Shown here piece after piece: positions 1 through 64,000 of a DNA stretch of 64,000 bases. How positions within the stretch are numbered: the stretch's first letter is position 1; each line of letters starts with the position of its first letter. The notes under the pieces are model-generated. The model ran no database searches. It saw only the letters and a list, made by a program, of their open reading frames with translations, and was not told where the DNA came from. Source of the stretch: Paludibacteraceae bacterium (GTDB lineage: Bacteria; Bacteroidota; Bacteroidia; Bacteroidales; Paludibacteraceae); NCBI GenBank assembly GCA_017630395.1, contig JAGBVI010000064.1, positions 1 through 64,000 on the forward strand, read 5' to 3'. The position numbers and the translations under genes are program-made.

Positions 1-4
1 GAAA

Positions 5-604
5 ATGATTTGGAAAAGTTTAAGTAGTAAAAAGCATATCTATAAGGAATTAACGGAAAATCGAGAACTATATGCAGAACAATTAAAAAATATATCAGAA
101 GAGGAATTGGCTGATATGTTAGTCAATCCCCTCTCTCTTACATTAAAAAATATAGATTTAGCCGATTTTGAAGAATATGAGTCGGATAAATGTCCAGAAA
201 CTATTTTATATGACAAAGAACATGATATTACAATAGATAGATTTGTATATATGAAAATCGTTGATGCAGTCAGAAAGATTCATGGCTTTAAAAGGAATAA
301 TCAACTCCCTGCTAATGAAAGAACTAAAATGGATTTAATTGACGATGCCCGTGACGAAGCAATGATGGCTGCTCAAAAACCCTACAAGAGTGTATTACGA
401 CCTCTTATTTCAGCTTTAGCTGTTAAAACAGGGCAATTGGGCAGTGATAGCATTTGGAATACAAAAATATATATGTTCTTTGATGCTATAAAGCGAATCA
501 ATAAGATTCAAGATGCCACCTTATTATTGCAAGGTGCATATTCTGGATTTGCTAGCCTTAAAGGTGTTGATAAAGATAGACTTGATTGGGCTGGAGAAAT
601 ATAA
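5..604 (+). CDS. Phage structural/tail-region protein, possibly 5'-truncated
   Basis: I do not recognise this 199-residue protein. It is mostly charged and helical, with an acidic middle (DFEEYESDKCPE) and a C-terminal half rich in hydrophobic helices (about residues 125-185). The frame is open to the left edge of the window and no ribosome binding site is visible before the ATG at base 5, so the true start may lie upstream. It sits about 40 bases before the probable tail-tube gene on the same strand, which makes a virion or tail-assembly role likely by position only. The coding call is firm; the function is unknown. Confidence 0.75.
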   Translation: MIWKSLSSKKHIYKELTENRELYAEQLKNISEEELADMLVNPLSLTLKNIDLADFEEYESDKCPETILYDKEHDITIDRFVYMKIVDAVRKIHGFKRNNQLPANERTKMDLIDDARDEAMMAAQKPYKSVLRPLISALAVKTGQLGSDSIWNTKIYMFFDAIKRINKIQDATLLLQGAYSGFASLKGVDKDRLDWAGEI

Positions 605-643
605 AAATATTAAATAAATTAAGATAATATGGAGGAAAATAAT

Positions 644-1477
644 ATGGCTTTTAATAAGAACGAAGTTGTACTTGAAAAAGTTAGACAGGCAAGTTTTTAT
701 AACTTAGAAGACGGAAAGCTTGAGCTTAGAATTACAAGTATCGAAGACCCCACATTAGGTTGTACAGCAGAGGGCGAGGAAGTAACTGACGCTATCGGTT
801 CTCTTATTACAACAATTTACAGAGCTAAGAAGGCAACATTTGGCGGTAGTAACTCCCTTATGTCCTTTGACCTTGCTGCTGCTCAGTATGGTACAAAGAA
901 GGTGGTTGCTGGTGTAACAAAAGATGAAAATGATAACATTATCGCTCCTACTATTACCAACTATGCATATGAGATTCTTGAGGTTAAGGTTACAGGCGAA
1001 GGTGACTCAGCTACATACACTGTTCCCACACTTAAGAACGCACCTATCGTAGATAGTATTAAGTACATCTATAGCATTGAGAGTGGTGAAATTGGTACTG
1101 CTTACAAGGCTGGTTCTGCCGCAAGCGAGACTGACTTTGTTGTAGCAGTAGATGGCACTATCACCCTTCCTACTTCTGTAAAATCTGGTAAGATATATGT
1201 TGAGTATGCATATGAGACCAAGAATGCTGTTCGTGTAGTAAACCGTGCTTCTCAGTTCCCGACTGCTGGTAGACTCGTAATTCTTGCATACTTCAGAGAT
1301 AAGTGTACTGATAAGGTATATTCTGGTGCTGTAGTTTGTCCTAAGGCAAAGCTTAATCCTGAGTCTGTTGAACTCAATCTTACTTCTACTGGTAAGCATC
1401 CTTTCGAGTTCACTATGATGAGAGATTACTGCGATGAGCTTAATGACGAGTTGTTCGAAATTATTCTTAGCGAGTAA
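644..1477 (+). CDS. Major tail protein (tail tube-like)
   Basis: Encodes about 277 residues, beta-rich, with alternating Thr/Val/Gly stretches typical of a virion tube or shell protein. The ATG at 644 is preferred to the in-frame ATG at 629 because GGAGG (631-635) overlaps the earlier ATG and lies eight bases before 644. Codons are dominated by forms such as CTT, GGT, GCT and AAG, unlike the AT-rich neighbours, which suits an abundant protein. A perfect terminator hairpin follows at 1516. Position before the tail chaperone-like genes and the tape measure supports a tail tube over a capsid protein, but this is inference from order; no family motif was recognised. Confidence 0.6.
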   Translation: MAFNKNEVVLEKVRQASFYNLEDGKLELRITSIEDPTLGCTAEGEEVTDAIGSLITTIYRAKKATFGGSNSLMSFDLAAAQYGTKKVVAGVTKDENDNIIAPTITNYAYEILEVKVTGEGDSATYTVPTLKNAPIVDSIKYIYSIESGEIGTAYKAGSAASETDFVVAVDGTITLPTSVKSGKIYVEYAYETKNAVRVVNRASQFPTAGRLVILAYFRDKCTDKVYSGAVVCPKAKLNPESVELNLTSTGKHPFEFTMMRDYCDELNDELFEIILSE

Positions 1478-1515
1478 TATAATAGTCTAAGGATTTTATA
1501 ACATTTAAATATATA

Positions 1516-1548
1516 AGAGTAGGGGTTTATCCCCTACTCTATTTATTT
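1516..1548 (+). terminator. Intrinsic terminator after tail tube gene
   Basis: A perfect 10-bp stem (AGAGTAGGGG at 1516-1525 with CCCCTACTCT at 1531-1540) and a 5-nt loop are followed by ATTTATTT. It lies between the tail tube stop and the next ribosome binding site, so it may reduce read-through and keep the tube transcript in excess. Confidence 0.8.
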
Positions 1549-1564
1549 AATCGGAGGTAAACAA

Positions 1565-1981
1565 ATGGCAGAAAGTAACAATGCTACTTGCTCAATTTGC
1601 GGCAATGGATATCATCTTTGTCTTTCTTGTAAAGATAAAATGGAACTTCATCCTTGGAAGATTCATTGTTGTTCCGCAGATTGTTTTAAGGTATTCCAAG
1701 TGGTCAGAGGGTTTTCTACTAAAGTATATACCAAGGACGAATTTAGGTCTAAGTTGAAGAACATTGATTTGAGCAACTTGGAAAATTATAGAGAACATAT
1801 TAAAGCATTGATTAAAGATGCTTTAAAGGAAGATTCTGTTAAAAATATTGAAACTGTTGAAGAAGTGGTTGAAAATATTAAGACAGAAGAAAATGTAATT
1901 ACTGAAGATGTTAAAGTATCTGAAGTAATTGCTCCTCGTAAGAGAAATTATAAAGTAAATAAAATTGAAGAAGCAGAATAA
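1565..1981 (+). CDS. Small zinc-finger-like phage protein
   Basis: A 138-residue protein with a Cys/His-rich N-terminal 50 residues: CSICGNGYHLC, then LSCKDKME, then HCCSADCF. These cysteine pairs suggest one or two zinc knuckles. The rest is helical and ends in an acidic Glu/Val tract and a basic tail (RKRNYKVNK). A strong CGGAGG site precedes the ATG. Position between tail tube and tape measure is where tail-assembly chaperones normally sit, but the zinc motifs could equally suit a regulator; I cannot decide. Confidence 0.7.
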   Translation: MAESNNATCSICGNGYHLCLSCKDKMELHPWKIHCCSADCFKVFQVVRGFSTKVYTKDEFRSKLKNIDLSNLENYREHIKALIKDALKEDSVKNIETVEEVVENIKTEENVITEDVKVSEVIAPRKRNYKVNKIEEAE

Positions 1982-2008
1982 TTTTTTTGTTCTGTTTTTA
2001 TTATTTGT

Positions 2009-2094
2009 GTGAATAGTGATTATAAAAAAATAAATTTTAATTTAAGGAGGTACTATTCACATTTTTACTAAAAGTAATAGTGCCTCTTTTTTTT
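2009..2094 (+). promoter_or_regulatory. Attenuator-like region with two mutually exclusive hairpins
   Basis: GTGAATAGT (2009-2017) is perfectly complementary to ACTATTCAC (2052-2060). The second segment overlaps GAGGTACTATT (2047-2057), which pairs over 11 positions (one G-U) with AATAGTGCCTC (2076-2086), directly followed by eight T residues. The downstream hairpin looks like an intrinsic terminator and the upstream one would disrupt it. Both stems are seen; the switching role is inferred. Confidence 0.6.
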
Positions 2095-2159
2095 ACTATT
2101 TTTCGCAAGTAATAAAAAGAGAATAAAAATAAATAAATGAATGAAAAGAGGAATTATGT

Positions 2160-2381
2160 ATGTATTGTGTAAGTTCAATTAATGGAGAAGGTTATTTCTC
2201 TGAAGATATGGTTCATTTTCTTAATTGTGCTCAATCAGCAAGATATATTGAGTGGGGTGCGAAGTTATGGGATTTGCAAGTAAATTCAGAACATAAATTA
2301 ATTTTTGTATTTTCAAAAGAAGACCATGCTCGTTTCAAAGAACGCTGGGGCAACAAAAATGATAATAAAGTAGAAAATTAA
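2160..2381 (+). CDS. Small hypothetical protein
   Basis: A 73-residue protein with several aromatic residues and no recognisable domain. AAGAGG lies about eight bases before the ATG at 2160; an overlapping ATG at 2156 in another frame hits a stop after eight codons. It follows the terminator-like leader at 2009-2094, so its expression may depend on read-through there. Function unknown. Confidence 0.6.
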   Translation: MYCVSSINGEGYFSEDMVHFLNCAQSARYIEWGAKLWDLQVNSEHKLIFVFSKEDHARFKERWGNKNDNKVEN

Positions 2382-2420
2382 AAGAAAATAATGTATTGAA
2401 TTAGTGAGGATATTGAAACT

Positions 2421-3173
2421 ATGGAAGAAAATAAAGTTGTTAAAGAGGCTAATAATGATAGATGTTATACGGTTTATATGCATACAAATAAAATAAATGG
2501 TCATTTTTATATAGGTATAACACGTCTTAAATTAAATCAACGATTTGGCAAAAATGGTGTGAATTACAAAGAATGTATATATTTTTGGAATGCAATTCAA
2601 AAATATGGTTGGGATAATTTTGAACACAATATAGTTGCGAATAATTTAACAAAAGAAGAAGCGTGTAAGTACGAAATAGAGTTAATAAAACATATGAAGG
2701 TAGAAAAGCCAAATTGTTGTTATAATATATTGCTTGGTGGTGAACTTGGCAGAACTGGCATTGTAGCGACCGAAGAATATAAAGATAAATTTAGAGGTGA
2801 AAAAAATCCAGTGGCAAAAAGTGTTATTTGTATTGAAACAAATAGAATATTTGATACAGTAACAGAAGCTTCAAAATTTTATAATATAGATAGAAGAAAT
2901 ATTATTAGAGCATGTCAGACTGGAAGAACTTGTGGAAAACTCGATGGTAAGAGGTTACATTGGGCGTATTACGATAAAGAAAATAACATATATAATCTCG
3001 TAAAGCACAAACCTCACGAGAGAAAAGTTTATTGTGAAACAACTGGGATGTATTTTGCTTCTTTACAAGCAGCCGCAGATTTTTATGATGTTTCCTATGA
3101 TAGTATTTGGTGGTCTTGTAATCACAATACTATTACTTCGTATGGGTTTAGATGGAGGTATGTAGATGGCTAA
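2421..3173 (+). CDS. GIY-YIG homing endonuclease with NUMOD-like repeats
   Basis: A 250-residue protein. Residues about 14-95 form a GIY-YIG nuclease domain: YTVYMHT then HFYIGIT (the YIG part), a downstream Arg in the RF-GKNG segment, and a conserved Glu in EEACKYEIELI. This is followed by two tandem DNA-binding modules (about 130-190 and 200-250) that resemble NUMOD1 repeats: VICIETNRIFDTVTEASKF and VYCETTGMYFASLQAAADF. This architecture is that of freestanding phage homing endonucleases, which cut intronless or insertless alleles at a neighbouring locus. Its 3' end overlaps the next gene by eight bases. No intron signature was found around it, so it appears freestanding. Confidence 0.85.
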   Translation: MEENKVVKEANNDRCYTVYMHTNKINGHFYIGITRLKLNQRFGKNGVNYKECIYFWNAIQKYGWDNFEHNIVANNLTKEEACKYEIELIKHMKVEKPNCCYNILLGGELGRTGIVATEEYKDKFRGEKNPVAKSVICIETNRIFDTVTEASKFYNIDRRNIIRACQTGRTCGKLDGKRLHWAYYDKENNIYNLVKHKPHERKVYCETTGMYFASLQAAADFYDVSYDSIWWSCNHNTITSYGFRWRYVDG

Positions 3174-3696
3174 AAATGTTGGAAAAATTTTCGAGGAATC
3201 TATCAAACAATCAATTCCTGACCATTGTCTTTTAATAAGGCTCAACGATTCTCCACAAGCATTTAAACAAAGTAATTTAACAAGATTCACACCCAAATCT
3301 CCATTTGATTATTTGTGTTTTGATACAAAATCAAGAACCCTCTTCTGTTTAGAATTAAAATCTACAAGTAATAAGTATATGGGTTTTGAAGATATTAACA
3401 GTAATGAAGAACAAAATAGTATGATTCATAAACATCAAATACTTGGTTTGTTGAAATGTTCAACTTATCCAAATATTGTCTCTGGTTTTCTTTTAAATTT
3501 TAGACTACCAGATAGTGAATTAACTTATTTTATAGAGATAAATCAGTTTCAAAAGATGTGTGAGTCTATTAATAAAAAATCGTTTAACATAATGGATTTG
3601 ATTTTATTTGAAGCAAAAAAAATAGAAGGATTTAAGAAACGAACACGATGGTATTGGAATCTCGATGATTTTTTTGAATCCTTTTATAATAATTAA
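3166..3696 (+). CDS. RecU-like Holliday junction resolvase / PD-(D/E)XK nuclease
   Basis: A 176-residue protein with the RecU layout: an N-terminal GKIFEESIKQS helix, a metal-binding Asp in SPFDYLCFD, then LELKSTS carrying the E-x-K pair, then an IHKHQILGL segment like the conserved His/Gln region of RecU. Family members resolve four-way DNA junctions during recombination. The start overlaps the end of the GIY-YIG gene by eight bases, so the two are translationally coupled and may have arrived as one block. Placing a RecU-like gene within a tail module is unusual. Family assignment rests on motif spacing, so a related PD-(D/E)XK nuclease is possible. Confidence 0.65.
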   Translation: MAKNVGKIFEESIKQSIPDHCLLIRLNDSPQAFKQSNLTRFTPKSPFDYLCFDTKSRTLFCLELKSTSNKYMGFEDINSNEEQNSMIHKHQILGLLKCSTYPNIVSGFLLNFRLPDSELTYFIEINQFQKMCESINKKSFNIMDLILFEAKKIEGFKKRTRWYWNLDDFFESFYNN

Positions 3697-3745
3697 ATAT
3701 ATATAAAGTTAATAAATTTGAATGTAAGAAAGGTATAAAAGAAAT

Positions 3746-4426
3746 ATGAAGAATATTAAAACAGGAACCTATTTTCACAAGGACGAAACTTATAACTTTG
3801 AATTTGCAACAGACCTCTCTATCGTAGATAAAGCAAAATTTGTAAATTCCGTTGTTGACCTTGTGGTAGATGACCTTGAAAAGAAATATAATTTTATTCT
3901 TAGAGATTTAATTGTAGATTACTATACGATTAAATATTTTACGGATATCGACACTACAAAATTCGAAGAGTCTCTTGCTTTTGTAGATGATGTTGAACAA
4001 TTTTTGGAAGAAACGAATATTGTAGAAATCGTAAAAGCAAATGCTTCCCCCACTCTTTTTGATGAGCTTAATGAGGCAATAGATAAATCTATTGAGTATA
4101 TTACTGGTATTCATCCTAATCCTCTTAATGAGGCACTTGCTTCTCTTATCTCTGCTCTTGAAAAGAAAGTTAATGAATTTGATATGGGTAGTATGATGGA
4201 TATGGCTCAGAAGTTTGCTAGTATGACTGACGAGTTTAATCTTGATAATGTTATGAATGCTTATATGAATAGTGATATGCATAAGGCAAATTTAGATGAA
4301 ATTGCTAAAAGTAAGAAAAGTAAGAAGAATAAGAAGAATGAGATTAAGATTGATGAGAGTTTAGGTGAGGCTGTTAGAGCTGTCGTTGAGGAAAATAAGG
4401 CTGAAAAGGCTGAAGTTGTTGAATAA
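3746..4426 (+). CDS. Acidic helical tail-region protein (possible tail assembly chaperone)
   Basis: A 226-residue, strongly acidic helical protein with Asp/Glu-rich N-terminal half and a Lys-rich patch (KSKKSKKNKKNE, about residues 190-202) followed by an acidic tail. No enzymatic motif is visible. An AAAGG site precedes the ATG at 3746. The next gene starts two bases after the stop. Genes between tail tube and tape measure usually encode tail assembly chaperones, and an acidic, helical, low-complexity-tailed protein fits that role, but there is no visible frameshift signal of the classic G/GT type. Function inferred from position. Confidence 0.7.
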   Translation: MKNIKTGTYFHKDETYNFEFATDLSIVDKAKFVNSVVDLVVDDLEKKYNFILRDLIVDYYTIKYFTDIDTTKFEESLAFVDDVEQFLEETNIVEIVKANASPTLFDELNEAIDKSIEYITGIHPNPLNEALASLISALEKKVNEFDMGSMMDMAQKFASMTDEFNLDNVMNAYMNSDMHKANLDEIAKSKKSKKNKKNEIKIDESLGEAVRAVVEENKAEKAEVVE

Positions 4427-4428
4427 TT

Positions 4429-4878
4429 ATGGTTTTTAAGAATGAAAAGCAGTTAAAAGATTTTTTATTGGAAAAATGTAGGGTCGCTATTTCTCAAGCA
4501 GAAGAAAAAGTGTATCGAGTAATTGATGGTGCTCTTAAGCAGTATTATAGTGAGTTTTCTCCTGACGAGTATATAAGAACGCAAAAATTACTTCATTCTT
4601 TGGTTAAATCTAATGTTAAAAGAGTTGGCAATGGATATGAAGCAGAAGTGTATTTTGATGGAAGTAAATTGAATTATCAAACTGGTGTTATACCTACACA
4701 ACACGGAACAGGCTATGCCACTTGGGGTGCGGAAGAAGTTTTAGATACTGCTATGCATGGTAGTCACGGTGGATATATTGATGGAATAGCAATTTGGGGA
4801 ACTAGTAAGGCTGTTCTTGGCGATATATATGTCTTGATAAAAAAGGAATTAATAGCGCAAGGAATTCCCATTAAATAA
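4429..4878 (+). CDS. HK97 gp10-like / minor tail-head connector protein
   Basis: A 149-residue protein with an N-terminal helix, the segment YYSEFSPDEYIRTQKLLHSL, which matches the Y-x-P-x-x-Y-x-R-T-x-x-L pattern of HK97 gp10-type minor virion proteins, then a Gly/His-rich region (TQHGTGYATWG, GSHGGY) and a C-terminal helix. Such proteins act in tail completion or at the head-tail junction. It starts two bases after the preceding stop, with no clear separate ribosome site, suggesting translational coupling. The family match is by pattern only. Confidence 0.6.
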   Translation: MVFKNEKQLKDFLLEKCRVAISQAEEKVYRVIDGALKQYYSEFSPDEYIRTQKLLHSLVKSNVKRVGNGYEAEVYFDGSKLNYQTGVIPTQHGTGYATWGAEEVLDTAMHGSHGGYIDGIAIWGTSKAVLGDIYVLIKKELIAQGIPIK

Positions 4879-4907
4879 AATAAATATTTAGAAAGGAGGA
4901 TGATTTT

Positions 4908-5936
4908 ATGGCAAAAAATAATAGTAGGGAAACATTTCGAAAGGTGATTACATCTGACGAATTAATTGCTCAAATAAATACAGAGAATATTAAATTAATG
5001 GAAAGATTTTTGAAGAATTTTGCTACTAAGCGTTCTCCTAAGTCTGTTGTTGTATATAGAAGCAATTTGAACATCTTTTTTGTTTGGAATTTGCTTTACA
5101 ATGACAATATCCATTTTACTGAAATTAAAAAATATCATCTTATGGATTTCTTCGATTTTGGTGTAACAGAGTTGCAGTGGAGTCCAAACCGATATGCTAT
5201 GATGCACAGCACCTTATCAAGTTTTAGCACATTTATAGAAACATTCTTCGATGAAAAATATGAATCATTCCGTAATCTTTTGCCCAAGATTGAGAAGCTT
5301 CCAAAAGATGTTGTTCGTAAGAAATCTGTATTTACCAAAGAAGAACTAGACAAACTTATGGATTGGCTTGGTGAAATTGATAAACCTCAAGAGCAGTGTT
5401 TATTAGCTATTATGATGGCATCTGGTGCAAGAGCAAGCGAATTAGTAAGATTTACTACGACTATGATTGATGAAAATCATACTGCTTTTGAAGGTTTATT
5501 TTTAGAAACAACTGAAGAAATGCAAGTTAAAGGTCGTGGAACTCAAGGAAAGAAAATATTAAGATATATTATTAAAGATTTGTTTTTGCCCTATTATAAA
5601 AAGTGGTTGCCTATTAGAGAAAAAATCATGAAAGAGAATGGTAAAGAACACGATTATATCTTTATTCGCTCTGATGGTGAGCCAGCTCAAGTGACGACTA
5701 CTCGTGGTTGGATTGAAAAGTGGGATACTGTTTTGGATAAGCACCTTTATTTCCATTCTATTCGTCATTTTTGGACTACCTACCTTCTATCTCTTGGTTT
5801 GGAAAAAGAATTTGTACAAGAATTACAAGATTGGTCAAGCGATACACTTGTAAATCTTTACAATGATGCGACTATGAAAGACCGTAAATGGAAGAATTTA
5901 GATAAGTTGGCTCAAGCTATGGAGCAAGAAAAATAA
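4908..5936 (+). CDS. Tyrosine recombinase (XerD/phage integrase family)
   Basis: A 342-residue tyrosine recombinase. An N-terminal SAM-like core-binding domain spans about 20-125. The catalytic set is visible: Arg175 in ASGARASEL, Lys208 in MQVKGRG, His283-x-x-Arg286 in HSIRH, Trp309 in place of the second His (LQDWSS), and Tyr318 as nucleophile (LVNLYND). All five positions are present, so it is probably active. AAGGAGGATGA precedes the ATG. It lies directly upstream of the tape measure gene, inside the tail module and co-directional with it, which is atypical for an integrase. A separate serine recombinase at 47638 is the more conventional integrase candidate. Confidence 0.9.
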   Translation: MAKNNSRETFRKVITSDELIAQINTENIKLMERFLKNFATKRSPKSVVVYRSNLNIFFVWNLLYNDNIHFTEIKKYHLMDFFDFGVTELQWSPNRYAMMHSTLSSFSTFIETFFDEKYESFRNLLPKIEKLPKDVVRKKSVFTKEELDKLMDWLGEIDKPQEQCLLAIMMASGARASELVRFTTTMIDENHTAFEGLFLETTEEMQVKGRGTQGKKILRYIIKDLFLPYYKKWLPIREKIMKENGKEHDYIFIRSDGEPAQVTTTRGWIEKWDTVLDKHLYFHSIRHFWTTYLLSLGLEKEFVQELQDWSSDTLVNLYNDATMKDRKWKNLDKLAQAMEQEK

Positions 5937-5970
5937 ATAATTATAACAAATTAAGTTATAAAAATATTAG

Positions 5971-6032
5971 AGGAAAGGGAGAGTTGACTTAAAATCAGAC
6001 TTTTATTTGGTTTAGTCTTCTCTTCCTTTCCC
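5971..6032 (+). promoter_or_regulatory. Long imperfect hairpin between recombinase and tape measure
   Basis: Segment 5971-5989 can pair with 6014-6032 over 19 positions with four mismatches, enclosing a 24-nt loop. There is no T-run directly after it, so it is not a typical terminator; it could be an RNA-stability or processing element or a recombinase-related site. Confidence 0.45.
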
Positions 6033-6072
6033 TGCTTTAAAAACAAACAATTAATTAAATTTGAAAATTACA

Positions 6073-6111
6073 GCACCTTTGTGGTGCGTTTTATAATGCA
6101 CCTGAAAGGAG
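6073..6111 (+). promoter_or_regulatory. Alternative short hairpins before tape measure ribosome site
   Basis: GCACC occurs at 6073-6077 and again at 6098-6102, and a single GGTGC at 6083-6087 can pair with either copy. The second copy lies just before the AAAGGAG ribosome site (6105-6111) of the tape measure gene, so pairing choice could tune its translation. The repeats are seen; the role is inferred. Confidence 0.35.
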
Positions 6112-6122
6112 TGTGAATATAT

Positions 6123-8714
6123 ATGGCTGATTACAGAATAGAACTTGGAGTTCATGTAAGAACCAGTGAAATAAGAAAGCAAATCAGTACTTATAATGCA
6201 AATAGTAACAATGCTAAACTTCAATTAGGCGTTAAGCTTAATACGGCAGATTTACAAAAGCAATTACAAGGCTTGAATACTGCGGTTAACGGAAAAAACC
6301 TTTTATCTTTAAATACCTCATCTTTAAATACTTCTCTTGATAAAGTAGAGAAGAATATTAATGATATTAAAGCGGCTATGGGCACTCTTGATAAGGGAAC
6401 TGGAATGAAGTCTTTACTTGCTTCCGTTAATCAAATTAGTGCTGCGTTGGATAAAGCTACCAAACAATTTGCAGAATTAAACGCAAATCTTAACAATTTG
6501 TCTGGTAAGAATTTCGGCGTAAACATTGGTCTTAATTTAGGTGGTGGTAATGCCGTATCAAGAAATGCTGCTTATGGTAGTATGGTACGAAATGAGACGC
6601 TTCCGCAATTACAACAACAAGTTACAGCGTTAGAAGGTTACTTACAAAAATATTATAAAGTTGCAGACGGCTTTGCTGCCGCTCAAAAATTGGTACAAGG
6701 TACTGCCGTTGCCACTGGTCAGAATAACCTTCTTACCTTGGTACCAAAAATGCTTGATACTTCTGGAAGTTTATCAAGCCAGATGACAGCTTATAAGCAA
6801 TATATTGCGTTAATAAAAGAAGCGGCGGCTGTAAAAGGAATTGATTTAAGTCCAGTTACTTCAGGATTCTCTCAGTCGGCTGACCAGCTTGTCACAAAAG
6901 CTCAGAATGTTCAAACGGGAGTAGGTCAACTTGATGATTCACTTCAAAAACTAAAAGGTGTTTTTGGTAGTGGTATTAATGCTGAAAAACTTTCTACTCA
7001 ACTTGACTCTATAGTTGTGGATTTAAATGAAATTAAAACTGCTTTACAAGGATTATCTCAAAATGCGTCCTTAAATAGTTTAATACAAAGTTTCAACAAT
7101 CTTTCGACTTCTATTGAAAAGCTAATTGGAAATGCGACACAAGCCAAAGGTGTTCTTGCCGATGGATTAAATTCCTCTGGAGCAAGTGCTGGGACACAGA
7201 AAGCGATTCAAGAACAAGAGCATTTAGCGGAAACTACTACACGAGCTGCAAATGCTGTTTCTCAGAGTGGTCAAAAGATAAATCAAGCATTTACCCAAAT
7301 GGCGAGTGCGGGTAAACTAGACCCTCTTCAATTACAAGATGATATTACTGAAGCGGATAGATTTGCCGCTGCATTAAGTAGACTAAAAAACGTACAAAGT
7401 AATCTTGGTAGAATTGAAGTTGGAAAAATAAATACATCGAGCGGTGTTCAACAGTTAAAGACATTAGAAGCACAATTAGAGTCTTTGTCTGCTGAATATA
7501 ATGAAACTATCGCAGAAATAAATGGTATGGGCGGTGTATCCGCTACACAGCTTACGACTTTCCAAAATCAAGCTAGAACTACTAGTCTTAAATTAGATGA
7601 ATTAAAAGCCAAAATTATAGATACCAAAGCACAACTCGCTAGTGGTATTCAAGCGAATTTTGGTAATTATGATACGGCGTTAGCTACTCTTGAGGGCAAG
7701 TTTAATAGACTTGCGTTAAAGCCGCCTGAGCTTAGTGCTGGGTTAGAGGCTGTAAGACAAGCATTGGCAACCTTAAAGAATGCCGATAGTACAGAAGCAA
7801 TCATTGCTGCCAATGAAAATTATAAAAGAGTATTAAAAGAAGTTAGTGCTCAAATTAATCTGAATGCGGCAGCAGAACGAAATTCTAACGAAGCTGCTCT
7901 TTTAACTCAGCAAAAGCAACAGTTGGCTTTAAAAATGAGTAATTGGCTTAGGGATAATTCTGCTGCTGCTAAACAGTTTGGTGGAGAAATACGAAATTTA
8001 CAAGCAGCACTTCAGAGTTGTGGAAATACATCTGGTGTTAGACAGGTTGGCGAACAATTTGAAACGGTTACATTAAAGGCTAAAGAAGCTGGTTTAACCT
8101 CTTTGACTTTTGGTGACAGACTTAAGAAACAATTTGCTCAGTACTCATCATATTTCTCTGTATACACCATGTTTATGTACACAATTCGTGCCTTAAGAAG
8201 CATGTTTACGCAAGTCAAAGAGATTGACTCTGCGATGACAGAACTCAAGAAGGTTACGAATGAAACTGATGCGGCTTATAATAAATTCTTAACTAATGCT
8301 GCTACAAGAGCAAAAGAGATTGGTACGACCATTGATGGTTTGGTAAGTTCCACTGCTGATTTTGCAAGATTAGGATATAGTTTTAAAGATTCTCAAAAGC
8401 TTGCAGAAGTAGCAAATATATATGCGGTTGTTGGTGATGAAGTTAATGGCGTTGAAGGCGCAACAGAAAGCTTAGTTTCTACAATGGCTGCGTTTAAGGG
8501 CGAAATGAATGGTATGAGCAATGGTGACTTTGCCATGAGTATCGCTGATAAATTTAATGAAATAGGCAACAATTTCGCTATTTCATCAGGTGGTATTGGT
8601 GAAGCATTAAAGAGGTCTGCTTCTTCTCTTGATGCCGCAAACAATACAATTGACGAGTCGATTGCGTTAATCACAGCAGCAAATACAGTTGTGCAAGACC
8701 CAGAAGCTGTCGGT
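6123..8714 (+). CDS. Tape measure protein, exon 1 (864 codons)
   Basis: First exon of the tape measure protein, which sets tail length and lines the tail tube. Residues 1-750 are Ala/Gln/Asn/Ser-rich coiled-coil, as is usual. From about residue 700 it contains the conserved tape-measure core: FSVYTMFMYTIRALRS, then KEIDSAMTELKKVT, then a region up to DPEAVG. AAGGAG precedes the ATG at 6123. The frame would continue to an unrelated stop at 8753, but the conserved family sequence breaks at Gly864 and resumes at 10010 as TAFKTISMRIRGAKT. Exon 1 therefore ends at 8714, where a group I intron begins. A gene model ending at 8753 would give a false C-terminus. Confidence 0.85.
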
Positions 8715-10009
8715 AAAGGTTATGCCGACATTAAAAGTGGCTATATCGGTTAAACTCCTGAGAAGGACAAGACCGAGGAAAGACTTTATAAGTATTTTTG
8801 ATATACATCAATTAGGAAGGGTGTATATATTTTTAAATCAATATTAAGGAAGTGATATTATACCAGCAAAGGGACAATTAAGTGGTTATTGGGTGAATTG
8901 TGAATATTGTGGCAAATTGATTTATAAAACAAAAACAAACTACAATAGACATAAGCATCATTATTGTAGTAATGAATGTCAAAAAAAGAAGCAACATGAA
9001 GTAACACATGAAGATAGAGTGTGTGAGATATGTGGAGAATCTTTCCATGTTTCTAAAAAATCTACACAACGTTTTTGCTCAATAGAATGTCAAGGTAAAT
9101 GGCAATCTACACAATTGGGAGTTGATAATCCAAGATTTACAAGTCAAAAGGTATCTTGTGATTTTTGTGAAAAAGAATATTATATAAAAAAATATAAAAT
9201 TGGTAGTTTTGAACACAAGTTTTGTTCCAATGATTGTAGACAAGCGTGGTATTCAGAAGTGTTTAGTCAAGATGAAGAATGGAAAGAAAAATCAAGAAAA
9301 CGAGCAGTTAAAATTCTTGAAAATAAAAAAATAGATACTAACACAAAGCCACAACAAATAATAAATGATTTGTTGGATTATATGAAAACTAATTATATTA
9401 ATGAGCATGGCTTTAGGTATTATGCCGTTGATAATTATTTAAATGATTATAATTTAGTTATTGAGGTTATGGGAGATTTTTGGCATTGCCATCCATTGAA
9501 GTACACAAAAGAAAATATGAAAGATATCCACAAAAAAAGAATTCCAAGAGACAAAGCAAAGCACACCTATTTTAAAAATAATTACAATATCGAAATTTTG
9601 TATCTATGGGAAGATGATATTTATAACAATTTAGATGTTTGTGAAAGTTTAATAAATAAATATATAAATAATAATGGAATATTAGAAAACTATCATTCAT
9701 TTAATTATCATATAGAAGATGATAATTTAATTTTAAATGAAAACATTATAATTCCATATCAAGACATGGTTAATGCCTAATCATTTGGCTATGTCTTTAA
9801 AAATACTTATAAAGAATCCGTAGAGACTGTAATACTTAATATGGCAACATATTGAGTTTCGCCACTCATTTCTCTTGATAGGAGATTTGAAGATACAGTC
9901 CGAACTCACACTATAATCTAACAATGAAATGTGAGAGTTAGCCAGAAATGACTAACCGCTATGATATATTCATAGTCAGTAGGTTTAAGATACCGAAAGT
10001 AACAGATTG
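8715..10009 (+). ncRNA. Group I (IA-like) self-splicing intron in the tape measure gene
   Basis: A 1,295-base intron. P1 forms between exon end GTCGGT (8709-8714) and GCCGAC (8724-8729) with the diagnostic U-G pair at the 5' splice site. P3 is AAACTC (8752-8757) with GAGTTT (9854-9859). An extended P6 pairs CTTTATAAGTATTTTT (8784-8799) perfectly with 9799-9814 and holds the endonuclease gene in its loop. P7 is GACTGT (9825-9830) with ACAGTC (9895-9900), inside the conserved S element AAGATACAGTCC. P7.1 is AATATG-GCAA-CATATT (9838-9853), an IA trait. P8 is TCTC/GAGA near 9870-9885. The intron ends in G at 10009. Splicing restores an uninterrupted frame giving VG-TAFKTISMR. Confidence 0.9.
8860..9780 (+). 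CDS. Intron-encoded homing endonuclease, Vsr-like (EDxHD type)
   Basis: Three Cys4 zinc modules lie in tandem (CEYC...CSNEC, CEIC...CSIEC, CDFC...CSNDC; about residues 13-120), followed by a helical linker and a C-terminal Vsr-like nuclease domain with IEVMGDFWHCHP and a later YLWEDDI segment. This matches phage homing endonucleases such as I-Bth0305I, which spread introns by cutting intronless alleles. It sits in the P6 loop of the group I intron. The start is uncertain: AAGGA at 8846-8850 is spaced correctly for codon 8860, which is ATA (then CCAGCAAAG), whereas the first GTG (8893) has no ribosome site and omits part of the N-terminus. I therefore prefer a non-AUG or mutated start at 8860. 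Confidence 0.8.
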   Translation: MPAKGQLSGYWVNCEYCGKLIYKTKTNYNRHKHHYCSNECQKKKQHEVTHEDRVCEICGESFHVSKKSTQRFCSIECQGKWQSTQLGVDNPRFTSQKVSCDFCEKEYYIKKYKIGSFEHKFCSNDCRQAWYSEVFSQDEEWKEKSRKRAVKILENKKIDTNTKPQQIINDLLDYMKTNYINEHGFRYYAVDNYLNDYNLVIEVMGDFWHCHPLKYTKENMKDIHKKRIPRDKAKHTYFKNNYNIEILYLWEDDIYNNLDVCESLINKYINNNGILENYHSFNYHIEDDNLILNENIIIPYQDMVNA

Positions 10010-13000
10010 ACAGCATTTAAAACTATTTCCATGCGTATTCGAGGAGCAAAAACTGAACTCGAAGAGGCTGGTCTTGAAACCGAAGGTATGGTAGAATCCA
10101 CTGCCAAACTTAGAGAAGAAATCCTTGCTCTCTCAGGCGTGGATATCATGGAAATTGATGGTGAAACATTTAAATCCACATACAAAATCATGGATGAACT
10201 TGCCGTTAAATGGGAAGAATTAACAGACATCCAGCAAGCAAGTATTACAGAGTTAATCGCTGGTAAACGACAGGGTAACATAGTTTCCAGCTTAATGACA
10301 AACTTTGATACGGCAAGAGACGCACTTGAAACATCTCTTGGTTCTGAAGATTCAATGACAACAGAACACGAGAAATGGCAAAAATCTCTTGAATCTAGTA
10401 TCAACTCCCTCAAAGCTTCTTGGCAGAGTTTATCTCAGACATTTTTAGACTCTGATTTTTTGAAGAGTTCTATTAGTGTTCTCACATCTTTTGTAGATAT
10501 TCTTGAAAAATTAATAGATACATTTGGTGTCTTGGGTACAATTGGACTAGGTGTTTTCGGCAAGAATATTTTTGGTCATTTTAAAAATGCAAAAAAGAGT
10601 ATCGAAGAAACTACTGTTGCTACTCAAGCGGCAACTATTGCAAATCAAGAACATGCTGCTTCTGAAGAAGTTAAGGCAGTAGCCACTAACAATGATACGA
10701 TAGCTACCGATGCTAATACAACTGCTGAAGTTGCCAACACTACGGCAACTAATAATGACACTGTAGCAGAGAATGCTAATACTATTGCCGAGCAATCTAA
10801 CACCACAGCCACTAATAATGATACTGTGGCTACTAATGCCAATACCGTAGCAGAAACAGCTAACACCACAGCCACTAATAATGATACTGTGGCTACTAAT
10901 GCCAATACAACTGCTGAAGTTGCTAATACAACTGCTACTAATGCTGACACTGTAGCAGAAAATGCCAATACTGCGGCTGAAGTTGCTAATACCACAGCTA
11001 AGTCTAAATTAACTAAGGTCACAGGTAAACTTGGAACTGGTATTAGTGGACTTATTGGTAAATTAGGTGGATGGCTTAGTGTCCTTTCTATTGCCGTTAC
11101 TGTTATTGGTGCAGTGACTAATGCCATTAAAAAACAAAGAGAAGAACAAGCGGCTCAACGACAAGAAACAATAGACTCAGCAAATGCGTTCTTAGATGCT
11201 TCAAAATCTTTTGAACTTGCATATATTAAATATGCCGATAAAACAAGTTTGACCGCCGAAGAAGAAGCAGACCTTGAATCAGCAATTAAAGGGACTGTTG
11301 ACGCTCTTGGAGATAAGTCAAGTGCTTTACAAAATGCTGTTAATAGTGGCGATGATTATATTGATTCTCTTAAGAGAATTCAAAACGAAGTATTAAAAAC
11401 AGAAGAATCCAAAGCGAAAGAAAAATATACAAATGCCAAAGAATCGCTTAAAGAGTCTGCAAATAAATGGTGGACAGGCACAAACGATAATATTGTATAT
11501 GTTCATGACCCGAAAGCTATAAAAATTGCCGAAAAAATAGATAGCGATTTTTATGGAATGAAAGAAATTTATTATGGAAGTGGTGGCGGAAGTGCGGAAA
11601 CTCCAGTATTTGAAATTCCTTCTGACGCAGATTGCGATAAGATACTTGATTTTTACAACGATTTACTAGAATACAAAGAAGGTTTGATAGATGCAGGCTT
11701 TGAAAATGAAAGCCAAGATATGAAGAGTTTAAACGACTTTTTAAATAGAACAAAAGAAGCTATTGAAACCTATAAATCTGCTAAACTTGATTTAAAAAAA
11801 GCTGAGTATTTAGTTGACCATGACCCCCCAAAGACAAGCGAAGATTATATCAAAATGAGAAGAGAAATGATTGAGGGTATTGGCGGAGACTTAAAATATA
11901 GAAAAGAAGTCGCTAATATTCTTGATGAGCACTATGGTTCAGTATTCGACCTCTCTTCTGTTGAATTCCAAGCCAGACAATTTGATAAAATAATCAAAGC
12001 TTATGGCGATGGTTCAAAAGATGGAACTAATGATATCGGTACAGTAGAAACCTTCCTTAATATGCGTACAGCCGTTAACAATAACGAATGTACTATTGGT
12101 CAGTACATGGACGCATTTAATGATGTCAAAGCGTTAGAGAAAAATTATAGCAAAGAAGAAAAAGAATACTTCGAAACTTCTTTGGGTCTTGATACAGATA
12201 AGATAAAAGACCAGTATCATGATGCTATGAGAGCGTTTGTAGTGGGTCGAGGTAAACCTTATGACGATTGGGTTTTCGAAGCTATGGAAGACGTTAAGGC
12301 AGGCAAGGTGCCTGCCGCTAAAAGTGTTGCTGAATTCATAGAATTTGAAGAATATCTAAGTAGTCTAACTGCAACAGAGCTTCAAGCTCTCGTTAATCTT
12401 AAACCTAAGATAGATTGGGAAAATGGTACTATTGATTCCATCATTAAACAAGTCGAAGAAGAAGCAAAGTTAATCGAAGCTATCTCTTTTACTGTTGATT
12501 TAGACATCGAAACTGAAAAGTTAGAGAATTTATCTAAAACTGTATCCGAATCTCTTTCTGGTGCTGGATTAGGAACAGAATCCATGTCTCTCGTTGAAGA
12601 TATGTTCGGTGACTTAGATGGTTATGACCCTACTGCTTTATTTGAACGTACTGCAAATGGTATTCGTTTAAATGCTGAAGAATATAGAAAGTTAAGCGAT
12701 GAATATAAAAAAGAAAACATAGATGGGCTTGAAGGTAAACTGGATGCTCTTGGTACGAGATATAATCAAACAAGAGAAGAACTTTCTGATTTAACATATG
12801 GTTCAGCAGAGTACAATAAGAAGCTTAACGAACTTGATGGTATCGAAGCTCAAATAAATGACACAGAAACTCTCTTGTCTATGTATAAAGGTCTTAATTC
12901 TGCATATCAATCATGGCAAAGAGCCGAATCTTCTGGTTCTCAGCGTGATATGTATGAGAACATGATTAAAGGCTTTGAAACTGTTGGTGATGAGATTTCT

Positions 13001-16000
13001 CGTGGTTGGTTAGATGACGGCACCATAGAATTCCTTAGACTCATTAAAGGTGAAAGTCTTTCTGCGACAGCCACAACAAAAGACTACATGAAGGCATGGA
13101 ATAGTCTTGATGATACTATTAAGAATACAACTTATAGCGTCCGTGATTTCTTTACTGTAGACGAAGACGGAAACTCTACTAATGGTGGTGTTTATAATTT
13201 CTTAGATGCTATCGGTCAGTTAGAAGAAGAAGAATTTGGTGGTAAAGATGTTGTAAAAAGAGATAAAGATGGCAATATCATCGGTTTTGATTTCAAGATT
13301 GTTGGTGGAGATAAGGCTATTGCTGATGCTCTTGGAATCAGTGAAGAGCTTGTTCAAATAATGGTTCGTGCTGCTGATGATGCTGGCTTTGTAGTTAGCA
13401 TGGATGGTACGTATCAGCAGTTGGATACATTAAAAGAAAAAGCTCAAGATGCTGCTAATAAGTTAAAAGATACTTTTGGCAAGACTGATTTTGAGTTCAA
13501 TCTTAATACTGGCAATGAAAAATCTATTCAAGACCAATATACTGAAGCCTTAAAGATTTGGGCAGAATTTGCAAAGAATAAGAACCAAGATGGCACTGTT
13601 AACATGGATGTTGAGGGTGCCGAAGAAGCCTTTACTCTTGTAAGTACATTGCAATCTATGGTTGATAGATTGAGTGAACCTGCTTATATGAAACTTGATG
13701 CGACTCAAGTTGAAAAGGATATGAAGACTCCTCTCTCTAAATTGCAAGAGTATGAGCGTCTTACTCAACAAGAGAATCAATTAAAACTTAAAGGCACTGA
13801 CACTTCTGAAATAGATAAATCACAAGAAGAAATTCTTGATTATTTTGAAGGTCTTGACCCCGAGATTCAAGCGAGTATTGGTATTAAAGGTGATAGCAGA
13901 GAAGAAATTCAGCAAAAGTTAGAATCTGGTGAAATAGAGATACCTGCAACTGTTGACTTACAAGTTGAAATGAATGACACATTAAGAGATATGGTCAATG
14001 TGGCTCTTTATAATGCTGGTCTTTTGGGTGAAGGTGAAGAAGGAAAGGCGGAATTAAAAAAGAGGGTTGATATTGAGCTTTATGCTGAAAATGTTGATAC
14101 TGAAGATGTTGACGAAGCAGAAAAAGAAGCGATAGAAGATACTAAAGCAAAGACAAGAAAAAAGAACGTCAAAATTATTGCTAAAACAATTGGTATCGAA
14201 GATGTTGACAATTTATCAGAAAAATTAAAAAACCTTGATGACAAAACTATTAAAGCTATTGCCGAGGTACTTGGTCAAGTAGATGTTGAGAAGTTAAAAG
14301 ACACTATGGCTAAACTTGAGCCTACACAAGTAGAAGCAATTGCTAAAGCCATAGGTCAAGGTGATGTTGATGGCTTAAAAGAATCAATTAGTAGTCTTAG
14401 TCCAACATATGTTCAAGCAATTGCAGAAGCCTTTGGCTATACCGATGTTCAAGACCTTTATAATGCTATTGAAAAATTAGACCCTAAAACTGTTGAAGCT
14501 GTTGCCAATGCATTAGGAATTACCGATGTTGAAAGTCTTAAAGGCGCTATCGATAATGTACAAGGTAAAGATGTTGAAGTAAAAGCAACAACATCTGGAG
14601 AAGGTGCATTAAGTGGTTTAAAGAGTCTTATTGATAGTATAAAGAGTAAGTCAGTCACTATTAAAAGTTTCTTTAAAAAGATTACCTCTGGTGGTTCTAC
14701 TAGAAATGATAGTAATGGATTTAGTGATGTAAACGGTACTGCTCATGCTAACGGTACAGTTGGCAGAGCATATTCTCGTGGTGATTGGACAATTAAAAAT
14801 TCTGGCACTGCTCTTGGTGGTGAACTTGGCACCGAAATATTAGTACGTAATGGTAGATGGTTTACCATCGGAGATAATGGCGCTGAATTTTTCCAATACA
14901 AAAAGGGTGATATAATTTTTAATCACCGTCAAAGTGAAGAACTTTTGCGCAATGGAAGAGTTGCTTCTAATGGTGGTCGAGGCAAGGCTTTTGCCGAAGG
15001 AACCGCTTTTAGTAATGGTTCTACTGGTTTATACGGTTTAAAAAAAGTTATAGGCGAAGCTGTAGAAGCTGTTAAGTCATTTACAAAAAAGACTTCTGAA
15101 AAGGCTTCTGAAAAGAAGAATGATAATAAATCTTCTGGCAATAATGAGAGTAGCGGAAGTGGTTCTTCGGGTGGTAATGGTGGCACTGGCAATGCTGATA
15201 CGCTTGGAAATAAAGGTGGAGATTCGGTTGGTACTTCTGAATCTGAAAAAGACAAATTCGAAGAAACTATCGACTTTGTAGAGATTGCCATTTCTCGAAT
15301 TGAGAGAGAAATTAACAATCTCGATAGGACGGCAAACAATGTTTATAAGTCTTGGTCTGAAAGAAACACGGCATTAGCAAGCGAGATAAGCAAAGTCAGC
15401 GATGAAATTGAGGTTCAACAACAGGGTTATAAGAGATATTTAGCAGAAGCTAATTCTGTTGGTCTTTCTGAGACTTGGGCTAGTAAAGTTCGTAATGGTA
15501 CTATTGACATATATGACGAAAAGAATTTTGACGAAGATACTGCTAAAAAGATAAAGGAATATCAGCAGTGGTATGAAAAAGCACTCTCATGTAAAGACGC
15601 TGTTGATGAACTCAAAGAAACTGAAGCATCTCTTTATAAGCAACGCTTTGATAATGTTCAAGCTCAATATGATGGTATTCTTCAGGGCTATGAGCATACT
15701 GAAACTATGCTTAATGAATATATCTCTCAGGCAGAAGCAAAAGGTTATATTGTAAGTGAAAAGTATTATGATGCTTTAATCACTAATGAAAAGCAGAATA
15801 TTAATAAACTTAAAGACGAGCAAGCTGCTTTAATTGCTGCAAGAGATAAAGCTGTCGATGAAGGTAAAATAATTAAAGGCAGTCAAGCATGGGTCGATAT
15901 GTGCAATGAAATTGATTCTGTTACGCAAGCTATTGAAGAAGGTAATACTGCTCTTATTGAGTATAACAATTCAATTCGTGATATAGAATGGGAAAAGTTC

Positions 16001-17770
16001 GATTTAATTCAAGAGCGTATTTCTGACATTACAGCAGAAGCAAACTTTTTAATTGAGTTAATGAGTAATAAAAAGCTCTTTAATGATGATGGTAAGTTAA
16101 CTGAACAAGGTGCATCTACTATGGGTCTGCATGGTCAGAACTATAATACTTATATGTATCAAGCCGATGACTATGGTAAAGAAGTTGCAAAACTTGATAA
16201 GCAAATCGCAAAAGACCCATATGATAAAGAACTTATCAATCGTAGAAGAGAACTTATTGAACTTCAAAGAGAATCTATCCTTAATGCCGAACAAGAAAAG
16301 AACGCTATTAAAGACCTTGTAGAAGAAGGAATAAATCTTGAATTGGATGCACTCCAAGAAAAGATAGACCTTCATAACGAAGAACTTGATAGCATGAAAA
16401 ATCTTTATGAATATCAAGAAAATGTTAAAGAACAGACTGCTGAGATTGCATCTTTACAAAAGCAATTAAGTGCTTATTCTGGAGATAATAGCGAAGAAGC
16501 TCAGAAGAAGGTTCAAGAATTAAAGGTATCTCTTGAAGAGGCTGAAAAGGATTTACAAGAGACAGAATGGGACAGATATATCGACCAACAATCTCAACTT
16601 CTTGATTCTTTATACACTGAGTATGAAACTATACTCAATAGTCGTCTTGATAATATTGACTTCCTCTTAGAACAAGTTATTGATGGTATTAATGCTGCCG
16701 CAGGAACCGATGGTACATTAACTTCTGCTTTAGGTGTCGAAGGTGCTATTGCTCAAGCCATAGTAAACGCTATGGGTGAAAATGGCACAATGAAAGGCAT
16801 TTTAAATACAGAAGCTACTAAGGTTGGTACTACTCTTTCTAACGCAATGAATAATATTTGGAGTGTTGGTGAAGGCAATGCAAAATCTGTATTAACAGAA
16901 TATGGCAAAGGATTCCAAAGCAAACAAACTACAACAAATACTGTATTAGGTAATATTAAAGCAGATGTTGCTGCAATGGTTGATGATATCGATAAAGATG
17001 CTAAAAAGAAGGTTGAAGCACCTAAAACGCAATCTTCTGCTAAAGTAACTCCAATTAAAAATGCTGGCAAGAATGTTATAACTCAAGCCAACAATAATAA
17101 TAAAAAGGATTCTAAGGCAAATATTACAGAAGATACTCTTATGGGTGTCGCTGCTTCGATTTGGAACTATCAAAAAGAAAATTACGGTGGCTGGGGTGCT
17201 AATCCCACTCGTGAGAAAAGATTAACTGATAAACTTGGCGCTGAAAATGCTAAAAAGGTACAAAGTTATATCAATGCTTATGGTGCTAATGGAAAGCTAT
17301 ATAATTTCTGGATTTCTAAAAATAAGAACCTTGATAAGTACAAATATAATGCCTTTAAGTCTGGTGCTAAAAATATTAGTAAGTCTCAATACGCTTGGAC
17401 ACAAGAAGATGGTCAAGAGCTTATCGTTAGACCTTCTGATGGTGCAATTCTTACTCCCGTTGCAAAAAGAGATAGCGTTCTTAATACACAAGCAAGCGAA
17501 AATCTTTGGAATATGACTAACTCCCCTGCTGAGTTTATTAAAGACAATTTGAATTTTAATACTTCTAATGTTCCTAATAACTCTAATGTTCAGAGTAATC
17601 TTACTCAGCATTTTGAAAACATTACATTTAATATGCCTAATGTTAAGAACTATGAACAACTTATTTCTGAAATGCAGAGGGATAAGAATTTCGAAAATTT
17701 AATTCTTTCAATGACTGTTAACCAAATTGCTGGTAAAAGCAAGCTTGCTAAAGGTAAGGCTATTAGATGA
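10010..17770 (+). CDS. Tape measure protein, exon 2 (2,586 residues)
   Basis: Second exon; with exon 1 the protein is 3,450 residues. It opens with the conserved TAFKTISMRIRGAKT block. In spliced numbering: a hydrophobic segment near 1036, a Thr/Asn/Ala-rich degenerate repeat at about 1087-1197, a transmembrane-like segment at about 1219-1240, repeated helical units around 2270-2400 (VEAIAKAIGQGDV, VQAIAEAFGYTDV, VEAVANALGITDV), a Gly-rich domain near 2448 (GRAYSRGDWTIKNSG), long coiled coils at about 2620-3060 and a C-terminal globular region containing GGWGANPTREKRL. The TTG at 10007 is not a start; it is the last three bases of the intron. A terminator hairpin follows the TGA stop. Confidence 0.88.
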   Translation, partial: TAFKTISMRIRGAKTELEEAGLETEGMVESTAKLREEILALSGVDIMEIDGETFKSTYKIMDELAVKWEELTDIQQASITELIAGKRQGNIVSSLMTNFDTARDALETSLGSEDSMTTEHEKWQKSLESSINSLKASWQSLSQTFLDSDFLKSSISVLTSFVDILEKLIDTFGVLGTIGLGVFGKNIFGHFKNAKKSIEETTVATQAATIANQEHAASEEVKAVATNNDTIATDANTTAEVANTTATNNDTVAENANTIAEQSNTTATNNDTVATNANTVAETANTTATNNDTVATNANTTAEVANTTATNADTVAENANTAAEVANTTAKSKLTKVTGKLGTGISGLIGKLGGWLSVLSIAVTVIGAVTNAIKKQREEQAAQRQETIDSANAFLDASKSFELAYIKYADKTSLTAEEEADLESAIKGTVDALGDKSSALQNAVNSGDDYIDSLKRIQNEVLKTEESKAKEKYTNAKESLKESANKWWTGTNDNIVYVHDPKAIKIAEKIDSDFYGMKEIYYGSGGGSAETPVFEIPSDADCDKILDFYNDLLEYKEGLIDAGFENESQDMKSLNDFLNRTKEAIETYKSAKLDLKKAEYLVDHDPPKTSEDYIKMRREMIEGIGGDLKYRKEVANILDEHYGSVFDLSSVEFQARQFDKIIKAYGDGSKDGTNDIGTVETFLNMRTAVNNNECTIGQYMDAFNDVKALEKNYSKEEKEYFETSLGLDTDKIKDQYHDAMRAFVVGRGKPYDDWVFEAMEDVKAGKVPAAKSVAEFIEFEEYLSSLTATELQALVNLKPKIDWENGTIDSIIKQVEEEAKLIEAISFTVDLDIETEKLENLSKTVSESLSGAGLGTESMSLVEDMFGDLDGYDPTALFERTANGIRLNAEEYRKLSDEYKKENIDGLEGKLDALGTRYNQTREELSDLTYGSAEYNKKLNELDGIEAQINDTETLLSMYKGLNSAYQSWQRAESSGSQRDMYENMIKGFETVGDEISRGWLDDGTIEFLRLIKGESLSATATTKDYMKAWNSLDDTIKNTTYSVRDFFTVDEDGNSTNGGVYNFLDAIGQLEEEEFGGKDVVKRDKDGNIIGFDFKIVGGDKAIADALGISEELVQIMVRAADDAGFVVSMDGTYQQLDTLKEKAQDAANKLKDTFGKTDFEFNLNTGNEKSIQDQYTEALKIWAEFAKNKNQDGTVNMDVEGAEEAFTLVSTLQSMVDRLSEPAYMKLDATQVEKDMKTPLSKLQEYERLTQQENQLKLKGTDTSEIDKSQEEILDYFEGLDPEIQASIGIKGDSREEIQQKLESGEIEIPATVDLQVEMNDTLRDMVNVALYNAGLLGEGEEGKAELKKRVDIELYAENVDTEDVDEAEKEAIEDTKAKTRKKNVKIIAKTIGIEDVDNLSEKLKNLDDKTIKAIAEVLGQVDVEKLKDTMAKLEPTQVEAIAKAIGQGDVDGLKESISSLSPTYVQAIAEAFGYTDVQDLYNAIEKLDPKTVEAVANALGITDVESLKGAIDNVQGKDVEVKATTSGEGALSGLKSLIDSIKSKSVTIKSFFKKITSGGSTRNDSNGFSDVNGTAHANGTVGRAYSRGDWTIKNSGTALGGELGTEILVRNGRWFTIGDNGAEFFQYKKGDIIFNHRQSEELLRNGRVASNGGRGKAFAEGTAFSNGSTGLYGLKKVIGEAVEAVKSFTKKTSEKASEKKNDNKSSGNNESSGSGSSGGNGGTGNADTLGNKGGDSVGTSESEKDKFEETIDFVEIAISRIEREINNLDRTANNVYKSWSERNTALASEISKVSDEIEVQQQGYKRYLAEANSVGLSETWASKVRNGTIDIYDEKNFDEDTAKKIKEYQQWYEKALSCKDAVDELKETEASLYKQRFDNVQAQYDGILQGYEHTETMLNEYISQAEAKGYIVSEKYYDALITNEKQNINKLKDEQAALIAARDKAVDEGKIIKGSQAWVDMCNEIDSVTQAIEEGNTALIEYNNSIRDIEWEKFDLIQERISDITAEANFLIELMSNKKLFNDDGKLTEQGASTMGLHGQNYNTYMYQADDYGKEVAKLDKQIAKDPYDKELINRRRELIELQRESILNAEQEKNAIKDLVEEGINLELDALQEKIDLHNEELDSMKNLYEYQENVKEQTAEIASLQKQLSAYSGDNSEEAQKKVQELKVSLEEAEKDLQETEWDRYIDQQSQLLDSLYTEYETILNSRLDNIDFLLEQVIDGINAAAGTDGTLTSALGVEGAIAQAIVNAMGENGTMKGILNTEATKVGTTLSNAMNNIWSVGEGNAKSVLTEYGKGFQSKQTTTNTVLGNIKADVAAMVDDIDKDAKKKVEAPKTQSSAKVTPIKNAGKNVITQANNNNKKDSKANITEDTLMGVAASIWNYQKENYGGWGANPTREKRLTDKLGAENAKKVQSYINAYGANGKLYNFWISKNKNLDKYKYNAFKSGAKNISKSQYAWTQEDGQELIVRPSDGAILTPVAKRDSVLNTQASENLWNMTNSPAEFIKDNLNFNTSNVPNNSNVQSNLTQHFENITFNMPNVKNYEQLISEMQRDKNFENLILSMTVNQIAGKSKLAKGKAIR
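10675..11007 (+). repeat. Degenerate coding repeats in tape measure
   Basis: About seven imperfect copies of a short unit such as NTTATNNDTVATNA are encoded here, with DNA units repeated almost exactly (for example GCCACTAATAATGATACTG at about 10808 and 10868). They give a flexible Thr/Asn/Ala-rich segment between the conserved core and a membrane-like segment. Copy number could change tail length by slippage or recombination. Confidence 0.75.
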
Positions 17771-17778
17771 TTATAATT

Positions 17779-17817
17779 AAAGAGGTGGATAGGTTAATTC
17801 CTATCCCCTCTTTAATT
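17779..17817 (+). terminator. Intrinsic terminator after tape measure
   Basis: AAAGAGG (17779-17785), one bulged T, then GGATAGG (17787-17793) pair with CCTATCC (17800-17806) and CCTCTTT (17807-17813), with a 6-nt loop and AATTT after. It separates the tape measure from the Dit/hub genes. Confidence 0.75.
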
Positions 17818-17830
17818 TAGAGGTGTAAAA

Positions 17831-18133
17831 ATGAATGAAAAAAGCTATAAAAAAAGATTCGATTTTCAACAAAAAATAATTTCTCGTCAATCCGAACAGA
17901 TTGATGAGTTAAAATCGCAAGTTGAAAAACTTGAACGAAAGATAAAAGAAAAAGATGAAATAATTAATTCTGTCGAACCCATGAGAATGGAACTGACGGA
18001 AAGCATTAAAGAGCATAGAAAACTTAAAAATGAATATCGAAGAATAATCGATGAATTAAAAAAAATGAAAGAAATAATGAATGTTACTGTCTATAAAGGA
18101 CGGTGGCGCATTATTAAATTTTTAATTAAGTAA
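17831..18133 (+). CDS. Small coiled-coil protein
   Basis: A 100-residue, highly charged protein predicted to be one long coiled coil (about residues 10-80: QSEQIDELKSQVEKLERKI and onward) with a basic C-terminus (KGRWRIIKFLIK). An AGAGGTG site precedes the ATG. It lies between tape measure and Dit. No family recognised; an assembly scaffold or tail-tip accessory role is possible but not shown. Confidence 0.65.
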   Translation: MNEKSYKKRFDFQQKIISRQSEQIDELKSQVEKLERKIKEKDEIINSVEPMRMELTESIKEHRKLKNEYRRIIDELKKMKEIMNVTVYKGRWRIIKFLIK

Positions 18134-18163
18134 AAATTTAACTTAGAAAGAAGGTGATGAAAT

Positions 18164-18958
18164 ATGAAGGCTTTTGACTTTTCTTATGATGATAAAAATT
18201 TAAGTGATTTTGGTTTTATTATTGCTAATTTTGATGAAAAGGGTTTAGAGACTATTGACGGTGCAGAAATTACATTTAACACCATATCAAGTCTTGGTGG
18301 TTTAAGAAATTATCTAATTTCAACTCAGTATGATAACTGCCTCGAAATCACAATGCAAATTGCAAAATATTCATGTTCTACTGACATACAAGAAATTTCG
18401 TCTACTGAATTTAGAGAAATTTCAAGATGGCTTAATAGGAAGAAATTCTTGAAGTTTAAAATATTAGACGAGAATCATATCGACCTTTATTATATGGCAA
18501 GTATTATTAGTATAAACAGAATAGAATTAGATGGTCGTTTAATGGGATTAGAATTAAATATTATCACTAACTCCCCTCACGCTTTTAAAGAACCAAGATT
18601 AATCACTATAACCAATACGAAAGTAAATGGGAAACATTCTATTAACGATATTTCTCATGAAGAAGGCTATATTTATCCTCATTTAGAAATCACGATATCG
18701 CAAGATGGTGATTTAAATATATATAATGCCATTGAAGATAGAAATACGTATATTAAAAATTGTGTTGCTGGTGAAGTCATTACAATGGATTATCCTATTA
18801 TAAGTTCTTCTATTTCATCTCATAATATACAAAACGACTTTAATTGGAATTTCTTTAGAGTGGCGAACACTTTTGAGAATAGTAGAAATGATTTGACCAT
18901 CTCTCTTCCCTGTTCTATCAAAATAGAATATTCTCCTATTGTTAAAGTCGGTTTATAA
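18164..18958 (+). CDS. Distal tail protein (Dit)
   Basis: A 264-residue protein placed directly after the tape measure block and before the hub, the standard Dit position in Gram-positive siphoviruses. The N-terminal part has the Dit-type pattern: the chain begins with FDFSYDDKNLSDFGFI and continues through GAEITFNTISSLGG and REISRWLNRKKFLKFKI, with the IITNSPHAFKEP end typical of the N-terminal Dit domain, followed by a beta-rich C-terminal domain. Dit forms a hexameric ring linking tube and baseplate. AGAAAGAAGGTGATG precedes the ATG. It ends 11 bases before the next gene. Confidence 0.85.
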   Translation: MKAFDFSYDDKNLSDFGFIIANFDEKGLETIDGAEITFNTISSLGGLRNYLISTQYDNCLEITMQIAKYSCSTDIQEISSTEFREISRWLNRKKFLKFKILDENHIDLYYMASIISINRIELDGRLMGLELNIITNSPHAFKEPRLITITNTKVNGKHSINDISHEEGYIYPHLEITISQDGDLNIYNAIEDRNTYIKNCVAGEVITMDYPIISSSISSHNIQNDFNWNFFRVANTFENSRNDLTISLPCSIKIEYSPIVKVGL

Positions 18959-18969
18959 GAGGTGGTATT

Positions 18970-21900
18970 ATGGCAATTGATATTAAATTTGATTTAGCAA
19001 GAAATCCAGAACCACCTACTATAATTTTAGCTAATCGTAATGGCAATAAATTAGGACAATTAAAAGTTAATGAAGACAGTATTGACTTAATTGATAAATT
19101 CAATGATGCTTCCGAAATCTCTTTTACAGTCAATAAATATATTGATGGTAAACTTACTCCCTTGTGGGATAAATTGCTTGATTTTAAATTGATTTACTGT
19201 AAAGAATGGGATTTATGGTTTGAAGCAACAGTTGAACTTGATGAAGAAACTGAAAGTGTTAAAACTGTATTCTGTACTCAGTTAGGTCAGGCAGAATTGT
19301 CTCAAATAATGCTTTATAATGTTGAAATCAATACAGAAGAAGATATTGAAAGAGACGATTATAAAATTAGCATTTTATATGATAAAGAAAATCCCAAAGC
19401 TTCTATATTAAATAGAATGTTAGAGAAAGCTCCTCATTATTCTATTGCTTATGTAGACCCTACTATTGCCAAAATACAAAGAACCTTCTCTTTTGATGGG
19501 ACTTCTATATGTGATGCTTTTAAAGAAGTTGCAGAAGAAATAGGATGTTTGTTTGTATATAATTCTAATTCGGATGAAGATGGAAAAATTCAAAGAACTA
19601 TATCTGTTTATGATTTACAACAAAATTGTAATGGTTGTGGTCATAGAGGCGATTTTACCGAGCATTGTCCCAAATGTAATAGTACAGATATAAATTGTAA
19701 TGAAACTGTTTTTAAGGATACCCTTATCTTTGTCACATCTGACGAATTGGCTTCTAAAGGCATTGAATTAAAGACCGATACAGATGCTGTAAAAAATTGC
19801 TTTAAACTTGAGGCTGGTGACGATTTAATGACCGCCACCATTCGTAACTGTAATCCAAATGGCACAGATTATATTTGGTATTTTTCAGATGCAGTCAAAG
19901 AAGATATGACTGAAGAGTTGGCTGAAAAAATAGAATCATATAGTGCTCAGTATAGTGATTATTATAAAAATTATGAATCTGACATAGACGAAAATTCAAT
20001 AAGTGAATATAATACTCTCGTAGATAAGTATTCCAAATATAACGAAGATTTACAGAAGATAACTTCTCCAATTGTAGGTTATCCAAATCTGATGAATGCT
20101 TATTACAATACTATTGATTTAGCATTATATCTTGAGTCTGGTCTTATGCCTAATGTCGAAATGAGTGAGACAAGTGCAGTTGAGCAAGCATCTTTGTTAA
20201 GAACCGCAACCCTCTCTCCTGTTGCTGTAGATACCGATTATGTAGAAGCTATATCTTTGTCAACGGCTAATAGTGCTATTTTGTCTATGGCTAAGATTGT
20301 TGTCAAGCCTACATATAAAGTAGAAATAAATACAGCTACTATTTCTGATGTTGAAGATGGAAAACTATGGAAAGGTGATTTTTGTATAACCAACTATTCT
20401 GATGAAGATGATACAGCTATCAGCGAAGTCATTATAGTAAAAGTTAATAATGATACAGAAACATTTATAAAACAAAAGATAGACAAATCATTAAATAAAG
20501 ATAATACAGATGATTTAAGTATATCTGGTTTATTTAAAAAGGATTATGATGAATTTTGTGTTGAATTAAAAAAATATGCATTGAACCCTTTAAAGAGTTT
20601 TTATGATGCTTGTGATTCTTGCCTTAATATTTTAATAGACCAAGGAGCAGCAGATAAAAATATAAGTCCAGATTTATATGAAGGTTTATACAAACCTTAT
20701 TATGATAAGTCTTCTGCTATTACCAAAGAAATAAAGCTTAGAGAAGAAGAAATTGCGGTTATTGAAGGTGTATATGATAAAACTGATGAAAATAATCCAA
20801 TTTTAATCACCAAAGGATTACAACAATGTATTGAAGAGCATAGAAATAAAATTCAAGATGCCCTTGATTTTGAGAAATATTTAGGCGAAAATTTGTGGCT
20901 TGAGTTTTGTGCCTATCGTAGAGAAGATACATATTCAAATGACAATTATATTTCTGATGGATTAAATAATGCAGAGTTGTTTAAAAAAGCATCGGAATTT
21001 TATGAAGTTGCCCAAAATGAAATCTATAAATCATCTGAGTTGCAACATTCTATTTCGACAAGTTTAAATAATTTATTAGCTATTGATAAATTTAAGATTT
21101 TGGTCGATTCTTTTAATGTTGGTAATTGGATACGAGTTCAAGTTGATGACAAAGTATTTAAGCTTAGACTGCTTGAATATGAGATAGATTTTGGCAACTT
21201 TGATAATATCCCTGTTGAATTTTCAGATGTAACTAAAATTAAAAATGGAATTACGGATTTAGAAAGTGTTTTTTCTCAAGCTTCTTCTATGGCTACATCT
21301 TATAATACAGTTCAAAGACAAGCAGAGCAAGGAGAAAAAGGTAACAATATAGTCAATCATTGGGTAGAAAAAGGATTAGATGCTACTAATACTAGAATTA
21401 TTGGTGGAGCAGATAACCAAACACAAAGCTGGGATAAGCATGGAATGCTGTTTAAGAAATATGATTCCATTACCGATACTTATGAAGATACTCAATTAAA
21501 AATTATTAATTCTACCCTTGCCATTACCGATGATAATTGGGAAACTGTTAAAACAGCGGTTGGTGCATATTATTATTATCATCCAGCAACAGGAAAATTA
21601 ACTAAAGCTTATGGTGTTAATGCAGAAACACTTGTAGGCAAATTAATTCTTGGTGAACAACTTGGTATTTATAATGAGAGTGGTAGTTTATCATTTGATA
21701 ACAAAGGTTTCATTGTCGCTGACAGAAATAATAAAAACTCGTTTAGAGTTGACCCGAATTCTGATGTGTTGGTAGCCATTAATAATGGAATCGAAGATGT
21801 ATTTTATATTGATAGTAACGGTAAGTTACATATTACTGGTGATGGCGCTGGTTTGGAGATTTCTGAAAGTACTACCATTACAGATTTAAGTTCTAAAATT

Positions 21901-22311
21901 GACCAAAAGGTTTCGTATGATGATTTGACTACTTCTGGAAAAACAATGATTAATGGAGATAACATTACCACTGGTACACTGAATGCCAACAATGTCAATA
22001 TAGTTGGCACATTAAAATCTAATAATATTAATATGTCTGGTACATTTACTGTTTATGACCAATCTATGTACAAAGGCGGATATATTGGATATATGCTTGG
22101 TGAGTCAGATGAAGGGCAAACTAAAGGCATAGGTGTTTCTAATGGTGAGGGAGATTGCTATGCCGTGGCTACAGATGCTGGTGTTAGATTACAAGCTGGA
22201 GATTATTCAATTTTTATAGCTTCAAATGGAGTTGCTGAAATCACGGCAACCAATGTAACTATTAACGGCAATTTGACTGTTAACGGTACTCTTACTCACA
22301 ATAACACATAA
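18970..22311 (+). CDS. Tail hub / tail-associated (Tal-like) protein with zinc ribbon
   Basis: A 1,113-residue protein immediately downstream of Dit, the usual place of the tail hub or Tal protein that plugs the tail tip. The N-terminal 380 residues resemble the hub fold (an early EISFTV segment, then an R-T-F-S-F-D-G-T-S region). Residues about 219-240 contain CNGCGH and CPKCNST, a C-x2-C/C-x2-C zinc ribbon inserted in the hub domain, which I consider unusual. The middle (about 380-700) is helical. The last 400 residues are beta-rich, with triangular-helix-like repeats (GTLNANNVNIVGTL and following) suggesting a fibre-like tip. No peptidase motif could be identified. Confidence 0.75.
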   Translation: MAIDIKFDLARNPEPPTIILANRNGNKLGQLKVNEDSIDLIDKFNDASEISFTVNKYIDGKLTPLWDKLLDFKLIYCKEWDLWFEATVELDEETESVKTVFCTQLGQAELSQIMLYNVEINTEEDIERDDYKISILYDKENPKASILNRMLEKAPHYSIAYVDPTIAKIQRTFSFDGTSICDAFKEVAEEIGCLFVYNSNSDEDGKIQRTISVYDLQQNCNGCGHRGDFTEHCPKCNSTDINCNETVFKDTLIFVTSDELASKGIELKTDTDAVKNCFKLEAGDDLMTATIRNCNPNGTDYIWYFSDAVKEDMTEELAEKIESYSAQYSDYYKNYESDIDENSISEYNTLVDKYSKYNEDLQKITSPIVGYPNLMNAYYNTIDLALYLESGLMPNVEMSETSAVEQASLLRTATLSPVAVDTDYVEAISLSTANSAILSMAKIVVKPTYKVEINTATISDVEDGKLWKGDFCITNYSDEDDTAISEVIIVKVNNDTETFIKQKIDKSLNKDNTDDLSISGLFKKDYDEFCVELKKYALNPLKSFYDACDSCLNILIDQGAADKNISPDLYEGLYKPYYDKSSAITKEIKLREEEIAVIEGVYDKTDENNPILITKGLQQCIEEHRNKIQDALDFEKYLGENLWLEFCAYRREDTYSNDNYISDGLNNAELFKKASEFYEVAQNEIYKSSELQHSISTSLNNLLAIDKFKILVDSFNVGNWIRVQVDDKVFKLRLLEYEIDFGNFDNIPVEFSDVTKIKNGITDLESVFSQASSMATSYNTVQRQAEQGEKGNNIVNHWVEKGLDATNTRIIGGADNQTQSWDKHGMLFKKYDSITDTYEDTQLKIINSTLAITDDNWETVKTAVGAYYYYHPATGKLTKAYGVNAETLVGKLILGEQLGIYNESGSLSFDNKGFIVADRNNKNSFRVDPNSDVLVAINNGIEDVFYIDSNGKLHITGDGAGLEISESTTITDLSSKIDQKVSYDDLTTSGKTMINGDNITTGTLNANNVNIVGTLKSNNINMSGTFTVYDQSMYKGGYIGYMLGESDEGQTKGIGVSNGEGDCYAVATDAGVRLQAGDYSIFIASNGVAEITATNVTINGNLTVNGTLTHNNT

Positions 22312-22341
22312 ATATAGATATTCCATTTATGAGGTAAATAT

Positions 22342-22605
22342 ATGAATGAAAATAATCAATTAATAAAGCCTATCACATTGGAAAGAGAAGAATTAATAGA
22401 TGGTTTTGCTAAATTAATAAATGGTTCTTCTCTTCCTTTTTTTGTTGTTGAAGATATATTGAAAAATTTCTTAAATGAAGTTCATATTGCAAGTCAGCAT
22501 CAAATAGAAGTAGATAAACAAAAATATTATAAAAGTATTTCAAAAATGCAAATGCAACTATCCAAAGATATAAGCTTGGAAGGTGATACCAATGAATCAA
22601 AATAA
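22342..22605 (+). CDS. Small hypothetical protein
   Basis: An 87-residue helical protein with no recognised domain. A TGAGG site lies before the ATG. Its 3' end overlaps the next gene, which starts at 22592, so the two are translationally coupled. Context (hub upstream, membrane proteins and holin downstream) suggests a structural or lysis accessory role only by neighbourhood. Confidence 0.6.
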   Translation: MNENNQLIKPITLEREELIDGFAKLINGSSLPFFVVEDILKNFLNEVHIASQHQIEVDKQKYYKSISKMQMQLSKDISLEGDTNESK

Positions 22606-22981
22606 AAAGAAAAAGGGGTTTAGCAAAAAGCTGTTAATAGCTGATTATGTAATAGCCGTCATTCTCGTAGCAGTGTTTTTTATTTGTACATATATCAATG
22701 GCACTTACACTATGGATACCACAGACAAATTAATTGAAATGGGAACAGATGTATCTACGATTACTATCACTCCTCCATTCGATTTGAATGTATTTGGTAT
22801 ATTTCTTAGTACTTGGATTGTTCAACTTGGTTTGTCTAGTGGTGCTTATTATATGATGGCTAAGAGCGAACATAAGATTGAACTCCCTATGGCACTTGTT
22901 AATGACTTGCCACAAGATATAAAAGACCAAGTTGATATGACTCAGATTATTACAACTGTACTCAGTAGTACAGACAATTAA
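22592..22981 (+). CDS. Two-transmembrane small protein (holin-like or lysis accessory)
   Basis: About 129 residues. After a short Lys-rich N-terminus (NQNKKKKGFSKK) come two clear membrane segments, LLIADYVIAVILVAVFFIC (about 15-34) and VFGIFLSTWIVQLGLSSGAY (about 65-88), and a polar C-terminus. The ATG at 22592 is chosen because GGAAGGTGA lies just before it; a GTG at 22583 is part of that site. It directly precedes an LLH-type holin gene, so it may be a second holin or antiholin, but small membrane proteins of this type are common in Clostridia phages without a proven role. Confidence 0.6.
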   Translation: MNQNKKKKGFSKKLLIADYVIAVILVAVFFICTYINGTYTMDTTDKLIEMGTDVSTITITPPFDLNVFGIFLSTWIVQLGLSSGAYYMMAKSEHKIELPMALVNDLPQDIKDQVDMTQIITTVLSSTDN

Positions 22982-22998
22982 GATTGGAGAAATGAATT

Positions 22999-23316
22999 AT
23001 GAATGAAATTTGGTTTAAGTTGATTTTATCTTTAATTCCAGTATTAAGTATAATTATTACTGGGTTTATTGTTCCTCTCATTAAAGAAAAAATTGGTTAT
23101 GAGAAACTTGTGAAATATGAAGAATGGGCGACCCAAGCTGTACAGGCAGCCGAATTATTATTTAATGAACGAGGCATGGGTAAGACAAAGAAAGAATATG
23201 TTGTAAATTTTTTAAATGAAATATTTAATAAAAAGAAGATTGTTATTACGCCCGAACAGATTGAAGTTCTTATCGAATCTGCGGTTAAGCAGATGAAGTT
23301 AAGTGAAATAAATTAA
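22999..23316 (+). CDS. Phage holin, LLH family
   Basis: A 105-residue protein with one N-terminal membrane segment (WFKLILSLIPVLSIIITGFIV split across residues 4-24), then a basic linker and the conserved cytoplasmic-type part of LLH holins: YEEWATQAVQAAELLF, GKTKKEYVVNFLNEI and ITPEQIEVLIESAVKQM. LLH-type holins permeabilise the membrane so that endolysin reaches the wall. It directly precedes the amidase gene, which supports the call strongly. Confidence 0.88.
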   Translation: MNEIWFKLILSLIPVLSIIITGFIVPLIKEKIGYEKLVKYEEWATQAVQAAELLFNERGMGKTKKEYVVNFLNEIFNKKKIVITPEQIEVLIESAVKQMKLSEIN

Positions 23317-23368
23317 GTGAATTATATGTTGTATAGTTTGTGTTTATTAAAACGAGGAGGTAATTATT

Positions 23369-24397
23369 ATGGCATATACAAACAGTAGTTTAATAACTTA
23401 TAAAAATATTACAAAGAATAGAACAAGTCCAAGATATCATGTGATTGATACAATTACAATCCATTGTTATGTAGGTCAAGTAACTGCAAAGCAAGGATGC
23501 GATTATTTTGCGACAACTAATAGACAATGTTCTTCTAACTATGTTGTTGGTTACGATGGCTCTATTGGTTTGAGCGTCGAAGAGAAAGACAGAGCTTGGA
23601 CTTCTAGTAGTGCTTCAAACGATAATAGAGCGGTTACTATTGAAGTAGCTTGCGACCCTACATATCCTTATGCCGTAACTGACAAAGCAATGACTGCTCT
23701 TATTAATTTGGTGGCAGACATTTGTAAGAGAAATAATATTAAGGAGCTTAAGTGGAAGGCTGATAAATCTTTGATTGGTCAAGTAGGTAAGCAGAATATG
23801 ACCGTTCATCGTTGGTTTGCGGCAACAGCTTGCCCAGGTGATTATTTGTATAATAAGCATTCTTATATTGCAGAGCAAGTGAATAAGAAGCTCAATGCAG
23901 TTTCTACTGTAAAATATTCATCAGACATTAAAAGTTTAGTTGATAAGGGAATTATTAATAGTCCTGATTATTGGATGGCACAACAGAATAATTTGAATTA
24001 TTTGAAGGCATTGTTGAATAAGCTTGCAAAGGCTTCTCAATCAAAGAAGGTTAACTCTTTTGGTAATGTTAGAGATGCTATTAATCATTTGGTTAAGTGC
24101 AAAGTAATTGACACTCCTACATATTGGATGAATAATTATAAGAAGATAAAGTATCTTGATAATCTTTTGATTTCAGCAGCTAATCATATTCAATTTGATT
24201 ATTTGGTTCAAGTAACAGCAAGTTCATTAAACATCCGTAAGGGTGCTGGAACAAATTATGCTGTTGTAGACACTATTACTAATAAAGGTATTTATACTAT
24301 TGTTGAAGAGTCAAAGGGTTCTGGTTCATCTAAAGGTTGGGGAAAATTAAAATCAGGCGCTGGATGGATTAGCTTGGATTTCGTTAAAAAAATTTAA
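23369..24397 (+). CDS. Endolysin: N-acetylmuramoyl-L-alanine amidase with SH3 domain
   Basis: A 342-residue amidase_2-type endolysin. Residues about 1-175 are the catalytic domain, with the first zinc His in ITIHCYVG and the second zinc His, plus the acidic/cysteine ligand region, in TVHRWFAATACPG. It cleaves the bond between MurNAc and the peptide stem. A helical linker of two repeated motifs (YWMAQQNNLNYLKALLNK and YWMNNYKKIKYLDNLL) follows, and residues about 265-342 form an SH3b wall-binding domain (SSLNIRKGAGTNYAVV to GAGWISLDFVKKI). No signal peptide, so it depends on the adjacent holin. GAGGAGG precedes the ATG. Confidence 0.93.
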   Translation: MAYTNSSLITYKNITKNRTSPRYHVIDTITIHCYVGQVTAKQGCDYFATTNRQCSSNYVVGYDGSIGLSVEEKDRAWTSSSASNDNRAVTIEVACDPTYPYAVTDKAMTALINLVADICKRNNIKELKWKADKSLIGQVGKQNMTVHRWFAATACPGDYLYNKHSYIAEQVNKKLNAVSTVKYSSDIKSLVDKGIINSPDYWMAQQNNLNYLKALLNKLAKASQSKKVNSFGNVRDAINHLVKCKVIDTPTYWMNNYKKIKYLDNLLISAANHIQFDYLVQVTASSLNIRKGAGTNYAVVDTITNKGIYTIVEESKGSGSSKGWGKLKSGAGWISLDFVKKI

Positions 24398-24413
24398 TAA
24401 CTAATAAAGTTAT

Positions 24414-24485
24414 ACATAGAGGAAGTATATCTTACATCTTCCTCTATGTTATTTAAGGACATCTCTGTTTCCAAGAGTGTCTTTT
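24414..24485 (+). terminator. Terminator region after lysis cassette
   Basis: A perfect 12-bp stem (24414-24425 ACATAGAGGAAG with 24438-24449) is followed by TATTT. A second, weaker hairpin (about 24459-24480) ends in TCTTTTGAGTTT. The pair closes the hub/lysis block. Confidence 0.65.
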
Positions 24486-24518
24486 GAGTTTAAATGAAAG
24501 GATGGTCGTGGATGTGAG

Positions 24519-25169
24519 ATGGATGAGTTGAAACAATTAGGACAAATAGATTGGTGGTATGTGTTACTTGCTGTTGTAATCTTACTTGTTGTTGTGAGAT
24601 TTGTATGGTCGTTGCTTGATTGGATTGTCGGAAAACTTGGAATTGAAACTAAAAAATCAAGAGAGAGACGAGAGCAAAAAGAAACACTGGAAGCCACTGC
24701 AAAATTGGCAAAAACAACTGCCGAAAATTTAGATAAACTTCAAAAAAAGCATTGTAAAGACGAAGAGGAATTTAGGAACAATCTTAATAATTATATGACA
24801 GAGAGTCGTAAAGACCGTAAGGCTCTTCATGAAGAAATGACTAAGTATAATGAAAACAGAATTAAAGATAGAAAGCAAAGTCTTGAAATTCAAAAAGAAT
24901 TAAAAGATTCTATCTCTGCTAGAGATGTGCAAATTGAGTCTTTAATTGCTGCTAATAAGGAAATGTTAGCAGAAAAAATTAATGAAAAATATAAATATTA
25001 CATTTCTATTGGAGGTATTCCAGAAGACGAATATGATGAATTTGTATCAATGCATAAAGCCTATAACGGTGTTGGCGGAAATCATCATGGCGATGCAAAA
25101 TATCAGTATTGCGTTGACCATCTTCCAATAATTCCTGTAGAAACTAAATTGGTTTATCATGATGAATGA
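24519..25169 (+). CDS. Membrane-anchored coiled-coil protein
   Basis: A 216-residue protein with an N-terminal anchor: short MDELKQLGQIDWW segment, then a hydrophobic helix of about 20 residues (VLLAVVILLVVVRFVWSLL), then a highly charged coiled coil (about 45-150) and a small C-terminal domain (EKYKYYISIGGIPEDEYDEF). This layout is common in Clostridia phages near lysis or baseplate genes, but its role is not known to me; a spanin-like or superinfection role would be guesswork. The nearest AAAGGA is more than 15 bases before the ATG, so initiation is weak, and no better in-frame start exists. Confidence 0.7.
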   Translation: MDELKQLGQIDWWYVLLAVVILLVVVRFVWSLLDWIVGKLGIETKKSRERREQKETLEATAKLAKTTAENLDKLQKKHCKDEEEFRNNLNNYMTESRKDRKALHEEMTKYNENRIKDRKQSLEIQKELKDSISARDVQIESLIAANKEMLAEKINEKYKYYISIGGIPEDEYDEFVSMHKAYNGVGGNHHGDAKYQYCVDHLPIIPVETKLVYHDE

Positions 25170-25186
25170 TAAGGTGGTGATTAAAG

Positions 25187-26455
25187 ATGGCTTTGCAGAC
25201 TATTACAAATATAGATATTGATTTTTATGATAAAAAATATATTTTAATCAATGCAAAACAATATGATAAAAAATCAAGATTTCTTTCAATAACTTGTTAT
25301 AATCATGGCGAACTTTATCCCATTAATATCAATGAACATTCTGCCTATATAAGATATAAAAAACCAGATAATAATAGCGTTTTAAATTTTTGCGACATAG
25401 ACCGTAAGGGGAAGGTTTTAGTAGAACTTACCGAACAAATGCTTGCTTCCGATGGCATATCTTATGTAGATTTGGTGATTGTAAATAAAGGGAGTGCTAG
25501 TGTAGATACTGAAACTGGCGAAATTATTACAATAGATAATGCGTCAATTTTGTCTACAATGACATTCTGTATCGATGTATCAGAAACGGCTGTTAATAAT
25601 TCGGAAATTGAATCTTCATATGAATTTAATGGGCTTAATACAGCGTTGGAAAAGGCTGAGGCTGAATACAAAGAGGTTATTCAGTTGTCAAAATCATACG
25701 CAATGGGAAATGCTGGCGGCATTAGAGAAAATGAGGATATCGATAACTCCAAATATTATTATGAACAATCTAAAAGTAATGCTAAAAATACTGAATCTTA
25801 TATGAATGCGGCTTCAGATAGTGCAACTGCTGCGAGTAATAGTGCTTCTGAAGCAAATACTTCAGCACAAAATGCACAAACATATATGAATCAAGCAAAT
25901 ACATATATGGAGAACGCACAGACAAGTGCCGATGAGTCTGAAGCAAGTGCAAACTCTGCATTAAAAAGCGAAACTAATGCTTCTAAGAGTGCATCTGATG
26001 CTCAGAGTAGTATGGCATCTGCATCTTCTTCTGCTACTTCTGCTTTAGAAAGTGCGTCAGAAGCAGAAAATTATGCTCTTCAAACTGAAGCGATAGTCAA
26101 TAGCTTAAATGGCGCTTTTTTGCCAAAAGCAACTATTCCATTTTCTGAATTGGCAGAATTAAGAACGAGTGGCGTTGTTGGTGTCGGATATTTATATAAT
26201 ATTAGCAATGATTTTACTACGGATGACACATTTAATACGGGTGCTGGTGTTCACTATTCTGCTGGTACGAATGTTTATTACACGGTAGATGGTACTTGGG
26301 ATTGTTTAACGGGAATGACTGTTGCTGGAGTTAAAGGCGACAATGAAACAATTTATAGAAAAGGTAATGTAAATTTAACTGCTAAAAATGTTGGTGCTAT
26401 TCCAACTACGGATATAGCAACTGTTGATGAAGTGACAAGTTATTTAGGAATTTAA
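25187..26455 (+). CDS. BppU-like baseplate upper protein with Ala/Ser repeat stalk
   Basis: A 422-residue protein. The N-terminal 150 residues are beta-rich and resemble BppU/DUF2479-type baseplate domains, which fix receptor-binding proteins to the baseplate. Residues about 150-310 are an Ala/Ser/Glu-rich heptad stalk (repeated SASEANTSAQNAQTY-type units) and the C-terminus is a small beta domain followed by the tag DIATVDEVTSYLGI. The same C-terminal tag occurs in the 144-residue protein at 45674. AAGGTGGTGA precedes the ATG. Confidence 0.7.
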   Translation: MALQTITNIDIDFYDKKYILINAKQYDKKSRFLSITCYNHGELYPININEHSAYIRYKKPDNNSVLNFCDIDRKGKVLVELTEQMLASDGISYVDLVIVNKGSASVDTETGEIITIDNASILSTMTFCIDVSETAVNNSEIESSYEFNGLNTALEKAEAEYKEVIQLSKSYAMGNAGGIRENEDIDNSKYYYEQSKSNAKNTESYMNAASDSATAASNSASEANTSAQNAQTYMNQANTYMENAQTSADESEASANSALKSETNASKSASDAQSSMASASSSATSALESASEAENYALQTEAIVNSLNGAFLPKATIPFSELAELRTSGVVGVGYLYNISNDFTTDDTFNTGAGVHYSAGTNVYYTVDGTWDCLTGMTVAGVKGDNETIYRKGNVNLTAKNVGAIPTTDIATVDEVTSYLGI

Positions 26456-26471
26456 TAAGGAGGTGATTTTC

Positions 26472-27218
26472 ATGGCTTATGTAATTTTAGTTAATAATGA
26501 TAATTCGCTTTATGGTTCACAAAAAGAGAAGATTATTCAAAGAGAAAAATTATTCAATAAATTATGGTTTTTGGTCGCACCACATTATAACGGATTTGAT
26601 ATGTCTAAATGCACTGTTACAATGCGTTATTTACTTCCAATTAGCAGAGAATTTAGGACTGAAACTTTGATACTTTCAGAAGAAAGATATGAAAACTATT
26701 TGAAATATGTTCTTCCTATTGATACTAATTTAACAAAGGAATGGGGAGATATAGAGTTAAATCTTACATTTACACTGTTGGATGATGAAGATGCTACGCA
26801 ACATGTAAGAAAGACTACGAACTGCATTTTGAAAATTACGCCCATTCCTGATTGGGATAGTATTGTTCCTGACCCTGCTCTTTCGGCTATTGACCAGAGA
26901 ATAATTAAGCAAGATGCACAGATTAAAGCTCTGAAGAAGTTAGCGAATGCACTTGATAGCAATCAAGTAGATAATCTTATCTATAACGATAAAGAAGAGA
27001 CCCTTCAGCTTTCTGCGAAAGGTGTTGGCGTTGGAAGTAAAGTTTCTGTTAGAGATATGCTTGATGACGGAACGCCTGTGGTCGATTTAGATTCTAATGT
27101 CGATGGTAATCCAGACAATCCAGATAATGAAGACGGAAGCGGCTCTAATAATTGTGATTGTGATTGCGATTGCAATTGCAAAGATAATGAAGATGATTAT
27201 AATATTGTCGAATTTTAA
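26472..27218 (+). CDS. Baseplate/tail protein with Asp-Cys-rich C-terminus
   Basis: About 248 residues. The start at 26472 is supported by AAGGAGGTGA at 26457-26466; the earlier GTG is part of that site. The N-terminal 130 residues are beta-rich and similar in style to the BppU-type domain of the upstream gene. The C-terminus has an acidic linker (NPDNPDNEDGSG), then CDCDCDCNC and ends in NIVEF, an ending shared with the protein at 35069 (VVEF). The alternating Cys-Asp run could bind metal or form disulfides. Placed between a BppU-like protein and a giant adhesin. Confidence 0.6.
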   Translation: MAYVILVNNDNSLYGSQKEKIIQREKLFNKLWFLVAPHYNGFDMSKCTVTMRYLLPISREFRTETLILSEERYENYLKYVLPIDTNLTKEWGDIELNLTFTLLDDEDATQHVRKTTNCILKITPIPDWDSIVPDPALSAIDQRIIKQDAQIKALKKLANALDSNQVDNLIYNDKEETLQLSAKGVGVGSKVSVRDMLDDGTPVVDLDSNVDGNPDNPDNEDGSGSNNCDCDCDCNCKDNEDDYNIVEF

Positions 27219-27276
27219 AAAATAAATATATAGAATTAGAGGACTATGATTTGTCCTCTGGGAAAGGAGGACAAAT

Positions 27277-30200
27277 ATGAGTTTATCATTTGAAGATTCT
27301 CTCAAAAATAATATAGAAAATCCATCTGTGAAAAATATCGTAGAAATTCCTATGGTTGTAAGTGACATGGGTATTGATGATAATTCTATTATGACACTTG
27401 ACGTACCCCCTATGATGATGGCGGCTTATTCTGGCGAAGATGGAAATTGGCAACAACATACTGATTACGTAAGATATCATTCATTTTCTGATGATTATAT
27501 TTCTAATATTGATGACGAAAAGAATATCACTTTACATAAAAAGCAGTTTAATATAACACAAGAAGAAAATTCACAATACATACCATTTGAAATGCCACGT
27601 TATTATGATGGATTCGATTTGGTTAATACGGTTCTTTCTATTCATTATAATACTAAAAATGGAAGACACGGTGCATCTAAGCCAGTAAATGTAACCTTTA
27701 ATGATGAAAAGATTAGATTTGGTTGGTTAGTTGATGCAGGTGCTACGCTTGATGCTGGTACACTTGAGTTTGAAATACATGCTTATGGCACTGTAACAGG
27801 AAGTGACGGCATTTCTAAGGGGTATACTTGGAAAACTAAAAGTAATAAAAATTTAAATGTGCTTGAGTCATTATGTGATTGCGAAGATGTAATCAACAAT
27901 ATAGATGATACTTGGATGCAGGAGCTTGTTGCTGATATTGCTGAGAAGGTAGCAGATGAAATTAAAAATGTTGCTGTTGGTGAACAAGTTAAAAAGGCAG
28001 AAGACGCTGCCGCTTCCGCAGAACAATCTGCAAACGACGCAAAACAATATGCCGATGATGCGTCTTCCGCTGCAATAGAAGCCGTTAACGAAACTCTCGA
28101 AAATTATGCCACAATAAGTTATGTGGATGAAGCGGTTGCTGGAGTAGATGTAACGGAACAGTTAGTTAGTTATGTAAAAACATCTGATTTAGAATCTAAC
28201 TATTATAATAAGACGGATACTACTCAATTAATGAATAATACTATTGATAGTAAGGGTTATGCTACAACAAGTTATGTTGACAATGCTATTTCTGAGGCAG
28301 ATATTTCCAGTAAACTCAATGATTATTATAAAAAGTCAGAAACTTATAGTCAATCTGAAATTGACGAAAAGGTTTCTAATGTGACTGTTGATTTAACTGG
28401 TTACGCTACTGAAAGTTTTGTAACTGATAAAATTGGAGTTTTAAGTTCTGATGTCGCTACAAATAAAGAGAATATCTCTTCAATTAGTAAAACTCTTGGC
28501 GAGTTACAAGAAGATATTGGCAGCATAGACTCGTCTCCTCGTCTCACATATGATGTGGCGTATAATGATACAGAAGATGAAGAAGTTGGAGAAAATGTTT
28601 TTGTTCTGTATGAAATTACTGGCGAAGGTACAGAAAACGAAGTAAGAGAAGCAAAAAGAAAGTTTACTATTGTTGGTGGTTCTGGTGGTGGAGGCTCTAG
28701 CTCCCTTAAGATTTCATACGTTACTACATCTCCTGTAGTTGCGACTGTAAATGACAAAGTACTTATCACTTATAACTTCTCTGGTACCGATTCTTCTGGA
28801 GATATTGTATCGGAAGGTAATTATACATGGAAAATTGGTTCAAAGGTTATTGCTTCTGGCATTGCTACAAGTGGCGAGAATACATTTGACGCTACAAATT
28901 TCGCAACAACTACAAGCCAAAAGTTTGTACTGTCAATTACTGATGATGCTGGAAGTTTGGTTACAAAATCTTGGACGGTACAAAAAGTAGATGTTCGTTT
29001 AGAATCTACATTCAGTGATGCTTATGCTTATAACATTGGCGCTGTTCCTTTCAACTATACTCCTTATGGTGCGATTGAAAAGGATATTCACTTTATTTTA
29101 GATGGCGAGGAGTTAGGGGTTGTTAAAACATCTACATCTGGTATTCCTATGTCTTATATAATTCCTGCTCAGGAACATGGTTCTCACTTATTAGAAGTGT
29201 ATATGACAACCACTATTAATAATACTTTAATAGAATCAAATCATATATACAAGGATATTATTTGGAGCGATAGTGCAAATAATACTCCTATAATTGGTTG
29301 TGCTACGCAGACTATAGATGCTATGCAGTATAATACTGTTAACATAAAATATACAGTAGTAGACCCCAATACAGAAACACCTAAAGTTACTTGGAGTATC
29401 GATGGTAAGGTTGTAAGCGAAGAAACATTAACCGAAAAAGATGAATATGGCTATTATACATATTCTTATAAGGCAAATAATGCTGGAACTTTTGTATTTA
29501 CTATTTCTTGTGGTGAAGCAGAACCAAAGATAATTACGGTAAATGTAGAAGAATTGAATATCAATGTATCTCCTGTAACTGCTGGTTTGGAATTCGACTT
29601 TAACCCCGTTGGCTATTCTAATAGTTCGGCAGATAGATTGTGGTCATATAACGATGTGACAATGACTGTTTCTGATAATTTTGACTGGGTTAATGGTGGT
29701 TATCAGATTGATGAAAAAGGAGACCAATATTTCTGTATTAAGGCTGGAACAAGTGCGGTTATTAATTACAGTTTGTTTGCGGATGACCCGAAGAAAACTG
29801 GTAAGGAATTTAAGGTAATCTTCAGAACAAAGAATATTAGAAAGCGTAATACTTCATTCTTGACCTGTATGGACGGTAATATCGGTCTTGATATGAAGAT
29901 TGAAAATGCTACTGTATATAATAGCGGCGGTTTATTAAAGTCTGATTATTGTGAAGATACAATTATTGAATATGAATTCAATATTAATAAGGATACAGAT
30001 ATGCCCATTGTCATGTCTTATGAAGATGGTGCTCCTAGTAAGCCTTGTGAATATACAGAAACTTCTTCCTTTAAGCAGTCATCTCCTAAGCCTATTACTA
30101 TCGGCAGTGCAGATTGCGATACCTTTATTTATAGAATAAAGGCTTATTCAATTTCTCTTACTGATACAGATATTAAGAATAATTTCATTGCTGATGCAAG

Positions 30201-33200
30201 AAGTGCCGAAGAGATAATTGCGAGATATAATAGAAACCAGATTTATAATGAAGATGGCAAACTTATATCTACATCTGCAAGTGGTGATTTCTCTGTTGAT
30301 GCATTAATGAAAGCTGCGCCTGATTTGAGATATATTTTCCTTGAAGTACCGCAGTTTACAAACGACAAGGATAATAAGATTGATGATTGTACAGTTTATT
30401 TCAGATATCCTGCTGGTACAAGACCTCAAGATAATTGGGATTGTACTGGTGTAAGACATAGAGGTCAAGGTACTTCTAGTAACTTATATGGATATTCAGG
30501 TAGAAATATTGACCTTTGTATGGACAGAGATGAATCCTTGTTTACATGGATAAATGAAGAAGGAGAAACCGTAGAATCTTCTACTATCACTTTAACAGAT
30601 ACATCTGTTCCTACTGATTATTTAAATATTAAAGTAAATATTGCATCTTCTGAAAATGCAAACAATGCACAACTTGCTCGTAGATTTAATGAGTATCAAC
30701 CGTTCTTGCGTTATGCACGAAAGAAAGACAGCAAAGTAAAAGATACAATGGAGTTTTATAACTGCGTTGTCTTTATAAGAGAAACAAGCACAGACCTTGC
30801 AACTACTCCTCATAGAGAGTTTAATGATAATGATTGGCATTTTTACGCAATCGGAAATGTGGGCGACAGCAAAAAAAGTGACGACACTCGTGTCAACAAT
30901 GCAAACGACCCTAAAGAACACGTAATTGAAATTACTGATGCTGATAAGCCTTTGTCTGCTTTCCCTACTGGAAAAGATGGACATGCTATATGTCCTATTT
31001 CAGAGTGGAAAGCTGGTAACTCTGCATATGATATCTTGTATTCTACTGAATATGTATATGATGAAGAAGGCGCATTTGAATCATTTGGTGGAACAACATA
31101 TGAGTTCAGATATGAAATGGAAGATATTACCGAAGAACAGCGTGAAGTAAATATTAATACATGGAGAGACTTGTATAAGTTTATAGCAACTTCAACTGAT
31201 GAAGAATTTTATGCTAACTTAAAAGATTATTTTGTTGTAGATTCTGCATTGTATTATTATTTATTCACGGAAAGATATACAATGGTCGATAACCGAGGGA
31301 AAAATTCTTTTTGGCATTATGGTAAAGTATATATTTCCGAAGCTGAAGCTGCTGAACTTGGTGAAGTAGAAGCAAGCTATTATATTATCGATAATGATGC
31401 CGCTTCGATTAATGGTGGATACCGTTACGACCTTACATTCGGGTATGATATGGACACGAGCTTGGGTATTGATAATACTGGTGACTATGTATTCTCTTAT
31501 GGTAAAGAAGATACAGACTATTATGTAGATGGAGACCCCACTTCTGACTATGTATTCAGAGTTGCAGACAGTGTATTCTTCTGTAGACTTCGTGACTTAT
31601 TCCCATCTGAAATGCAAGCAATGTTTAAGAACAGAGAAGAGAAGAATGCTTGGAACTCCACTTCTCTTATTAACCAATGGGATAATGCTCAGGCTCAATT
31701 CCCCGAAGAACTCTGGAGATTGGATTATGAAAGAAAGTATTATAGAACTTATCTTGGTTTGTCTATCGATAACAGTATAAACGAAGGTGAAGGCAAAGGC
31801 GTAGATAAATCTTTCTTAATTGGTAAATTCTTTGGTCGTAAGAAATATGCAAGACGAGCATTTGAAATTAACCAAGAAATTTATTTTGCTACAAAGTATT
31901 TTGGTAATAAGGCTCTTTCAGATGTATTCTGGATTAGAGGTAATGTTCCCATTGGTGGCAGTATAAAGCCTAATTATTCTTTAACTTTAGTTCCTTATTC
32001 TGATATGTATGTTTGTGTACAGTATACAAGCACTGGTACTCCAATACATAAAAAGGTAAAGGCTGGAGAAACTGTACGCTTCGAAAGTGATGCAGAAAGA
32101 ATGGACTTTATTTATGTTTATGCAGCAAGCTTTATTCAGGAAGTTGGAGATTTGTCTAGATGTTTTGTTGGAGATAATAACTTCTCAAGTGCAACTCGTC
32201 TGCAAAGACTTACAATTGGTAGTACTGATAATGGCTATGAAAATACATTCATGAAAGAGGTTTTGGTTGCTAACAATCCTCTTCTTGAGTATTTAGACCT
32301 TAGAAATATTTCTGGTATCAATACAGTAATTAACCTAAGTAGTTGTAGTAATTTGAAGGAGTTGTATGCAGAGGGTACGAATGCAACTGGTGTAATCTTT
32401 GCAAACGGTGGTTTATTGCAGACGGCACATCTTCCAAGTTTGACATCTTTATCAATGAAAAATTTGAATTATATTGAAGATTTTGTAGTTGATGGATATG
32501 ATAATTTACAAACTTTAATTGTTGAAAATGTACCCAACATTAATACTTACGACATTGTTACCAATGCTCCGTCTTTAAAGTTGTTAAGATTAATTAACCT
32601 AAATTGGGATTTTATTCCTCGAATTGAAAACGGTGCTATCTTCGATAGATTGTTAACAATTGGCGGTATTGATTCATCTGGTTATGAATCTGATTTGTCT
32701 GTGCTCACTGGTATTGCTTCCGTGGCTGTAATTGGACAGTACGATTTGTATAAGTATCACGAAGCATGGTCTGATTTAACTATTGAAGCAACAACCATTA
32801 AACCTCAGTTTAAAGTGACATTTGTAAATGAAGATGGTACTGTATTAGATACTCAATACATTGAACAGTTTGAATCTGCTGTTGACCCAATTGAAAGAGA
32901 AGAAAATCCAATTTCAACTCCTACAAAAGATAGTACAATCCAATATAATTATACTTTTGCTGGTTGGGATAGCGATTTAACTAACATTGTTGCAGATAGA
33001 ATTATTACTGCTACATATACAGAATCATTAAGAGAATATACTGTGAAGTATGTTGTAATGGGTGATACTGTTAAAACTGGAAATGGTTTATATGGCGACA
33101 ACATTATTTATGATGGAAAAATTCCAGTATATACAGCAGAGGAACCATATGCTTTTTATTTATTTAATAGATGGGATAAGAGTGGATTCTTAGATAATAA

Positions 33201-34500
33201 CATTGATGAAAATGGTGTTAAAACAATTAATGCAATCTTTGATAAGTTTACATATACTGCTAATGCATTCAATGGTAAAGAACTTGAAGATTTTTCACCC
33301 GTTGAAATTTATGCAATGAATAAGTTAAATGAACTTGGCACTGTTAATATTCAAAATATTATTACTGATAAAGACCCATACACAATTACTATTGGCAACG
33401 ATGTTGAATATGATGACATCGAATCTGAGTTGTTGATTTCTGAAAAGACTTACTTTGATGGTTCTAAACATATTGACACAGGAATTCAATTGTTTGATGA
33501 AGATAAAGATTTTGTTCTCGCAATTGATTATGAGTTCCTATCTGGAAATAAAACGAATGCTGTATTGGCACAATGCTTCCAAGCAAATGGTACTAATGGT
33601 TTTAAGTTGTGGTATAGCGCATCCAACGACTTCAATGGTGTTAAATTCACTTGGGGTACAACTTCTAACAACGTTGTCGGTATTGATAAACGTGAAATTA
33701 TAGTTATTCGTCATAAAAAGGGTGATAATAATTTGACGATTTACAAATCTAATCTTGACGGCAATACAGTATTGAGTACTGAATTGACAAGAACAAAAAC
33801 AACTGTAGGTACAGGAACTTTAGTATTTGGTTCAGCAAGAGCAGATGATGGTATTTATGAAAATCATGCTACTGGTAATATCCATTGGGCAAAAGTATGG
33901 TATAAAGATTTAGGTGATGATGTATGTCAATCATTGGCTATGTGGACACATGAATCGATTACGTTAGAAGCTTGTGGATTTAGAAAGTATTATTTATCCG
34001 ATAATACATCTAAGAGATGTTCTTTTAGCTTGCTTGCTTCTCACTTATTAGGAAGAACAAAGAAATGGAATTCCACTAATAGTAATCTTAATGGTTGGGC
34101 TAATTCGGAATTAAATAAATCTTTAAATACAAGATTATATAATGCTATGCCTACTCAAATTAGAGAGCTGCTTAAGAAGGTAATCGTTTATTCTTCTATT
34201 GGTCAAATGTCTTCAGAATTAAATTCTTCTAATTGTTATATTACAATTCCTGCACTTATCGAAGTAGACCCGACTCAGACTTCTGAGCCTTATAATAGCG
34301 AGGGTACTTCTATTTCATATTTAAGTACAAATAATTCGAGAAAACGAGCATTTGATGGTGGAGGCTATAATGCTTACTGGCTGCGCTCACCTAACGTTGG
34401 TTATCCCAACTATATATGGAGAGTAGAAGCAGATGGTCAAACACAAGGAATTACTAATGCGTCAACTAGTTTGGGCGTATTAATAGAGATATCATTTTAA
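27277..34500 (+). CDS. Giant multi-domain tail adhesin (2,407 residues)
   Basis: Domains read in order: N-terminal beta region (1-235); Ala-rich coiled coil (236-278) and fibre-like YATTSYVDNAI units; Gly-rich linker near 470; Ig-like beta domains; a concanavalin/LamG-like domain (about 765-970); a region with RHRGQGTSSNLYGYSGRN (about 1061) resembling CotH-type folds; WNSTSLINQWDNAQAQFPEELW (in parts) typical of large phage tail proteins; leucine-rich repeats (1635-1780); InlB B-repeat-like modules (1845-1995; FAGWDSDL); a second LamG-like domain (2050-2228); and a C-terminal domain (2231-2406) with YWLRSPNVGYPNY and GVLIEISF like C-type-lectin/DUF6273 modules. Probable host-surface or mucus-binding fibre. 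GGAAAGGAGG precedes the ATG. Confidence 0.8.
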   Translation: MSLSFEDSLKNNIENPSVKNIVEIPMVVSDMGIDDNSIMTLDVPPMMMAAYSGEDGNWQQHTDYVRYHSFSDDYISNIDDEKNITLHKKQFNITQEENSQYIPFEMPRYYDGFDLVNTVLSIHYNTKNGRHGASKPVNVTFNDEKIRFGWLVDAGATLDAGTLEFEIHAYGTVTGSDGISKGYTWKTKSNKNLNVLESLCDCEDVINNIDDTWMQELVADIAEKVADEIKNVAVGEQVKKAEDAAASAEQSANDAKQYADDASSAAIEAVNETLENYATISYVDEAVAGVDVTEQLVSYVKTSDLESNYYNKTDTTQLMNNTIDSKGYATTSYVDNAISEADISSKLNDYYKKSETYSQSEIDEKVSNVTVDLTGYATESFVTDKIGVLSSDVATNKENISSISKTLGELQEDIGSIDSSPRLTYDVAYNDTEDEEVGENVFVLYEITGEGTENEVREAKRKFTIVGGSGGGGSSSLKISYVTTSPVVATVNDKVLITYNFSGTDSSGDIVSEGNYTWKIGSKVIASGIATSGENTFDATNFATTTSQKFVLSITDDAGSLVTKSWTVQKVDVRLESTFSDAYAYNIGAVPFNYTPYGAIEKDIHFILDGEELGVVKTSTSGIPMSYIIPAQEHGSHLLEVYMTTTINNTLIESNHIYKDIIWSDSANNTPIIGCATQTIDAMQYNTVNIKYTVVDPNTETPKVTWSIDGKVVSEETLTEKDEYGYYTYSYKANNAGTFVFTISCGEAEPKIITVNVEELNINVSPVTAGLEFDFNPVGYSNSSADRLWSYNDVTMTVSDNFDWVNGGYQIDEKGDQYFCIKAGTSAVINYSLFADDPKKTGKEFKVIFRTKNIRKRNTSFLTCMDGNIGLDMKIENATVYNSGGLLKSDYCEDTIIEYEFNINKDTDMPIVMSYEDGAPSKPCEYTETSSFKQSSPKPITIGSADCDTFIYRIKAYSISLTDTDIKNNFIADARSAEEIIARYNRNQIYNEDGKLISTSASGDFSVDALMKAAPDLRYIFLEVPQFTNDKDNKIDDCTVYFRYPAGTRPQDNWDCTGVRHRGQGTSSNLYGYSGRNIDLCMDRDESLFTWINEEGETVESSTITLTDTSVPTDYLNIKVNIASSENANNAQLARRFNEYQPFLRYARKKDSKVKDTMEFYNCVVFIRETSTDLATTPHREFNDNDWHFYAIGNVGDSKKSDDTRVNNANDPKEHVIEITDADKPLSAFPTGKDGHAICPISEWKAGNSAYDILYSTEYVYDEEGAFESFGGTTYEFRYEMEDITEEQREVNINTWRDLYKFIATSTDEEFYANLKDYFVVDSALYYYLFTERYTMVDNRGKNSFWHYGKVYISEAEAAELGEVEASYYIIDNDAASINGGYRYDLTFGYDMDTSLGIDNTGDYVFSYGKEDTDYYVDGDPTSDYVFRVADSVFFCRLRDLFPSEMQAMFKNREEKNAWNSTSLINQWDNAQAQFPEELWRLDYERKYYRTYLGLSIDNSINEGEGKGVDKSFLIGKFFGRKKYARRAFEINQEIYFATKYFGNKALSDVFWIRGNVPIGGSIKPNYSLTLVPYSDMYVCVQYTSTGTPIHKKVKAGETVRFESDAERMDFIYVYAASFIQEVGDLSRCFVGDNNFSSATRLQRLTIGSTDNGYENTFMKEVLVANNPLLEYLDLRNISGINTVINLSSCSNLKELYAEGTNATGVIFANGGLLQTAHLPSLTSLSMKNLNYIEDFVVDGYDNLQTLIVENVPNINTYDIVTNAPSLKLLRLINLNWDFIPRIENGAIFDRLLTIGGIDSSGYESDLSVLTGIASVAVIGQYDLYKYHEAWSDLTIEATTIKPQFKVTFVNEDGTVLDTQYIEQFESAVDPIEREENPISTPTKDSTIQYNYTFAGWDSDLTNIVADRIITATYTESLREYTVKYVVMGDTVKTGNGLYGDNIIYDGKIPVYTAEEPYAFYLFNRWDKSGFLDNNIDENGVKTINAIFDKFTYTANAFNGKELEDFSPVEIYAMNKLNELGTVNIQNIITDKDPYTITIGNDVEYDDIESELLISEKTYFDGSKHIDTGIQLFDEDKDFVLAIDYEFLSGNKTNAVLAQCFQANGTNGFKLWYSASNDFNGVKFTWGTTSNNVVGIDKREIIVIRHKKGDNNLTIYKSNLDGNTVLSTELTRTKTTVGTGTLVFGSARADDGIYENHATGNIHWAKVWYKDLGDDVCQSLAMWTHESITLEACGFRKYYLSDNTSKRCSFSLLASHLLGRTKKWNSTNSNLNGWANSELNKSLNTRLYNAMPTQIRELLKKVIVYSSIGQMSSELNSSNCYITIPALIEVDPTQTSEPYNSEGTSISYLSTNNSRKRAFDGGGYNAYWLRSPNVGYPNYIWRVEADGQTQGITNASTSLGVLIEISF

Positions 34501-34506
34501 ATTATA

Positions 34507-34534
34507 GAGGGTTGGATATTCCCAACCCTCTTTT
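34507..34534 (+). terminator. Intrinsic terminator after giant adhesin
   Basis: GAGGGTTGG (34507-34515) pairs perfectly with CCAACCCTC (34522-34530), followed by TTTT. The downstream ribosome site lies just after. Confidence 0.85.
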
Positions 34535-34550
34535 CATGAGGTGTATAACT

Positions 34551-34865
34551 ATGTATTATAAAGTAATTAAAAACGATAAGATAATCGATGTGCTTGATAA
34601 TCTCGTTTATTTAAAATGGCAGGACAAACATAAAATGATGGTTTTAAGTGACGAGGATGAAGCACAAGCTATTCTCTCTTCTGATAAAAATACCATTTGG
34701 CATGAGCATACTTTATACAATGTGCCTGTGACTGGCTTTGATACTGTTGAAATTGTAGAAATCGACGAATATGAATATAGACAGTTAAAGATGTTGAATG
34801 GACGAAGTATTGATGACATTATAGACGCTTATACTTTGCTTCTTATTGATGAAGGGGTGATTTAA
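34551..34865 (+). CDS. Small hypothetical baseplate-region protein
   Basis: A 104-residue protein starting at 34551, where ATGAGGTG lies eight bases upstream; an in-frame extension back to 34512 would run through the terminator hairpin and is rejected. The sequence starts MYYKVIKNDKIIDVL and is mixed alpha/beta. In related phages a protein beginning with this sort of YYKV/ID pattern precedes the XkdX-like microprotein, as here. No function known to me. Confidence 0.7.
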   Translation: MYYKVIKNDKIIDVLDNLVYLKWQDKHKMMVLSDEDEAQAILSSDKNTIWHEHTLYNVPVTGFDTVEIVEIDEYEYRQLKMLNGRSIDDIIDAYTLLLIDEGVI

Positions 34866-34866
34866 T

Positions 34867-35001
34867 ATGAGACAATTTTATATAGACTCTATAAAGCGAT
34901 TATATCAAAATGGTATGGTGAGTGAAGAAAAAATTAACTCTTTGTTTTTAAATGGTAAATTAACCAAAGAAGAAAAAAGCTATATTTTAAATGCCCTCTA
35001 A
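34867..35001 (+). CDS. XkdX-family microprotein
   Basis: A 44-residue protein that starts one base after the preceding stop. It begins MRQFYIDSIKRLYQNG and continues with MVSEEKINSLFLNGKLTKEE, matching the XkdX pattern: aromatic start, short helix, then an E-K-x-x-x-F/L-x-x-G-K-L/I-T-x-E-E motif. XkdX proteins are conserved in PBSX-like and many Firmicutes phage tail-fibre loci, function unknown. GAAGGGGTGATTTA lies before the ATG. Confidence 0.82.
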   Translation: MRQFYIDSIKRLYQNGMVSEEKINSLFLNGKLTKEEKSYILNAL

Positions 35002-35005
35002 GGGA

Positions 35006-35032
35006 CTTTGATACTCTGTATCAGAGTTTTAT
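35006..35032 (+). terminator. Intrinsic terminator after XkdX-like gene
   Basis: CTTTGATAC (35006-35014) pairs with GTATCAGAG (35018-35026, one G-U), triloop TCT, followed by TTTTATAT. Confidence 0.75.
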
Positions 35033-35068
35033 ATATAAAAATATTTTTATAAAAAGGAGGAAACGAAC

Positions 35069-35485
35069 ATGGCTGATAAGGCAAAACACGCATTTGGTGC
35101 CCTTGAGCGAGTTGACGAATCTATATCTAAAGGTATTATTGATAGCTATGATATTTTATTCGTTAAAGATGCCGATGGTAAGCCGTATGTAGGTTGGGTT
35201 GACAAAGATGGCAACAAAGTTATTGTTCAAGAGGATGATGAAGTTGTTGTTGTCAACTCTTTACCTGAATCTGGCGAAGTTGGAAAGATTTATGTCTTTG
35301 AGGAAAATGCCTTTGTATGGAATGGCAGTGAATTCACAAACTTGTGTAAACCTACCGATGTGTCTGCTTTGGAATCTCAGATTGCTGAACTTGAAACAGA
35401 GATAACAACAAAAGTTGATGCTAAAAAGGTGCAGACTATGATTGAAGAATATGCAGATTCCGTAGTTGAAGTTGTTGAGTTCTAA
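35069..35485 (+). CDS. Small fibre-like virion protein
   Basis: A 138-residue protein. Residues 1-50 carry a beta hairpin region (DILFVKDADGKPYVGWVDKDG), 60-90 the phrase NSLPESGEVGKIYVFEENAF, a module frequent in phage fibre proteins that handle short beta domains, and 95-138 a coiled coil ending VVEVVEF. AAAAGGAGG precedes the ATG. Codon use is closer to that of the highly expressed genes. Probably a short fibre or collar component. Confidence 0.65.
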   Translation: MADKAKHAFGALERVDESISKGIIDSYDILFVKDADGKPYVGWVDKDGNKVIVQEDDEVVVVNSLPESGEVGKIYVFEENAFVWNGSEFTNLCKPTDVSALESQIAELETEITTKVDAKKVQTMIEEYADSVVEVVEF

Positions 35486-35543
35486 GAAGGTGCTACGAGT
35501 ATGAGAGATTTGAAATTTAGAGATAAGGAGGTGACGATGAAAA

Positions 35544-36719
35544 ATGGCTAATGTAGAAAATGGAGCTTTACAAACAGCAATAGATAATGTTGCTGTAGGT
35601 GAAACCGTAGTGTTAACAAATGATATTACATTAACTAATAGGGTAACAGTAGCAAATGTAGTAACTATTGACCTTAACGGATTTACTATTGCTAGTAATT
35701 TTAATGACAGTTATGGCGCAATTTATGTAGGCACAAAAGGCGTTTTAACCATTGTTGATAATAGTTCTAAACAAACTGGTAGTATTATTAATACAGTTGG
35801 AAATGCTATTGGCAATTATGGTTCTGTTATTGTATATGGCGGTACATTTATAGGAAATTATGCTTTATATAATTTCTATTATAGTAATACAATTTATGGT
35901 ACATCGGTTATTTATGGCGGCACATTTAAATCTACTGATAAGGATTCGCCCTCTATCGCAAACTGCGGAAACTTAACAGTTAACGGTGGCACTATTGAAA
36001 CACTTGATACAACTAATGTGTTAAATGTTACTGATGGTACTATTAAGAATTTATATGTTGGTACAGCAGATTACAATCCTGAAAAACAAAACACTTCTAT
36101 TAGTGGCGGTCATATTGCTACATTGACCATAGAAAACGGCAGTGTTAATGAGATTGTTGTTTCAGGCGGCACATTTGATAATGCAGTTGATAGTCAATAT
36201 TTGGCTGAAGGATTTGAATTTGCTTATGATGAAGGTACTGGAGCTTATGGGGTCGTTACTGATTCCAGTGGAGCAAGCAATAACTTAAAGGTAATTGCCA
36301 CATCGTCATCTAGAATTAGGGACTTGGTTATAAAGAATGGACAATTGATTTTTATTAGAGATTTAAAAAGAATTGCTTTTGACTTTAATAATACAAGAGT
36401 ATTTTATAACCAAATTGTAGAGTTAGACACTGAGGCTGATAGATTAGCTTTAGAAAATCCTCTTAATGGCTATTATTTTGTAATTGGCTCTGCTTGTCTT
36501 TGGTATTACAAAGATGGATGGACTCAAATTACTGAGAGACCTAAAGAGGTAATATTTATAGGAGTTGAACTTCCCGATTTAGGTCAGGAAGGTAAACTTT
36601 ATATCGATACCGATGATAAGGAAATTTCTGTTTGGGACGATGAAACCGACACTTATATTGCGGTTTCTAACTATACCGAAGAAGCTTCTGATATAGATAT
36701 CGAGAAATTATTTAACTAA
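35544..36719 (+). CDS. Right-handed beta-helix adhesin
   Basis: A 391-residue protein. Residues about 10-230 form repeated short beta strands with Gly/Asn turns (GVLTIVDNSSKQTGSI, GSVIVYGGTF, SVIYGGTFKST, NLTVNGGTIET), the pattern of a pectate-lyase-like beta-helix. Residues 250-350 contain a small domain with DGWTQITERPKEVIF, and the C-terminus ends DIDIEKLFN, similar to the EEIxALF tag of the other fibres. Beta-helix virion proteins usually bind or degrade surface polysaccharide; catalytic residues could not be identified. AAGGAGGTGACGATG precedes the coding start. Confidence 0.7.
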   Translation: MANVENGALQTAIDNVAVGETVVLTNDITLTNRVTVANVVTIDLNGFTIASNFNDSYGAIYVGTKGVLTIVDNSSKQTGSIINTVGNAIGNYGSVIVYGGTFIGNYALYNFYYSNTIYGTSVIYGGTFKSTDKDSPSIANCGNLTVNGGTIETLDTTNVLNVTDGTIKNLYVGTADYNPEKQNTSISGGHIATLTIENGSVNEIVVSGGTFDNAVDSQYLAEGFEFAYDEGTGAYGVVTDSSGASNNLKVIATSSSRIRDLVIKNGQLIFIRDLKRIAFDFNNTRVFYNQIVELDTEADRLALENPLNGYYFVIGSACLWYYKDGWTQITERPKEVIFIGVELPDLGQEGKLYIDTDDKEISVWDDETDTYIAVSNYTEEASDIDIEKLFN

Positions 36720-36766
36720 ATTTTTTATTAAAACAATTAACTAACAATTATTAACTAATTTATAAC

Positions 36767-36799
36767 ACACCATTTTTAATGGTGTTTTAATTATTTTTT
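36767..36799 (+). terminator. Intrinsic terminator before abundant fibre gene
   Basis: ACACCATT (36767-36774) pairs with AATGGTGT (36778-36785), triloop TTT, followed by TTTAATTATTTTTTT. Confidence 0.75.
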
Positions 36800-36820
36800 T
36801 ATTTAAAGGAGAAATGAATT

Positions 36821-38383
36821 ATGGCTACAAAGAAATATGTATCTTTAGAGAAACTTGGTCTTTATGATGAGAAAATTAAGAAGGTAATTACTGATGGTGA
36901 TGCAGCGTCTCTTGCTTCTGCTAAGTCTTACGCTGATTCTCTTGCTACTAACTATGATGCAGCAGGTTCTGCTTCTACAGTACAGGGCAAGCTCGATGAA
37001 GAGGTTATTCGTGCAAAGGCAAAGGAAGATGAACTTGTTGCTGCTAATGCCGCAACTCAGAAGGAAGTTGATGATTTAGAGGTTTATGTTGGTACTCTTC
37101 CTCAGGGTACAGCCGCTACATCTGTAGTTGACTATGTAAACGTTAAGACTGCTGGCATTGCTACTGATGCTGCTCTTGGTGAGCTTAACAATCAGGTTAC
37201 TGGTCTTCAGGGTGTTGTAAATGGCATTACTGCTGACTACCTTAAGGGTGCTGATAAGACTGAACTTTCTGATGCTATTAAGGCTGAGGAAAATCGTGCC
37301 AAGGGTGTTGAGTCTGGTCTTGATGGAAGAGTTAAGGCTATTGAGGACGATTACCTTAAGGCTTCTGACGCTGAGACTCTTCAGGGTAACATTGATGCAG
37401 TAGCTGAAGATGTTGCTGAAATTGCTGGTGACTACCTTAAGGGCGCTGACAAGACTGAGCTTGAGGGTAAGATTGGTGCTAAGGCTGACCAGACCGCTCT
37501 TGATGCTGAGATTGAGAGAGCAACTGGCGTAGAAGAGGGACTTCAGAATCAGATTAATCTGATTATGAACAATCCTGATACAAAGGATGTTATTGACTCT
37601 ATCACTGAGTTTACTCAGTATATCGCTGACCACGGTGAGATTGCTGATGGTTTCCGCACTGATATTGACAAGAATAAGGACGATATTGCTGCTGAAGTAA
37701 AGAGAGCTGGCGAGGCTGAGTCTGCACTTTCTGGTCGTCTTGATACTCTTGAGGCAATTGACCACGATGCTTATGTAGATGCTGACACTGCTCTTAAGAA
37801 CGAGCTTAATGGCGAGATTGCTAAGAAGGCTGACTCTTCTGCTCTGACTTCTGCTGTTCAGGCTCTTGAGGGCGCTGATTCCGCTATTAAGGGTCGCCTT
37901 GATGCAGTTGAGGCACAGCTTGGTGATGGCGAAGGTTCTGTAGCAGACCTTATTGCTGATGCTAAGCAGGAAGCTATCGATGCTGCTGCTGGCGATGCAA
38001 CTTCTAAGGCTAATGCTGCTGAGACTGCTGCTAAGGGTCACGCTGACGGACTTAACACAGCAATGAATGCTCGTGTAGAGGCTCTTGAGGCTATTGACCA
38101 CGACCACTCTAATAAGGCAGAGCTTGACCTTATCGCTTCTGGCGACAAGGCTAAGTGGGATGCTGCTTCTGCAAAGGCTCACGAGCACAGCAACCTTACA
38201 GTTCTTGAGGGTATCACTTCTGCTAAGATTACTGAGTGGGATAAGGTATCTGGCAAGGCAGAGCAGACAGCTCTTCAGTCTGAAATTGATAGAGCAACTG
38301 CTGCTGAGACTGCTCTTGGTGCAAGAATCGACGAGTTTGTTGAGTGCTCTGAGGCAGAAATCAATGCACTCTTTACTGCTTAA
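36821..38383 (+). CDS. Ala-rich coiled-coil fibre protein, likely abundant
   Basis: A 520-residue, Ala/Asp/Glu-rich protein, almost entirely coiled coil or trimeric fibre: N-terminal tag MATKKYVSLEKLGLYDEKI, then repeated heptads (DYLKGADKTELSDAI, AEENRAKGVESGL, QTALDAEIERA) and a terminal tag FVECSEAEINALF. Repeats such as EAIDHDAYVDADTALK occur twice in related form. Codon choice is strikingly biased (GCT, CTT, AAG, GGT), like the tail tube gene at 644 and unlike the neighbouring genes, suggesting high expression. The layout resembles phage head or tail fibres. Strong AAAGGAG site and terminators on both sides make it a separate transcription unit. Confidence 0.75.
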   Translation: MATKKYVSLEKLGLYDEKIKKVITDGDAASLASAKSYADSLATNYDAAGSASTVQGKLDEEVIRAKAKEDELVAANAATQKEVDDLEVYVGTLPQGTAATSVVDYVNVKTAGIATDAALGELNNQVTGLQGVVNGITADYLKGADKTELSDAIKAEENRAKGVESGLDGRVKAIEDDYLKASDAETLQGNIDAVAEDVAEIAGDYLKGADKTELEGKIGAKADQTALDAEIERATGVEEGLQNQINLIMNNPDTKDVIDSITEFTQYIADHGEIADGFRTDIDKNKDDIAAEVKRAGEAESALSGRLDTLEAIDHDAYVDADTALKNELNGEIAKKADSSALTSAVQALEGADSAIKGRLDAVEAQLGDGEGSVADLIADAKQEAIDAAAGDATSKANAAETAAKGHADGLNTAMNARVEALEAIDHDHSNKAELDLIASGDKAKWDAASAKAHEHSNLTVLEGITSAKITEWDKVSGKAEQTALQSEIDRATAAETALGARIDEFVECSEAEINALFTA

Positions 38384-38420
38384 TTTTTAACTAATAAAGT
38401 TATAAATTAAATAATAATAT

Positions 38421-38459
38421 AAAGGGAGGGGTTTCTATTAAGAAGCCCCTCCCTTTTTT
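38421..38459 (+). terminator. Strong terminator after abundant fibre gene
   Basis: AAAGGGAGGGG plus TTTCT (38421-38436) pair with AGAAG plus CCCCTCCCTTT (38441-38456) around an ATTA loop, one G-U, followed by T residues. About 16 base pairs: the strongest hairpin terminator in the window. Confidence 0.9.
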
Positions 38460-38498
38460 ATAAGTTTTATATAAAACAAAAAGAATATAAAAATTATG

Positions 38499-38529
38499 AG
38501 TTGTGTGTGGTGCGCAGACATACAACTAC
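38499..38529 (+). promoter_or_regulatory. Hairpin in fibre-gene intergenic region
   Basis: In the 38460-38601 gap, AGTTGTGTG pairs with CATACAACT (about 38500-38528; one G-U) around TGGTGCGCAGA. No T-run follows. No confident promoter was found; its role is unknown. Confidence 0.35.
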
Positions 38530-38601
38530 TAACAATATATTCTTTAATATTTTATATAAAAATAAAACCCGTCTAAAATTTAAGAAAGGGGATTTTAACC
38601 G

Positions 38602-38880
38602 ATGGCGGATAAAAAATATACAAATTTGTCTACATTGCGACATTTCTTAACTAATTTAAAAAATATATTTGCAGACAAAGAAACTGCTTTGTATAAGACC
38701 CCTCAGAAATTGACTCTTGATGAAGTAAACCAAGTTCGTGAAAATATTCATAGTGTAGGTCAGCATACGGCTGGACTGACCTATTACCCGTTTAATGTTA
38801 TAGGCTTTATTTTGTTTAATTTTAAAATTAAAATCTTTAATTCTTCTAAAGAAAGGAGGATATTTGATATATGGCAATAA
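38602..38880 (+). pseudogene. Truncated fibre gene, N-terminal tag only
   Basis: The first 70 residues share the tag and helical pattern of the neighbouring fibres: MADKKYTNLSTLRHFL, LKNIFADKE, and KTPQKLTLDEVNQVRENI, which resembles KTEQTLTEEELTQIRKNL inside the protein at 38871. After that the reading frame enters AT-rich sequence giving FILFNFKIKIF and runs through the ribosome site of the next gene, ending ten bases inside it. I read this as a fibre gene that lost its C-terminal part. It has its own GAAAGGGG site and might still be translated as a 92-residue peptide. Confidence 0.55.
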
Positions 38881-41240
38881 AAAAATACGTAACTCTTAGT
38901 GCTCTCTCAAATTTCTTAGATAATTTAAAAAATATTTTTGCATCTGAAGCACATACACATACGCAATCTGAAATTACAGATTTAGTTATAGATAATGAAG
39001 TTTCCGCATCTTCTAATTTGGTTAGGAATAGCGCAGTTAATGCTGCAATAAACTCTACAAAAGAAGAGCTTAGTCAAAATATTGAAGCAGTCAAAGAGTA
39101 TACAGACACTGAAATTGCTAATTTAGTGAATTCTGCTCCAGAAACATTGGATACTCTTGGAGAGCTTGCAAAAGCCCTACAAGATAATACAGAAGTTGTT
39201 GATGTATTAAATGAAGCAATTGGAAGTAAAGCAAATAAAACCGATATTGTTCAAGCAGATTGGAATCAAAGTGACGATACTGCTTTAGATTATGTAAAAA
39301 ATAGAACTCACTGGGTTGAAGATGATGGTGAAACTTATCATCCTCTCGATGAAAAGTTTATCCCAGACACAATCGCAACTAAAGATTATGTCGAAGCTCT
39401 ATATATGAAATTAAATTCAAATACAGTATTAGGATTTTATTGCATTGAAGATGTAACAATTGTCATCAATGGTATTTCTAAAGTATATCCTGCAAACTCA
39501 AACGTTGAAGTTACATTTATAGAAGATGATGTATTTGAAATTATTCCAACATCAAATAATTCTATTCTACAATTAAATGCTTTCCCTGGTGCTTTGGGAA
39601 CATTTTATCCTTGGCTGGAAGGTGTCAAACAGTTCTCAAATATCTTATTTGACATGAATGACGTGAATATGTATTCAAAATGGAGTCAAGGTAATCAAGG
39701 CTCATATCAAGTACAATACGCACAATACTTAAACTGTATTTTTTGGAGTGATAACCCTTACGTAAGTGATGTTGCTAAAAGAACAAACTATACTTTATAT
39801 TATACATCACAATTACCATTGTGCTATTCAACTATTCCCGATAATACATTCAAAGCCTTTTATTTAGCTTTTAACGTAAACAGTGACCCTAACTGGGGAA
39901 ACAAGGTATACCGAGACAGTTTCGCAAAAGCAACATGGGCAACACAAGTATTCAGTTATTATGGTGCTAGAACAATTGGTATTTTTGGACATGATGACCC
40001 TGATTTTAATATTATATTGCCCAAAGATTGTAGAGGTTTAATGTCTGCGGCAACTGCTATTGAAAATGCTGGTACATTCGATGCGATTAATGTTACTAAC
40101 TTTGGTGCAAAATCTGGAAGTTGGAGAGATGCATTTGGATGGTGTAGTTCATTAAGAAATTTATATATCAAAAATCTTAAAGTTAACTTAAATGTATCAT
40201 GGTCTCCGCTAGAATATGATTCTATTTATTTTATTATTTCAACAGCAGCAAATACAAATAACATAACAATATCTGTTTCTCCATATACATATAACTTATT
40301 AGCTCCATCTGATTTTGAGTTGGCTGCAAGTAAAAATATTACTATAGAATTGCTTACAACTAATTATGTTGAGGATAGGCGCTTAAGTGCTATTGCTAAT
40401 AAAGCAGATAAAGATGAAGTTCTTTTAAAAACAGAGCAAACTTTAACAGAAGAAGAATTAACACAGATTCGTAAAAATTTGAAATTTATTGGTAAAGATG
40501 TTGAAGGTCAAGTCTTTACTATTGATGGAACTGAATATACCGCAAGTCCTAATGCGGAAATATTTGGCGATTATGATACTAATATTGCGGTAGGTCAATG
40601 GTCTATTGCAGAAGGCAGTGGCACTGTCGCAAAAGGTCGAGTCGCCCACGCAGAAGGTGCTTTTACCCAAGCATTAAATGATGGTTGTCATACTGAGGGT
40701 TATCAGACTATTGCTACTGGTTATTGGTCTCACGCAGAAGGGGAAATGACACGAGTTACTTCTTATGCTTCTCACGCAGAGGGTTCTTATACTAAAATGC
40801 CCGATGGTTCAACAAGATACGGAACTGCTTCTGGATATGCTTCTCATATTGAAGGCGGTGGATGCTACGCACAAGGCTCTTGTTCCCACTCAGAAGGTTT
40901 GGCAACAACAACAAAGGGTAATTATTCTCACAGTGAAGGTAGATATACAATTGCTGGAAGTGCCGCTCAACACGTTGAAGGTACAGCAAATATTGAAGAT
41001 ACTGAAGGTAAATATATTCATATTGCTGGTAATGGTAGCTTTGAAGAAAGAAGTAATGCTCATACTCTTGACTGGCAGGGTAATGCTGAGTTTGCGGGCG
41101 ATGTTGTGGCACATGGATGTTCCAGCAGTGAAACTCCCGTTAGTTTAATAGAAGTTAATTCTTTGGCGAAATCTCTTCAAGAAGCAATGAGCGGAATTGA
41201 AGATATTACGAGCGAAGAAATACAAGCATTATTTGCTTGA
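38871..41240 (+). CDS. Tail fibre with YadA-like HAEG repeats
   Basis: A 789-residue fibre. N-terminal tag MAIKKYVTLSALSNFLDNL, a coiled coil (about 30-120), a globular domain (150-490) with many aromatic residues, a linker (TEEELTQIRKNL), then a run of GxxSHAEG-type repeats (about 580-720: VAHAEGAFT, SHAEGEMT, SHAEGSYT, SHIEGGG, SHSEGLAT, SHSEGRYT, QHVEGTA), the left-handed beta-roll signature of YadA-like heads. Next comes SNAHTLDWQGNAEFAGDV, typical of the peptidase G2/chaperone-associated end of phage fibres, and the terminal tag ITSEEIQALFA. AAAGGAGG precedes the ATG. Probable trimeric receptor-binding fibre. Confidence 0.85.
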   Translation: MAIKKYVTLSALSNFLDNLKNIFASEAHTHTQSEITDLVIDNEVSASSNLVRNSAVNAAINSTKEELSQNIEAVKEYTDTEIANLVNSAPETLDTLGELAKALQDNTEVVDVLNEAIGSKANKTDIVQADWNQSDDTALDYVKNRTHWVEDDGETYHPLDEKFIPDTIATKDYVEALYMKLNSNTVLGFYCIEDVTIVINGISKVYPANSNVEVTFIEDDVFEIIPTSNNSILQLNAFPGALGTFYPWLEGVKQFSNILFDMNDVNMYSKWSQGNQGSYQVQYAQYLNCIFWSDNPYVSDVAKRTNYTLYYTSQLPLCYSTIPDNTFKAFYLAFNVNSDPNWGNKVYRDSFAKATWATQVFSYYGARTIGIFGHDDPDFNIILPKDCRGLMSAATAIENAGTFDAINVTNFGAKSGSWRDAFGWCSSLRNLYIKNLKVNLNVSWSPLEYDSIYFIISTAANTNNITISVSPYTYNLLAPSDFELAASKNITIELLTTNYVEDRRLSAIANKADKDEVLLKTEQTLTEEELTQIRKNLKFIGKDVEGQVFTIDGTEYTASPNAEIFGDYDTNIAVGQWSIAEGSGTVAKGRVAHAEGAFTQALNDGCHTEGYQTIATGYWSHAEGEMTRVTSYASHAEGSYTKMPDGSTRYGTASGYASHIEGGGCYAQGSCSHSEGLATTTKGNYSHSEGRYTIAGSAAQHVEGTANIEDTEGKYIHIAGNGSFEERSNAHTLDWQGNAEFAGDVVAHGCSSSETPVSLIEVNSLAKSLQEAMSGIEDITSEEIQALFA

Positions 41241-41290
41241 ATATTTTGAATAAATTTTAATTCTCACAAAAGAAAGGAGAAAATTAAAAT

Positions 41291-41542
41291 ATGGCGACAA
41301 AAAAATATTTATCTTTAGAAAGATTAACCGAGTATGATGCTCTTATAAAAGCATCAATTATCCAAGGTGACGAATCTGCTCTTGAAACCGCAAAATCTTA
41401 TACAGATACTCAGATAGCTTCGATTCCAAGTGTTGACGCATATACTAAGACAGAAATTGACAACTATGAATTTATTACAATAGCTGATATTGATACTATT
41501 TGCAATTCAAATATTGTACCTGCAAGTGAGGTGACTTACTAA
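41291..41542 (+). CDS. Short fibre-tag protein
   Basis: An 83-residue protein made mostly of the shared N-terminal tag and helix: MATKKYLSLERLTEYDALI, then GDESALETAKSYTDTQIA, very like the opening of the 520-residue fibre. It then has a TKTEIDNYEFITIADID segment resembling fibre repeats. The stop overlaps the next start (TAATG), so the two may act as separately encoded halves of one adhesin. AAAGGAG precedes the ATG. Confidence 0.7.
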   Translation: MATKKYLSLERLTEYDALIKASIIQGDESALETAKSYTDTQIASIPSVDAYTKTEIDNYEFITIADIDTICNSNIVPASEVTY

Positions 41543-42126
41543 TGAGTGATAATATTAGAGTAATTGCTGATAAGCAAGATATTGTTGATATAGCAGATGC
41601 TGTCAGAAGTAAAATTAATAGCGTCGCAAAGATGACTCTTGGTGAAATTGCTAATAATATTCGTAATATTAATACTGGCTCAGGTGTCAACCTCGATGCT
41701 GAAGTTACTACACAGGAAAATGTAATTTCTTCTCAGGATACTCTTATTGCAAGCATTGCTAGTGCATTAGAAGGTAAGGCTGCTGGCGGAAGTGGTGGAG
41801 TTGAGGTGCCACTTGTAACTGTTACTTATACATCAACTGATGTCAATGTAAAGATGAAATACTTTACACTAGTAGATAATGCAATTCAAGAAGTAACAAT
41901 TGATAGTATAATTGCTGGAGATAGCGGAACTATACAGGTTGCTAAATATACTAGTGTTTATATAGAATCTCTTAATGCGGGTACAGGTATGTTTGATGAA
42001 TATTTTCCTTCACTAAGAAATGTATTCATAGAAAATAGAGGCAACTTATATGTGCGTCCTGGTGATGAAGGTTATGGATATACACACCCAATAACGAGTG
42101 ACACATATATCATTATAAAATTGTAA
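41542..42126 (+). CDS. Fibre/tail-tip protein with phage adhesin N-terminus
   Basis: A 194-residue protein starting one base before the preceding stop ends (TAATG). The N-terminal VIADKQDIVDIADAVRSKI and MTLGEIANNI segment is the helical module found at the start of many Firmicutes phage fibre proteins. A Gly-rich linker (GKAAGGSGG) then joins a beta-rich C-terminal domain. A gene pair with the 83-residue tag protein. Probable small adhesin. Confidence 0.65.
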   Translation: MSDNIRVIADKQDIVDIADAVRSKINSVAKMTLGEIANNIRNINTGSGVNLDAEVTTQENVISSQDTLIASIASALEGKAAGGSGGVEVPLVTVTYTSTDVNVKMKYFTLVDNAIQEVTIDSIIAGDSGTIQVAKYTSVYIESLNAGTGMFDEYFPSLRNVFIENRGNLYVRPGDEGYGYTHPITSDTYIIIKL

Positions 42127-42143
42127 TAAAGGAGGTCTGAATT

Positions 42144-43382
42144 ATGGATTATAAAGCAAAATTACAAACAAACAATACTAATCTTGAAGGAAACAATACA
42201 GACCTTCAAACTATTTTAAATACCATTAATGCACTTCCTAGTGTATCATCTTCTGAGCCAATCCTTCAATCTAAAACTGTAACACCTAGTGCAAATACTC
42301 AAACAGTTACTCCTGATAGTGGATATGATGGATTAAGTGATGTTACCGTAAATGGTGATATTAATCTTGTATCTGATAACATTAAAAGTGGTGTTAGCAT
42401 TTTCGGAGTAGATGGAAATTATGAAGGAAGTGGTTCTGGTAGTAGTGATGTTGAAGATAGTCTTGTTACTGGAACGGTTACAACATATACAAATGATAGA
42501 GTTACAAGTATTGGAAATTATGCTTTTTATAACTGTGACAAGCTAACTGCTGTAAATCTCCCTAAAGTTACATCTATTGGGTTTGAAGCTTTCTACAGCT
42601 GTTCTAGTTTAACTTCTGTAAATTTCCCATCGGTTACAACTATTGGAGAGGAAGCTTTCGATTACTGTTCTAGTTTAACCTCTGTAAGTTTCCCATCGGC
42701 TACAACTATTGGAAATGGTGCTTTCGCTAATTGTTCTAGTTTAACCTCTGTAAATTTCCCATTAGTTACAACTACTGGAAGTTATACTTTCAGTTACTGT
42801 TCTAGTTTAACCTCTGTAAGTTTCCCATCGGCTACATTTATTGGGGTTTATGCCTTTAATCATTGTTCTAGTTTAACTTCTGTAAATTTCCCATTGGTTA
42901 CAACTATTGGAGAGCATGCTTTCTTTCACTGTACCAGTTTAACCTCTGTAAGTTTCCCTAAAGTTACATCTATTGGGGCTTATGCCTTGAATAATTGTTC
43001 TAGCTTAACTTCTGTAAATTTCCCATTGGTTACAACTATTGGAAATTATACTTTCGGTGCTTGTTCTAGTTTAACCTCTGTAAGTTTCCCATCGGCTACA
43101 ACTATTGGAAATGGTGCTTTCGCTAATTGTTCTAGTTTAACCTCTGTAAATTTCCCTAAAGTTACAACTATTGGAGCTTATGCTTTCAGATCTTGCACTA
43201 GTTTAAGTATTATATATCTACTTGCGTCTTCCGTATGCACTTTATCTAACTCTAACGCATTTAGTAAAACGGGCATATGGTCAACAACAGGTTCAATCTT
43301 TGTGCCAGCATCATTGGTAACAGCATATAAAGCAGCATCACACTGGTCATTCTTTGCAAATAGAATTTTCGCAGCATCGTAA
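42144..43382 (+). CDS. BspA-type leucine-rich-repeat adhesin
   Basis: A 412-residue protein. Residues about 1-100 hold a phage fibre module ([20 protein letters not shown] and [18 protein letters not shown]). Residues about 120-360 are eleven 22-residue LRR_5/BspA units of the form VTTIG[16 protein letters not shown]. The C-terminus ([19 protein letters not shown]) is the usual cap of this repeat family. LRR_5 proteins bind host surface proteins or matrix in Firmicutes and protists. AAAGGAGG precedes the ATG. Repeat DNA is highly self-similar (see repeat entry). Confidence 0.88.
42501..43226 (+). repeat. Tandem 66-bp repeats encoding LRR units
   Basis: Eleven consecutive 66-bp units encode 22-residue leucine-rich repeats. 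Segments 42666-42760 and 43062-43156 are identical over 95 bases and lie exactly six units apart, showing a recent unit exchange or duplication. The tract can change length by recombination. Confidence 0.9.
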
Positions 43383-43427
43383 CAGCAAACACATTATAAA
43401 CAAAAAGGATAAAAAGGAGAAAAATGA

Positions 43428-44408
43428 ATGAAAAAGTTACAAATTTTAATTCCTCAATACAAGGAAACAGAAGATATTATTAAGCCTCTACTTGACTCTA
43501 TTGAAGTCCAACAGAATGTTGACCTTAAAAATGATGTTGGTGTTATCATAGTTAATGATGGCACTGATGTACATCTTTCACAAGAGCTTTTTGATAGATA
43601 TTCTTTTGATATTGAGTATTATTTAAATGAACACAAGGGTGTATCAGCAACTCGTAACGCTTGTCTTGACCACGCAACTGCTGAATATGTAATGTTCTGT
43701 GATGCAGATGATATGTTTTATAATGCTTGTGGAATGTATATCATTTTCCGTGAAATAGAAAATGGTGGCTTTGATAGCTTGGTTTCAGCATTTATAGAAG
43801 AATCTAGAATTCCTGAAACTAAAGAAGTTGTATATATCAATCATGATATGGATTCTACTTTTGTACATGGTAAAGTTCATAATAGGCAGTATCTCATTGA
43901 CAACAATATTAGATGGAATGACAATCTGACAATCCACGAAGATAGCTACTTTAATTGCTTATGTCAGAGATTGGCAAGTGAACTCAAGTACTCACAGACT
44001 TCTTTTTACCTTTGGAGATGGAGAGATGCTTCTGTTTGTAGACATGACCCTAAGTACATTCTTAAAACATATAATAATATGCTTGATAGCAACGATGCAC
44101 TTATCGAGCAGTTTTTGCGTCGTAGAAAAACAGAAGATGCTCAGTTCTTTGCTGTTAACATGATTTACGATGCTTATTTCACTATGAATAAAGATGAGTG
44201 GTTAAGTCAGGAAAATCAAGAGTACAGATTAGCAACTGAAAAGAGATTTAAGGAATACTGGTTGAAATACAAGAAGTTGCACGATTCTATTCCACAGGAT
44301 GTTAAGGCACAGATTATTATGGGAATTAAAAATCGTATGTATGCAGAAGGTATGGTGCTTGAGACTCTTACATTTAATGAGTGGATTAAGCAAGTGGAAG
44401 GACTCTAA
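43428..44408 (+). CDS. Family 2 glycosyltransferase
   Basis: A 326-residue GT-A glycosyltransferase. The Rossmann-like start is LQILIPQYKETEDIIKPLL, followed by VIIVNDGTD, the conserved HKGVSATRNACLDHA segment and the metal-binding motif FCDADD (DxD). The C-terminal half is helical (SYFNCLCQRLASELKYS, RRKTEDAQFF). It lacks membrane segments, so it acts in the cytoplasm. It is embedded between fibre genes with their own ribosome sites, which suggests it glycosylates fibre proteins or modifies a cell-surface sugar. It is a full-length, apparently intact enzyme. Confidence 0.9.
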   Translation: MKKLQILIPQYKETEDIIKPLLDSIEVQQNVDLKNDVGVIIVNDGTDVHLSQELFDRYSFDIEYYLNEHKGVSATRNACLDHATAEYVMFCDADDMFYNACGMYIIFREIENGGFDSLVSAFIEESRIPETKEVVYINHDMDSTFVHGKVHNRQYLIDNNIRWNDNLTIHEDSYFNCLCQRLASELKYSQTSFYLWRWRDASVCRHDPKYILKTYNNMLDSNDALIEQFLRRRKTEDAQFFAVNMIYDAYFTMNKDEWLSQENQEYRLATEKRFKEYWLKYKKLHDSIPQDVKAQIIMGIKNRMYAEGMVLETLTFNEWIKQVEGL

Positions 44409-44460
44409 TTAAACATTAATAAGACAACAAGATATAAAAATAAAAAGGAGGTAATGCAAA

Positions 44461-44925
44461 ATGGCAAATACTTCAATTTATGCTGCATTTGAAAGATTTT
44501 GGCAACATACAGTTGCTTTGGTAGGAAATTATGAGACCAAAGATGATGCACAAATGAAATTAGATGAAGCAAAGGCTTATGCAGATAATACTGGCGGGAA
44601 AATCTATATACAAAATGATGAGCCGACTGGTGTAGAAAGTGGTGCTCTTTGGATTGATATGGATGCAGGAAGCTATTCTCGACCTTCGCATACAATTACT
44701 TATAACTTAACAAACTGTACGAGTAGTAATACCATTGAAAGTATTTCAGATGGTGGAACATATAGTGCGACATTTACTGCTTCATCTGGTTATATTGATA
44801 ATTATAGAGCGGAAATGGGTGGAACCGTATTGAGAAATGTGTTTACTCAAACAGGTAGTAGAACTGTTACGCTTAATATTAATAAAGTTATAGGTGATTT
44901 AATAATCACGGTTCAATCAGAATAA
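44461..44925 (+). CDS. Small tail/fibre protein
   Basis: A 154-residue protein. The N-terminus (MANTSIYAAFERFWQHT) and a GKIYIQNDEPTGVESGALWIDM segment are common in phage fibre-associated proteins; residues 80-154 form a beta-rich domain similar to a fibre head. AAAAGGAGG precedes the ATG. Probably a fibre or host-recognition component. Confidence 0.65.
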   Translation: MANTSIYAAFERFWQHTVALVGNYETKDDAQMKLDEAKAYADNTGGKIYIQNDEPTGVESGALWIDMDAGSYSRPSHTITYNLTNCTSSNTIESISDGGTYSATFTASSGYIDNYRAEMGGTVLRNVFTQTGSRTVTLNINKVIGDLIITVQSE

Positions 44926-44975
44926 TTAACAAAATAAATAAAACAAAGAATTAAAATTGAATTGGAGGAAACAAG

Positions 44976-45602
44976 ATGCCAATTTTAAAAGTAAAAAATG
45001 AAGATGGAACATGGAGTGAAGTTGGTGGTGCGACTGATAATGGTGGCGGTTTCGCTGCTGGTGTAGATGCCACTACGACTGCTGGCGCTGCTATAGGAAG
45101 AGATGCAATTGCTGATTGGGGTGGCGCAGTAGGGCATCAAGCCTCCACTGGATGGGGCGGTGCCATAGGACATCAAGCAACTTCCCAAGATGGCTTTTCT
45201 GGTGGATATAATGCAAAATCATCCGTAGATGCTATTCAGCTTGGAGCTGGTACAAATACCAAAGCAAGGTCTTTACAAGTATATGATAAGCAGTTAATGG
45301 ATGGTAACGGGTATATTCCTGCATCACGCTTAATTTGTTATAGTACAACAATTGAGGGCACATTAGACGCAACATACAAAGAGCACATAATAGAAAGAAC
45401 ATGGACTAATGGTCTCCCGATAGTTAGAAGTGTAAATAGATTATCGAGTAGTGGTGCTGTAATTGCTGCGGAACATGTAGTAGTTTCTATTGTTGATAAT
45501 GATTATTCAAACGAGTTAAGACTAAGAGTGCAGAGACCTACAGGAGTAGCAACAAGTACAGAGGTGTCTTACAAATTGCAAATTGATATTATTGGAATTT
45601 AA
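44976..45602 (+). CDS. Gly/Ala-rich fibre protein
   Basis: A 208-residue protein. After a short start (MPILKVKNEDGTWSEVGG) come tandem short Gly/Ala units (GGFAAGVDATTTAGAAIG, GGAVGHQAS, GGAIGHQATS, GGYNAKSSVDAIQLGAG) that suggest a beta-roll, then SLQVYDKQLMDGNGYIPASRL, a motif frequent in Clostridia phage tail proteins, and a C-terminal beta domain. AATTGGAGGAA precedes the ATG. Receptor-binding tip is likely. Confidence 0.7.
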   Translation: MPILKVKNEDGTWSEVGGATDNGGGFAAGVDATTTAGAAIGRDAIADWGGAVGHQASTGWGGAIGHQATSQDGFSGGYNAKSSVDAIQLGAGTNTKARSLQVYDKQLMDGNGYIPASRLICYSTTIEGTLDATYKEHIIERTWTNGLPIVRSVNRLSSSGAVIAAEHVVVSIVDNDYSNELRLRVQRPTGVATSTEVSYKLQIDIIGI

Positions 45603-45673
45603 GCAAACAAATAAACAAGCAAGCAAACAACTAAACAAAGAAACAAATAAACAAATAAAAAAGGAGATTTATT

Positions 45674-46108
45674 ATGGTTAATGAAACAAATAAAGATATA
45701 ATCCTTGAAAATATGATTGAAACAGAAGTGGAACTTGCAAACCCTCCCACCGATGGGTCGTCCGTATCTGTGTTGGCAGACCCTGACCCTGAAGATACCG
45801 TTGAAGCATATATAAGTACATATGAAATTGGTCGTGGTTGGGATATGGAAGATAAGCTTGAGTATTCCATTAGAGATATTGAAGACGCAATTACATTGCT
45901 TCAGACAGATAAAGCAGATGTAAATCATACTCATGATGGTTATGCGATTGTGGGTCATAACCATGATGAAGATTATTCTGTAATTGACCATAATCATAGT
46001 GACATTTATGCTGATGCAAGTCACACACATACAGCAAGTTCCGTTGGAGCTATTGCAACTGATGATGTGGCTACTGTTTCCGAAGTTGGAATATATCTTG
46101 GTATTTAA
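45674..46108 (+). CDS. Small fibre-associated protein with His-rich repeats and shared C-terminal tag
   Basis: A 144-residue protein with an acidic N-terminus, a helix, and the repeats NHTHDGYAIVGHNHDED and IDHNHSDIYADASHTHTAS, typical of metal-ordered phage fibre segments. It ends DVATVSEVGIYLGI, almost the same tag as the BppU-like protein at 25187. An AAAGGAG site precedes the start. The sequence before it (45603-45660) is a low-complexity A/C tract. Confidence 0.7.
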   Translation: MVNETNKDIILENMIETEVELANPPTDGSSVSVLADPDPEDTVEAYISTYEIGRGWDMEDKLEYSIRDIEDAITLLQTDKADVNHTHDGYAIVGHNHDEDYSVIDHNHSDIYADASHTHTASSVGAIATDDVATVSEVGIYLGI

Positions 46109-46135
46109 TAGAAAGGTTAAAATGGTAAATAAATT

Positions 46136-47083
46136 ATGGCAGAAATTAAAGATAAAGTTATAACCGTTGAATCTTTAAAAGCAAAGCATGATTATGACGA
46201 AAGTACATATTTGAAGAAAAGTGGGGCATTAGACACTCTTGGTATTACTGCTACTGCGGCAGAATTGAATTATGTTGATGGCGCTACTTCAAATATTCAG
46301 ACTCAGTTAAATGGCAAATTACCTTTAAGTGGTGGTACTGTTACTGGTAATGTTACACTTAGTGATAGTGATTTATATACAACTGATATTTATATAACAG
46401 AAAATGGTGGAGATAAAGGTCAGATTTATGGTAAAACTACAAGTGGAGAATATGTTGCAAATATTCAGCCATGCAATGAACACAATAATTGTGTTATTGG
46501 TTTCGGAACTTATAATAGTGGAAAAGAGTATGAAGCTGAACAAGGGGAAACCAATATTTATGCTGCAACAGGAATAAACATGGTTCTTGCTGGCAGTACT
46601 GGCAGAGTATTTAATGCTCGTAATAACTATGGCAATATGGAAATTAATAGAGCTGGACATACTGATGAAAATAGTAAGACATATATTTATGGCACAGACG
46701 TACATTTTATAACAACTATCACTGGTGAAGTATATAAGAATAATGACCCAGTTCCATCTTGTAAAGTTTTATATAATAATTCTACTGGAACATATGGTAA
46801 TTTAACGCTATCTGAATCTGCTGCTAATTTTGATTATCTTGAAGTTTATGTAACTGCTGGTAGTAGATATTCTTCGACAAAGGTTTGCGACCCAAATGGA
46901 AAAACTGTCGAAGTTCACGTTCATGGTGGTAACAATACTAATGACTGGCTTTTCTATGGCAACTGGACAGTTAATGGAACTACTATGAACTGTACAATTA
47001 ACAATACGTATGCTCATAGTAGTGCATATACCCCTACTAAGACAAATGAACTTAAAATTATTAAAGTTGTAGGATATAGATAA
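46136..47083 (+). CDS. Phage fibre/tail-tip protein
   Basis: A 315-residue protein with the fibre-type start SLKAKHDYDESTYLKK, then TATAAELNYVDGATSNIQTQL and NGKLPLSGGTVTGNVTL, which are motifs of phage tail fibres from many hosts, followed by a beta-rich tip domain. It is the last gene of the fibre cassette, before the strongest T-rich terminator. AGAAAGG lies before the ATG. Probably a receptor-binding tip. Confidence 0.75.
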   Translation: MAEIKDKVITVESLKAKHDYDESTYLKKSGALDTLGITATAAELNYVDGATSNIQTQLNGKLPLSGGTVTGNVTLSDSDLYTTDIYITENGGDKGQIYGKTTSGEYVANIQPCNEHNNCVIGFGTYNSGKEYEAEQGETNIYAATGINMVLAGSTGRVFNARNNYGNMEINRAGHTDENSKTYIYGTDVHFITTITGEVYKNNDPVPSCKVLYNNSTGTYGNLTLSESAANFDYLEVYVTAGSRYSSTKVCDPNGKTVEVHVHGGNNTNDWLFYGNWTVNGTTMNCTINNTYAHSSAYTPTKTNELKIIKVVGYR

Positions 47084-47086
47084 ATT

Positions 47087-47131
47087 AAAAAGGAACATTC
47101 TTTTTTTGAATGTTCCTTTTTTTTTTACGAT
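47087..47131 (+). terminator. Strong terminator ending the late fibre cassette
   Basis: AAAAAGGAACATTC (47087-47100) pairs perfectly with GAATGTTCCTTTTT (47108-47121) around seven T residues, followed by more T residues. It closes the whole late block before the integrase region. Confidence 0.93.
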
Positions 47132-47190
47132 TTTTTGGTCGTAGGGTTGTACAGTACAGTAGTTCCTTGATTTGTTACAAATGTATTAAA

Positions 47191-47334
47191 TCATTTTTCT
47201 TCTTCTTTGTCAAACCCTCTTTCGTTAAATTTTTTGGCAAAAAATTCTGCTAATATTTTGTATGTATTCATTTGTTCAACTTCTAAAAGTTTGGTTATTA
47301 TTTTTCTCTCTTCTTTCACAAACACGCACTCCAT
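47191..47334 (-). CDS. Possible small hypothetical protein
   Basis: A 47-residue frame (starting MECVFVKEERKIITKL and continuing ILAEFFAKKFNERGF) lies in the gap before the integrase, on the opposite strand. The composition is protein-like and charged, but no good ribosome site precedes the ATG; a GTG start ten bases further in has GGAG upstream. Nothing else in 47132-47540 looks coding. Confidence 0.4.
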   Translation of the reverse strand: MECVFVKEERKIITKLLEVEQMNTYKILAEFFAKKFNERGFDKEEEK

Positions 47335-47388
47335 TTATTTTGTTTTATTTTATATAACCTTATTTATTATTTGATTTTATATACTCAA

Positions 47389-47420
47389 CCTCTCCCCTAC
47401 CTCTCCCCTCCCCCACTCTC
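47389..47420 (-). other. G-rich tract with quadruplex potential
   Basis: On the minus strand this segment has runs of GGGGG, GGGG and GGGG plus flanking GG doublets within 32 bases, in an otherwise AT-rich region. It could form a two- or three-tetrad quadruplex upstream of the serine recombinase gene. Confidence 0.4.
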
Positions 47421-47543
47421 AATACTATTTTATTATATAAATTTATTTGTTTATGGTCAATATGACATAGGCAAATGTAATCATTTTATTTCACTTATTC
47501 TGATTATTATGTTAGTATTAGATTAAGGAGGTGGTGTATTCGT

Positions 47544-47624
47544 ATGCAGACAACTAAAAAGGTTATAAGGAATGAGGTGATGCATTTCAATTTAAAATTG
47601 CACCACATAAAACAAACATTTTAA
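47544..47624 (+). CDS. Short leader peptide before the serine recombinase
   Basis: A 26-residue frame (beginning MQTTKKVIRNEV) has a very strong ribosome site (AAGGAGGTGG at about 47525-47534) and ends 13 bases before the recombinase start. A second ribosome-like site, AATGAGGTGATG, lies within it. It may be a translated leader that couples to the recombinase gene. The evidence is the ribosome site and spacing; no similarity recognised. Confidence 0.45.
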   Translation: MQTTKKVIRNEVMHFNLKLHHIKQTF

Positions 47625-47637
47625 ATGGAGTGATTGT

Positions 47638-49212
47638 ATGGCACCAAGGACAGATGGAACAGCGTTGGGTTTAAGAATAGGTATATATGGAAGGTATTCA
47701 GATTCAAACCAAGATGATGGGTTTTCAATAGAATACCAATTATCTGAATGTACCGATTATATGAACAAGCATGGCTTGGAATTGCATAAAACTTATATTG
47801 ACCAAGCCGTAACAGGAACAAAAGTTGCTGGTCGTGATGCTTTTCATGAGTTAGTACACGATGTTAAGAATGGTTTAATAGATGTTATAATAGTCTACAA
47901 ATTTAGTAGGATATTTCGTAACGCCTATGAAAGCCACAAATATCGTAAACTATTTAAAAAGCATGGTGTTAAACTTATTTCTGTTACACAACAAGTTGAT
48001 GACGAAACCTCTTCTGGTCAATTGATGATTGGCGTTATGGCAAATATTGATGAATACCAAAGTGCTGTAATTAGCGACCATGTTAAGAGTGCTATGCGTG
48101 AAATGGTTTCGGAAGGTTTCTTTGCAGGTGGCACAGTTCCATATGGTTATAAATTGGAAACTGTACAACACGGTAAAAAGACTAGAAAGAAATATGTACC
48201 AGACGAGTTTGAAAAGGAAGTTGTAAAAAAACTGTATGAGTTGTATGTAGACAATTACTCTTTGAAATACTTGCAAGATTACACAAAGAGTATTGGGGCG
48301 GCTGCAAGGTCTGGTAAACCATTTAGCATACAAACTATTGCAAGGATGCTAAGGAATGACTTTTATATCGGAGTGTTACGATATAATGCACAAGGTCATG
48401 AGCCTATTGTTGTATATGATATTGTCCCTCCTATCATTGATAAAGTATTATGGGATAGGGTACAACATAGGCACAAAGGTCAAAAACATATAAGACCTCG
48501 TAAGCGAAAAGATTTATATTCTTTAACAGGAAAGATTATTTGTGGCAAATGTGGAGCACACTTCTTTGGTATACGAAGTGCGAGTACGCAGAGAGGAAAG
48601 TATTATGATTACAAGTATTATGTATGTTCAGAGAGCAAAACATATAAAACTTGTTCTTGTAAGAGGGTGAGAAAAGACTTTTTGGAAAAGGCTGTTTTAG
48701 ATGAGATAAAGAAACACATCTTAAATGAAAAAGCCATTTACCAAATTGCCAATGAGATTATTGTTAAGTTGGGCGAGAACCCAGATGGTCAAAGGAACAA
48801 GCTTAAAGAGTTTAAGAAAGAATTATCAACTGTAAAATCTCAAATATCTGAACTGTTGGATTTGAAATCCTTAAAGTTGGTTGACAATGTTTATCTTGTA
48901 GAACATATGAAACCTCTTCAAGAAAGAGCAAAAGAGCTTGAGGTACAAATATATGCCATTGAGCAACAAACTAAAATGACTATCACTCATGCTATGATTG
49001 TCGACTATCTTCATAAGATGATGGATATATCTGATACAACAGATGATGAGGTTTTACAAACTATCTTTAATAATTTTGTTGAGAAGATTGTCATTGATAA
49101 TGAGACGATTGAGATTCGCCTCTTCGTCTCTTCTCCTACTGCCCATATTGGGCATAAGTTAAATTTCGGACAGCCAAACGTGACAATATGCTCAAAAATT
49201 AAGAGAGTGTAA
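47638..49212 (+). CDS. Large serine recombinase (phage integrase)
   Basis: A 524-residue large serine recombinase. The N-terminal resolvase domain has GIYGRYSDSNQ with catalytic Ser21 (Y-x-R-x-S-x-x-x-Q) and VYKFSRIFRN, with its conserved Arg pair. A recombinase domain follows (GGTVPYGYKLE, then IQTIARMLRNDFYIG), then a zinc ribbon (ICGKCGAHFFG ... YYVCSES ... CSCKR) and a coiled coil (about 380-440). All expected domains are present, so it is likely active. It catalyses site-specific integration and, with a directionality factor, excision. AAATGGAGTGATTGT precedes the ATG. It lies just after the last late terminator, a usual integrase site. attP could not be identified. Confidence 0.92.
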   Translation: MAPRTDGTALGLRIGIYGRYSDSNQDDGFSIEYQLSECTDYMNKHGLELHKTYIDQAVTGTKVAGRDAFHELVHDVKNGLIDVIIVYKFSRIFRNAYESHKYRKLFKKHGVKLISVTQQVDDETSSGQLMIGVMANIDEYQSAVISDHVKSAMREMVSEGFFAGGTVPYGYKLETVQHGKKTRKKYVPDEFEKEVVKKLYELYVDNYSLKYLQDYTKSIGAAARSGKPFSIQTIARMLRNDFYIGVLRYNAQGHEPIVVYDIVPPIIDKVLWDRVQHRHKGQKHIRPRKRKDLYSLTGKIICGKCGAHFFGIRSASTQRGKYYDYKYYVCSESKTYKTCSCKRVRKDFLEKAVLDEIKKHILNEKAIYQIANEIIVKLGENPDGQRNKLKEFKKELSTVKSQISELLDLKSLKLVDNVYLVEHMKPLQERAKELEVQIYAIEQQTKMTITHAMIVDYLHKMMDISDTTDDEVLQTIFNNFVEKIVIDNETIEIRLFVSSPTAHIGHKLNFGQPNVTICSKIKRV

Positions 49213-49299
49213 ATCACCTTGTTCTTTGGTAGAATAGGTTGTGTGGGTTGGGGCAGAATTTATGCCCCTCCCATAAGATTATTTTAGGAAGTGATAAAA

Positions 49300-49533
49300 A
49301 TGCGAAGTGAAAAAGAATTATTTAAACTCGCTCAAATGCATGTAGGATTGGAAGAACAATTTAATAGAACTTCATCGGAATTTGAATTAGATGAAATTAA
49401 AAGTGAATTAGCGAATATTAGAAATATACTTCTTAAAAAGGGATATGATGTTGACGAATTTGTTCATTATCAACAGCTCTACAAAACTATGACTATTGGA
49501 GAGTATGCCGAATTTATCAAGACACTTGAGTAG
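49300..49533 (+). CDS. Small hypothetical protein downstream of integrase
   Basis: A 77-residue charged helical protein. ATG at 49300 is chosen because AGGAAGTGA sits before it; an earlier in-frame GTG at 49291 is part of that site. It is followed 12 bases later by the resolvase-like gene, probably in one operon with the integrase. A directionality factor is possible on position alone; no motif supports it. Confidence 0.6.
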   Translation: MRSEKELFKLAQMHVGLEEQFNRTSSEFELDEIKSELANIRNILLKKGYDVDEFVHYQQLYKTMTIGEYAEFIKTLE

Positions 49534-49545
49534 GAGTGGTACATC

Positions 49546-49872
49546 GTGGAAAATACAAAGAAGGCTATAATTTATGTTCGTGGAGATAGCAAGACGGAAC
49601 AAGAAATGTTTTGTTATTTTTATGCTTATCGGCATAATATTGATGTTTTATTTGCAACAGACGATATTGAAAAGGTTGCCGATTGTGAAGAATGTAATAT
49701 GGTATTAGTTAGAGATGCTTCAAGAATTTCAAGAAAGTCAATTGAATATTATCAAATTGTAAAAGCATTAAATAAAAGAGGGATTGAAGTGGTAACTACT
49801 ATGACCTCCGAAAATGTTGAGTTATTTATTAACTTACTAAAAGAAGACTTAAAGAGAAGTAAAGTGGAATAA
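49546..49872 (+). CDS. Minimal resolvase-domain-like protein
   Basis: A 108-residue protein starting with GTG at 49546 (AGGAGTGG upstream). It resembles only the resolvase catalytic fold: AIIYVRGDSKTEQ aligned to the Y-x-R-x-S-x-x-x-Q motif, with an inserted residue so that the Ser is one place late, then VLVRDASRISRKS like the conserved R-x-S-R-x-x-R segment, then NKRGIEVVTTMTSE. No DNA-binding or zinc domain follows. It lies two genes after the full recombinase and may act as a regulator or an inactive partner of it. A very short active resolvase is also possible. Confidence 0.6.
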   Translation: MENTKKAIIYVRGDSKTEQEMFCYFYAYRHNIDVLFATDDIEKVADCEECNMVLVRDASRISRKSIEYYQIVKALNKRGIEVVTTMTSENVELFINLLKEDLKRSKVE

Positions 49873-49877
49873 AAGTC

Positions 49878-49915
49878 AAAAAGCTATGCGAAGTAAAATT
49901 CACATAGCTTTTTTT
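49878..49915. terminator. Bidirectional terminator between converging operons
   Basis: AAAAAGCTATG (49878-49888) pairs with CATAGCTTTTT (49903-49913), followed by more T on the plus strand. It lies between the plus-strand integrase operon and the minus-strand gene ending at 49982, and A-rich 5' arms make it functional from both sides. Confidence 0.8.
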
Positions 49916-49981
49916 ACGACATTGGTTATGGAGTAATCAGCAGCAGATGTCTACTATCAGCATGTCCACTTAAATCAATGT

Positions 49982-50146
49982 TTAATCACCAATTAAAGAG
50001 TTTTTAATTTCAGTTTGCAGTTCACTTAAGATACCGTCGTAACCCCCACGAGAAGCAATCCATTTACCATCAATGTATAAATCATATACATTATCACCTC
50101 TCAACTTAATTACAATATTAAACTTCTTAATTGTTTCATTACTCAT
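49982..50146 (-). CDS. Small hypothetical protein
   Basis: A 54-residue protein (starting MSNETIKKFNIVIKLRGD, continuing NVYDLYIDGKWIASRGGY) with AAGAGGTAGAGACAT directly before the ATG. It has a compact alpha/beta pattern with DLYIDGKWIASR, and is the last gene of the minus-strand operon before the shared terminator. Function unknown. Confidence 0.7.
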   Translation of the reverse strand: MSNETIKKFNIVIKLRGDNVYDLYIDGKWIASRGGYDGILSELQTEIKNSLIGD

Positions 50147-50162
50147 ATGTCTCTACCTCTTG

Positions 50163-50309
50163 TTAATGTATTATGCTATTAATTGTTAACAATCCTAAAA
50201 ACATTGCAAAAATTGCATTGGAAATCTTAGCGCCCTTTTCTTTAGATATAATTGCAGTTGTTGTCCATATAATTGTACAAATAGCATATACAATTGTTGA
50301 AATTTTCAT
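50163..50309 (-). CDS. Small membrane protein
   Basis: A 48-residue protein with two hydrophobic segments (STIVYAICTIIWTTTAII and ISNAIFAMFLGLLTI) split by a short charged loop (SKEKGAK). There is no clear ribosome site; the 5' flank is the 12-bp tandem repeat at 50316. It probably inserts into the membrane as a hairpin. Function unknown. Confidence 0.6.
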   Translation of the reverse strand: MKISTIVYAICTIIWTTTAIISKEKGAKISNAIFAMFLGLLTINSIIH

Positions 50310-50315
50310 TTTTAT

Positions 50316-50357
50316 ATTGTTCTTTTTATTGTTCTTTTTATTGTTCTTTTTATTGTT
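50316..50357. repeat. 12-bp tandem repeat before small membrane protein gene
   Basis: ATTGTTCTTTTT occurs in three perfect consecutive copies (50316-50351) and a partial fourth. On the minus strand it reads AAAAAGAACAAT and spans the gap between the stop codon of the upstream gene (50350-50352) and the start of the membrane protein gene. Confidence 0.9.
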
Positions 50358-50637
50358 CCTTATGTGATTCTATGATGGTCATTATGCAATAGTTTGCCAT
50401 ATCCATCAAAGTGTCGGTAATGGACTCATCCTTAACCTTTCTCTCTTCTTCTGACTTTGTGCATAAAGAAACTAATCTATTATATTTATCGGAAATTCTT
50501 GTAACGGCAGAAATCATACCAAGTTTATCAAAAGTGTCACCGAAGGAGTCTCCATAGTCACAAGATTTTTGATAATGTATTTTATTAAGTTGTTCACATA
50601 TTTCTTTGTGTTTTATATTTTTATCTGTTATATTCAT
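50350..50637 (-). CDS. Nucleotide modification-associated domain 1 (DUF1599-like) protein
   Basis: A 95-residue protein with the core CDYGDSFGDTFDKLG, then TRISDKYNRLVSL, then KVKDESITDTLMDMANYCIM. This spacing of DYG-x-S, R-x-x-DK-x-x-R and E-x-x-x-D-T-L-x-D-x-A-N-Y is that of the DUF1599 or nucleotide modification-associated domain 1 family, found in many phages that alter or regulate nucleotide pools. The start at 50637 is preferred to the GTG at 50646 because GGAAAGGTG covers the latter. The exact activity is not established. Confidence 0.8.
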   Translation of the reverse strand: MNITDKNIKHKEICEQLNKIHYQKSCDYGDSFGDTFDKLGMISAVTRISDKYNRLVSLCTKSEEERKVKDESITDTLMDMANYCIMTIIESHKEQ

Positions 50638-50674
50638 TAATTTCACCTTTCCTCAAATTGCATCTATTATTCTT

Positions 50675-51307
50675 TTATTCTTTTTCTCCCTCTCCTTCTA
50701 ATACAATTTCTTCAAAATAGGGGAGTTGAGAAATCCAATTACAAAGTGTATGCCATTCTGGAAGCTTATGATTTCGTCTTGCATAATAAATATTAATAAG
50801 GTTCTCATAATTGAGAGTGCATGTACGCATTTGGTTGTATGATGAAGGGAGAAGTTGAATTATATCATGCCAGTATTTCCTTTCTTTTGTTTCGACAAAT
50901 TTCTGCCTACACTCTTCGAGTACCGTAATAGTATTGTCAAGGCAAGCGAGAGCAATATCTGTCATTCTGTCATGACTAAAATCATCTCTCTCGAATTCTT
51001 TTGAGTGTATCTTATGCATAGTTGAACATGAATTCGCAACAGTACCGACCTTGTATGTATCAAACTCTTTCCACCAGTAAAGGGGTGCTGTGATGTCAAC
51101 AGAAACGAATATCTGGCGAAGATATTTACGATGGTCATTTCCTGCTTTTGCAAGTCTCTTTGCTAATCCTAAATCGTTTTCTCCTAAAATATAGTTATTA
51201 TTTTCATCATAATAACTATCGCTCTTTGCCCAAGAATTCAAAGGATTTCTCGCACCTCTTATAGCATTTTCAAAATTCATTACATTTGTTCGTTCAATTT
51301 TAATCAT
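50675..51307 (-). CDS. Conserved phage protein with ThyX-like features
   Basis: A 210-residue protein with the segment RQIFVSVDITAPLYWWKEF followed by YKVGTVANSCSTMHKI, and CNWISQLPYF near the end. This sequence recurs in Clostridia phages and its middle segment is reminiscent of the flavin-dependent thymidylate synthase core, but the ThyX RHRxxS motif is not visible, so the catalytic activity is unproven. AAAGGAGAT precedes the ATG. It lies next to the DUF1599-like gene, which would suit a nucleotide role. Confidence 0.55.
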   Translation of the reverse strand: MIKIERTNVMNFENAIRGARNPLNSWAKSDSYYDENNNYILGENDLGLAKRLAKAGNDHRKYLRQIFVSVDITAPLYWWKEFDTYKVGTVANSCSTMHKIHSKEFERDDFSHDRMTDIALACLDNTITVLEECRQKFVETKERKYWHDIIQLLPSSYNQMRTCTLNYENLINIYYARRNHKLPEWHTLCNWISQLPYFEEIVLEGEGEKE

Positions 51308-51783
51308 TAAATAATCTCCTTTAAAAATTTTGATTCCGTCTCTTTAAGAAATTTTTCTATTAATCTACTTTCATCTTTACTTTTGGAAAAGGCTATAACA
51401 TTAATAGTTTTCTGCCATTTACGGGTGTACCCATCATTAACAATATATTTAATATCATGTTCAACAAGATAATTACATAGATTTTGGATATCATTTGTAT
51501 TTGACGATGCAATTACAAATGTCCATTTTGCAGCCTTCTTGCATTTATCGTTGATAAGGAATGCGAAGTAATTACCCAGCCCCGATGCAACAGACACAAT
51601 AACAATAGCTAACAAAGTATTATCTTCAATAACTCGACTAATAATTAAATAAAACATTAGTTGAGATATAATTGTTAATATAGAAGAAATAATCTTTCTT
51701 TCTTGGTATGTGCTAATTGACTTGGCAGTTTGAACAATGTTGTCACCAATTTTTACAATGGCAAGGAATATATATCCAATCAT
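51307..51783 (-). CDS. Membrane protein of UPF0316/DUF5698 type
   Basis: A 158-residue protein with three predicted N-terminal membrane segments (IGYIFLAIVKIGDNIVQ, ILTIISQLMFYLIIS, LLAIVIVSVASGLGNYFAFL) and a soluble C-terminal domain (about 85-158) with WTFVIASSNT and INVIAFSKSKDES. This layout matches the YebE-like UPF0316 family with DUF2179 tail. The start overlaps the upstream stop (ATGA), and the stop overlaps the next start (TAATG), so the genes are translationally coupled. Function unknown. Confidence 0.65.
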   Translation of the reverse strand: MIGYIFLAIVKIGDNIVQTAKSISTYQERKIISSILTIISQLMFYLIISRVIEDNTLLAIVIVSVASGLGNYFAFLINDKCKKAAKWTFVIASSNTNDIQNLCNYLVEHDIKYIVNDGYTRKWQKTINVIAFSKSKDESRLIEKFLKETESKFLKEII

Positions 51784-51974
51784 CTCTCGCTACCTTCAAT
51801 AATATCGAATTCTTTTAGAAGACAGTATTCACATAATTCTTCTCCATGATAATAGTACAAAGTTTCTTCCTCATGACATCTATCACAGTAATAATGTGGA
51901 ACCTTTCTATATGGACAAACGTTTCCCAAACAAGGCAATCCACAATTCACGCATTCATTTTCTATTTTCTTCAT
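51780..51974 (-). CDS. Small zinc-ribbon protein
   Basis: A 64-residue protein with three Cys pairs: CVNCGLPCLGNVCPY, then YYCDRCHEE, then CEYCLLKEF. It is probably a pair of zinc knuckles. AGGTGATATAA precedes the ATG. The stop overlaps the next start by four bases. Common as an accessory in Firmicutes phages; no function known to me. Confidence 0.75.
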   Translation of the reverse strand: MKKIENECVNCGLPCLGNVCPYRKVPHYYCDRCHEEETLYYYHGEELCEYCLLKEFDIIEGSER

Positions 51975-51991
51975 TTATATCACCTATAAAT

Positions 51992-52477
51992 TTAATAATC
52001 TTCTGATTCAAAAGGTATATCTGTAGAATAAAAATCGTTACTTACTGTTACTTCGTAGGTTTCATCGCCACTGTATCTATGTACTTGAATATAGAAATTA
52101 CCACTTATATGACCGCCATAATCAAATTCTTCTTTGTTTTCCCTGAAATATTCAATTGCCTTACGAATATATTCTCTGACCTTTTCATTATTACAACAAT
52201 CAACGGCTCCAGTCGCCTCAGATACATGATGGAAATGAACAGGAAATTCAATGTTGTCAATTGTTAAAGTTACATCTTCATCTTCTTGATATGTACATGT
52301 ATCCTTATTGCATAAAGGACAAAGTATATAGGCTATGCCAAGTTCACCTATTATTACATCTGATTTGTCATACTCAAGGATGCTACCACAGTGTTCACAA
52401 GTAACTTCTCTTGGATAAGGCTTTACATTAACAACTTTATCTTCCTTCATATTATAGTTATTCTTTATAACTTTCAT
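51992..52477 (-). CDS. Zinc-finger hypothetical protein
   Basis: A 161-residue protein with CEHCGSILEY and LCPLCNKDTC in the N-terminal 60 residues (a zinc ribbon), a beta-rich middle and a C-terminal domain of mixed structure with an acidic end. GAGGTGAAAGA precedes the ATG at 52477. The start overlaps the upstream stop by four bases. Function unknown. Confidence 0.65.
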   Translation of the reverse strand: MKVIKNNYNMKEDKVVNVKPYPREVTCEHCGSILEYDKSDVIIGELGIAYILCPLCNKDTCTYQEDEDVTLTIDNIEFPVHFHHVSEATGAVDCCNNEKVREYIRKAIEYFRENKEEFDYGGHISGNFYIQVHRYSGDETYEVTVSNDFYSTDIPFESEDY

Positions 52478-52755
52478 TCTTTCACCTCACTTCTATGATT
52501 CTCTTCCCAAGCAATCATTGCATTATTGCTAAATTCAATTTCATTATTTAAGACCTTTTGTTTGTTTTCAAAGTTATCCCAAATAACATTTGGTCTAATC
52601 ATTTTTACCTTTAGTGGTCTTCGGTCTCTTCCAATTTGGTCTACTGTTTGAATAAAGTTTATCATTATCATTTCTTTTGGTGCTTGCATCTTTTGTTTAT
52701 TGACCAATTTATCTTCATCGTAGATTTCGAATATGACTTCATATATATCAAACAT
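52474..52755 (-). CDS. Small hypothetical protein
   Basis: A 93-residue mixed alpha/beta protein with no recognised domain. AAGGGGGTAGC precedes the ATG, and upstream of that lie the leader motif at 52766-52783 and the inverted repeat at 52790-52849. It is therefore the first gene of an operon that runs to 49982. Function unknown. Confidence 0.65.
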   Translation of the reverse strand: MFDIYEVIFEIYDEDKLVNKQKMQAPKEMIMINFIQTVDQIGRDRRPLKVKMIRPNVIWDNFENKQKVLNNEIEFSNNAMIAWEENHRSEVKE

Positions 52756-52765
52756 ATGCTACCCC

Positions 52766-52783
52766 CTTAAAATTTAGATTTTA
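52766..52783 (-). promoter_or_regulatory. 18-nt leader motif, copy 1
   Basis: On the minus strand this reads TAAAATCTAAATTTTAAG, directly abutting the ribosome site GGGGG. Nearly the same 18-mer precedes the ribosome sites of genes at 57310 and 59517. Its recurrence suggests a shared expression element. Confidence 0.5.
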
Positions 52784-52789
52784 TGTTGT

Positions 52790-52849
52790 ACAACTACACC
52801 ATATATAGTATAACGATTGGAGTTTTGTCACTATATATGGTGTAGTTGT
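52790..52849 (-). promoter_or_regulatory. Perfect 20-bp inverted repeat, operon control element
   Basis: ACAACTACACCATATATAGT (52790-52809) is exactly complementary to 52830-52849 around a 20-nt spacer. It lies between the stop of the Gp49/66-like gene and the start of the next gene. No T-run follows in the direction of transcription, so it is more likely an operator or RNA element than a terminator. A related repeat is at 59564. Confidence 0.7.
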
Positions 52850-52870
52850 ATTAATTTATAACCTTATCTA

Positions 52871-53509
52871 TTAGGGGTGAAAGGGACACTCAATATCGTC
52901 ACAATCATCGCAATCTAAATCTGTGTCAAGACACTCATCAAAGTCGTCGTCTTCGAATTCGTCATAATCGAAATCGTCGCAATCATCGTAACAACATTCA
53001 TTGTTGCATTCATCACAATAACCACAACAACACTCATTTACTTCCATATCATTCTCATAAATTTCTGACTGGAGTCTATATCCTTCAAGTTCCCAAATCT
53101 TGTTCTTAATTCTATCAAAGCAAATATGAATGCCCATTGCTTCATCGTAATTTTCAGGACTTACACAAGCAGAAGATTCAACAATCACAAAGCCATTAGG
53201 GAGCTTGCATGAAACAATAGTACACTTGCCGAATACTGTTTCTGTCTTAATTTCTGACTTTGCAAAGATTTCTTCGACATATTCAGGTGTAATTGAAGGA
53301 GCAGATTCTTCTTCAATCTTTTCAAAATATTCTTCACACTCTGCGGCATTCATTACACCCTTGTGCATGAATTCTTCTCCAAAAGCAAATGAAATTATAC
53401 CGTCTTCGTCTACATCGATTACCTTAACAATGTCATCTACATCAAGAAAACTTGCTACCTTCTTTGTTACTACGAACTTATCACCAATCTTAATTGCCTT
53501 AATTTCCAT
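52871..53509 (-). CDS. N4 gp49/Sf6 gp66-family protein with Cys/Asp-rich tail
   Basis: A 212-residue protein. Its middle (about residues 70-155: ITPEYVEEIFAKSEIKTETVF, in parts, GKCTIVSCKLPNGFVIVESSAC, in parts, and FDRIKNKIWELEGYRL) matches the phage gp49/gp66 family, a small conserved phage protein of unknown role. The N-terminus is a short SH3-like beta region (IGDKFVVTKKVASFL). The C-terminal 55 residues are dominated by Cys and Asp (ECCCGYCDECNNECC, then DDCDDFDYDEFEDDD) with possible metal binding. Weak ribosome site (AAAGAAAGTGAG) before the ATG. Confidence 0.7.
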   Translation of the reverse strand: MEIKAIKIGDKFVVTKKVASFLDVDDIVKVIDVDEDGIISFAFGEEFMHKGVMNAAECEEYFEKIEEESAPSITPEYVEEIFAKSEIKTETVFGKCTIVSCKLPNGFVIVESSACVSPENYDEAMGIHICFDRIKNKIWELEGYRLQSEIYENDMEVNECCCGYCDECNNECCYDDCDDFDYDEFEDDDFDECLDTDLDCDDCDDIECPFHP

Positions 53510-53536
53510 AGTTAGTTTCTCACTTTCTTTATATAT

Positions 53537-53740
53537 TTATTTTTTATTTTTATCTTTGACCTTTTCTTTCTTTTCTGCATCTCGTCTTTTTGCTTCGTTT
53601 AAGAAGCATTTCCAGTCGCAAGTATAACCACCAGCAATGATATATTTTGTATCATCATCTGGTTCGAACTCTTTGCCACAGACAGTACAGACAAGTTTAT
53701 TAGGAGGGTCTAAAGATTTTGATTTAATTTTATTCTTCAT
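53537..53740 (-). CDS. Small treble-clef zinc protein
   Basis: A 67-residue protein with VCTVCGKEFEPDDD then CDWKCFLNEAKRRD, a C-x2-C ... C-x3-C treble-clef finger, and a lysine-rich C-terminus (KKEKVKDKNKK). It starts two bases after the PcfJ-like gene stop, so the two are co-transcribed. Probably nucleic-acid-binding; function unknown. Confidence 0.7.
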   Translation of the reverse strand: MKNKIKSKSLDPPNKLVCTVCGKEFEPDDDTKYIIAGGYTCDWKCFLNEAKRRDAEKKEKVKDKNKK

Positions 53741-53742
53741 GA

Positions 53743-54876
53743 TTAACCAACACTTTCGGTATCCTTAGTTTTATTTGCATACCACTTATTCCATTTGTCA
53801 ACAACTTCTTGCTGCTCTGTGGTTAGAGGATTATTAAACTTCTGTAGAGCTTGAACAATCTTGCCATTTCTTACTTCTATGGTGACAAGACTCTTTTCAG
53901 GACATTCTTTTTTTCTTAAAAACATAATGTGGCACTGTCCATCTATCACTCTCTTAATATAAGAAGCCACACAATTATTCTGAGAAACTGCTTCATCCTT
54001 AATATCTTGAGTGCTCTTGGGATAGATAAAGCAATATTCGCCAAAAGTCTTTTCCATTTCGATATCAATTCTCTTACGGAAGTCTTCTTCAATAAACTGT
54101 TCTTTTAGACGGTTATAGTTCCTACATGCAATCTTATGAGTGGTAAGAAAATGTCTTGGATATTTATCAAACTTAGGACTAATTTTTTTCATCATCGAGG
54201 CGTAATCATAAATTTCTTTCATAAGAAAATTTATATCGTCAATTGCTTCGAAAGTCTTACAATAATCTAAGTAATTTAATAAACCCTTTGCTGTATATCC
54301 ATATTCTTTAAGCAAAATGTTGAAATAGGACATATATTCATAGCAATATGTTTCTGGTTTACGTCTTGATATATAAGTCGTAAATATACGATATAAATCA
54401 TTATCTGTTAAAGAAATATATTTCAAGTTATAACCAAGCAGATGAGCATCTGGGTTTTCTTTATACCATGTTAAGAAGTTATTAGACAGTTTAATTTCAT
54501 GTTCTCGACACAAACGAATCAAAGCTTTTGGTATATCATTAATGGTATAAGAAAAATTTGAAGTATCTACGATATCTTCTATTCCAGCAGAATATATTTG
54601 TTCATATTTGGAATAATAAGGAACTCTATTCAGAATAGTGCCGATATTATATATATTCCCTTCTCTTCTTTGTACATATTTTAAGAATTTACCGTATTGT
54701 TTATCAACGCAATACTCACATAACTGGTCAATGCTCAAATCACGAAGCTGAGAGTTTAACCCCTTAACATACTTACCACTTTTACCTATGCTCTTCTTAG
54801 TGGCAAAATCATATTTTACTGTTTTGCCATCTTCGAAATCAAAGACAAGAAACTGTTTTTCTTTGTAAATCTTCAT
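53743..54876 (-). CDS. PcfJ-like protein
   Basis: A 377-residue protein. Its C-terminal region contains the PcfJ signature: SQNNCVASYIKRVIDGQCHI, FLRKKECPEKSLVTIEV, and ALQKFNNPLTTEQQEVV. PcfJ-like proteins occur in conjugative plasmids and many Firmicutes phages; their activity is not known. The N-terminal 230 residues are helical and variable. It is the gene immediately downstream of the tRNA array on the minus strand and probably read from the same promoters. Confidence 0.8.
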   Translation of the reverse strand: MKIYKEKQFLVFDFEDGKTVKYDFATKKSIGKSGKYVKGLNSQLRDLSIDQLCEYCVDKQYGKFLKYVQRREGNIYNIGTILNRVPYYSKYEQIYSAGIEDIVDTSNFSYTINDIPKALIRLCREHEIKLSNNFLTWYKENPDAHLLGYNLKYISLTDNDLYRIFTTYISRRKPETYCYEYMSYFNILLKEYGYTAKGLLNYLDYCKTFEAIDDINFLMKEIYDYASMMKKISPKFDKYPRHFLTTHKIACRNYNRLKEQFIEEDFRKRIDIEMEKTFGEYCFIYPKSTQDIKDEAVSQNNCVASYIKRVIDGQCHIMFLRKKECPEKSLVTIEVRNGKIVQALQKFNNPLTTEQQEVVDKWNKWYANKTKDTESVG

Positions 54877-54919
54877 ATTTGTTGCACTTTCATATAATAT
54901 GTATTTAATTATTTTTTTA

Positions 54920-54991
54920 CTGGGGCAGTTGGATTTGAACCAACGAATGCAGCAGTCAAAGTGCTGTGTCTTACCACTTGACGATACCCCA
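54920..54991 (-). tRNA. tRNA-Gln (TTG), copy 1
   Basis: A 72-nt cloverleaf: 7-bp acceptor with one G-U pair, a short D arm, anticodon stem CAGCA/TGCTG with loop CTTTGAC (anticodon TTG) and a T arm with GGTTCAAATCC. Discriminator G. No CCA is encoded. Nearly identical to copy 2 at 56083. Confidence 0.92.
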
Positions 54992-54998
54992 ATATAGA

Positions 54999-55072
54999 TG
55001 GGACATTTAGGACTCGAACCTAAGACCGTTCGGTTATGAGCCGAATGCTCTGACCAACTGAGCTAATGTCCC
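54999..55072 (-). tRNA. tRNA-Met (CAT)
   Basis: A 74-nt cloverleaf: acceptor GGGACAT/ATGTCCC, D arm GCTCAGTTGGTCAGAGC, anticodon stem TTCGG/CCGAA with loop CTCATAA (anticodon CAT) and T arm with TTCGAGT. Discriminator A, no CCA encoded. Elongator-type or an Ile-modified CAT tRNA cannot be told from sequence alone. Confidence 0.9.
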
Positions 55073-55075
55073 ATT

Positions 55076-55175
55076 AAAACCGATTACCATCCATGCTTCG
55101 TTTCCTAAAACATACACAAACTTACCCTCAGCCTCGTTTAGTATAACCTTAGCTGGCTAAGTCGAAATCGGTTTT
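55076..55175 (-). other. Structured or decayed segment between tRNA-Met and tRNA-like gene
   Basis: AAAACCGATT (55076-55085) pairs perfectly with AATCGGTTTT (55166-55175), bounding about 80 nt. Within and beside it, two minus-strand frames look protein-like but lack good starts: one ends EQVNKNRFRLSQLRLY and the other reads NEAEGKFVYVLGNEAWMVIGF. I read this as decayed coding sequence, or a structured RNA with accidental frames; it is not a clean gene. Confidence 0.35.
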
Positions 55176-55263
55176 TATTGACTTGTTCTCGTACAATGTT
55201 CAAACGTTCTTTTTCTGCCAATTTTGAGGGTTTGTTAGAAAAGAATAAAAGCAACTTATCCCT

Positions 55264-55340
55264 TGGTGGAGAGCAGCAGATTCGAACTGCAATCTTATTG
55301 CCTATTACGGTCAATCGCCCTACCTTTAAGCGAACTCTCC
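55264..55340 (-). tRNA. Aberrant tRNA-like gene with encoded CCA
   Basis: Acceptor GGAGAGT/GCTCTCC (one G-U), discriminator A, encoded CCA, D stem GCTT/GGGC, and T-loop TTCGAAT within a four-pair stem are recognisable. The anticodon arm does not form a standard 5-bp stem with a 7-nt loop and T33: the best pairing is ATTG-CC/GG-CAAT with a bulged A and a six-base loop GTAATA. If GTA is the anticodon, position 33 would be C. It is the only tRNA in the array with encoded CCA. It may be a tRNA fragment, a mimic or a decayed gene. Confidence 0.5.
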
Positions 55341-55562
55341 AAATATGGTTTTGTTCATCATCGGATAACCATAAACCGACCCACCTCGACCTTGGAATGT
55401 GTAAGTGCATTCCTCAAATCTTTGGATGACTCCGCAGATTATCTTACAGTTGTCCTCGTTATTATTTAAAGTCGTATGACCTCACGACACATCAATTCGG
55501 GCAATTACGGTTGGTTCCCTACTATGCAATGTACAGTTTTTCAATGCTACTCTGTTTCGCAT
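55326..55562 (-). pseudogene. ORF interrupted by in-frame TGA, overlapping the tRNA-like gene
   Basis: From ATG at 55562 the frame gives a protein-like sequence for 26 codons (MRNRVALKNCTLHSREPTV onward), meets TGA at 55482-55484, and then stays open for 51 further codons (HTTLNNNEDNCKIIC, FEECTYTFQGRGGSV, YGYPMMNKTIFGEFA) to TAA at 55326-55328, inside the D arm of the tRNA-like gene. One substitution (TGA to TGG) would give a 78-residue protein. No strong ribosome site is visible. Probably a decayed gene. Confidence 0.4.
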
Positions 55563-55626
55563 TTCTCTGATAGATAAGTATATATCCGAAAATATATACC
55601 CCAATTAAGATGCACTATCAGAGAGA

Positions 55627-55708
55627 TGTCGGTAGCGAGATTTGAACTCGCACGGATTTCTCCAATGGTTTTTGAGACCATCATGTCTGCCTATTCCATC
55701 ATACCGAC
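55627..55708 (-). tRNA. tRNA-Leu (CAA)
   Basis: An 82-nt class II tRNA: acceptor GTCGGTA/TACCGAC, anticodon stem ATGGT/ACCAT with loop CTCAAAA (anticodon CAA), long variable arm and T arm with TTCAAAT. Discriminator A, no CCA encoded. Confidence 0.93.
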
Positions 55709-55716
55709 ATAATTGA

Positions 55717-55800
55717 TGCTGCTGACGGGAATCGAACCCGTATGGTATCACTACCGAAGGATTTTAAGTCCTTTGCGTCTGCCTGTTCCGCCACAGCAGC
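55717..55800 (-). tRNA. tRNA-Leu (TAA)
   Basis: An 84-nt class II tRNA: acceptor GCTGCTG/CAGCAGC, anticodon loop CTTAAAA (anticodon TAA) between AAGGA and TCCTT, long variable arm, T arm GGGTTCGATTCCC. Discriminator A, no CCA encoded. Confidence 0.94.
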
Positions 55801-55807
55801 ATATTAA

Positions 55808-55882
55808 TGCACCATCGGGGATTTGAACCCATCGGACACCATGATTAAAAGTCATGTGCTCTACCTACTGAGCTAATGGTGC
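55808..55882 (-). tRNA. tRNA-Lys (TTT)
   Basis: A 75-nt cloverleaf: acceptor GCACCAT/ATGGTGC, D arm GCTCAGTAGGTAGAGC, anticodon stem ATGA/TCAT with loop CTTTTAA (anticodon TTT), T arm GGGTTCAAATCCC. Discriminator A, no CCA encoded. Confidence 0.95.
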
Positions 55883-55987
55883 GGATTGTTGCAAGGCATT
55901 TCCTCCTTGCATAGAGGGCTTTTCATCTCTTATATATTTTAGGCGAATATATAGCCGTTTCAAATATATCAATACAGAAAGAGGTTG

Positions 55988-56005
55988 TTGCTCTTAAAAG
56001 AGCAA
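55988..56005 (-). other. Short hairpin directly after tRNA-Pro
   Basis: TTGCTCTT (55988-55995) pairs with AAGAGCAA (55998-56005), immediately 3' of tRNA-Pro in the transcript. It may mark a processing site. The rest of 55883-55987 holds no recognisable gene. Confidence 0.45.
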
Positions 56006-56079
56006 TCGGAATGACAGGATTTGAACCTGCGACCTTCGCATCCCAAATGCGACGCTCTATCAAACTGAGCCACATTCCG
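56006..56079 (-). tRNA. tRNA-Pro (TGG)
   Basis: A 74-nt cloverleaf: acceptor CGGAATG/CATTCCG, D arm GCTCAGTTTGATAGAGC, anticodon stem CGCA/TGCG with loop TTTGGGA (anticodon TGG), T arm AGGTTCAAATCCT. Discriminator A, no CCA encoded. Confidence 0.95.
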
Positions 56080-56082
56080 TTA

Positions 56083-56154
56083 CTGAGGTAGTTGGATTCG
56101 AACCAACGAATGCAGCAGTCAAAGTGCTGTGTCTTACCGCTTGACGATACCTCA
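56083..56154 (-). tRNA. tRNA-Gln (TTG), copy 2
   Basis: A 72-nt cloverleaf like copy 1 (54920) but with an acceptor of TGAGGTA/TACCTCA, so changes are compensated across the stem; body and anticodon loop CTTTGAC (TTG) are the same. Discriminator G. Three bases from tRNA-Pro. Confidence 0.93.
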
Positions 56155-56302
56155 TCGTCTTACTGCCTATCACAGTTTGTTCTTCGTAGTTGATTTTAAG
56201 ATAATTTACATCACATTTCACTTTAAAGAACAAGGTTGAATTTCACAAGTTGTATAACCTTATTTGTTATAAGTTTTTGTACTGCCCTTTCGGACTGTAT
56301 AT

Positions 56303-56331
56303 ATTATATCATACTCAGAACACTTTGTCAA
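56303..56331 (-). promoter_or_regulatory. Sigma-A promoter upstream of tRNA array
   Basis: On the minus strand: TTGACA (56326-56331), 17-bp spacer, TGATATAATATATAC with TATAAT at 56303-56308. Both boxes match consensus exactly. It would drive the tRNA array and downstream PcfJ-like gene. Nothing coding was found between 56155 and 56302. Confidence 0.9.
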
Positions 56332-56414
56332 TACCTTTTTGAAAGTTTTTTCAAATTTTTTTGATTTATTTCATTTATGTTTCACACTCTGCCGTGTTCC
56401 TTTTGACATTATAT

Positions 56415-56443
56415 ATTATATCACATCTTGAACCCGTTGTCAA
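56415..56443 (-). promoter_or_regulatory. Sigma-A promoter, second in series
   Basis: TTGACA (56438-56443), 17-bp spacer, TATAAT (56415-56420) within GTGATATAATATATAA; exact consensus boxes. It faces the tRNA array. Confidence 0.9.
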
Positions 56444-56478
56444 TAGGTTTTTTAAAATTTTTTAAATATTTTTTGAAA

Positions 56479-56511
56479 GGTGAGGATAAGTTATTTCACC
56501 CTTATCCCACT
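56479..56511 (-). terminator. Hairpin between promoters 2 and 3
   Basis: GTGGGATAAG pairs with CTTATCCTCAC (about 56482-56511, one bulge), followed in the transcription direction by CTTTC and A/T-rich sequence. It may terminate or attenuate transcripts from the promoter at 56591. Confidence 0.4.
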
Positions 56512-56590
56512 GGTCTATTATTATTTAATACCTAACCTCGTTATTTTGTACTCGGTGCCGTTATTCTCGGCTCTCCCTTTCAACGATAAT

Positions 56591-56619
56591 ATTATATCAC
56601 ACTTTACGATGTTTGTCAA
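56591..56619 (-). promoter_or_regulatory. Sigma-A promoter, third in series
   Basis: TTGACA (56614-56619), 17-bp spacer, TATAAT (56591-56596) within GTGTGATATAATATTA; exact consensus boxes. It begins a leader of about 100 nt upstream of the second promoter and reads away from the metallophosphoesterase gene end. Confidence 0.9.
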
Positions 56620-56647
56620 TAGGTTTTTAAATATTTTTTATATTTTT

Positions 56648-57214
56648 TTATTCGGATATAACATTAGCTGCAATTATTTCTTCAAGGGTTCTTGGCTTAA
56701 ACGTCATATACGGGGTCATACATCCAACATTATACATATGACATTCTTTGTCATAAAGAGCCTTCATTTCGTACTTAACACGCTCCATCATATTCCATTC
56801 AAAGCTTGTATGCACATGCCCGTACAAATGATACCATCCATAATAATGATTGTTAAAACAAGGAATAGGATAATGTGAGAGTACAATCCCACAATTATTT
56901 GAAAGTTGGATTTCTTTATAATCAACAATTTCAACAAACAAATCTCTCACATCTTTATTCTTTAAGAGTTTCTTGTCGTGATTGCCAATACAAAGATGTA
57001 AATTGCCATTTAACTGTTTAAAGATTTCAATGGTTTTAGTGGCGTTATACCAACTGAAGTCTCCTAAAATCCAAACATCATCATCAATACCAACGGTCTC
57101 ATTCCAATTATCAATTAAAGCTTTATCATGCTCTTCAATATCTTTGAAAGGTCTATTATCAAATGAAAGGCAGTTTTTATGACCAAAATGCAAGTCAGAA
57201 ATAAAGTAATTCAA
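56648..57214 (-). CDS. Calcineurin-like metallophosphoesterase
   Basis: A 188-residue protein with every expected motif of the family: ISDLHFGH (D-x-H), LGDFSWY (G-D-x-x), IGNHDKKL (G-N-H-D/E), VLSHYPIP (H) and YGHVHTSF (G-H-x-H). It binds two metals and probably hydrolyses phosphodiester or phosphomonoester bonds of nucleotides or nucleic acids. The start is TTG at 57214 with AAGGTGGTGATTAATA upstream. A common phage enzyme whose physiological substrate is not fixed by sequence. Confidence 0.93.
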   Translation of the reverse strand: MNYFISDLHFGHKNCLSFDNRPFKDIEEHDKALIDNWNETVGIDDDVWILGDFSWYNATKTIEIFKQLNGNLHLCIGNHDKKLLKNKDVRDLFVEIVDYKEIQLSNNCGIVLSHYPIPCFNNHYYGWYHLYGHVHTSFEWNMMERVKYEMKALYDKECHMYNVGCMTPYMTFKPRTLEEIIAANVISE

Positions 57215-57229
57215 TATTAATCACCACCT

Positions 57230-57310
57230 TTAATCATCATAAATTTCATCTTCCCAATCTTCGCTGTCTTCGTCAACATCTGTGTCAAAGCAATAATATT
57301 TTTTATTCAT
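57230..57310 (-). CDS. Acidic microprotein
   Basis: A 26-residue peptide (MNKKYYCFDTDVDEDSED, then WEDEIYDD) with AAGAGGTAATAAAT directly before the ATG. The site and clean reading frame suggest it is translated. The 18-nt leader motif (57322-57339) lies just upstream. Function unknown. Confidence 0.5.
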   Translation of the reverse strand: MNKKYYCFDTDVDEDSEDWEDEIYDD

Positions 57311-57321
57311 ATTTATTACCT

Positions 57322-57339
57322 CTTAAAATTTAAGTTTTA
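57322..57339 (-). promoter_or_regulatory. 18-nt leader motif, copy 2
   Basis: Reads TAAAACTTAAATTTTAAG on the minus strand, abutting the AAGAGG ribosome site of the acidic microprotein. Same motif as at 52766 and 59537. Confidence 0.5.
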
Positions 57340-57609
57340 AACGCTTAATGAAGAAGATGTCGTTTTACCACACTTAGAACAAGTGAGATAATGAACAACG
57401 CTGAAGGAATCAATAGAACTTCCAGTCATCTTCCAATCGTGGTCGCACTCTTCATCATGATGTTCACATTCTTCTTTTTTCTTTTCAAATTCGAACTTTT
57501 CTTTTTCAAATGCCAGTTTTTCTTTTTCAATTTTATTTTTTTCGCTAATTACTTCTTTAAAGTTGTTTGCAAACTTTTCAATTGCACTCGCTATTGCATA
57601 TGTACTCAT
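57337..57609 (-). CDS. Coiled-coil protein with Cys/His cluster
   Basis: A 90-residue protein with a charged coiled coil (about 20-48: NKIEKEKLAFEKEKFEFEKK) and a C-terminal CEHHDEECDHDW then LTCSKCGKTT segment, likely a zinc-binding site. TTATGAGGTAAAGAT precedes the ATG. No function known. Confidence 0.65.
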   Translation of the reverse strand: MSTYAIASAIEKFANNFKEVISEKNKIEKEKLAFEKEKFEFEKKKEECEHHDEECDHDWKMTGSSIDSFSVVHYLTCSKCGKTTSSSLSV

Positions 57610-57634
57610 ATCTTTACCTCATAATAATTAAGCT

Positions 57635-57910
57635 TTATGCCTTATGATAACCAAGCTGACGCATCTTCTTCAATATAAGTTTCATTTCATAATAAGTAAG
57701 ACCAACACATGTATTTCCAATATTCTTAACATCCATTAAGTCCTTAACATAAGACAGGACAATGTGTCTGCCGTTTGCCTTGTGAAGAATGTCAAGAACC
57801 TGTGTAAAATTATATTCAGCATTCTCTCTTTCGTATGTTACACCATACTTATCTTCCTTTGTTTTGATAAAACCAATTTTTTCAAACTTCTTATCAATAC
57901 TCTTAAACAT
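57635..57910 (-). CDS. Small hypothetical protein
   Basis: A 91-residue protein, beginning with MFKSIDKKFEKIGFIKTKED and mainly helical with a short beta hairpin. AAGGAGAAATAATC precedes the ATG. It resembles helix-turn-helix-sized proteins in length but no motif was recognised. Confidence 0.65.
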   Translation of the reverse strand: MFKSIDKKFEKIGFIKTKEDKYGVTYERENAEYNFTQVLDILHKANGRHIVLSYVKDLMDVKNIGNTCVGLTYYEMKLILKKMRQLGYHKA

Positions 57911-57922
57911 GATTATTTCTCC

Positions 57923-58201
57923 TTATCTAATTTCCACTACGCCAAACTTTAAATCGTTATTAACAAATACTCTGTAACCAGTATATGTAGCTTTTACGCC
58001 ATCTTTTAATCTTACATTTGAGTATGTATCTGTAACGGGTATGCCAAATTCCGTTTCAAATTCATTTGCAATTGCGTTTATAGTATCTTCGTTCATAAAA
58101 ATGTATGGCTCATGATTGCCAGTTCGTCTAATATATTCTTCAATTTCGTTATCTAATTTATCCAAGTTGATTGTTGTCATAATTGAAAACTTTCCGCTCA
58201 T
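57923..58201 (-). CDS. Small hypothetical protein
   Basis: A 92-residue protein with an N-terminal helix and a C-terminal beta part (GVKATYTGYRVFVNNDLKFG). AAGAGGCAGTT precedes the ATG at 58201. It is 16 bases downstream of the larger membrane-protein gene and in the same operon. Function unknown. Confidence 0.65.
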   Translation of the reverse strand: MSGKFSIMTTINLDKLDNEIEEYIRRTGNHEPYIFMNEDTINAIANEFETEFGIPVTDTYSNVRLKDGVKATYTGYRVFVNNDLKFGVVEIR

Positions 58202-58216
58202 AACTGCCTCTTATCA

Positions 58217-58960
58217 TTACCTTTTATCTTCAAGCCAATTATTATCAATATAATAAAATCCATATACGCAACCACCAGTAAGCAAAATCCATGCAATCCA
58301 AAACAAAACCAATTGCCAACCAGATTTCAAACCCTCAATAGTTTCATCTATACTTGAGTTGATATAGAAACTAGTTTCTTTAATTGTGTTATCACTAAGA
58401 ATTGCATAAAGAGTGCCATTACATTCTACTGGTGAGCCATAATACTTATAACGAATGTTGTTCGTTTCTTTTTGAGTAGTTATATGACTAGAAGATGGAA
58501 AATCAATTGTTCCATATTCAAACTCGACATCTAAGAAAGAAATTTTTTCAGAATGTTTATCCCAGCTATCTACTTTATCCCAAGTATAATACTCTTCTGT
58601 TTCTGTATATGTCTGCTTTTTACCATTTACGGTTTTTGTTTTTGTTACAGTCCTAGTATGTCGAGTGTACTTTTCTTTTACCTTTTGAATATACGAGTAT
58701 TCACCACTAATTTCAGGATATGTTACGGTATCAACCGCCTTCAAATCTCCATACACAAAGGCATTGCCAATATTTGTTTTCATTCCATACTCAAAGGCTT
58801 CTTTGTCATTTTCAATTTGTAGAGCTGTATTATATTTTTGATATTCAAGCATTAGTCTGTCATTTATGTTTCCATGAATAACAATTCCAATTAATAATAA
58901 AATCGAAATAATAATTATACTGACTAATACTTCTCTTTTTGTAATTTTAAAATCATCCAT
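58217..58960 (-). CDS. Membrane protein with extracytoplasmic domain, partner of LemA-like gene
   Basis: A 247-residue protein with one N-terminal membrane segment (LVSIIIISILLLIGIVIHG) and one C-terminal (WQLVLFWIAWILLTGGCVYGF), and a soluble loop of about 190 residues between them with YTRHTRTVTKTKTVNGKK, a YTETEEYYTWDK segment and repeated aromatic residues. This topology and its place next to a LemA-family gene suggest a membrane pair. Family not named; similar multi-segment proteins of the TMEM43 type exist but the match is weak. Confidence 0.65.
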   Translation of the reverse strand: MDDFKITKREVLVSIIIISILLLIGIVIHGNINDRLMLEYQKYNTALQIENDKEAFEYGMKTNIGNAFVYGDLKAVDTVTYPEISGEYSYIQKVKEKYTRHTRTVTKTKTVNGKKQTYTETEEYYTWDKVDSWDKHSEKISFLDVEFEYGTIDFPSSSHITTQKETNNIRYKYYGSPVECNGTLYAILSDNTIKETSFYINSSIDETIEGLKSGWQLVLFWIAWILLTGGCVYGFYYIDNNWLEDKR

Positions 58961-58968
58961 ATTTTTCT

Positions 58969-59517
58969 TTAGTTAAATAAATTAGTGGGTGCATCACTAG
59001 ATACATCAAATGTTAACTTCTGATACTCTGTTATTTCATACCCTAAGAAACTAAGAATTTGTCTGTTGGGAAACTTTCTTATATAAGAGTTATATTTAGT
59101 TACCCATTCATTATAATTGCTTCGTACTTGTGCAATCTTATTTTCAGTTGTAGACAACTCATTCATAAGTTCCTTATAATTTTCATTACTCTTTAAATCA
59201 GGATACTGTTCTGCAACAGCATTAATCATTGTTTGAATTTCTTGCACAGAAGAATCGGAACTTGTACCTCTTGCTTCGACAACAGCCATCAAAGTTTCGT
59301 ATTCGTGTTTATCGTATTCTTTCACACAATCAACAAGATTGGGGATTAAGTCTGCTCTACGCTTTTCTTGAATCTTAATTTCAGACTGTGCCGTAGTAAT
59401 CTGCTCTTCATAAGAAATCGCTTTGTTAGGAATACTATTTAAAGTAAACATAACAAACAATACTACTGCCCAAACAATTCCCACGATAATCAGTGTTAAT
59501 TTAATACTCTTATTCAT
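58969..59517 (-). CDS. LemA family protein
   Basis: A 182-residue LemA-like protein: an N-terminal membrane segment (LTLIIVGIVWAVVLFVMF), then RRADLIPNLVDCVKEY, YPDLKSNENYKELMNEL, STTENKIAQVRSNYNEWV and TKYNSYIRKFP. These are the R-x-D-L-I-P-N-L-V, YPDL-x-x-N-E-x and TEN-x-I-x-x-x-R-x-x-Y-N motifs of LemA, a helical-bundle domain on the outer face. LemA is a host surface protein; its presence in a phage operon is unusual. AAAGGAAACAAAAA precedes the ATG. Confidence 0.85.
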   Translation of the reverse strand: MNKSIKLTLIIVGIVWAVVLFVMFTLNSIPNKAISYEEQITTAQSEIKIQEKRRADLIPNLVDCVKEYDKHEYETLMAVVEARGTSSDSSVQEIQTMINAVAEQYPDLKSNENYKELMNELSTTENKIAQVRSNYNEWVTKYNSYIRKFPNRQILSFLGYEITEYQKLTFDVSSDAPTNLFN

Positions 59518-59536
59518 TTTTTGTTTCCTTTCATCA

Positions 59537-59554
59537 CTTAAAATCTCAGTTTTA
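59537..59554 (-). promoter_or_regulatory. 18-nt leader motif, copy 3
   Basis: Reads TAAAACTGAGATTTTAAG on the minus strand, between the inverted repeat at 59564 and the ribosome site of the LemA gene. Same motif as at 52766 and 57322. Confidence 0.5.
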
Positions 59555-59563
59555 ATGGGTTAT

Positions 59564-59617
59564 CCTATACAATATATAGTGCTTTTTGTTTATTATATAC
59601 ACTATATATTGTATAGG
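59564..59617 (-). promoter_or_regulatory. Perfect 18-bp inverted repeat, operon control element
   Basis: CCTATACAATATATAGTG (59564-59581) is exactly complementary to 59600-59617 around 18 nt. It lies between the dUTPase stop and the LemA-family gene. Its ATATATAGT core is shared with the inverted repeat at 52790, and both are followed by the same 18-nt leader motif. Confidence 0.7.
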
Positions 59618-59631
59618 TTTATTATTAAAAA

Positions 59632-60165
59632 TTACTTCTTATCGGTAGAACCAAATCCGCCAGTACGCTTGGCTTCTGTTTCATCATCTATGGTGATACC
59701 ATAAGGAACAAATACACCTTGACAGAATGCATCTCCTTGTACGAGTTCGATAGGCTTCTTAATTGAAGAATCATTCACAAGCTTGACATTGATATGTCCT
59801 TCGTTATTAGCTCCATAATAGTCTGCATCGATAATACCGACTGTGTTCGCAAGATGAACGCCATACTTAAAGCCATGACCACTTCTTGGATAAATCTGAA
59901 GTCCCCATCCTTCATCAATCTTACATCTAATTCCCGTAGGAATTGTAACAGAAGAATTTACAGGGATATCCACCATAGGTGTTGGCAAAAAGAAGTCATA
60001 TCCCATACTACCAGTAGTTGCTCTCTTAGGGAGTTTGATTGAATCATATACTTGCTTCAATGCTGCATCGGGGAATCTTGAGAATACATCCTTAAAATCT
60101 CCTGACAAAATATCCTTCTTCCACTGACTAAACGAAACCTTCTCAAATTGGGCTATTCTATTCAT
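59632..60165 (-). CDS. dut: dUTPase (trimeric)
   Basis: A 177-residue trimeric dUTPase. Motif 1 is TGSMGYDFF, motif 2 YPRSGHGFKYGV, motif 3 GIIDADYYG, motif 4 GDAFCQGVFV and motif 5 RTGGFGSTDK, in the right order. It hydrolyses dUTP to dUMP, preventing uracil incorporation and feeding dTMP synthesis. The N-terminal 45 residues (FEKVSFSQWKKDIL) are an extension. The start at 60165 is chosen because GAAAGGCAAGATACA lies before it; the longer frame from 60207 runs into AT-rich leader sequence. Confidence 0.93.
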   Translation of the reverse strand: MNRIAQFEKVSFSQWKKDILSGDFKDVFSRFPDAALKQVYDSIKLPKRATTGSMGYDFFLPTPMVDIPVNSSVTIPTGIRCKIDEGWGLQIYPRSGHGFKYGVHLANTVGIIDADYYGANNEGHINVKLVNDSSIKKPIELVQGDAFCQGVFVPYGITIDDETEAKRTGGFGSTDKK

Positions 60166-60190
60166 TGTATCTTGCCTTTCTTTTATAACT

Positions 60191-60688
60191 TTAATTATAT
60201 AAAACAATTTTATTTTCTTTTAGGGATTCTTTTACATTAATCACTCTCTGGTTACGAGACCCACACCATTTAAGTGTTAAATCTCTTTGTTCGTCAATAT
60301 ACTTGCCATCAACGAGGACATCTATATATAAAAGTACTCTTGAAATCTGTTTATAGTAAATTTCTTCCCAAGAATATCCTGTATATAACCATATATCTTT
60401 TGTAGGAAATTTCTCCTTTATCTCTTTTGCAAGATTAATTACTTCTTCAACATTTTCGGGTTCAAGAGGATGACCTCCAGAGAATGTAATTCCTTGAATA
60501 TACGGTTTATCTAACGCTTCAAACAGTTCTTTTTTTGCTTCTTTATCAAATAATCTACCAGAGTTTAAATCCCATGTTTTTGGGTTCTGACACCCCCTAC
60601 AATGTAGGGAGCATCCACTAACCCAAAGAACAACTCTTATACCTTCGCCATTGGCAATTGATGTTTTTTCAATCTTATGGTAATTCAT
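60191..60688 (-). CDS. nrdG: Anaerobic ribonucleotide reductase activating protein
   Basis: A 165-residue radical-SAM enzyme: GCSLHCRGC gives the CxxxCxxC cluster ligands, with ITFSGGHPLEPENV as the SAM-binding GGE-like segment and IWLYTGYSWEEI after it. It activates NrdD by generating a glycyl radical. Its ATG follows the stop of nrdD with no gap (TAAATG), a coupled pair, and GGGTGCTGGTGA provides the ribosome site inside nrdD. Oxygen-sensitive, so it points to an anaerobic host. Confidence 0.95.
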   Translation of the reverse strand: MNYHKIEKTSIANGEGIRVVLWVSGCSLHCRGCQNPKTWDLNSGRLFDKEAKKELFEALDKPYIQGITFSGGHPLEPENVEEVINLAKEIKEKFPTKDIWLYTGYSWEEIYYKQISRVLLYIDVLVDGKYIDEQRDLTLKWCGSRNQRVINVKESLKENKIVLYN

Positions 60689-62866
60689 TTAATCACCAGC
60701 ACCCAAATGAACATAACGATTCTTAATTTCTTCTGTACGACCCTTATTCCAGAAATTTTCTCCTAAATAGCCGCAAGTTCTTCTAACTACATTCATCTTG
60801 CTTTTATCTCTGTTGCCACAATTAGGGCAATACCAATCAAGATTATCGTCAATCATAATCTCACCATCATATCCACATACATGACAATAGTCAGATTTTG
60901 TATTGATTTCTGCATACTGAATATTGTCATAAATATACTGAATGAGAGATAATACAGCAGGAATATTATTGGAAAGATTGACTGCTTCAATATAAGAGAT
61001 ACAGCCACCACTACTAATAGGATGGAATTGGGATTCAAACTTCAGCTTGTCAAAGGCATTAATTTTTTCTTCTACAAACACATGATAACTATTTGTCAAG
61101 AAGTTTCTATTTGATTCGCCATCAACTGTACCCCATCGTCTCACTGTTGCCTGAGCAAACTTTTCAGTCAATGATTCACTTGGAGTTCCATAAAGTGCAA
61201 AACCAAGCCCTGTACGTTTCTTCCAATCTAAAACTTTCTTCTTCATATAAGAAACAATTTCAAGCGCCAACTTTTCGCCCTCAGATGTTGTGTGTGATAC
61301 ACCAAGCAAAGATTTTACACATTCATATACACCAATATAACCAAGGGTAATAGTTGCATAACCATCTTGAAGCAAAGGATAAATCGGAGTATGCTTAGGC
61401 AATCTTGCAATAGCACCATGCTGCCAATGAATAGGAGACGCATCCGATGTAACGTTCTTTAACTTTTCATATCTAAGTATTAAACTTTCATAGCAAAGTT
61501 CAAGTCTTTCATCAAATATCTGCCAAAATTCATCGATATTACCTTGAGCAGACATGCCACAATCAGCGAGGTTAATAGAAGTGAGTCCCATATTAAAACG
61601 ACCATACCACTTATATACACCTTCTTCATTATTGATATCGCCCTTGTAAGGCGAAAGCCATGCTCTACAACCCATGCATCCAAACACATTACCTTCATAA
61701 TTCTGCTTCATATGCTTTGCAGAAATAAAGTCAGGCATCATTCTCTTGGCTACACATTCGGCAGCAAGTTTTGTAATATACCAATATTCACTATCTTCGT
61801 GAACATTGTTTTCATCGAGTACATAAAGAAGTTTAGGGAAAGCAGGAGTAATCCATACACCAACTTCATTCTTCATACCCTTAATACGCTGACGAATAAA
61901 TTCTTCGACTATCATTGCAGTTTCCTTTTCGTATTCGGGATTTTCTGCAATATACATAAATACTGAAAGAAAAGGAGACTGCCCGTTGCTGGTTTGGAGC
62001 GTATTTATCTGATATTGAAATGTTTGCACCCCATCACGAACTTCTTTTGCAAGACGCTTTTGAACAATTTTTTCTACGATATTTTTATAGTCTGGATTTT
62101 CATCAAAATTTTCAAAAAGGTCACATTCGCTATTAACCTCTTCTCTAATTCTTTCCTCGCTAATTCTCACGAAAGGAGCAAGATGAGAAAGAGTAATTGT
62201 TTGTCCACCAAACTGAGCAGAAGCAACTTGAGCAATAATCTGAGTTGCAATTGTACAAGCTGTTCTAAAGCTATGAGGTTTTTCAATCATCTTACCATTA
62301 ATAACCGTACCATTCTGTAACATATCTTCTATGTTAACTAAACAACAATTGAAACTATGATTCAAATAGTGCCCAAGGTCATGAATATGAATAATACCTT
62401 CTTGATGAGCCTGAGCAATATGAGGAGGAAGCATCATTCTGAGAGAAATATCCTTGGACACTTCTTCTGCCACCAAATCTCTACAAGTAGAAATCAGTGC
62501 TTCATTTTTATTAGAATTCTCAGACAAAGATGCCTTATTAGTACCATCAATAATACCAAGCACCTTATTATCGATAGTATTATGCTGTCTCTGATACTCT
62601 CTTACCGCTCTATAGTCTTCATATGCTTTTGCAGTAAGTCTCTGCTTCTTCGAAATCAGTTTGTTGTATACTAATGCTTCAATATCGGAAATTGATACAT
62701 TGTCAACACTGATAAGTTCAGCTTCAATTTCATTAGCAATATCATTGGCAATCTTTGTCTTTTCTGTGCCACCACCATATTTCATTGCCTTAAGAATTGC
62801 TTTGCTAATTTTTTCTTTGTTAAATGATACAATATGACCATCTCTTTTGGTAACTGTATTAGCCAT
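60689..62866 (-). CDS. nrdD: Anaerobic ribonucleoside-triphosphate reductase
   Basis: A 725-residue class III reductase converting NTPs to dNTPs. An ATP-cone regulatory domain lies at the start (VTKRDGHIVSFNKEKISKAI to about residue 95). The catalytic barrel has HDLGHYLNHSFNCCLVN, GMTS-like GLTSINLADCGMS and the metal-binding CHVCGYDG ... WYCPNCGNRDKS (about 656-682). The C-terminal glycyl-radical motif RRTCGYLGEN has Gly at about residue 699. No truncation or missing key residue was seen. Followed directly by nrdG. Confidence 0.95.
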   Translation of the reverse strand: MANTVTKRDGHIVSFNKEKISKAILKAMKYGGGTEKTKIANDIANEIEAELISVDNVSISDIEALVYNKLISKKQRLTAKAYEDYRAVREYQRQHNTIDNKVLGIIDGTNKASLSENSNKNEALISTCRDLVAEEVSKDISLRMMLPPHIAQAHQEGIIHIHDLGHYLNHSFNCCLVNIEDMLQNGTVINGKMIEKPHSFRTACTIATQIIAQVASAQFGGQTITLSHLAPFVRISEERIREEVNSECDLFENFDENPDYKNIVEKIVQKRLAKEVRDGVQTFQYQINTLQTSNGQSPFLSVFMYIAENPEYEKETAMIVEEFIRQRIKGMKNEVGVWITPAFPKLLYVLDENNVHEDSEYWYITKLAAECVAKRMMPDFISAKHMKQNYEGNVFGCMGCRAWLSPYKGDINNEEGVYKWYGRFNMGLTSINLADCGMSAQGNIDEFWQIFDERLELCYESLILRYEKLKNVTSDASPIHWQHGAIARLPKHTPIYPLLQDGYATITLGYIGVYECVKSLLGVSHTTSEGEKLALEIVSYMKKKVLDWKKRTGLGFALYGTPSESLTEKFAQATVRRWGTVDGESNRNFLTNSYHVFVEEKINAFDKLKFESQFHPISSGGCISYIEAVNLSNNIPAVLSLIQYIYDNIQYAEINTKSDYCHVCGYDGEIMIDDNLDWYCPNCGNRDKSKMNVVRRTCGYLGENFWNKGRTEEIKNRYVHLGAGD

Positions 62867-62890
62867 ATCTATTTCCTTTCTTTTATATAT

Positions 62891-64000
62891 TTATGAGTTT
62901 AACATTTTAATTAATTCTTCTTCGGAAATAATAGAAACACCTAACTCTTTTGCTTTTTTATTTTTGCCACTTGTAGATGTGACATCATTATTCACAAGAT
63001 AAGAAGTCTTAACACTTACACTTCCACTCACTTTGCCACCAGCAGATTCAATTCTCTCTTTGGCTTCGTCTCTATTTGCAAAATGATTAAGAGAACCCGT
63101 GATGCAGAATGTCTTCCCTGTCAAGATATTTGAAGCAGCAACATTCTGTGCCTTTTCGAAAGTAAAATGTCTTGCAAGATTTCTAATCATATTACCATTA
63201 TTCATTGCATATTCAACAATACTATCGTTCATTGCTCCACCAAAATCATCTAGTGCAGTCCAATCAAAAGGATTGACAAATGCTTTGTAGAACACTGCGA
63301 AATCACCTTCAAAGAATTTAGCAATGGTTTTACTTGCCGTTCTGCCAATAAGAGGAATACTAAGTGAATAAATGAACCTATCAAGTGTAGTATCCTTACT
63401 TGCTTCAATGGCATTAAGTAGCTTCTTAACCGACTTCTCACCAAAACCTTCTAACTTCATCATTTCGATAGAATAGTTTTTAAGATTATATATGTCTTCA
63501 AAGGAAGATAGCCAACTAAGTTTGATAAACTTCTCTATCGTTGCTTCACTCATTCCATCTATGTTCATTGCATTTTTAGAAACAAAATGAGTCAACTTAC
63601 CAAGCAACTTACCCTTACAGTTATCGTTAGTACATACGAGAACCTTAGAATCGTTATCTTGCTTGATTTCTGTATTACCACCACAAATAGGACAAACAGA
63701 AGGAATAGCGATATAGTCAAATTCTTTTCCTAATGCCATTCTTTCATCGGCTGAAACATTTCTATGAATCTGCGGGATTATTTGATTGGCTTTATAAACT
63801 TCAATAGTGTCACCAATATGCAAATCTAAACTTGTTAGAATGGAAATGTTATGAACTGAAGCTCTTTCGACGGTTGTGCCGTCTATTTCAACAGGTTCAA
63901 AAATTGCTGTGGGTGTAAGGGTTCCCGTCTTTCCCATCGTCCAATCCATATCAATCAATTTGGTCTTGTGCTTATCATCTTCTCTCTTGTAAGCAATGCC
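62891..64000 (-). CDS. ligA: NAD-dependent DNA ligase, 3' part (partial at window edge)
   Basis: The frame continues beyond the right edge of the window, so only the C-terminal 370 or so residues are present. Visible parts: the end of the nucleotidyltransferase/OB region (DMDWTMGKTGTLTPTA, and SVHNISILTSLDLHIGDTIEV in parts), a four-Cys zinc finger (CPICGG ... CTNDNCKG), helix-hairpin-helix repeats (AMNIDGMSEATIEKF, EGFGEKSVKKLL, PLIGRTASKTIAKF) and a C-terminal BRCT domain (LTGKTFCITGSLNHF, ISEEELIKML). It seals nicks in DNA using NAD. The first in-frame Met in the window (63958) is not the real start. It is the most upstream gene of the visible minus-strand block. Confidence 0.93.
   Translation of the reverse strand, partial: GIAYKREDDKHKTKLIDMDWTMGKTGTLTPTAIFEPVEIDGTTVERASVHNISILTSLDLHIGDTIEVYKANQIIPQIHRNVSADERMALGKEFDYIAIPSVCPICGGNTEIKQDNDSKVLVCTNDNCKGKLLGKLTHFVSKNAMNIDGMSEATIEKFIKLSWLSSFEDIYNLKNYSIEMMKLEGFGEKSVKKLLNAIEASKDTTLDRFIYSLSIPLIGRTASKTIAKFFEGDFAVFYKAFVNPFDWTALDDFGGAMNDSIVEYAMNNGNMIRNLARHFTFEKAQNVAASNILTGKTFCITGSLNHFANRDEAKERIESAGGKVSGSVSVKTSYLVNNDVTSTSGKNKKAKELGVSIISEEELIKMLNS

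Follow-up and report, generated by a model that had tools for sequence, protein, structure and literature searches.

Why is the tape-measure gene of a phage read as two separate open reading frames (6123-8753 and 10007-17770), and what lies between them? We propose that the gene is, almost certainly, interrupted between a Gly and a Thr codon of its core by a mobile group I intron, which would splice itself out and which carries in its P6 loop a gene for an EDxHD homing endonuclease, predicted to cut the target and drive homing.

The locus lies in the window (the whole stretch of DNA analysed, 64,000 nucleotides), on a contig of 156,022 bp (C45) that is part of a 3.57-Mb draft bacterial genome. 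It is a phage contig, in which profile matches recognise tail genes, an integrase gene, NrdD and DNA ligase, together with seven tRNAs. The integrase gene (47638-49212) is related to DNA invertases (PHROG 95, 125); despite its presence, a tyrosine recombinase gene (4908-5936, Phage_integrase E 1.2e-18) stands immediately 5' of the tape-measure gene. A gene for a GIY-YIG endonuclease, which matches NUMOD1 weakly, is situated at 2421-3173 among the structural genes and adjoined by a RecU-like ORF (3166-3696). A J8/7-P7 motif pattern run over both strands of the 64 kb matches the intron alone, with no match near the GIY-YIG gene, and the core pattern of the intron family matches once in the whole genome; nothing therefore indicates that the GIY-YIG gene sits within a related intron. 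Of the 16 genomes of the genus, only this one yielded the tape-measure region (1/16), and of 300 genomes of the family two did, this one included.

The interrupted gene is laid out as follows:

6123..8714, + strand: tape-measure exon 1, 864 codons (open reading frame; PHROG 4211 E 2.1e-42; Pfam PhageMin_Tail 6.4e-10)
8715..10009, + strand: group I intron, 1295 nt (junction exact in homologues without it; core covaries)
10001..10009, + strand: 3' end of the intron, AACAGATTG, with the terminal G (omega G); many relatives end similarly, AACAG..TG
10010..17770, + strand: tape-measure exon 2, 2586 codons and stop (open reading frame; first 497 codons match TIGR01760 at E 6.7e-9 and PHROG 4211 at E 2.1e-29)

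Exon 1 ends in GTCGGT at 8714, the intron closes with G10009, and exon 2 opens with ACA GCA TTT AAA ACT (TAFKT) at 10010. Both exons match tape-measure families, and PHROG 4211 spans them without a gap, the last residue of exon 1 falling on profile position 771 and the second residue of exon 2 on 773. A protein search of viral contigs with the 250 codons before 8714, in which the intron was not used, gave 39 homologues (L072 is outside this count). In 35 of the 39 there are zero extra bases between the counterparts of the last residue of exon 1 and the first of exon 2, many of these rows being near copies since the 38 loci other than L101 amount to 19 distinct exon sequences. Among the four exceptions, L086 and L087 have 1,606 extra nt at the intron site, L097 reads GTGGGT/AAACATATGCCC (slash at the site) as far as the contig end, and L101 has an insertion slightly upstream. 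The seamless join is also found in L009 and in Brevibacillus phage Sundance (L010), and by eye the flanking exons of L017 and L049 are near-identical, with an intron at the window's site in the former and none in the latter. An earlier note on this DNA had placed the intron at 8715-10009 with a terminal G, in a conserved tape-measure motif whose in-frame join would give VG-TAFKTISMR, and had expected unspliced models to yield false genes ending at 8753 and starting at 10007; the sequence, the ORF list and the alignment to intronless homologues, which it had suggested as a check, bear all of this out. Four homologues (L073-L076) have an additional 1.6-kb insertion after codon 77 of the exon-2 homologue, which in L073 contains a nuclease-like ORF with relatives in L058 and L064.

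The intron folds into the following helices:

8708-8714 with 8724-8730, + strand: P1, 7 bp, U·G pair at the 5' cut; L115 has a compensatory change here (by eye)
8736-8741 (5' strand) with 9861-9866 (3' strand), + strand: P3, covarying
8746-8750 with 8772-8776, + strand: P4, nearly invariant
8756-8759 with 8764-8767, + strand: P5, covarying
8777-8779 with 9817-9819, + strand: P6, short (fold)
8784-8799 with 9799-9814, + strand: P6a, perfect 16-bp outer extension of P6 (fold, shuffles)
9825-9829 with 9896-9900, + strand: P7, enclosing P7.1, the 3' strand of P3, P8 and J8/7 (fold, RNAfold)
9834-9843 with 9848-9857, + strand: P7.1, with a GCAA loop (covariation, RNAfold)
9871-9876 with 9880-9885, + strand: P8 (fold, RNAfold)
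9905-9910 with 9930-9935, + strand: P9 (covariation, RNAfold)
9937-9941 with 9952-9956, + strand: P9.1 (covariation, RNAfold)
9959-9964 with 9970-9975, + strand: P9.2 (covariation, RNAfold)

The core helices P3, P4, P5, P6, P7 and P8 follow one another in the canonical order of a group I intron. A search with an RNA-core pattern retrieved 44 stretches on viral contigs and 11 in bacterial genomes, many of them near copies. Compensatory change was counted in 34 of 38 non-redundant introns (L006b, L030, L044 and L051 were left out), against 1000 shuffles that ignore relatedness, the 34 introns not all being independent; in an earlier step, the 3' segment could not be located in 14 of 60 rows. In P3, 199 of 202 cells are paired and 69 have changed on both sides (shuffle mean 18.7, maximum 33). 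The corresponding figures are 102 of 102 and 42 for the three scored pairs of P5 (mean 8.4, maximum 18), and 220 of 228 and 73 for P7.1 (mean 16.8, maximum 31), while P9, P9.1 and P9.2 exceed every shuffle. P7 is weakly supported, with 11 cells changed on both sides against a shuffle maximum of 9, mostly at one pair; its percentage paired is not above the shuffles because a sixth pair that we tried is no pair in the family. Covariation support for the core thus comes from P3 and P5 (strong) and P7 (weak), P4 being nearly invariant and P6 and P8 outside the scoring. Against the 16 bp of P6a, 100 approximately dinucleotide-preserving shuffles of both flanks gave perfect matches of at most 11 bp, and RNAfold of 9799-10009 alone recovers P7, P7.1, P8, P9, P9.1 and P9.2 (z -3.25; one of 200 shuffles folds as well). 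By eye, L114 needs a bulge for its P1 to pair.

The P3, P7 and P7.1 that the earlier note had made out are all present, and its U-G pair at the cut is U8714·G8724, in a P1 one base pair longer than it had allowed. Its perfect 16-bp helix around the endonuclease gene likewise holds, as P6a, an extension of a short P6 and not P6 itself.

The covariance-model search that the note had also suggested gave nothing for the window itself: Rfam found no Intron_gpI (RF00028) match in the whole window at the gathering threshold, and no group I match in 8600-10100 at E <= 10. Across the whole genome, RF00028 gave four weak matches, none on this contig. Two ORF-less introns of the family with the same core, L068 (87.1 bits) and L050 (65.8 bits), exceed the RF00028 cut-off of 50, and their alignments put P3, P4 and P7 where we assign them, whereas the ORF-less siblings that bear P7.1 (L019, L021, L023, L052) had no Rfam match at E <= 0.01. 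The window was therefore likely missed because of its 1-kb insert and its P7.1, both of which L068 and L050 lack. L033 (130-534) and L040 (1247-1677) contain, just upstream of the family intron, another and different group I intron, which RF00028 scores at 37.5 and 44.0 bits, under the cut-off.

Group I introns splice by guanosine attack at the 5' splice site followed by exon ligation. By analogy, the transcript of the window would fold so that exogenous guanosine attacks after U8714, held in P1 by its partner; the freed 3' OH of exon 1 would then attack after G10009, and ligation of VG to TAFKTISMR would restore a single tape measure of 3,450 residues. A phage that splices nothing and makes its tape measure as two separate proteins could use both open reading frames as they stand, but we consider this very improbable: compensatory change across phages shows the RNA core to be strongly constrained, the break falls at an identical point in relatives, which also show the exact join, and the tape-measure introns of the Vibrio phage ICP1 are spliced in vivo, according to the available text of PMC10448857. 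We rejected genes in pieces on the covarying core and the exact joins. Likewise, a draft assembly of 128 contigs might raise the suspicion of an assembly artefact, or of the chance insertion of a free-standing endonuclease gene, yet the probability of either is close to nil, as the flanking RNA core covaries and independent contigs, which refute both, share the architecture at the same base.

ICP1 is the closest published parallel for the location in the excerpts available to us, which report introns bearing homing endonuclease genes in its tape-measure gene, spliced as seen by RNA-seq and RT-PCR, and term this gene frequently interrupted (Barth et al., 2023, PMC10448857). Both phages have an essential tape-measure gene interrupted in this manner. 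As far as a comparison by description and not by sequence can go, ICP1 differs in having three introns with HNH-3 endonucleases, while the window has one with an EDxHD/Vsr-type enzyme. Tape-measure introns are described in that source and not in the accessible portions of PMC4299906, PMC7414437, PMC7409376, PMC6507118, PMC7344957 or PMC3943268.

Within the P6 loop, between the strands of P6a, we placed one gene:

8863..9780, + strand: predicted homing endonuclease gene, with zinc-ribbon-like Cys repeats and a Vsr/EDxHD nuclease domain

The best structural match of the modelled protein is I-Bth0305I (PDB 3r3p), on the nuclease domain of a model of moderate quality (mean pLDDT 67.5, pTM 0.41, six sequences); the protein also matches TIGR00632 at E 0.0022, below the curated cut-off. 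This fold points to an EDxHD (Vsr-fold) homing endonuclease. I-Bth0305I comes from a Bacillus phage, where its host gene is recA, and the E, D, H and D of the EDxHD motif are catalytic residues. Motif E of I-Bth0305I aligns with Q164 in the window's clade, so that the activity of the predicted enzyme is uncertain, and the window's protein differs further by its Cys-rich, zinc-ribbon-like N-terminal part. EDxHD homing endonucleases are an established family, the motif being named in the accessible text of PMC3943268. Since this family and the tape-measure introns of ICP1 are both published, the window's intron is a further example of a known mobile intron type.

The open reading frame of the endonuclease has its first in-frame table-11 start at GTG 8893, and its likely start is AUA 8860, in a region (8848-8865) where the AUA stands 7-9 nt 3' of a Shine-Dalgarno-like AAGGAAG. 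At this position L113 and L114 have AUG, and the window, L112 and L116 have AUA, which could possibly be a non-standard start or a mark of decay. The 12 relatives found with ≥45% identity all share this tape-measure site and the 13 more distant ones all lie elsewhere, so this clade of endonucleases appears site-specific. The nearest case is L112, on a different phage contig (IMGVR_UViG_3300031555_002371, the contig of L048), with the same site, an endonuclease 61% identical and exons 53% and 71% identical.

It is conceivable, although we lean against it, that the ribozyme is intact and the element no longer mobile, the endonuclease having decayed or fallen silent and the intron being kept by vertical descent. 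The AUA in place of AUG and the Q at the motif E position would fit, as would the decay seen in relatives, where the frames of L116, L119, L120 and L121 extend over only 184, 219, 210 and 224 codons and L019 is ORF-less. However, the window's frame is open for 305 codons and shares 45-61% identity with relatives located on other phage contigs, and the Q is invariant in six aligned members of the clade, which argues against a private lesion. If the intron is still mobile, as we prefer, its endonuclease would cut intronless tape-measure genes at or near the same site, which the strict link between its clade and this site supports indirectly, and repair of the cut is proposed to copy the intron in.

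Related introns are spread around the same gene. Of the 11 bacterial stretches, six are titled Butyrivibrio, Lachnospiraceae bacterium, Parablautia or Acetatifactor, one Bacillus, and four are in other MAGs. By our own reading, tape-measure genes hold 32 of the 44 viral stretches, with L014, L028 and L032 assigned partly by resemblance (PHROG backs L028 and L032); among the other 12, L050 has a 5' exon that matches a major head protein, and L030 one that matches a DNA repair exonuclease. Taking the window's site as 0 and counting in codons, with sites read separately in L049 and L026/L038/L047, where the automatic 5' site was displaced to another P1-like match, the positions are:

-77: L056
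about -50: L017, L049 and the Microcystis phage MaeS intron
-49: L018, L024, L025, L029, L045 and others
about -8: L064, L066
0: the window's site
+6: L041
about +91: L035, L068

Sister introns hold at least seven positions around the tape-measure core. The MaeS intron (MT362618) resembles the window's in its RNA core (83.7% over 49 nt), its endonuclease (27.5%) and its tape-measure-like gene, but it is inserted about 50 codons upstream, has no P7.1 and scores 27.5 bits with RF00028, under the 50-bit cut-off; the annotation of MT362618 has hypothetical proteins there and no intron. Several introns may share one gene: L041 (1-560, reverse-complement orientation) has two family introns in the core with a 17-nt exon (AATGCCATGAAGACGGT) between them, the tape-measure gene of L006 has another intron (2431-2735) about 50 codons further upstream, its 3' domain much like the window's, and by eye the core insertions within about 50 codons are apparently four in L017 and three in L049.

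Some family introns carry other cargo. At the site [SG]SGR/QKGT[DE]EW (slash at the intron), L014, L060, L061, L062 and L067 bear ORFs that are not endonucleases, and further examples lie elsewhere:

L014, L062: proteasome-like (E 2.9e-4 and 2.4e-4, just under the Pfam cut-off)
L060: DUF3800 (7.9e-12)
L061: protein with a hydrophobic N-terminal part
L067: ORF without an assigned family
L059: NYN nuclease (4e-19); 5' exon end the same as in L028
L032: PemK/MazF-like protein (5.9e-16)

A lipoprotein-like ORF is also among the cargo of this group (L014, L060-L062, L067, L059, L028, L032, L017). Besides L028 and L032, PHROG identifies the interrupted gene as a tape measure weakly in L062 (E 3.3e-5). 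For L014 and L059, the pieces of exon that we tried had no PHROG match; as L014 also has a separate tape-measure core about 5 kb downstream, the interrupted gene is less sure there. For the cargo ORFs, PADLOC gave only weak matches, and we found no literature on such cargo in a search that left most subscription journals outside. We offer, as a conjecture that could go either way, that these introns form one group I lineage with the tape-measure gene as its main landing zone, at least seven positions, sometimes several to a gene, and every endonuclease type bound to one site of its own. In some phage or prophage loci, several in Lachnospiraceae genomes, accessory genes (NYN nuclease, PemK/MazF-like, DUF3800, proteasome-like, lipoprotein-like) would have taken the place of the endonuclease, turning the intron into a spliced-out cargo slot in an essential structural gene.

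Plain ORF prediction reports two truncated tape-measure genes at this locus, and the intron escapes Rfam; phage genes of this type are therefore probably recognised less often than they occur. With alleles that are occupied or empty at a single exact base, and an endonuclease clade that is site-specific, the locus would make a clean system for testing homing into a tail gene. The intron adds one more case to a known kind of mobile intron, its edges exactly defined and its site the most conserved part of the tape-measure gene, and its cargo-bearing sisters raise the question of whether group I introns can serve as carriers of accessory phage genes.
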